DNA of 24,235 nucleotides from a virus. Of the stretch, positions 1 through 24,235 are shown piece after piece. The stretch is taken from positions 1 to 24,235 of IMG/VR virus record IMGVR_UViG_3300025697_000810; one strand, given 5' to 3'. The notes below the pieces were generated by a model, which searched no databases, had not been told where the DNA came from, and saw nothing but the letters and a program-made list of their open reading frames with translations. The position numbers were made by a program, and so were the translations under genes. The stretch's first letter is position 1; each line of letters starts with the position of its first letter.

Positions 1-620
1 ACAAAGGTGACATAGTAGTCGACACTCAGTATGAAAACGAAGATCCTTTCAAACCTACTGCTTTTGCTAAATGGAAGAAGATTAATGAAATTAGGCTGCA
101 AATAAACTATTTTGATCAATTCGGAACCTATTGCATTGACTCCCTCACAACATTTGGCCAAGCAGCGATGAACTTTCAACTTAATCTGAAAAATCGAGCT
201 GGTGAAGCACCTATGCATCGCCAAGACTACAATCCACAGAAGGTTCAGATTGAAAATCAAGTGCGGAAACTGATGAACCTACCTTGTGACTTCATCCTAA
301 CCGGTCACCTTAAGAAAAAAGAAGATTTGAAATCTGTAGACAAATCAACTGGGATTCGCTATGTTGAAGTGGAACGCAGACTACATGTAACAGGCCAAGC
401 AGTAATAACTATCCCTCTCTTATTTGACGAACTCTACGTGATTAAAGGAAAGGGAGAAAATCCTCGCCGTGAGATGCTAATTGATTCCCTCGGTGAATAC
501 ATTGCTAGGTCAAGACTGAAGGGAGGTGGGAAGCTAAAGGCAGTCGAAGAGCCAGACATCAAAGCACTGCTTAAGAAAGTAGGTAAAGCATGGGAAGATA
601 AACCGAGATTAAAAAGTTAA
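1..620 (+). CDS. Sak4-like (AAA_24-type) recombination ATPase, 3' part
   Basis: The reading frame is open from the left edge (first full codon at 3), so the ATG at 168 is internal and the true start and Walker A lie outside the window. About 205 residues are visible. YCIDSLT (near 129-149) fits a Walker B strand. It is followed by a helix, LPCDFILTGHL, ITIPLLFDELYVI and YIARSRL, the order found in phage RecA-like nucleotide-binding proteins of the Sak4/AAA_24 type. Proteins of this type are single-strand annealing or recombination ATPases that work with a phage ssDNA-binding protein, and a DUF669-like candidate lies two genes downstream. Family is inferred from motif order and not from an alignment. 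The stop codon is followed directly by a 19-bp AT-rich leader element. Confidence 0.72.
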   Translation, partial: KGDIVVDTQYENEDPFKPTAFAKWKKINEIRLQINYFDQFGTYCIDSLTTFGQAAMNFQLNLKNRAGEAPMHRQDYNPQKVQIENQVRKLMNLPCDFILTGHLKKKEDLKSVDKSTGIRYVEVERRLHVTGQAVITIPLLFDELYVIKGKGENPRREMLIDSLGEYIARSRLKGGGKLKAVEEPDIKALLKKVGKAWEDKPRLKS

Positions 621-639
621 TTAAATTATTTAATCAACT
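621..639 (+). promoter_or_regulatory. AT-rich gene-start leader element, copy 1
   Basis: Reads TTAAATTATTTAATCAACT, 17 nt ahead of the ATG at 657, with GGGAGG between them. It differs at one position from the minus-strand copy at 15580-15598. Mechanism unknown: promoter, translation enhancer or processing site. Confidence 0.6.
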
Positions 640-656
640 AAATGGGAGGCGAGAAG

Positions 657-929
657 ATGAATGATAGTGCTAAAGTAGCACAACCACAAAGAGAACCAGA
701 TGTAAGAAGAGCTATAAGTAATCTAGCAGAATTCTCTGATAGATTATTAAACAGAACACGTGATCTGCTTGATAAACAAAAGTATGTCATGCGACCAGAA
801 CCACCTTTAGAAGATAGAAAAAGTCCTGAATCTGAATGTGCTTTGTCTGGAGAGATCTATGCACAAATAGATGTACTCAGAAATACTTTGGATATTATAG
901 ATACAATGATAGAATGTACAGAATTCTAA
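657..929 (+). CDS. Hypothetical protein, 90 aa
   Basis: The in-frame ATG at 642 overlaps the ribosome binding site GGGAGG (644-649). The ATG at 657 has correct spacing from that site, so it is chosen. The protein begins MNDSAKVAQPQ. It has a predicted helical stretch (about residues 17-40), a Pro-rich acidic linker (RPEPPLEDRKSPE) and a second helix containing IDVLRNTLDIIDTMIE. No known domain, signal peptide or membrane segment is visible. It lies between the recombination ATPase and the DUF669-like protein in the same direction, so a role in DNA metabolism is possible but not shown. Confidence 0.7.
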   Translation: MNDSAKVAQPQREPDVRRAISNLAEFSDRLLNRTRDLLDKQKYVMRPEPPLEDRKSPESECALSGEIYAQIDVLRNTLDIIDTMIECTEF

Positions 930-960
930 CCAACCAACCAACTAACAAGGGAGAACTAAA

Positions 961-1386
961 ATGTCATTAAGTGATTACAGTAGTCTCGAAAACCGAATCA
1001 AAGATGCACCTGAGCCGAAGATCCTTGACGCAGGAACAGAAGTAAAAGGTCGTATTATCATGGTTACCTCAGGCGTTAGTGAGAAAAACGGTGCTAAGTG
1101 GTATACACCTCTATTTGATGTACCATCTGAAACACTCTGTCCTCCATTCAGTGATTTCTTCTGGGAATTAGCAGATGAAGCAAAGATCGACCCGAAGCAG
1201 TTTGCTCAAGCTATTCGATCATTCAAGATGTTTGCTGAAGCCTTCGACATTGACTATTCTCGCCCCTTTTCATGGGTAGATGATCTGCCGGGCAAGGAAG
1301 GATGGATGATAGTGGGTGTGAAGAAAGACAAATCAGGTGAATATCCTGACCAGAACAAGGTGAGTAAGTACATCGCACCTAAATAA
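961..1386 (+). CDS. DUF669-like single-stranded-DNA-binding candidate
   Basis: 141 aa with a well-spaced site AAGGGAG and ATG at 961. The protein has a beta-rich N-terminal half (ILDAGTEVKGRIIMV, KWYTPLFDVPSE), a helical middle (FFWELADEAKIDPKQFAQAIRSF) and a C-terminal strand section (GKEGWMIVGVKKDKS, NKVSKYIAP). This matches the style of DUF669-type phage proteins, which often sit beside Sak4-type ATPases and are thought to bind ssDNA. Here the Sak4-like gene lies two genes upstream. Assignment is from pattern and neighbourhood; a generic phage protein of unknown function is the alternative. A GC-rich hairpin follows the stop codon. Confidence 0.55.
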   Translation: MSLSDYSSLENRIKDAPEPKILDAGTEVKGRIIMVTSGVSEKNGAKWYTPLFDVPSETLCPPFSDFFWELADEAKIDPKQFAQAIRSFKMFAEAFDIDYSRPFSWVDDLPGKEGWMIVGVKKDKSGEYPDQNKVSKYIAPK

Positions 1387-1394
1387 TTTAACCT

Positions 1395-1427
1395 AGGTGA
1401 GTGCAGGTAACCAATCCTGCCTCACTT
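1395..1427 (+). terminator. GC-rich hairpin after the DUF669-like gene
   Basis: GTGAG (1397-1401) pairs with CTCAC (1421-1425), and GCAGG (1403-1407) pairs with CCTGC (1416-1420), with one bulged T and an 8-nt loop. A/T and G/T pairs can extend the base. The downstream sequence is AT-rich but lacks a clean T-run, so it may be an attenuator or a 3'-end protector and not a strong terminator. Confidence 0.5.
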
Positions 1428-1435
1428 AAAGTCAA

Positions 1436-1454
1436 TTAAATAATTTAATAATCT
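1436..1454 (+). promoter_or_regulatory. AT-rich gene-start leader element, copy 2
   Basis: Reads TTAAATAATTTAATAATCT and runs straight into GGAG, 12 nt ahead of the ATG at 1467. The 28 nt at 1431-1458 match the minus-strand sequence at 19202-19175 at 25 positions. Confidence 0.6.
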
Positions 1455-1466
1455 GGAGAAATGACT

Positions 1467-1709
1467 ATGACACCACCCGCAAACAAGCCAAAGTTCAGCT
1501 TTGAAATTTCTGAAGAACAACAATCTAGAGCACTTAAAACCTTCAGAGAATATGGTCAACGAAAGGCTATCATGTCTCCCCTACTCGACGAGGTGATGGA
1601 TCTGATAGACACTCATGGCTACATAGTAATGGCTGTGTTACTAGATAAAAAAGTAGAAAAGAAAACTATCTTACCTTCATTAGCTAAGGTAGAAAGGATG
1701 AATAAATAA
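1467..1709 (+). CDS. Hypothetical protein, 80 aa
   Basis: ATG codons occur at 1461 and 1467. GGAG at 1455-1458 lies only 2 nt from the first and 8 nt from the second, so 1467 is preferred (protein begins MTPPANKPKF). The body is helical: ISEEQQSRALKTFREYGQRK, then SPLLDEVMDLIDTHGY, then a hydrophobic strand IVMAVLL and a basic tail. No catalytic motif is visible. Its stop overlaps the next start by one base (TAATG at 1707-1711), which suggests translational coupling. Function unknown. Confidence 0.65.
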   Translation: MTPPANKPKFSFEISEEQQSRALKTFREYGQRKAIMSPLLDEVMDLIDTHGYIVMAVLLDKKVEKKTILPSLAKVERMNK

Positions 1710-1921
1710 TGTCTACCATCGAAGATCTAAACTACCCTTCAATCACTGACATGTCACAGGATGAAGCAATCGAGGCTCTTCGACAAATCCGTCTTAGTCG
1801 CCGCATACCTACCAGAAAAGTATCTAATAAAAAAGCATCTAAAAAATCCACTAAGAAAATTCCTAAGATAAACTCAAGCCAAGCTAAGAATTTGCTTGAC
1901 TTAATTAAACAGGTTAAATAA
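1709..1921 (+). CDS. Hypothetical Lys-rich protein, 70 aa
   Basis: It starts at the TAATG overlap with the upstream gene, with GAAAGG about 11 nt ahead. The N-terminal half is acidic or neutral (DLNYPSITDMSQDEAIEALRQIRLS). The C-terminal half is strongly basic (RRIPTRKVSNKKASKKSTKK), then a helix ending LLDLIKQVK. The basic tail could bind nucleic acid, but no domain is recognised. A 52-codon ORF follows 4 nt after the stop. Confidence 0.6.
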   Translation: MSTIEDLNYPSITDMSQDEAIEALRQIRLSRRIPTRKVSNKKASKKSTKKIPKINSSQAKNLLDLIKQVK

Positions 1922-1925
1922 TCTA

Positions 1926-2084
1926 ATGCATTACTTATTTTATAGAATAGAAGAATCTAATGGGTTTATAGCATATAGATGCTTAGCTAAAGCTTATTGG
2001 TTAGTTGCATCTTTATATGGAAGATGCTTCTTAAAGGGACGTCAAATAATATTACCTGATATAATATTTAAACAAGTTAAATAA
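1926..2084 (+). CDS. Small hypothetical protein, 52 aa
   Basis: An intact 52-codon frame from ATG 1926 to TAA 2082-2084 fills most of what would otherwise be a 189-nt gap. The protein begins MHYLFYRIEESNGFIAYRCL, continues through an aromatic, slightly hydrophobic middle (YWLVASLYGRCFL), and ends DIIFKQVK. AGG at 1911-1913 is a weak ribosome binding site, and the gene would follow its neighbour by only 4 nt. The last residues (KQVK) repeat those of the preceding protein. It may be a real small gene or a degenerate duplicate; no function can be given. Confidence 0.45.
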   Translation: MHYLFYRIEESNGFIAYRCLAKAYWLVASLYGRCFLKGRQIILPDIIFKQVK

Positions 2085-2110
2085 ATCATTTAACCATCTA
2101 GGAGAAACAG

Positions 2111-3430
2111 ATGACTATCAATGTCGGTAAAGTAGCAATGGTTCCAATCACTTCAATCGAAATAGGTGAACGTGCTAGACAGGAAATGGGTGACTTACAG
2201 GATCTGGAAAACTCTCTAAAGGAATCCGGTCTTATTCAACCTCTTGCCGTGAAACTTCTTGAAAATGGCAAGTATCTCCTTCTAGCTGGTGAACGAAGAT
2301 ACACAGTCCTTCTTACAAATCAAGTGCTTGAAGTCCCTGTTCGAATCTACGAAGGAGAACTATCAGAACTTGAAATGAAGGTGATTGAAAAGTCTGAAAA
2401 CTTCTATCGTAAGGATATGGAATACTATGAATACGACTCTTTAATCAACGAGATCCATACTCTGGAACAACAGATCAAAGGAACAAGTGCACCTGGTCCT
2501 GGACATGGAGGACATAAATTAAAGGACACCGCTGAGATGTTTGGCGTGACTGATGCTTCTGTATCCACTGCTATCAAACGAGCCGAAGCACGAGATGCAT
2601 TCCCTGAGCTATTCGAAAGCTGCAAGACCCAAAAGGATGCAACCAATGTAATCAAGAAGATGTCTGAGTCTATCATCAAAGAGACAATAGCTGAGAAATT
2701 AGATCGAGACAAACAAGGTGGGAGCACTTTAACCAAGCTCGCTAACTGCTATGTCTTAGGTGACTTCTTCGAGGGGATCAAGAAGATACCTGATGGTGTG
2801 ATGCACTTAGTTGAAATAGATCCTCCGTATGCTATTGATCTGAACAATGCTAAAATGAAAAGTGGTGAGTCTATTTATCAACAAGATCAATATAATGAAG
2901 TGCCTTCAGAAGCTTATCGAGAATTTCTATTTAATACATTTAAAGAATCTTATCGTGTGATGGCTGATCATTCGTGGCTGCTTTGCTGGTTTGCACCTCA
3001 GCCATGGTTTGAAGTTATGTTTGATATGATAATAGGTGCAGGTTTTAACACTACTAGAATGGTAGGAATTTGGACTAAGCCTTCAGGTCAATCTAAGCGC
3101 CCTGAAATGCACTTAGCAAATTCTTATGAAATGTTCTTCTATGCTTGGAAGGGTCGTCCTGCACTGAACAAGGCTGGTCGATCTAACAATTTCAACTATG
3201 CACCAGTCCCTCCACAAAACAAGACTCACCCTACTGAACGACCCCTTGATTTGATGAAAGACATTTACAATACCTTTGCATTCCCTGGCTCTAGAGTCTT
3301 AATTCCTTTTCTTGGTTCTGGAGTTGGATTAATAGCAGGCCATGAATTAGGGCTGAGTTCTATTGGATTTGAGCTTGGAAAGGGTTATAGAGATTCCTTT
3401 CTTGTTAAAGTTAATTCAATGGTTAATTAA
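2111..3430 (+). CDS. ParB-like domain / beta-class DNA methyltransferase fusion
   Basis: 439 aa; ATG 2111 follows TAGGAG. Residues ~8-95 form a ParB/Srx-type domain with GLIQPLAVKLL (40-50) and the signature AGERR (59-63). A helix-turn-helix-like stretch follows (~136-160, DTAEMFGVTDASVSTAIKRA). Residues ~205-435 are an amino-methyltransferase: motif IV DPPY (237-240), HPTERP (373-378) and motif I FLGSG (400-404). Motif IV before motif I is the beta-class order, which gives N6-adenine or N4-cytosine methylation, with target recognition probably in 245-370. No restriction enzyme is nearby, so it appears to be an orphan methylase that marks phage DNA. The ParB-like part probably gives DNA binding and need not act in partition. 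The catalytic motifs look intact. Confidence 0.88.
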   Translation: MTINVGKVAMVPITSIEIGERARQEMGDLQDLENSLKESGLIQPLAVKLLENGKYLLLAGERRYTVLLTNQVLEVPVRIYEGELSELEMKVIEKSENFYRKDMEYYEYDSLINEIHTLEQQIKGTSAPGPGHGGHKLKDTAEMFGVTDASVSTAIKRAEARDAFPELFESCKTQKDATNVIKKMSESIIKETIAEKLDRDKQGGSTLTKLANCYVLGDFFEGIKKIPDGVMHLVEIDPPYAIDLNNAKMKSGESIYQQDQYNEVPSEAYREFLFNTFKESYRVMADHSWLLCWFAPQPWFEVMFDMIIGAGFNTTRMVGIWTKPSGQSKRPEMHLANSYEMFFYAWKGRPALNKAGRSNNFNYAPVPPQNKTHPTERPLDLMKDIYNTFAFPGSRVLIPFLGSGVGLIAGHELGLSSIGFELGKGYRDSFLVKVNSMVN

Positions 3431-3445
3431 ATAATTTAAATAACT
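3427..3445 (+). promoter_or_regulatory. AT-rich gene-start leader element, copy 3
   Basis: Reads TTAAATAATTTAAATAACT and continues directly into GGAG, 9 nt ahead of the polymerase ATG at 3455. It overlaps the stop codon of the methyltransferase gene. Confidence 0.6.
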
Positions 3446-3454
3446 GGAGTATAT

Positions 3455-5968
3455 ATGAAAAAGACCTACGTTCCACCTTCCGGACCACTAACCGCAAAAC
3501 TCGCTATCTGCGGCGAACAGCCTGGTTTCCAGGAAGTCCGTGCTAGACCACCCAAGCCATTCATAGGTCCTTCTGGTAAAGGTCTAAATGAATGTCTTAT
3601 GATGTCTAAGATCCCACGCTACGACCTATACCTTACAAACGTAATCAAGGACTTAGATAAACCCTTAGCCGCTTACATAAACATCAACTTCCACAAATCC
3701 TCTTGGACTATATCTAAAGAAGGCTGGCAGTACATTCAAGAACTGAAAGAAGAACTCACCGCACTGAACCTAAACTGTATTGTAGCTACTGGAAATATCC
3801 CTTTGATCGTCTTGTGCTCCCGTGTAGGCATCACCAAGTGGCGCGGTTCTGTCCTTGAATCAACCTTAGTCCCTGGCTTGAAAGTAGTCCCTACCTTCCA
3901 TCCTGCTACCTTCATCCCTCCGAAATTCAACTTCTTAAACAAGCCTCAGATAGTTCAAGACCTTCTAGTAGCAAAGTATGAATCTGACTTCCCTGAAATT
4001 AGACGCAAGGAACGTAAGATAACTATCAAACCATCCTTCGACTTGGCAATTAGATCCCTAAACTATTGCTACGACGTAGGTCTCAAAGGTCAAGCTATCG
4101 ACATTGATATTGAAGTTATCAATGGTGAGCTGGATTGCATCGGCTTTGCCTACTCACCTAACAGCGCAATCTGCATCCCATTCAGAGACCACACTGGAGA
4201 TTACTTCACTGTCGAACAAGAATACGAAATTATGCTTCTCATAGCAAAGATCCTTCAATCTGAGCGAGTAGCAAAACGTGGTGCTTCGTTCATCTTTGAC
4301 ACCCAGTTCATGCTACACAAATATGGTATAGTTCCTCGTGGTGAATTGCACTGCACTCACATCGCACAGAAGATTGCCTTCCCTGATTTCAACGCTGGTC
4401 TTGACTCAGTCTGCCGCATGTGGACTGATGTACCTTATTATAAAGAAGACGGAAAGCAATGGATGAAGATGGGTGCTGGCACTTGGGAAGAGTGGTGGAA
4501 CTACAATGGAATGGACTGTATCATTCCTAATGAAGCACACCCTAAGCAAATTCAAGAATTGAAAAAGCAGAACAATCTAGAAACCTACGACAGACAGCGC
4601 AGACTAATCAAACCTCTCCTTTACATGGCTGAGCGTGGAATTAGAGTAGATGTAGATGGTATGATGAAGTTTAAAATAACTGAACAAGCCAAACTTGATC
4701 CCTTACTCGAGGATCTAAACAAAGAAGCAGGCTACGATCTTAACCCTAACTCACCTCAGCAAATAATGAACTACTTTTACAAAGTACTTAAACTAAAGCC
4801 GTTCAAGAAGAGGAATTCAAAAGGAGAATACAAACCAACTTCAGATGTTGATGCACTGAAGCGAATCTATCGACAAGACAGTAAGGGAAGCAAAGCTGCA
4901 CGGATCATGCTTGACATACGTTCCCTAAGCAAACGCATCTCAACTTATTTAAACATAGCAAAGGTGGATAAAGATGGCAGATATCGTTCAAGCTACAAAC
5001 CTGTTGGTACTGAAACAGGCAGGATCTCTAGTGGTGAAACTATATTCGGGACAGGGGGAAACCAACAGAATTGGCCCCATGACCTCCTTAGATTTTTCCT
5101 GTACGACGAAGGATACATTGGATACTCGTTTGATCTTAGCCAGATTGAGAATAGAATTGTTGCATATGTTGGAGGAGTTATTTCCCAGATCGAAGCCTTC
5201 GAAAACGGAGTCGACCTCCACAGACTCACCGCTGGAATCATCTTAGATAAACCCTATGATGAAATCTCTGGTGAGGATGGATCTTCATCTCTAGGTGATG
5301 GACGACAAAGTGAACGCTTCTGGGGTAAGAAAGGTAATCACTCTATCAACTATGACACTGGCTACAAGACATTCGCACTGAAGAATGAAATGACTGAGAC
5401 TGTAGCTAAGCGAATCATGAATAAGATTCACAAAGGCTACCCACAAATCCATCAAGGCTACCATGTTATTATCCAAAACATGCTACGCAAGGATCGCTAT
5501 GTAACTAATCTCATGGGAAGGCGTCGATTATTCCTAGGTCCAATAGTTACAACACCTACTGTTTCAAAAAGTGCTTGTGATGCAACCTTCCGTGAAGCCT
5601 ATGCTCAACTCGGTCAAAGCTCTTGTGCTGACAAGATCAACGAACATGGAATAGAGCACGTCTATTACAATCAACAGTGGTATAAACCAGTTGAACTTCT
5701 CACCTCAGTCCATGACTCTATATCATTTCAGATCCCTATATCAATCCCACTAATTGAACATGCTAGAATATTACTAAGGATCAAAGCATCCCTTGAGCAA
5801 CCCTTATTCTGGCATGAAAGAGAAATCAAGACACCTTGTGATCTTTGTATAGGTAACAACATGGGTAAGAAGTATATGAAGGAACTGAAGAGTAAAGAAA
5901 TTCCAAGCAATCCTAATATTCTAGCTGATAAGATAAAGGAGTTTTATGAAGATATTACCCAAGCATAA
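3455..5968 (+). CDS. Family A DNA polymerase with N-terminal UDG-like domain
   Basis: 837 aa. Residues ~14-175 resemble the uracil-DNA glycosylase superfamily: GEQPG (20-24), PFIGPSGKGL (35-44), LTN (60-62) and FHPA (148-151). The Cys spacing does not match the Fe-S cluster of family 4 UDGs. Residues ~205-370 are a 3'-5' exonuclease: DIE (218-220), FD (281-282) and YNGMD (350-354). The polymerase core has GTETGR (518-523), motif A D560 in YSFDLSQIENR, motif B R621-x3-K625-x7-Y633, and motif C VHDS (752-755), with Ser where most family members have Glu. There is no 5'-3' exonuclease domain. SPO1-type phage polymerases are known to carry a UDG-like N-terminus. It should be the replicative polymerase; whether the UDG part is active is uncertain. 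Confidence 0.93.
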   Translation: MKKTYVPPSGPLTAKLAICGEQPGFQEVRARPPKPFIGPSGKGLNECLMMSKIPRYDLYLTNVIKDLDKPLAAYININFHKSSWTISKEGWQYIQELKEELTALNLNCIVATGNIPLIVLCSRVGITKWRGSVLESTLVPGLKVVPTFHPATFIPPKFNFLNKPQIVQDLLVAKYESDFPEIRRKERKITIKPSFDLAIRSLNYCYDVGLKGQAIDIDIEVINGELDCIGFAYSPNSAICIPFRDHTGDYFTVEQEYEIMLLIAKILQSERVAKRGASFIFDTQFMLHKYGIVPRGELHCTHIAQKIAFPDFNAGLDSVCRMWTDVPYYKEDGKQWMKMGAGTWEEWWNYNGMDCIIPNEAHPKQIQELKKQNNLETYDRQRRLIKPLLYMAERGIRVDVDGMMKFKITEQAKLDPLLEDLNKEAGYDLNPNSPQQIMNYFYKVLKLKPFKKRNSKGEYKPTSDVDALKRIYRQDSKGSKAARIMLDIRSLSKRISTYLNIAKVDKDGRYRSSYKPVGTETGRISSGETIFGTGGNQQNWPHDLLRFFLYDEGYIGYSFDLSQIENRIVAYVGGVISQIEAFENGVDLHRLTAGIILDKPYDEISGEDGSSSLGDGRQSERFWGKKGNHSINYDTGYKTFALKNEMTETVAKRIMNKIHKGYPQIHQGYHVIIQNMLRKDRYVTNLMGRRRLFLGPIVTTPTVSKSACDATFREAYAQLGQSSCADKINEHGIEHVYYNQQWYKPVELLTSVHDSISFQIPISIPLIEHARILLRIKASLEQPLFWHEREIKTPCDLCIGNNMGKKYMKELKSKEIPSNPNILADKIKEFYEDITQA

Positions 5969-6128
5969 TACTAATACAGGCCCACTCCTCTGTAATGAAA
6001 GTATAGAAATTATTGATATAGGTTGTGGTTGTGGGTATCCTTTAAAATGCTTTAAGATTGATCAATATGTTAGATGTCCAATATGCCATACCTTACGGGA
6101 AAATCCTAACTATAAAGAGAAAGACTAA
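5946..6128 (+). CDS. Small Cys-rich, zinc-ribbon-like protein, 60 aa
   Basis: The start lies inside the last codons of the polymerase (23-nt overlap), with AAAGGAG about 4 nt before the ATG, so the two are probably translated together. The protein has six cysteines: C16, C27, C29, C35, C44 and C47. The CxC and CPIC pairs within IGCGCGYPLKCF and VRCPICHTL suggest a zinc ribbon. Such small proteins often bind nucleic acid or a replication partner, and the position between polymerase and ATPase fits that, but this is inference. The next gene starts 3 nt after the stop. Confidence 0.65.
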   Translation: MKILPKHNTNTGPLLCNESIEIIDIGCGCGYPLKCFKIDQYVRCPICHTLRENPNYKEKD

Positions 6129-6131
6129 CCT

Positions 6132-7334
6132 ATGCCTGATCTCAAGAGAGAACTTCCCTGTTGGCTCGATGCTTTCATGCAATACACTGATAATTCTGAA
6201 CCACCTACACTATTCAGAAAGTGGGTAGGTATCTCATGTATAGCTGCTGCAATGCAGAGAAAGGTTCGCATAGAATGGGGAACTAACCTAGTCTGGTATC
6301 CTAATTTCTACATCGTCTTGGTTGGTCCTTCTGCAACCGGCAAAGGGACTGCAATGGGACCTGGGACTAAGATAATAAACAAGATCCCTGGCATTAAACT
6401 AAGTGCCCAGGCAACTTCACTCCAGGCCTTAATCTCATCACTCAAAGACAATAACCTAACCGACTACGATCCAAAGTCTGGTGATAGCTCATTCCATTCA
6501 TCTATGACAATCTACAGTGAGGAATTTACTGTATTCCTAGGCTATCACAATAATGAACTAATGGCTTCCCTATGCAACTGGTACGACTGTCAAGATGATT
6601 GGACCTATGACACTATCAAGCGGAGTAAGGAAAAGATCCACGGTGTCTGGGTTAATTTAATAGGAGGTACAACACCTGACTTGATCCGTAGTTCCCTACC
6701 CTATGAATCAATAGGTGGTGGATTGACGTCTCGAATCATTTTTGTCTATGAAGAGAAACCTGCTAAGTTAGTAACTATCCCTACTGAAACCGAAGAGGAA
6801 AGACAACTGTTTGATTTCCTTGTTAGAGATCTTGAAAAAATCTCTTTAATAAATGGAAAGTTTAAATGGACTGAAGGGTTTATTAAAGACTGGGATACAT
6901 GGTGTAGGGAAGATCGAGCCAATCCACCCTTTGCTGATAAGAAGTTCGACGGCTATAATGGAAGGCGTCGGGTTCATCTGATGAAGCTAGCAATGATTAT
7001 GAGTGCTAGTTACGGAAGGAATGACTTGACGCTAACTCAGGATGATCTATTAGAAGCATCTACTTTATTAAAGGAAGTCGAACAGAAAATGGCTTTGACT
7101 TTTAAAGGCGTTGGCAAATCAGACATTGCTGATCTGATGTTCAGATCTAATATGTTCTTCAAGACGGCTAAGACTGACGAGATGCCTTATCAGACCTTTG
7201 CAAGGCATTTTGAATCTGATGCGGATAAGCCTACATTGGAAAGGTTACTTGATACTTTGAATTCGATCGGTGCGGCAAGGGTGATTCGAAGACCTGGTGC
7301 AGAATCAATAATTAAAATACTTAGGATTGATTAA
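6132..7334 (+). CDS. DUF3987-type AAA+ ATPase, probable replicative helicase
   Basis: 400 aa. The N-terminus (LPCWLDAFMQYTDNSEPPTLFR, WVGISCIAAAMQRKV, YPNFYIVLVG) is typical of DUF3987 proteins. The P-loop is GPSATGKGT (65-73), with a Walker B-like strand TIYSEEF (126-132) and a possible arginine-finger segment GGGLTSRIIFVYEE. The C-terminal ~80 residues are helical and end in a winged-helix-like section. Members of this family sit in phage and plasmid replication modules and are often taken as helicase or primase-helicase ATPases. No zinc-finger or TOPRIM primase motif is visible, so a primase must be elsewhere or absent. The gene ends the + module, 14 nt from the converging ejection gene. 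Confidence 0.75.
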   Translation: MPDLKRELPCWLDAFMQYTDNSEPPTLFRKWVGISCIAAAMQRKVRIEWGTNLVWYPNFYIVLVGPSATGKGTAMGPGTKIINKIPGIKLSAQATSLQALISSLKDNNLTDYDPKSGDSSFHSSMTIYSEEFTVFLGYHNNELMASLCNWYDCQDDWTYDTIKRSKEKIHGVWVNLIGGTTPDLIRSSLPYESIGGGLTSRIIFVYEEKPAKLVTIPTETEEERQLFDFLVRDLEKISLINGKFKWTEGFIKDWDTWCREDRANPPFADKKFDGYNGRRRVHLMKLAMIMSASYGRNDLTLTQDDLLEASTLLKEVEQKMALTFKGVGKSDIADLMFRSNMFFKTAKTDEMPYQTFARHFESDADKPTLERLLDTLNSIGAARVIRRPGAESIIKILRID

Positions 7335-7359
7335 GATAATTAATTAATTTAATCATCTT
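7333..7359. terminator. AT-only hairpin between converging modules
   Basis: AAGAT (7333-7337) pairs with ATCTT (7355-7359), and ATTAA (7339-7343) pairs with TTAAT (7349-7353), with one A/C mismatch and a 5-nt loop. The hairpin contains both stop codons. It could end transcription from both sides, but with no GC pairs apart from two G-C pairs near the base it is weak. It may instead be part of the AT-rich element family. Confidence 0.35.
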
Positions 7360-10300
7360 TGCTAAACTGCTTCCTAACCTCTGACCTAAACTCTGGAGAG
7401 ATTATTCCTTTAGCTCTACTAACTATCCCATACTCTTTCCAGAGTTGTTTCCTTTCTTTATCATCTGCTGATTCAAGTAACTTAATCCATGTTCTAGCTT
7501 TTCCCTCTAAACTCTTATGACTAAAACTTAACCAGAAATTCCTATGTGGAAGTGCTTTAATTGCAGGGCTTTCTATAAATCTTAGTGAATCTTTAAAACT
7601 ATCATATACCTTTTTATCTTTAAAACTATACATATAATCAAGTACTCCTTTTCTTTCTCTAGCCCCATACCACGCATAGTCAGTAGCTAACATATTAAAC
7701 TTACCATTTCTAACTATCCTTTTAAGTTCTATATCATCATTAACCTCATCCATGATATCTCTTCTACCTTTACCACTTCTAGCTATCCCTATTATCCTAT
7801 TAAATCCTGGTGTTTCAGCTAATGTAATCAGCCAATGTTTATTTCTAGCTTCTTCAGGAACATCACTAAAGGCTTTTTCATAAAACTTCCCCATCATCCA
7901 GACGAACTCATTATTGTAAGGAATAACATTACTACCTGCACCACTTAATCTCTTTGGTGATAGTTTAGTAACCTTACCTATATCTTTAGCTACTTGTGGA
8001 ACATTCCTATCAAATTCTCCTTCATGCTGACTATCTGGAAAAGATAAAGTCTTTCCACCTAACTTAGTATACATTTGTCTATCTTTCCACCAACTATAAT
8101 TAGTAGTATAATCAACCCATAGTTGTATATGTGGATGCAGTGATAAATCAACTGGGCCTATTTTCTTAAGTGAATCAACTACTTCATGATAGTTAGGTTC
8201 TGTCTTAATCAACCCTTGATCAAACATATAAGTTTTAGTTAAATTCTCTGATAACTTATACATGAATGCAGCACCAGGATCCATTCTCAACTTGACATAA
8301 AAGCTAACATCATTACCATCTATATCTTTAGCCTTTATCCAATTAGGAAACAAAGGAAAAATTGCATTCTTCTCATTACCTTTAGTTGGGATATCCTTCA
8401 TATTACTCTCATATAAACTCCATGCAGCAGCTGTTATTCCAGCTGCTGTAGCACTTATTCTTGCAGTTCTAAAAGCAAAGTTTACTGGATTACTAGTAGC
8501 TTCTCTCCAAAAAGTTCTAGTGCCCAATACTCCAGCACTGAGAAAAATTATTCCACTTTGATCTAATGCTTTAACTAGCCAACCACCTTGATTATAGTCC
8601 ATTCTATCTCTAGCTGAATGAGCTGCTTCATACATGATGTCTTTATCTTTAAGAGCCTTTTCATATGTAAGACCTTTTTGTTTAGCTCTACTCCTTATTA
8701 TCCTATCTGCTGTAGCAATTCTAGGCCAGAGTTCCATGCTAAGTCCATGATATGAGAGAAGATCCATAGCTTTAGCAAAATCACCTGGTGGTTTGGTTCC
8801 CTTTAAATATCTACTCTGTCGTTGAGTAAGGAAGTTCATTACAAGACCATGCTTCATTAAATTCTGTGTTAGTGGTCCTCTACTATATACATCCCTAAAC
8901 ACCCTTCCCATATCAGTACCTAATTGAAGCTTATCAATACCTGGTATATACTGATTATATACCTTCTTATAATTTCCTTTTCTAGTCTTATAAAATGGGT
9001 AGGATAAGGTTGGGACAGTCTTTCCAGCCCCAGCTTCCCAAACTTTAGCTGTCCATAGAGAATGCATTACATCCATAGGTAACCCAATAAAAGTTGCCCA
9101 TATAGGACTACCACCAACTGCTAAGGTTCTTGTAATAGGTGCAAATGTAGCTCCTCTAATTATCATAGAAAGTCTAGGACTGATATCCTTACTTTGAGTA
9201 ACTAAGTATTTCACAGCATCTGGATGAAAGTAAAAATCACTGCGTTTGCCATCTTTTAGATATGGCATAGCGCTCCATCCCTTTACTTTCTTAACACTAA
9301 CAAACCCATTATCTGGATACTTCTCAGCCAATTCCTTCCACTTAAGTTTAGCTGCTTGATTTGCTATAGCTCCATATGCTCTACCAAATTGTTCATGTAA
9401 AACTATTCTTGCATCAGGTTCAATCATCTTAGTGCTTCCCCAACCTAGTGATTCTACACCTGAACTGGTAGACTTAATACTCTGACCTTTCATCTTCAAA
9501 TCATAGCTGAAATCATACAGACTTTCAACTGTCATAGATTTAAATTTCCTATAATCATGGGCCTTTAATAACACTCCTTCTTCAGGACTCTTTATTCCAG
9601 CATCAACAAGGTCATCTACTATTTTCCTAGACCATTCAAATAGTGCTTCACCAGATCTTACAACTTCCTTCATTTCTTCTGGCCCCATATCCCCAAATAG
9701 TTTCTTTAATTCAGGAACCTTCTTATTCAACATCTTCCATGCACCAGATGGAGTATCCTTAATCATCTCAACTATAGCACTTAATCCAGCTGATTGTTTA
9801 GGCCCATATCCAGGTTGATGTTTATAAGTTTTCTCACTTCTATAACTATAAATATCTTTAAATCTCCTAGCCAATACATAAGTATTTATAGCTTCAATCT
9901 GACTAGTACTCTTTCCTCTAAATATTTCCTTTACTGCCTGGTCATAGAGCATTGAACCATAGCCTTTACCAGCAGCAGCAGATCGTTGTCGATCTATTAT
10001 CTGCTGACTTTCTTTAGGGAAATGTTTCCTGACATACTTTAATAAGGTCTCAGACTGATCAAAGAAAGCTCTAACTGTATCAGCTTTTAATTGTTTAGCT
10101 GCATATTTAAAGTCTAAGTCTTTTTCTTTAGTAGATCTTCTAAACTCATCTACAAATTTACCTGCATCTTTAACAGTTTCTGTTAACTTCTTAGCACCTT
10201 TTCCTACTGCACCAGTGATGTCGTAGAGTTTGGTTCCTTTAGGTTTCTCAACCCCCCTAGCCCAAGCCGCTGCTTCGCTTATTGCAGTAATAAACGAATC

Positions 10301-12796
10301 AGCTTGTGCTCTATCACTATTAAAATACTGTAACATTGCTAATTGATTACTAGATTCTCTTGAATCAACTGCCAACTTACTTAAGTTTTCTCTTGCAATT
10401 CCTATATCAACATTCTCACCATCTAGCCAACTATTCACATCATTAAGAGACTTCGCTAAAATCAAATTAGGATCTTCTGCTATATGATCATTCTTTGCAT
10501 AGACATTTCTCATATCAGCTGTATACTTCTTATTCTTTTCTCTAAAAGGTGAGCTATCACCTTTGAGTTCAATAGGTTCAGGAGTTCCTGTCTGAAGATC
10601 TAATTCTGTAATATGTTCTTCAATAACAGGAACAGACTTAATATTTTCTATCTTACCTTGTTCAGGAGCTACTCTATAAATTCTAACTGTATTAGTTTCA
10701 GCAACAGTACCACTACCACCAGTATCAAATACATACACAGTAGTCCCAGGCTGTAAAGTACTTTTCTTTGCTCCAGCTACTTGACCTTCAGATAATATAG
10801 AATCATAACTACCTGCACGCCCACTATGTAAATTACCTTCAGTGTCTCTAAATGCAGTATATCTAAATACTGCATCATGCCAAGTATTTGGGATGCTAAC
10901 TTCTTCTCCAGGCATAACATTTTGTTCTATAACTTTAATATTCCTCTTTCTTTTTAATTTAATCCTTGATTGCTTAGGCATATCAAGTATATCAAATAGT
11001 TCTTGCATCTCAGGTTTAACAGTTCTGTAATCAACTTCTTGCTTAATTGTTTTAGCATCTTTGACTAATCTTAATTCTCTCTTCTTGATTGTTTTATCAA
11101 GTTGAATAATCTCTGCATCTCCATGAAGTTGGATAACCTCTGCAGATTTTTTAGGTTCAGGAGTTCCTGTTTGAAGGTCTAGTTCAGTGGTTGGTTCATC
11201 AAGTTCCTTAAATGATTTAATTGTCTTGGGTTCTTCCTTAACCTTAGCAATCTCTTCAACCTTCCCATAGGCGATCTTAGGTTCCTTCAACCCACTATCT
11301 GCAACTTTAGTTTTCTCAGCTAAAATTTCTTCTAATACTTTAGAATTATTCTGATAGAACTGTATATCTTCTGGAGTTACTAATTTCTCTCCAGCTATTA
11401 ATCTATCAGCAAACTTATTAATTTCTACTGGATTAGTCTTGATCGGTCTCCCTTTTAATCCACTACCCTTAATCGGCATTGATTTGATCCTAGCAATCTC
11501 TTCACCTTTCCTACCTAACTCTTCAGCAACTAGAGGACTAAGCCCCTTTTCAAACTTCGCTACCGTTTCCTTATATCTCAAGTCAGCTTGAACTTGTTCA
11601 GCTTCTAGCACCTTCTTCTGAGCCTCTCTCATCAACGCATCAGGGATTCCTTCAACTTCACCCATCTGTTGATCAAGAGCTTCCTTCTCCATCTTGTGCT
11701 TGGCTTCAATAATCTTCCTAGCCTCAGCAATCTTCGGTTTGAACTTTGCCTTGACACCTTTAGCAACCCCACCAGTCACTGCAAACTCTGCAAGCTCAGC
11801 ACCGAACTCTACAAGATAACCTAGTTCAGGGCTCAGCTTACTAACCTCTTCACCTATCTTCCTAGCAGGAGTCAAGTATATCTCAAATCCCTTACCTATC
11901 ATCTCTGCTGCTTGCTGTCCCTTTTCAGTAAAGGGCTGATACCCCAATCTAGCTGTTGCTTCCTCAGCTGCCTTAGCTATTTCAATCCCTTGATACAGAT
12001 GTGCAACACCAGTTGCTTTAGATGGGAGATACAACAACATCGAACTTGCAAGATTCATCGCTAACTCACCAGTAGCTACTACATTCATCCCTTGAGTCTT
12101 AGCTACATCAATCAAGGCATTCTTAGTGGCAGTATGCAGTGTCTCGTCATTCCACCCTATTTCCCCCCTCTGAAGATTAAACTTATTAGCCATTATGTTA
12201 CCAGTTAAATGACCACTATAAATATCCTTATCGAATACATTAGGTTTATCTTCTGATTCAACTGGGGCTACAGGCGCAGCTTGTTCAGGAGACAATAACT
12301 CTATCCCTGACTTAGGCTTACTATCTGATCTTGTCTGTGCTCCTCTAATCTTCTTCAAATAACCAACTGTTTCTTCTGGGAGATTATCCATACCGTACTT
12401 CTTAAGGTTTCCAGGTCCTGTATTATATGCAGCTATAGCTTCATCCCAGGAACCAAACCTATCCTTTAATTTCCTAAGGTAACTAGCTGAATAATCTATA
12501 GATGCCTTAGGGTCAGTTGGATCTACATTTGGATGATACTTAGGCATTATCTGAGCTATACCTACTGCACCAGCTGAAGATTTAGCTTCTGGATCATATC
12601 TACTTTCAGTATGAATCACATTAGCTAATAAATTATTAGGCAACTCATACTTCTTCTCAGCCTCACTAACATAGCTCATGTATGGCTTAGCCTTATCATA
12701 AGGTTCAAATGTATAACTTGATTCAGTTTGAGGAGTAAGTAGATCAACACCTGAAATCTTCTTATCTTTTCCTAATAATTTAAGACCCGATACCAT
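7349..12796 (-). CDS. Giant ejection protein with N-terminal lytic transglycosylase
   Basis: About 1815 aa. ATG 12796 has GGAG 10 nt upstream; ATG 12820 adds 8 residues with a weaker site. Residues ~40-150 are an SLT transglycosylase: catalytic Glu64 in HTES, GIAQIMP (79-85) and AYNTGPG (123-129). Short repeats flank it (SGVDLLTPQ and SGIELLSPEQ). A charged coiled-coil-like stretch (~300-420), a linker with duplicated TELDLQTGTPEP, and a long helical body follow. Hydrophobic segments such as IIFLSAGVLGT and ISATAAGITAAAW could insert into membranes. This is the plan of T7 gp16-like internal virion proteins, which cut peptidoglycan and carry DNA across the envelope. It is longer than T7 gp16 (about 1300 aa), partly from modules in the N-terminal third. 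It is last in the virion module. Confidence 0.85.
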   Translation of the reverse strand: MVSGLKLLGKDKKISGVDLLTPQTESSYTFEPYDKAKPYMSYVSEAEKKYELPNNLLANVIHTESRYDPEAKSSAGAVGIAQIMPKYHPNVDPTDPKASIDYSASYLRKLKDRFGSWDEAIAAYNTGPGNLKKYGMDNLPEETVGYLKKIRGAQTRSDSKPKSGIELLSPEQAAPVAPVESEDKPNVFDKDIYSGHLTGNIMANKFNLQRGEIGWNDETLHTATKNALIDVAKTQGMNVVATGELAMNLASSMLLYLPSKATGVAHLYQGIEIAKAAEEATARLGYQPFTEKGQQAAEMIGKGFEIYLTPARKIGEEVSKLSPELGYLVEFGAELAEFAVTGGVAKGVKAKFKPKIAEARKIIEAKHKMEKEALDQQMGEVEGIPDALMREAQKKVLEAEQVQADLRYKETVAKFEKGLSPLVAEELGRKGEEIARIKSMPIKGSGLKGRPIKTNPVEINKFADRLIAGEKLVTPEDIQFYQNNSKVLEEILAEKTKVADSGLKEPKIAYGKVEEIAKVKEEPKTIKSFKELDEPTTELDLQTGTPEPKKSAEVIQLHGDAEIIQLDKTIKKRELRLVKDAKTIKQEVDYRTVKPEMQELFDILDMPKQSRIKLKRKRNIKVIEQNVMPGEEVSIPNTWHDAVFRYTAFRDTEGNLHSGRAGSYDSILSEGQVAGAKKSTLQPGTTVYVFDTGGSGTVAETNTVRIYRVAPEQGKIENIKSVPVIEEHITELDLQTGTPEPIELKGDSSPFREKNKKYTADMRNVYAKNDHIAEDPNLILAKSLNDVNSWLDGENVDIGIARENLSKLAVDSRESSNQLAMLQYFNSDRAQADSFITAISEAAAWARGVEKPKGTKLYDITGAVGKGAKKLTETVKDAGKFVDEFRRSTKEKDLDFKYAAKQLKADTVRAFFDQSETLLKYVRKHFPKESQQIIDRQRSAAAGKGYGSMLYDQAVKEIFRGKSTSQIEAINTYVLARRFKDIYSYRSEKTYKHQPGYGPKQSAGLSAIVEMIKDTPSGAWKMLNKKVPELKKLFGDMGPEEMKEVVRSGEALFEWSRKIVDDLVDAGIKSPEEGVLLKAHDYRKFKSMTVESLYDFSYDLKMKGQSIKSTSSGVESLGWGSTKMIEPDARIVLHEQFGRAYGAIANQAAKLKWKELAEKYPDNGFVSVKKVKGWSAMPYLKDGKRSDFYFHPDAVKYLVTQSKDISPRLSMIIRGATFAPITRTLAVGGSPIWATFIGLPMDVMHSLWTAKVWEAGAGKTVPTLSYPFYKTRKGNYKKVYNQYIPGIDKLQLGTDMGRVFRDVYSRGPLTQNLMKHGLVMNFLTQRQSRYLKGTKPPGDFAKAMDLLSYHGLSMELWPRIATADRIIRSRAKQKGLTYEKALKDKDIMYEAAHSARDRMDYNQGGWLVKALDQSGIIFLSAGVLGTRTFWREATSNPVNFAFRTARISATAAGITAAAWSLYESNMKDIPTKGNEKNAIFPLFPNWIKAKDIDGNDVSFYVKLRMDPGAAFMYKLSENLTKTYMFDQGLIKTEPNYHEVVDSLKKIGPVDLSLHPHIQLWVDYTTNYSWWKDRQMYTKLGGKTLSFPDSQHEGEFDRNVPQVAKDIGKVTKLSPKRLSGAGSNVIPYNNEFVWMMGKFYEKAFSDVPEEARNKHWLITLAETPGFNRIIGIARSGKGRRDIMDEVNDDIELKRIVRNGKFNMLATDYAWYGARERKGVLDYMYSFKDKKVYDSFKDSLRFIESPAIKALPHRNFWLSFSHKSLEGKARTWIKLLESADDKERKQLWKEYGIVSRAKGIISPEFRSEVRKQFSKDD
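10574..11188 (-). repeat. Duplicated linker bracketing a module in the ejection gene
   Basis: Two ~36-nt copies at 11153-11188 and 10574-10609 share the core aggttcaggagttcctgt (top strand). Both encode TELDLQTGTPEP. They bracket about 190 residues that include a compact section around FRYTAFRDTEGNLHSG and TTVYVFDTGGSG. This suggests a module added or duplicated between linker repeats. Confidence 0.7.
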
Positions 12797-13880
12797 AGCT
12801 AACAGTCTCCGTTTTTCCATTAGGCCACTTAACAGTCCAAGACATCACACCATTTATATACTTAACATCTTCAATACTTCCACCAGTTGAGACTATTTTA
12901 TCTTCAATAAATTTTACCTTAATCTCACTAGTGGTTAGGTCTTTAACTCCTGGATCAAATCCAGCTTCAAACAATTTGTTCTGAACCTCTTCAGATTTCA
13001 TATACTTATCAACATCTGATGATAGTCCTTTAGGATTAGTAAAATATTTAATAGCACTAATATCAGCTTTTGCCTCAGTCCTAGCTGAAATCTCTCCTAT
13101 TGTAATAGCTCCAGCCTTAGCCATTTCAAGCATCCACTCATTGAAGGATCCATCATAGCCGTCTTTCTTAGCCCTATCAAAGTCCTTTTGATGAGTAGTT
13201 GAAGACTCCCTCTGGAACTCTTCAAAGGAACCTTCATAACCTTTTTTCTGAGCATACTCAAAGTTCTTAATTGCAGCTGTCCTCTCATCCTTGTTAGCAG
13301 ACTTATACCAATCTATATATTGTTTATTGGTTAGTTTGATATCAGTACCATTTATAGTAAGACCAACTGAAGGAGTAGCAGCAGCTGTTGTTGCTTTAGC
13401 TTGACCAATAAGAGCATCCTTATACTCCATATCTTTAGCACCAGTAATCCTACTCTGCTCAAACTGATCCTGACCAAACTTAAACTTCAGCGCATCAGAA
13501 ATCATCTCTGGACTTAGCCCTGCTAAATCAGAATCATCTAAATCATCAAGGAAACTCCCTGCTCTCTGTTGTTGAGATTGACCACTAGGACTTGCACTTG
13601 CGCTTGATCCACCTTGACTACTAGCTGTCCCTGAACCTTCTGCATCTGACTGTTGATCTGGTTCTAATTCTTCAGACATAGTAAGTTTATTATTCTTGTC
13701 AATTTTAGCATCAACCCCTTTTCTAAGCATAGCCTGTAGTAATTTCTTATGGTTCTGAGATGAGATATTCTGCTGAGTAATAGCATTGACATTCTGACCT
13801 ATTGAATTTCCTGCACCAGTGTCAGCTCCTGCAGCAGAGAGATATTGCAAGAGTAACTTATTATCCATGATATTTGCCAT
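12780..13880 (-). CDS. Probable internal virion protein, 366 aa
   Basis: AAGGAA precedes the ATG at 13880. The N-terminus is helical and Gln/Asn-rich (ITQQNISSQNHKKLLQAML). It is followed by a low-complexity Ser/Gly/Gln section (~80-108), an acidic patch (FLDDLDDSDLAGLSPEMI) and a helical region. Two copies of a motif of the form F-x2-A-x3-GY-x-GSF-x-E occur at 207-221 and 234-248. The end is beta-like (GVMSWTVKWPNGKTETV). No enzyme motif is seen. Position just ahead of the transglycosylase gene, which it overlaps by 17 nt (41 nt with the longer start), suggests a T7 gp14/gp15-like ejection partner. That is inference from synteny. Confidence 0.65.
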   Translation of the reverse strand: MANIMDNKLLLQYLSAAGADTGAGNSIGQNVNAITQQNISSQNHKKLLQAMLRKGVDAKIDKNNKLTMSEELEPDQQSDAEGSGTASSQGGSSASASPSGQSQQQRAGSFLDDLDDSDLAGLSPEMISDALKFKFGQDQFEQSRITGAKDMEYKDALIGQAKATTAAATPSVGLTINGTDIKLTNKQYIDWYKSANKDERTAAIKNFEYAQKKGYEGSFEEFQRESSTTHQKDFDRAKKDGYDGSFNEWMLEMAKAGAITIGEISARTEAKADISAIKYFTNPKGLSSDVDKYMKSEEVQNKLFEAGFDPGVKDLTTSEIKVKFIEDKIVSTGGSIEDVKYINGVMSWTVKWPNGKTETVSYGIGS

Positions 13881-13890
13881 TTTCAGTTCC

Positions 13891-14604
13891 TTAAATAAAT
13901 GGGTTTAGAACACTAAAATTAATATTAGGTCTTTTATCTGCTACAGACATCTGACTTAATTTAGATTTTTTACCGCTTAATAAATTTGATAGTATGTCTT
14001 GAGTAGAACTTGTTGAGCTTGTGCTTCTACCATAAGAACCAGTAAATAAAGAATTTCTATCACCAGACATTTGGCCTAACAATGTTTGATTAATAGTTTG
14101 ATTATCTAATTCTCCTCCTTCACCACTACCAAATTGTGTTGAATTATCTGATGGACTAAGGCTCCTCCCAGCATTATTTATAGCGTTCTCTAATGTGGTA
14201 TCATCTACATTTGGATACTGCTCTTGCATCTGAGCCAATGTAGAATCTTTCACACTTTTATAATCCTTAATACTTTTAATAGTAGCAAGTCCACCAGCAA
14301 GAAGACCTTTTGCAGCTGTTGTAAGTATAGTCGATACAGAATTCTTTAAAATATTTTGATTTCTTAAATGCCTAGCTTTCTCTGCGGCTTCAACAAATGC
14401 TTTATTAGGATCGATATTAGTTTGTCCATGAGTAGTAAATCCATAGTGAGCATCAGAACCACCAGAGACCCCTTTAAATCCAACACTAGTCTGCCCATGA
14501 GTTGTTCCGCCATAATGACTATCAGACCCACCGCTAGCACCGCTAGCACCGCCAACCCCTGATTGTCCACTTCCTGTATTCCCTGCACTATCTGGTCCTG
14601 GCAT
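13891..14604 (-). CDS. Gly/Ser-rich virion protein with internal repeat, 237 aa
   Basis: The frame can open at a TTG (14619), but ATG 14604 sits behind AAAGGTGGGG and is chosen. Residues ~24-42 and ~47-64 are a tandem repeat, SGGSD[SA]HYG[GF]TTHGQT, in a Gly/Ser-rich N-terminus. A basic helix (AEKARHLRNQNILKN) and a small hydrophobic stretch (ILTTAAKGLLAGGLATI) follow. The C-terminal half is Ser/Asn/Gln-rich and low in structure. It lies among the ejection proteins and is probably an internal or scaffold-like virion component. The repeat has a His-Tyr/His-Gly pattern of unknown use. No homologous family is recognised. Confidence 0.6.
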   Translation of the reverse strand: MPGPDSAGNTGSGQSGVGGASGASGGSDSHYGGTTHGQTSVGFKGVSGGSDAHYGFTTHGQTNIDPNKAFVEAAEKARHLRNQNILKNSVSTILTTAAKGLLAGGLATIKSIKDYKSVKDSTLAQMQEQYPNVDDTTLENAINNAGRSLSPSDNSTQFGSGEGGELDNQTINQTLLGQMSGDRNSLFTGSYGRSTSSTSSTQDILSNLLSGKKSKLSQMSVADKRPNINFSVLNPFI

Positions 14605-14621
14605 AGCCCCACCTTTCAAAT

Positions 14622-14640
14622 AGTTATTTAAATAATTTAA
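14622..14640 (-). promoter_or_regulatory. AT-rich gene-start leader element, copy 4
   Basis: On the minus strand it reads TTAAATTATTTAAATAACT, 17 nt ahead of the ATG at 14604. It differs from copy 3 (polymerase leader, plus strand) at one position. Confidence 0.6.
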
Positions 14641-14649
14641 TCAGCTTTA

Positions 14650-15564
14650 TTATAAATATGCAGATGCAGCACCTAACAATCCACCTGCAATAGCTCCCCA
14701 GCCAGAATTATCTTCGCCTATTGAACTACCTATCATTGCTCCGGCTGCTGCACCAGTCAATCCACCACCTATAGCAGATTGAGCAGTTGAAGGACCATTT
14801 GATCCAGGAACTAAAGTACCACCACCAATACTGGCAAGTAGATTAGCACCATACTGAAATACATTTAGATCCCAGATTGCATCTTTGTTATCTATTGTCA
14901 TAGCCGTTTCATTCTCTTCAGCCTTGGCAACTATTTTAATCCTATTAGCTTCAATAACAGTATTCACATACCCATCTTCCCATGAAATTCTCTGCATCAT
15001 AAGAGAAAGCATCTGTTTAGAAGCTTCAAGATATTGCTGGCTTTGTTGACTTGATAAATTAAGTCTAATTGCTGAAGAATGTTTTGCGACATCTCTATCT
15101 CTGAAGCCTTCGATCACTGCTTCACCAATAACAAAGGCAGATGAAACAACTGCATTAATGTCTTGCATTCCCCTTCTAAACCTAGGCAAGACTTTAGTAG
15201 TTATTTCATCATCTAACTGATTTGAGAAAGCCGCAACATCAGCAACTATATCAGCATCAGCTACTGCATCTATAGTAGTCACAGCTTGTGCATATACTGC
15301 AGCCCAATCTACAGTATCTGATAGCCCTGCTAAGATAGCAGCAAATGTAGTGATAGCAGTTTGATTTGCAGCTAGATCAACATCTGGATCATATGCTGTT
15401 TGAGCAGCCCAAGGAGAACTGCCAAGTGCTGATTCCATAACAACAGTTACTGAATCAGTCAGTGTATCAACACCACCACCATCTAACCAGTTAGCATGAA
15501 TAGTTTCTAAATAAGCTGTATGACTAACAGCACCAGAAGAACTCCCACCTCCACCTCCACCCAT
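14650..15564 (-). CDS. Glycine-zipper internal virion protein, 304 aa
   Basis: GGAGG lies 6 nt before the ATG, inside the end of the upstream gene. The N-terminus is six glycines followed by a Ser-rich stretch, then HTAYLETIHANWL. The middle is Ala-rich and helical with SPWAAQTAYDPD and RFRRGMQDINAV. The last ~40 residues form a glycine zipper (GGGLTGAAAGAMIGSSIG, then WGAIAGGLLGAASAYL), which could make a membrane hairpin. Glycine-rich N-termini and glycine-zipper ends occur in podovirus core or ejection proteins. A role in forming a DNA channel in the inner membrane is plausible. Context (next to nozzle and ejection genes) agrees; the exact family is not identified. Confidence 0.65.
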   Translation of the reverse strand: MGGGGGGSSSGAVSHTAYLETIHANWLDGGGVDTLTDSVTVVMESALGSSPWAAQTAYDPDVDLAANQTAITTFAAILAGLSDTVDWAAVYAQAVTTIDAVADADIVADVAAFSNQLDDEITTKVLPRFRRGMQDINAVVSSAFVIGEAVIEGFRDRDVAKHSSAIRLNLSSQQSQQYLEASKQMLSLMMQRISWEDGYVNTVIEANRIKIVAKAEENETAMTIDNKDAIWDLNVFQYGANLLASIGGGTLVPGSNGPSTAQSAIGGGLTGAAAGAMIGSSIGEDNSGWGAIAGGLLGAASAYL

Positions 15565-15565
15565 T

Positions 15566-16045
15566 TTAGACCTCCATTAAGTTGATTAAATTATTTAAAC
15601 ATCTTGAAGTATCAAATGCACAAAATGTATAGTCTGCTTCTCCACCTAAGGACTTGACTACTTTAATTATATAAGGAACCTTTGTGTAGGCAACTACTTG
15701 ATTACATCCTTTACTCTTAGCATACTTTAAAAGAGCTAATACAACATGCTTCCAAGAATCTTCACTTATCTTCTCATACCCATAAAGACAATAGATTAAT
15801 AAATTCTTAGTTCTAGAAGGTTTGTCAAATAAAATCTCAGTCAAGACTACTCCATTGAATTTAACTTTCCCTTCTTCTCTTTCATAAGATACCCATACAT
15901 CTATATCTCCACTAAGGGCAGCCATTAAGATATTGTTCATCTTATTAGGTGACTCACTTACTATTGGGGGAGTAGATTGTTCTATTGCATACTTGATTAT
16001 GTCCCAGAACTTTGATATCTGATCTGGTAAAAGTTGATTCATCAT
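15566..16045 (-). CDS. GNAT-like virion-module protein, 159 aa
   Basis: The ATG at 16045 overlaps the nozzle stop (ATGA), so translation is coupled. The layout resembles a GNAT acetyltransferase fold: a helical N-terminus, beta strands (DVWVSYEREEGKVKFNGVVL, NLLIYCLYG), the helix SWKHVVLALLKYAKSKG, the strand NQVVAYT, and then VVKSLGGEADYTF, the usual GNAT end motif. The Q/RxxGxG/A acetyl-CoA loop is not visible, so it may be a structural derivative. T7 gp13, encoded at a similar place, also has a GNAT-like look. The last codons encode LNNLIN, which is the AT-rich leader element of the next gene. Confidence 0.6.
   Translation of the reverse strand: MMNQLLPDQISKFWDIIKYAIEQSTPPIVSESPNKMNNILMAALSGDIDVWVSYEREEGKVKFNGVVLTEILFDKPSRTKNLLIYCLYGYEKISEDSWKHVVLALLKYAKSKGCNQVVAYTKVPYIIKVVKSLGGEADYTFCAFDTSRCLNNLINLMEV
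15580..15598 (-). promoter_or_regulatory. AT-rich gene-start leader element, copy 5, inside coding DNA
   Basis: On the minus strand it reads TTAAATAATTTAATCAACT, 15 nt ahead of the ATG at 15564, with GGAGG between. It lies within the C-terminal codons (LNNLIN) of the GNAT-like gene. Confidence 0.6.
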
Positions 16046-17433
16046 TTTCTTTGTTCCCTATGTGCTGGTGCGTAGACTCCTCTAATACCCCTTAAATCAG
16101 TCATCTTGTATCTTACTACTATATAACTTAATCTACTATTATCATAAAGTGGATCATACCTTAATCGAAAGTCAAAGGCATTTCCAGATACTATAATAGC
16201 TGCAATGTTCTGATCGTTAAGTGGTACATAGTCAGTAGTTCCAAAAGTAGTTATATCATTGTAATAGCTAACAGCTACCTCTGGATCTTTAACGAATAAA
16301 ATATCAGTCTCCATTGAGAAGACTGTTTTCTGTCCAGCATAGCCCATGTCGAAAGGTGAGGTTACAATAAGGGCATCATAATCATCTACTGTTTCAGGTA
16401 GACAATAAGTTTCTTTATTCCTTCTCCATACAGCTGATGGATGCTGAGGGATTTCTGTTAGGCCTTTAGGTGACAGCAAGAAAGTCTTCTTACTATTTCC
16501 TATATAGAAATCTTCAAGTTTCTTATCATAGTTTATTATAACATCTTCACCTTCAAGATCTTCCATAAAGAATTCATAGCCTAGTTCTTTAATACCTTCA
16601 TTCGTAATCTCTCTTAATATCTGATCCTCTCCTAGATAAACATGCCTACGAAGATCTCCATCTATTGCTCCCTGATTAATCAATCCTATATTACTTAACT
16701 CTGTAAATCTAAAAGTAGTTACAGGAGAACCTACTGGTATCAAGGCTGTAATTCCTTCAGATGAATAACCTACTACCATATCGCCTAATCGTCTAGTATG
16801 ATAAACCTCCCCACCAAAAGGATCCCTTCTATAACCTGCCTCATTGTCGTCTTCAGGTGTAAAATCTATCGAACCAATCTTACTCCAGACATAGGACTTC
16901 TCATCACAGTCATGCCATACACTCACTACATTCCCACCTACTGCCTGACCCTTAAAATTACATATAGTCTTCATCATAGGGATAGTAGCACTCACAGTCA
17001 TATTCTGCCAAGCTGGAATTGAAGGATCCCAATAGATCATCCTAACTCCATTAGTCATAAAGACATACTCTCCAAAGTCAGCCATTTCCATTAGAGTACC
17101 TTGACCAAATGTCAAGACATCAACTGCAAATATATGAGTTACAGTCAGATGATCATTGCTCACTAGATAAACATTGTCTTCCATATTGACTACTGTATCT
17201 CTAATGACTAGAATATTATATCTCTCGCCTGTTAAATACTGAGGAAAAGGCCAGCTATATAAAATATCAATAGCATCAATAGGATTTTCTTTATTCTCAT
17301 ACTTCTCTAATCCCATCTTACCTAACCTAAAGCCAAGACATTCCCTTAATACCTGAGTATTCATAGGAGTGACTCGAAGAGGACTAAGTCCATTCTGCAA
17401 TGCTTCATCTATGATTAATTCAAACTCTCTCAT
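16042..17433 (-). CDS. Tail nozzle / P22 gp10-like DNA stabilization protein
   Basis: 463 aa starting at an ATGA overlap with the upstream gene. The sequence is almost all beta, with repeated blade-like strands: NILVIRDTVVNMEDNVYLVS, VFMTNGVRMIYWDP, AVGGNVVSVWHDCDEKSYVWSKIG, DMVVGYSSEGITALIP and DLRRHVYLGEDQILREIT. SKIGSIDFTPEDDNEAGYRRDPFGG and the later FTELSNIGLINQGAI are typical of gp10-like nozzle proteins, which close the short tail and are built on a beta-propeller. The order adaptor, small protein, nozzle, then ejection proteins fits a podovirus tail. No tube or tape-measure protein is present. Assignment is by pattern and position. Confidence 0.72.
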   Translation of the reverse strand: MREFELIIDEALQNGLSPLRVTPMNTQVLRECLGFRLGKMGLEKYENKENPIDAIDILYSWPFPQYLTGERYNILVIRDTVVNMEDNVYLVSNDHLTVTHIFAVDVLTFGQGTLMEMADFGEYVFMTNGVRMIYWDPSIPAWQNMTVSATIPMMKTICNFKGQAVGGNVVSVWHDCDEKSYVWSKIGSIDFTPEDDNEAGYRRDPFGGEVYHTRRLGDMVVGYSSEGITALIPVGSPVTTFRFTELSNIGLINQGAIDGDLRRHVYLGEDQILREITNEGIKELGYEFFMEDLEGEDVIINYDKKLEDFYIGNSKKTFLLSPKGLTEIPQHPSAVWRRNKETYCLPETVDDYDALIVTSPFDMGYAGQKTVFSMETDILFVKDPEVAVSYYNDITTFGTTDYVPLNDQNIAAIIVSGNAFDFRLRYDPLYDNSRLSYIVVRYKMTDLRGIRGVYAPAHREQRK

Positions 17434-17894
17434 TCTATCAGCCCTTCCTTATCAAGTTCATCAATTAGAAAGTTTTTAATCTTAGCATCTTTAACTACAG
17501 GAATCCAGAGCAAGCTAATCCAGACTTCCTTTATCTTATCTTCATCAACAGGATAGAATGTCACAGTTAGCTTATCAAACTGTTTGACTTTAATAGTAGG
17601 GTCAATCACTGTATTTTTCTTATCTATTGTATAAGACTGAGAACTCCCACCTAATGCATTCTTGATAGTAAGAACAACCATAGCATTATGTTTAGGTTTA
17701 ACATCTATAGACACTCCACCTTTTGAAATCTCTCCATCACAAGCGAACATGTATCTTAGAATCTCATCCTTCACGTCTTCACCTGATACGCAATTAGAGA
17801 TAGGATAAGGTGATACAATAGCTGAAGTTACTTTCCTCTGTCTTCGAGAAAGCCTAGCAATTATTGTTTCGAGTTTCTTGATTCGATGTTCCAT
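17430..17894 (-). CDS. Hypothetical virion protein, coiled-coil plus beta domain
   Basis: 154 aa. It begins directly after the adaptor stop (TAG then ATG, no gap), with GGAGGG inside the upstream coding end, and it ends at an ATGA overlap with the nozzle gene. Residues 1-22 are a basic helix (MEHRIKKLETIIARLSRRQR). The rest is beta-rich, with VSIDVKPKHNAMVVLTIKN, SYTIDKKNTV, DKLTVTFYPVDE and KEVWISLLWIPVV. The tight coupling between adaptor and nozzle genes suggests a connector or tail accessory role. No family is recognised. Confidence 0.6.
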   Translation of the reverse strand: MEHRIKKLETIIARLSRRQRKVTSAIVSPYPISNCVSGEDVKDEILRYMFACDGEISKGGVSIDVKPKHNAMVVLTIKNALGGSSQSYTIDKKNTVIDPTIKVKQFDKLTVTFYPVDEDKIKEVWISLLWIPVVKDAKIKNFLIDELDKEGLIE

Positions 17895-18617
17895 CTATCC
17901 CTCCATTTCATCTGCATCAGCTATTAGTTCTTCAACCAGATCAAACCCTATCTGATTCATCTCAGTTGTTATAGAGGCAGTCCAGTCATTAACACCTTGA
18001 GTATTCCTATTGATTACTTCTAAGTAACGCATAGTAGCAGTGATTAACAAAAGAGGATGAACAACAGACCAATAGTTTTCATCTGCTTCTTCGACCAATT
18101 CCATAGAGTAGTAAAGTCCCTTGATTTCCAGTGAGAGTTTCTCTTCTACTGGAACATTAAGCAAGACAGAATTATACTCATGTGCGTTGCCTGCAGGGAT
18201 ATCTACGAATCCTATGAAAGCTTCAAAGTCATCTGCTCCAGCATCCTCTGGGATGTATCTGGTTGTAGCAGGCGCATAGTATAGAGGTAATCCAGCGGTT
18301 CGACTAGATGGTAACCCAGTGAGGTAATCAGCTATTAAGTCACTGAGATTCATCTTCTCTAATCTCCACCTAGCAGAAGTTGAAGTAGCCCATACTTCTT
18401 TGATAGCTCTGCAGTGAGGAAACTGAGCAGAAAATCCATCTATTGGAACGAAGCGAAAACAAGATGCTATAGTTTTCTGAGTCTCTATCAACCGATCAAG
18501 AAACTTCCTACCTTCATTGATATAGAAGTCAGCACCATTATCAGTGAAGTCAGCATTGACTAGGTCTGCTCTTCCTGAGATTGCTCTAAATTTTGTTCTT
18601 AGTTGTAGTAAGTTCAT
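17895..18617 (-). CDS. Head-tail adaptor protein
   Basis: 240 aa; GAGG precedes ATG 18617. The N-terminal section LLQLRTKFRAISGRADLVN, then DNGADFYINEGRKFLDRLIE and HCRAIKEVWA, is the pattern of phage connector adaptors that bind below the portal. A long helix near the C-terminus (HPLLLITATMRYLEVINRN) and a final helix rich in acidic residues complete an adaptor-like all-helical plus beta-insert plan. Its place between the capsid and nozzle genes agrees. P22 gp4 and SU10-type adaptors are the expected functional counterparts; which family it belongs to needs a profile search. Confidence 0.68.
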   Translation of the reverse strand: MNLLQLRTKFRAISGRADLVNADFTDNGADFYINEGRKFLDRLIETQKTIASCFRFVPIDGFSAQFPHCRAIKEVWATSTSARWRLEKMNLSDLIADYLTGLPSSRTAGLPLYYAPATTRYIPEDAGADDFEAFIGFVDIPAGNAHEYNSVLLNVPVEEKLSLEIKGLYYSMELVEEADENYWSVVHPLLLITATMRYLEVINRNTQGVNDWTASITTEMNQIGFDLVEELIADADEMEG

Positions 18618-18626
18618 CTTGACCTC

Positions 18627-19166
18627 TTAATGTTCAAACCAGTCTAGGATCAAAGATCCTTCATTATTATCAGCATCAGATGTAAGCATGAATAGATATT
18701 CAGTACTAGGTGCTAATATAAGGTCTGACCCAGAAGTATAAGTACCACCAATGAATCCACCAAGCCTTCTAGTAATCAGCATTACATCAGCGGTTGCTTG
18801 TGTAACTGTCACACCTGTAGCAATTACTAAGCCAGATTCTGTAGTAGATACTCTATTTCTATTTATAGGTGTTTTATCAGCCCCAGCAGACACATCAAAA
18901 TGTGCAGCATTCCCATCATCTTCGAATATTTCAAGAGTAGCTGCAAGCGTTACTATACAGGATATATCTATATGAGCATGACCTGTAGCTGGAGTAGTAA
19001 CCCAATAGGTAAGGGGAGTAAGTATATCAAGAGCATCTAAGAGTGAGCTTTGGCTAACCGTAAAAGACTTTCCTTTAGCAGTCATAACAGATCGTACATC
19101 AGCAGTTGATAATGATTTAAGATCATCGTAGTAGTAAGAGTCACTAACTTGTTCCATAGTTAACAT
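18627..19166 (-). CDS. Beta-rich virion protein downstream of capsid gene, 179 aa
   Basis: ATG 19166 has CTGGAG 8 nt ahead, directly after an AT-rich leader element. A short helical N-terminus (MLTMEQVSDSYYYDDLKSL) is followed by a beta domain: YWVTTPATGHAHIDISCIV, TLEIFEDDGN, DKTPINRNRVST, VMLITRRLGGFIGG and YLFMLTSDADNNEGSLILDWFEH. Residue pattern suggests a jelly-roll-like capsid accessory such as a head fibre or decoration protein. It is separated from the capsid gene by a strong hairpin, so its level can be set apart from that of the capsid protein. Function is not identified. Confidence 0.6.
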   Translation of the reverse strand: MLTMEQVSDSYYYDDLKSLSTADVRSVMTAKGKSFTVSQSSLLDALDILTPLTYWVTTPATGHAHIDISCIVTLAATLEIFEDDGNAAHFDVSAGADKTPINRNRVSTTESGLVIATGVTVTQATADVMLITRRLGGFIGGTYTSGSDLILAPSTEYLFMLTSDADNNEGSLILDWFEH

Positions 19167-19178
19167 TGGCTAGTCTCC

Positions 19179-19197
19179 AGATAATTAATTAATTTAA
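19179..19197 (-). promoter_or_regulatory. AT-rich gene-start leader element, copy 6
   Basis: On the minus strand it reads TTAAATTAATTAATTATCT and continues into GGAG, 12 nt ahead of the ATG at 19166. It follows the hairpin at 19201-19232 almost directly. Confidence 0.6.
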
Positions 19198-19200
19198 TTG

Positions 19201-19232
19201 ACTGGGAGCCAGGCAAATTCCTAGCTCCCAGT
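19201..19232 (-). terminator. Hairpin after the major capsid gene
   Basis: Arms ACTGGGAGC (19201-19209) and GCTCCCAGT (19224-19232) pair perfectly over 9 bp; AGG/CCT adds 3 bp after one mismatch, with a 6-nt loop. In the transcribed direction it lies 20 nt after the capsid stop and is followed by AT-rich sequence. It is a good terminator or mRNA-stabilising 3' end for a highly expressed gene; the lack of a pure T-run leaves partial read-through likely. Confidence 0.7.
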
Positions 19233-19251
19233 ATTTGGTCTTGGGAGGCTG

Positions 19252-20559
19252 TTAGAGAGTGTTGTCAGTGTTGAAGCCGTTCAAGACAGCACATTTCTGA
19301 GGCAGACCAAATTCAAGACCGCACTCAGTTAACCATTCCTCATTCGTCCCATCAATACGCCTCTGGCCATAACCAGATGGATGGGTCTTAGCGGAACTCT
19401 CACCGTAGAATGCAGTATCGTCAATGTAGCGATAGCTCAGTTCTTTGGGTTCCAGAATAACCATCATGTTGCGAGTGGTTACGTCATAGGAGAACAAAGG
19501 ATGAGTTTTCATATAGATGGAGCCGAAAGGAGTCACCCACTCATGGATGGTCATTCCGTAGGTCTTTGCTCCAGGTACTAAGTTGACCTGACCAGCAGAC
19601 ATTGCTAAGCGGTCGATACCAAGCAGGACACCAGAACCAACAAAGGCCATTTTCTGATCTGCGCCATAGCGGAAGATCTGTTCCAACATAGCCTTGAACC
19701 AAATCTCACCACCACCAAGCCAGGTCTGACCAGCATAGGTAGCGTTCAAGGTGAAGTCGTCACAGTTGGCTGCAGCATACTGACGGATGAAGTTAATGGC
19801 ACCCATAGTGGTTCGTTCAGGCTTGCCATTATCACCAGTGTTTTCAGTCCTAATCCCCCACCAGAAAGCAAGTTCCTGTTCCCAGGAATGCATTTCAAGT
19901 GCTTCAGCTTTCGCCTTCTGGTACTGGTCACCTGTGCGAAGACGAGTCTTGCGTGCGGTACGAGTAATAGAAAGTGGAGTCCGAAAGATCTGCGTGTAGT
20001 TGTAGACCTTAGTCGGATTGAGTGCGATGGAGTCAGGCATCTCACCACCCTCAGGATTGATGTTACCAATGATCTTGAAGTTGTCACAGTCGCTGAGATC
20101 ATGTGCAGGTGCAGCAGCTGCGTTATCATCAGCTTCGAGTAAGCGCACAGCATAGACTTCATTAGCTCCACCACGTGTTACTTCAGTGATCTTACCAACT
20201 ACATCAAGTCGATAGTCTTCAGTGTAGCGCAGAAGAATCTGATGTCCCTGGCGAACTCGATTGAAGACATCGGTGTCAGTTACGTTAACGAAGAGTGTAT
20301 CGCCTGCAACTCCACCAGATACATAAGCAACTGATAAATCAGCTATTGTATAAACTCCAGCTACATCTCCATTAACTGCAGTCTGTTCCTGTGTCCACCA
20401 GTTGTACTCAGGATCATCTACAGATGAAGAACTCAGCATGGAAAGCATTGCTGTTAAAGGTGCTTGACCATTCGGATACAGTTTGAGAATCTTCTGTCTC
20501 CAGTTTAAAGGGCGCTGATCATTTACCCAGTCGCCGTTACCTCTCATTCCTAAAAACAT
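19252..20559 (-). CDS. Major capsid protein
   Basis: 435 aa behind an excellent site, AGGAGG 8 nt before the ATG. The N-terminal RPLNWRQKILKLYPNGQAPL and the following DDPEYNWWTQ pattern resemble capsid proteins of environmental short-tailed phages. Later sections such as NYTQIFRTPLSITRTARKTR, EQELAFWWGIRTE, FVGSGVLLGIDRLA and YGMTIHEWVTPFGSIYMKTHPLF fit an HK97-type fold with N-arm, P-domain and A-domain. The length is usual. Supporting context: scaffold and decoration candidates lie upstream, the adaptor lies downstream, and a strong hairpin follows the stop. Codon use looks more C/G-ending than in neighbouring genes, as expected for the most abundant protein. Confidence 0.85.
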   Translation of the reverse strand: MFLGMRGNGDWVNDQRPLNWRQKILKLYPNGQAPLTAMLSMLSSSSVDDPEYNWWTQEQTAVNGDVAGVYTIADLSVAYVSGGVAGDTLFVNVTDTDVFNRVRQGHQILLRYTEDYRLDVVGKITEVTRGGANEVYAVRLLEADDNAAAAPAHDLSDCDNFKIIGNINPEGGEMPDSIALNPTKVYNYTQIFRTPLSITRTARKTRLRTGDQYQKAKAEALEMHSWEQELAFWWGIRTENTGDNGKPERTTMGAINFIRQYAAANCDDFTLNATYAGQTWLGGGEIWFKAMLEQIFRYGADQKMAFVGSGVLLGIDRLAMSAGQVNLVPGAKTYGMTIHEWVTPFGSIYMKTHPLFSYDVTTRNMMVILEPKELSYRYIDDTAFYGESSAKTHPSGYGQRRIDGTNEEWLTECGLEFGLPQKCAVLNGFNTDNTL

Positions 20560-20580
20560 AATATTTCCTCCTAGCGTGAA

Positions 20581-20590
20581 AGTTGATTAA
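20581..20590 (-). promoter_or_regulatory. Half leader element ahead of the capsid gene
   Basis: On the minus strand TTAATCAACT equals the last ten bases of copies 1 and 5. It overlaps the stop codon of the upstream gene and lies 21 nt from the capsid ATG. Confidence 0.35.
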
Positions 20591-21030
20591 GCAATTCGAT
20601 AGGCTACGAAAGTATTCGCAGCAGTTTTTCTGCATCTGAATGTTCCAGAACTAGGAAATTCAGAGTTGGCATGAGCAGAGTCTACAGTGGCCTGCCCAAC
20701 AATAGTAAATCCTTCAGCAGCTGTTAGTGTAATTGTATCCGCTAAGGCTGCTGAAAGATTGATGATAGTGAATTCAAAAGAATCATTGACTATAATATCA
20801 GATGTTAAATCAGCATCCATTACTGTCCCAGTTGGCAAGGTGTAGGCTGCTGTAGCACCAGCATCATGAGTTGCAGCGATAAGACCTGCTTTCATAGCAG
20901 CAGTGGTTATTGTAGCTGCTACAGTCATAGCTGTTGGAGCAGCTTGTACCTTACCACTAAATACCCTCTTCATAATCTCAGCGTAGTTGATCATCAACCC
21001 ACGCCTTAAGAGACTACCTTTTAAAGACAT
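20587..21030 (-). CDS. Beta-rich capsid accessory / decoration candidate, 147 aa
   Basis: ATAGGAGG lies 6 nt before the ATG. A basic N-terminus (SLKGSLLRRGLMINYAEIMKR) leads to an Ala/Thr-rich stretch and then a beta sandwich-like section: AAYTLPTGTVMDADLTSDII, DSFEFTIINLSAALADTITL, GFTIVGQATV and GTFRCRKTAANTFVAYRI. This type of module recurs in phage head-decoration and fibre proteins. It is encoded directly before the capsid gene, with 27 nt between them. A decoration or vertex role is inferred; the basic N-terminus might bind the capsid. No precise family can be named. Confidence 0.6.
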   Translation of the reverse strand: MSLKGSLLRRGLMINYAEIMKRVFSGKVQAAPTAMTVAATITTAAMKAGLIAATHDAGATAAYTLPTGTVMDADLTSDIIVNDSFEFTIINLSAALADTITLTAAEGFTIVGQATVDSAHANSEFPSSGTFRCRKTAANTFVAYRIA

Positions 21031-21047
21031 AATTTCCTCCTATTTCG

Positions 21048-21076
21048 TTAGATAATTTAATTAATTAATTATCTAA
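21048..21076. repeat. 29-nt AT-rich palindrome
   Basis: TTAGATAAT (21048-21056) and ATTATCTAA (21068-21076) are perfect 9-bp arms, extended by one more T/A pair, around a TTAATTAA-type centre. It contains leader copy 7 on the minus strand. The mirror symmetry could bind a dimeric regulator or fold as an RNA hairpin. Confidence 0.6.
21050..21068 (-). promoter_or_regulatory. AT-rich gene-start leader element, copy 7
   Basis: On the minus strand it reads TTAATTAATTAAATTATCT, 19 nt ahead of the ATG at 21030, with AGGAGG between. A second AT motif, TAAATAATTTAA (minus; 21081-21092), overlaps the stop of the 121-aa gene just upstream. Confidence 0.55.
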
Positions 21077-21085
21077 GATGTTAAA

Positions 21086-21451
21086 TTATTTAGGGAATAG
21101 ATCATCCCAAGTAAATCTGAAAGCACCTACCATATGCCAATAGAGTCCATCACTGTACCAAAGAGAAGGAGCACAACTTTCATAGTAGACTATATCATCT
21201 GTCCAACATTCTGAATCAGATGCGTCAGTGATGGTGATAGAATTAACAGCATCTGCTTCACGAGTTACGATGCTATAGAACCTTCCTTTAGCAGCAGCTA
21301 CTGACGGTAGAGTAATAGTGATAGGTCCAGTGTCTGCATTTGCACTAGGGCGTAAGACATAGTCTCGTACAGTCATAGTGTAGTTAGCTTCAGGATTGTG
21401 ATACTTGTCAACTATTACCTTGTCGTGTTGGGATGATCTGTCTTCAAGCAT
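21086..21451 (-). CDS. Short paralogue of the 286-aa decoration candidate
   Basis: 121 aa. The first 20 residues match those of the 286-aa protein (22031-22891) at 18 positions: MLEDRSSQHDKVIVDKYHNP against MLEDRSAQHDKVIVDKFHNP. RDYVLRP is at the same place (29-35), and the following ITITLP, AKGR[FI]YSIV and W[TI][AD]DIV sections align. It lacks the C-terminal domain of the longer copy and ends with FTWDDLFPK. It is therefore a single-domain paralogue from a tandem duplication. The conserved N-terminus probably docks to the capsid lattice, which is inference. A weak site (AGGAAA) precedes the ATG. Confidence 0.65.
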   Translation of the reverse strand: MLEDRSSQHDKVIVDKYHNPEANYTMTVRDYVLRPSANADTGPITITLPSVAAAKGRFYSIVTREADAVNSITITDASDSECWTDDIVYYESCAPSLWYSDGLYWHMVGAFRFTWDDLFPK

Positions 21452-21459
21452 AGTATTTC

Positions 21460-21795
21460 CTATTCAGTCATAAACTTTTCGTATAGTGAAAAGTGGCTCT
21501 CAGTTAATTTCTGTTCATCATTAAGCCGTCTTAACTCTTCAACAATGAGATTAGTTACAACCTTACCAATAGTAAATTCAAGTTCAGGTACAGTTGGAAC
21601 TAATTTACCGTCTGATACTACTGTGTCATTCCAGACAGTCCTTTCTCCATCTTGCTTAAATTTAAGAAGACCATTTTCTTCTTCGTTAAAAGATATATTT
21701 TCTCTAGCAATCCTAAGTATTTTAAGGTTTGCAAAAGAACCTTCTTTAGGAAGAACATTCAGTAACATAATTCGATCTAATACTGATAATTTCAT
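21460..21795 (-). CDS. Conserved-looking phage protein of unknown function, 111 aa
   Basis: GGAG lies 6 nt before the ATG. The sequence MKLSVLDRIMLLNVLPKEGSF, then NISFNEEENGLLKFKQDGER, ELEFTIGKVVTNLIVEELRRL and LTESHFSLYEKFM, has the feel of a small phage and prophage family found near head genes. I cannot attach a function. It is mainly helical with one beta hairpin around the Trp (ERTVWND). It sits within the capsid-decoration cluster but does not resemble its beta-rich neighbours. A structured leader lies upstream (21814-21879), so its expression may be controlled separately. Confidence 0.65.
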   Translation of the reverse strand: MKLSVLDRIMLLNVLPKEGSFANLKILRIARENISFNEEENGLLKFKQDGERTVWNDTVVSDGKLVPTVPELEFTIGKVVTNLIVEELRRLNDEQKLTESHFSLYEKFMTE

Positions 21796-21813
21796 AATAT
21801 CTCCTGTCGATAT

Positions 21814-21879
21814 TCCTGAAGTTAATCTCGGGAAACTGACCAGGAATCAGCTTTCAGGACTAGTACCCTATCCCGAGAT
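21814..21879 (-). promoter_or_regulatory. Structured leader with pseudoknot topology
   Basis: On the minus strand ATCTCGGGA (21879-21871) pairs with TCCCGAGAT (21833-21825) over 9 bp. TCCTGAA in the loop (21859-21853) pairs with TTCAGGA beyond the stem (21820-21814) over 7 bp. The interleaved order A-B-A'-B' gives an H-type pseudoknot or two competing stems, ending 18 nt before the ATG at 21795 and close to its GGAG. Confidence 0.5.
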
Positions 21880-21886
21880 GTTAGGT

Positions 21887-22003
21887 TTATTCTCCGAACT
21901 TAGATTTAGATTTAGCTGCCTTCTTCTTAGCAGCTTTAGCTTCCTCACGTGCAGCCTTGATAGCTTCTGACCGTGTCTGAGGAATTGATTTATTTTTAGC
22001 CAT
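21887..22003 (-). CDS. Small basic Lys/Ala-rich protein, 38 aa
   Basis: A 38-codon frame, ATG 22003 to TAA 21887-21889, lies behind a strong site (TTGGAGG, about 8 nt). The protein begins MAKNKSIPQTRSEAIKAARE and continues as a Lys/Ala helix (EAKAAKKKAAKSKSK) ending FGE. The charged, helix-forming composition suggests nucleic-acid or acidic-protein binding, for example with the very acidic scaffold candidate encoded two genes upstream, but this is speculation. The well-placed ribosome binding site in a gap that would otherwise be 235 nt is the main evidence that it is real. Confidence 0.6.
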   Translation of the reverse strand: MAKNKSIPQTRSEAIKAAREEAKAAKKKAAKSKSKFGE

Positions 22004-22030
22004 TGGTTTTCCTCCAATTAGTTAATAGGT

Positions 22031-22891
22031 TTATGCGTCAGCGCTAGTTAGCATAACATAGTAAAGAGTTCCAGCAATTCTGCATCTCAGTGCATGAGTT
22101 GCAGCAGTTGCTGTATTCTCCTGAAAGAATTTTCCAGATGCTACTGTTACTCCAGTAATATCAAAGAGTAAGCCACTAGTATCAAACTGAGCCTTTTCAG
22201 CTCCCCAAAGATTTAAGGAGAAGAAAGTTACTGGAACACCACCACCTGTGAAACTGGTAGGCATATTGATTTCAGCTTCATAGCAAGAATAGGTTCCATT
22301 AGCACCACAAGCAGCACTACCAGGCATATCAAGTTCAGCACAGACTACACCAACTAGGCCTTGTACAAATCCACTAGTTTCAAGATCAACTACAGCACAA
22401 ATAGCATTAGCCCATTCACCAGCCTGAACATCTGCAAATAAAGTGACTCGCATAGCCTCAAGTTGATTGACAGTAGAAGCTACAGTTGTTACTAGATTAA
22501 TTGTATCAGTGCGAATCTGCGATACAGCATCGATTCTAGAAGTTGAGAATGAAGCAGCGCGAATTCCAACTGGTACAAATGTCCAATGCCTTCCATCAGA
22601 GTAGGCAAAGACTCCCTGGCCTTTCTCACTGAGAACAATATCAGCAATCCAGTCTTCACTCTCATCTCTGTCTTGAATAGTTACTGTAAAAGCACCAGTA
22701 GCAGCACCTACAACGATAGAATAAATTCTACCTTTTGCTTCAGTTACAGGTGGGAGAGTAATAGTGATTGCCTCATCTACTGTATAAGGTCGAAGCACAT
22801 AGTCACGAGTTGTCATTTCATAATCAGCATAAGGGTTGTGGAACTTATCTACAATTACCTTATCATGTTGAGCGGATCTATCTTCTAACAT
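22031..22891 (-). CDS. Two-domain capsid decoration candidate, 286 aa
   Basis: AAGGAGG lies ahead of the ATG. Residues 1-~108 form the domain shared with the 121-aa protein (21086-21451): MLEDRS, DKVIVDK, RDYVLRP, ITITLPPVTEAKGRIYSIVV, and YSDGRHW near 97-103. Residues ~118-150 are a helix (RIDAVSQIRTDTINLVTTVAS). Residues ~150-286 form a second beta domain (AICAVVDLETSGFVQGLVGVV, SLNLWGAEKAQFD, RCRIAGTLYYVML). The place between scaffold and capsid genes suggests a head decoration or vertex protein. Two paralogues sharing the first domain may compete for, or share, one capsid site. Confidence 0.65.
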   Translation of the reverse strand: MLEDRSAQHDKVIVDKFHNPYADYEMTTRDYVLRPYTVDEAITITLPPVTEAKGRIYSIVVGAATGAFTVTIQDRDESEDWIADIVLSEKGQGVFAYSDGRHWTFVPVGIRAASFSTSRIDAVSQIRTDTINLVTTVASTVNQLEAMRVTLFADVQAGEWANAICAVVDLETSGFVQGLVGVVCAELDMPGSAACGANGTYSCYEAEINMPTSFTGGGVPVTFFSLNLWGAEKAQFDTSGLLFDITGVTVASGKFFQENTATAATHALRCRIAGTLYYVMLTSADA

Positions 22892-22905
22892 ATTGTGTTA
22901 CCTCC

Positions 22906-23769
22906 TTAATCAAGTCCTAATGCCTTATCCATCTCATCCATGTCGGACTGAAGTTGGCTGACATCAGGTTTAGTTGGTTGTCGTTTGCCGCTTTTCTTAC
23001 GTGGTAGCTTAGGCGGCTTAGTTGAGTCAATAGCTTCCTTACGAAGAGATAGTCTAGTTCGTACTTCCTTAGCTACGTCTGGAAGAAGTTCATTGTAAGA
23101 CTTTCCAGGGTCTTTACTAATGAACTCTTCAAAGACTGTAGCCACGGCAGCCTTCCATGGGACTAGATCTTTGTTTTCTGCATAAAAGTCTTCATTTACC
23201 TTTTTAAGTGTAGCTGTTAAAGCTATGTTATTTTTGACTATGTCAGGGATAGCTTTGACAACTGATTCATTTCCAAGCTTTACGTCACCCCTTGCATCAG
23301 TTCTAGCTTTTGCATAAATTTTGTTAAGCAAGGCATTGAAGAGCTTAGGATCTCTGGTTAGTTCATCAAGGTCAGTTTCTCCTAAGAAGTCTTCCTCAGG
23401 GATAGGTTCTTCAGCAGGAGGTTCAGGGTCTGGCTCAGGTTCAGGTTCTGGTTCTGGTTCTGGTTCAGCTTTAGGTGTTTCTAATGCAACGATCTTCTCT
23501 CTGAGTTCTCTGAGTTCGATGTCTTTAGGATCTTCCACAGGCGGTGGATCAACCACTGGAGGATCTACAGGAGGATCATCATCATCAGCTGGAGGATCAT
23601 CATCAGTCGGAGGGTCATCTGAAGGCGGATCATCAGGTGGATCATCGTCTGCAGGTGGGTCAGTAGGTGGATCGTCTACAGGCGGATCATCCTTAGGCTC
23701 TTCAAACCCTGGTTCTGGATCTTCTAATGCTTTAGTCATTTCATCCATTTCATCGTCAAGTACACTCAT
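22906..23769 (-). CDS. Capsid assembly scaffold candidate, Asp/Pro-rich, 287 aa
   Basis: GGGAGG precedes the ATG. Residues ~20-80 are Asp/Pro repeats (DDPP, DPP, DDDPP), and 102-117 are Glu-Pro repeats. Residues ~82-97 could be a short coiled coil (DIELRELREKIVALE). The C-terminal half is helical, and a basic patch (PKLPRKKSGKRQPTKP) precedes the end. The same acidic motif caps both ends: DEMDEMTKAL near residues 6-15 and DMDEMDKALGL near 276-286. An acidic, helical, low-complexity protein just ahead of the capsid gene is typical of scaffolds, whose C-terminal basic or helical end docks to the coat. The duplicated terminal motif is unusual. No protease domain is seen. Confidence 0.7.
   Translation of the reverse strand: MSVLDDEMDEMTKALEDPEPGFEEPKDDPPVDDPPTDPPADDDPPDDPPSDDPPTDDDPPADDDDPPVDPPVVDPPPVEDPKDIELRELREKIVALETPKAEPEPEPEPEPEPDPEPPAEEPIPEEDFLGETDLDELTRDPKLFNALLNKIYAKARTDARGDVKLGNESVVKAIPDIVKNNIALTATLKKVNEDFYAENKDLVPWKAAVATVFEEFISKDPGKSYNELLPDVAKEVRTRLSLRKEAIDSTKPPKLPRKKSGKRQPTKPDVSQLQSDMDEMDKALGLD
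23401..23720. repeat. Low-complexity repeats in the scaffold gene
   Basis: A ggttct/ggttca hexamer array (about 23423-23466) encodes Glu-Pro repeats. An array of ggatcatc/ggagg units (about 23540-23695) encodes Asp/Pro repeats. Such arrays can change length by slippage. Confidence 0.75.
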
Positions 23770-23785
23770 TTGTAGCCTCCCGTTA

Positions 23786-23804
23786 AGTTAATTAATTAAT
23801 TTAA
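23786..23804 (-). promoter_or_regulatory. AT-rich gene-start leader element, copy 8
   Basis: On the minus strand it reads TTAAATTAATTAATTAACT, 16 nt ahead of the scaffold ATG at 23769, with GGGAGG between. It lies right after the stop of the partial upstream gene. Confidence 0.6.
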
Positions 23805-24235
23805 TCATCTTACATTTATCGTTCGGTAGAGTTCCTGCCAATAGCCGTGCGCAGTTGAACCATCACCTCCTACGTTTACCAGCGCTATGATGTCATCTGC
23901 AGCAGGTGCAAATTCACCAGAAACAGGTAGTTGATTAAGAAAGAACGTTCCATTGTCTTTTGATATGTTGTCGTGTAGGTCAACATTAGCATCTTGGAAT
24001 ACAAGTATCTTCACCATTCCATCAGTTCCACCTAAGATGGTCAGCAAGTCAGCAACACCGGTTCCAGTTACTATAACTGTCTCGTAGCCGTAAGAGCCTA
24101 CATCTGTACCGACTGATAAAGATGTTACACCTGCAGCGATTGTTAAGTCGGTGACACCTACGTTACCAGATCCTGACACAGCATTGACTGCTACACGACC
24201 TTCTCTTATATATTTAGGCAGTTCACTAACCTGTC
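23805..24235 (-). CDS. Beta-rich virion protein, 5' end beyond the window
   Basis: The frame is open to the right edge. A GTG at 24179 could be read as a start, but upstream codons continue in frame (SELPKYIREGRVAVNAVSGS), so it is probably internal and the gene is partial. About 143 residues are visible. They are Gly/Val/Thr-rich with regular short strands (GVTDLTIAAGVTSLSVG, YETVIVTGTGVADLLTILGG, MVKILVFQDANVDLHDN), a pattern seen in beta-helix or beta-sandwich virion proteins. The end DDIIALVNVGGDGSTAHGYW and then YRTINVR recalls the decoration candidates. It may be a head or tail structural protein. Confidence 0.6.
   Translation of the reverse strand, partial: QVSELPKYIREGRVAVNAVSGSGNVGVTDLTIAAGVTSLSVGTDVGSYGYETVIVTGTGVADLLTILGGTDGMVKILVFQDANVDLHDNISKDNGTFFLNQLPVSGEFAPAADDIIALVNVGGDGSTAHGYWQELYRTINVR

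Follow-up and report, generated by a model that had tools for sequence, protein, structure and literature searches.

The giant ejection-type protein encoded in the window (the whole 24,235-nucleotide stretch of viral DNA analysed here) contains three copies of a short SG..LL peptide towards its N-terminus, and comparison with related phages leads us to consider it rather probable that these copies form a multivalent docking tag, and that a second repeated peptide in the same chain, TELDLQTGTPEP, is a boundary element that was duplicated when a module was gained. Giants of this family usually carry two or three copies of one such peptide, in an array whose sequence is phage-specific, whose presence is independent of the enzymatic modules and which is conserved at the level of the peptide.

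The giant and all of its features given below lie on the complementary (-) strand; the longest open reading frame spans 7349..12820 and comprises 1823 residues, and residue numbers refer to this frame. The initial annotation had placed the gene at 7349-12796; although the longest frame reaches further, position 12796 coincides with an internal ATG (residue 9), which is likely to be the true translation start because relatives begin M[VIP]SGLDLL. The first motif copy, SGLKLL (12773..12790; residues 11-16), occupies residues 3-8 counted from this start, and the second, SGVDLLTPQ (12728..12754; residues 23-31), and third, SGIELLSPE (12284..12310; residues 171-179), flank an SLT transglycosylase domain (12392..12673; residues 50-143; Pfam PF01464, E 7e-22), as had been described. 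Further along the chain are an extra copy of TELDLQTGTPEP (11153..11188; residues 545-556), an orphan α/β module (10658..11050; about residues 591-721), a second copy of TELDLQTGTPEP at the position that the element occupies in the family (10574..10609; residues 738-749), a conserved helical domain directly after the element (10253..10531; about residues 764-856; alignment of 26), and the conserved C-terminal core (7352..10228; residues 865-1823). Both repeated pairs reported at the outset are, therefore, located where they had been placed. From residue 754 on, the giant shares 26-31% identity with seven relatives, and it matches phrog_342 (internal virion protein with endolysin domain) with E 3.5e-19. 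Its gene is the last of the structural run, after those of smaller ejection proteins, in the gene order of both the window and its relatives, and the protein is probably ejected into the bacterial host. A 304-aa gene of the window gave a weak match to P22_gp7 (E 0.005, below the cut-off).

A scan of viral contigs with the whole giant found no relatives, and an exact DNA scan for the second linker gave no match; a search with the major capsid protein reached 35 viral contigs, the open frames of which included giants of 1389 to 2502 codons, and a core alignment of eight giants then led to 30 loci. Among named phages, Desulfofustis phage LS06-2018-MD01 comes nearest (E 7e-15 for the giant; capsid protein 49.5% identical). 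The family is strongly mosaic: among the 36 proteins searched, four of which were without their N-terminus, the SLT domain is present in 5, the 190-residue module between the second pair in 3, and the region that follows the boundary element in 28. The suggestion that modules are gained and lost is borne out by these counts; it was not the case that every homologue has the two modules next to linkers of unrelated sequence. LPD23 scored above the cut-off in 6 of 13 relatives scanned, and the giant of the window itself had no Pfam LPD match.

The SG[VI][DE]LL pair had initially been regarded as a bracket for the SLT domain, with the prediction that relatives devoid of this domain would keep a single linker. 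Neither idea survives the comparison, as the window has a further copy at the N-terminus (SGLKLL, absent from the initial annotation; 19.5 against a 95% shuffle threshold of 19.0), and the relatives have two or three motif copies, mostly with no SLT domain. Taken by itself, the first pair of the window gives a self-match score of 40 over the first 250 residues, which is equalled in 3 of 100 shuffles; the internal repeat within its first 75 residues is non-significant (p 0.28) because the third copy lies beyond the SLT domain. The peptides repeated in relatives include SGLDLL-type, SLTDQ[LM]F-type (SLTDQMF occurring three times), SLLDI[ED]LV, F[ED].L[LV]-type, LILPFE, IDFES and PA..FLS sequences, among others. 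In the cultured Microcystis phage Mel-JY34, LDD[IV]D.MLQ is present in triplicate, and Vibrio phage VS-ABTNL-3 has a set of three that is weaker; PaMx41 gp24 and Tiera have no motif array.

Across the family, 25 of 36 giants have an internal repeat in the first 75 residues that scores better than composition-preserving shuffles (p<0.05), with p about 0.01 or less in 18 of them and the window among the 11 that are non-significant; the combined excess is substantial (Fisher p 6e-28). The test left aside L066, L069 and L072 (5' end missing), L084 (a broken near-copy of L083), and L063 and L064, which are same-position giants of more distant phages with no match to that of the window. Applied to control regions, it was positive for 3 of 26 linkers before the core and for residues 101-175 in 3 of 36 giants; the four neighbouring virion genes gave 3/26, 1/28, 6/27 and 1/27, and none of nine proteins from other phages (P1 DarB, DdrB and DarA, T7 gp14-16 and N4 gp50-52) had significant N-terminal repeats. 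In a seeded scan of 33 giants, 16 had three copies above the shuffle threshold and 14 had two; Mel-JY34 had four, L091 had one, and L088 had three, the third of which is doubtful; the seeds match by construction and, therefore, only the extra copies count as tests. In giants that have no intervening domain, the copies lie 10-17 residues apart at the N-terminus, and in L065, L077 and L093 the third copy is about 450-530 residues in. A search of the other gene-like frames in the regions of 19 phages found the motif in none except a reverse-strand frame of 105 codons in L065.

The type of peptide is not tied to the domain beside it. Motif classes are scattered over the tree of the giant core, and the SLT domain occurs irrespective of motif class: L089, which belongs to the SLTDQMF class, shares its SLT domain with the window (phmmer E 1.7e-46), and L074 matches the window just after the SLT domain, yet carries SLTDQ-type motifs and no SLT domain.

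The codons used by the copies bear on how they are kept alike. Over 59 copy pairs from 29 giants, codons differ at 154 of 323 identical residues (48%), as against 56% expected if they were independent. After a recent duplication or gene conversion the codons, too, would still match, which disfavours duplication of the DNA; with the same residues encoded by nearly independent codons, it is selection on the peptide that holds the copies within one phage to one sequence, while related phages use another. SGVDLLTPQ and SGIELLSPE share 18 of 27 bases, and the codon identity between the copies is too low for the first pair to be recombination sites in DNA, as had been proposed.

The simplest cause of such selection would be a single partner site, variable from phage to phage, to which every copy binds, and of the earlier suggestions for the linkers, that of an assembly site comes closest to a docking tag. 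We envisage that about three copies of one short peptide, displayed in an unstructured leader, would all engage equivalent sites on a single partner, for which a ring-shaped component of the virion (the portal or an inner-core protein, for example) is the likeliest candidate; the giant would thereby be tethered at several points during assembly, held in the head and released on ejection. The SLT domain would be a module that merely sits between copies 2 and 3. A more elaborate version, to which we give little credence, would have the twelve portal subunits filled by four giant chains, every one of which contributes three portal-binding peptides, such that the portal allele sets both the copy number and the sequence of the tag, and giants are traded only with matching tags.

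The loading of very large internal proteins into phage heads is, for the most part, still to be explained. If true, a repeated, phage-specific peptide kept by selection would provide a docking code that can be read from sequence and tested by swaps or deletions of a few residues, and it could offer a means of packing phage heads with chosen cargo. The proposed tag would belong to a known kind, the N-terminal targeting peptides of internal phage proteins; its multiplication and phage-specific sequence would be new, and we found no description of repeated N-terminal motifs in ejection proteins in the open-access literature. Capsid-targeting signals are short N-terminal peptides, and copy 1 lies at a comparable place in the window and its relatives, the giant being presumably internal to the virion. 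One close parallel is DarB of phage P1, a 250-kDa head protein of which the first 30 residues suffice to bring a reporter into the head (PMC9024508); a short N-terminal peptide on a very large protein is common to both, but DarB has a single signal (N-terminal repeat test p 0.81). The capsid targeting sequence of the T4 internal proteins is likewise a short conserved tag on otherwise variable proteins, although T4 uses one tag on many proteins per phage (PMC3012670), whereas here several copies reside on one protein. In N4, about 16 N-terminal residues of the ejection protein gp52 fill 12 sites of the head-tail adaptor and are gone after ejection (PMC12633501, preprint); unlike the window's giant, gp52 is small, supplies one peptide per chain and has no repeat that we could find. 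T7 gp16, four copies of which are visible in the core stack, is also a giant ejection protein in which an N-terminal SLT domain is followed by an extended 'molecular tape' that binds gp15 (PMC8954989), but its SLT domain is at the very N-terminus and no repeated motif was found in it. Finally, phage polyvalent proteins are giant, multidomain and presumably injected, with domains that are swapped (PMC5512222). Whereas several unlike catalytic domains in one chain would be a mark of such proteins, the giant of the window has an SLT domain and the orphan module, to which no fold is assigned. It differs from them in its lack of a Pfam LPD match, and the passages of PMC5512222 on these proteins that were consulted do not mention a repeated docking motif.

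The portal emerged as a lead, rather than a result, in the search for a docking partner. For the three motif classes, which were drawn by eye, the portal tree of the initial set required three changes of class (1/200 shuffles), and after addition of further phages it required four, against a shuffle mean of 7.4, with 2 of 1000 shuffles as good; these tests covered phages with a portal on the contig, a set that does not include the window. The portal alone separated the classes better than shuffles among the seven trees compared in the enlarged test. All six portals of class A and all five of class B fall on opposite sides of a supported branch, and 8 of 641 portal columns separate the two classes, the most of 462 splits, with several of them near residues 282-341. 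A distance-based test of the portal over 22 phages gave r 0.056 (p 0.29), and, given this lack of confirmation and the comparison of seven trees, we do not claim the portal as the partner. The same test over 15 phages gave small signals for ej366 and the scaffold (p 0.03, uncorrected). The giant core, ej366, p304, p463, p159, the scaffold and MCP were rejected as candidates, as their trees do not track motif class, and tags shared between the giant and either the scaffold ends or four neighbouring genes were not in excess (permutation p 0.29-0.87).

The second pair has a different character. It had been noted as a repeat at the DNA level, and TELDLQTGTPEP is indeed encoded at exactly 11153-11188 and 10574-10609, with 32 of 36 bases identical and all four differences synonymous (chance 0.4-1.7%). 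This pair is also the best self-match of the giant (residues 520-556 against 713-749; score 84, compared with at most 45 in six shuffles). A family element, EPIT[DE]LDxQTGTxEPxEL...SPFRE, stands before the conserved helical domain, for which AlphaFold2 predicts a confident fold (mean pLDDT 86; helices >90, core leader 56-70). The prediction that a single linker would remain where the module is missing was upheld for this pair, as each of the 25 relatives of the profile has a single copy of the element and the window alone has two. Moreover, the left copy in the window retains the left flank of the family (EP..TELD) and the right copy the right flank (IELKGDSSPFRE), which is the arrangement that insertion of the module together with a second copy of the boundary element would produce. 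From this one case, we infer that the TELDLQTGTPEP pair reflects such an insertion, after which both copies would have been kept by selection on the peptide; it would be a clean example of domain gain at a boundary element in a giant mosaic protein. The module is common only to the window, L058 and L079, and the latter two carry it in the same slot (46-55% identical) with no double element; duplication is, therefore, not needed for having the module. Structure prediction between the second pair gave a mean pLDDT of 62, with an ordered domain of about 130 residues (model residues about 42-172) and flanks below 50. Its sequence had no match among phage records or GTDB genomes, and the best match among PDB sequences had E 1.8; against Pfam, the window member had no match and one of the three members gave a weak Cupin_8 hit (E 0.085). 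Foldseek found no match to the model below 1e-3, and the best VIA-align Z was 5.5. A second insertion slot is delineated by a loose LYSGIPID-type boundary motif, found two or three times in 7 of the 36 proteins. L074 and L083 have metallopeptidase-like motifs (HELVH and HELLH, respectively) just before the boundary element, in the slot taken up by the orphan module in the window.

Other explanations of the repeated peptides account for parts of these observations. Homologous recombination between short DNA repeats, with the linkers serving as sites at which modules are swapped, would explain the near-identity in DNA of the second pair and its placement around a module that 33 of the 36 proteins searched do not have, and in L075 another stretch is bracketed by an EPDRLKIERP pair (11/13 residues, 110 residues apart). 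As a general account it is nevertheless unlikely, because the first pair has diverged in DNA, the motif copies of the family are near codon saturation, and L058 and L079 have the module but not the bracket. Cleavage sites for a virion or host protease, by which the SLT domain or the leader would be freed, would suit peptides that lie on both sides of the SLT domain, and giants of the P1 DdrB and N4 kind have been discussed as possibly self-processed (in part of PMC5512222). We regard this as improbable, as the copies are closely spaced in giants that have no domain between them, the peptide changes completely between relatives, and no protease was recognized among the seven window proteins scanned.

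Alternatively, the array may act after ejection, binding a host protein so as to hold the giant at the membrane or capture a host enzyme, in which case its sequence would follow the host and not the virion. The variation of motif class among related phages, with no tracking of the giant core, MCP or the neighbouring genes, is in keeping with this; however, the class fits the portal tree better than shuffles, and the array precedes the SLT domain, which is expected to act early, in the envelope, and we therefore think a host target doubtful. Chance or low-complexity similarity, finally, could have been entertained had the window stood alone, as its first pair is only moderately significant, but at the level of the family it is already refuted by the excess of repeats over shuffles, which is absent in the controls.

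Several features of other genes, in the window and in relatives, are recorded here as observations in their own right. The scaffold-like protein encoded before the capsid gene (22906-23769, (-) strand) bears a similar short motif of helix-like character, E[LIM]..M[ND]K.L, at its N- and C-terminus alike; this holds for the window and for the majority of 18 relatives, chosen because they have the C-terminal copy. A 242-aa gene (13891-14619, (-) strand), situated between the genes of 304 and 366 aa, contains a repeated SGGSD[SA]HYG.TTHGQT stretch; none of the 12 relatives compared has an extra gene at this position. The portals L117 (of L075) and L127 (of L077) have about 1000 codons, rather than 650, with some 350 extra residues inside that are possibly an intein. 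The capsid genes of some relatives (G028, G027 and G026) are split or contain a stop, and two have an extra frame of 226-254 aa (L105 and L121) beside the start of the gene, which suggests introns with homing endonucleases. The protein encoded at 2111-3430 (+) seems to consist of a ParB-like N-terminus joined to what we take, from its DPPY motif, to be a DNA methylase, and a ParB-like gene occupies the corresponding position in the Desulfofustis phage.
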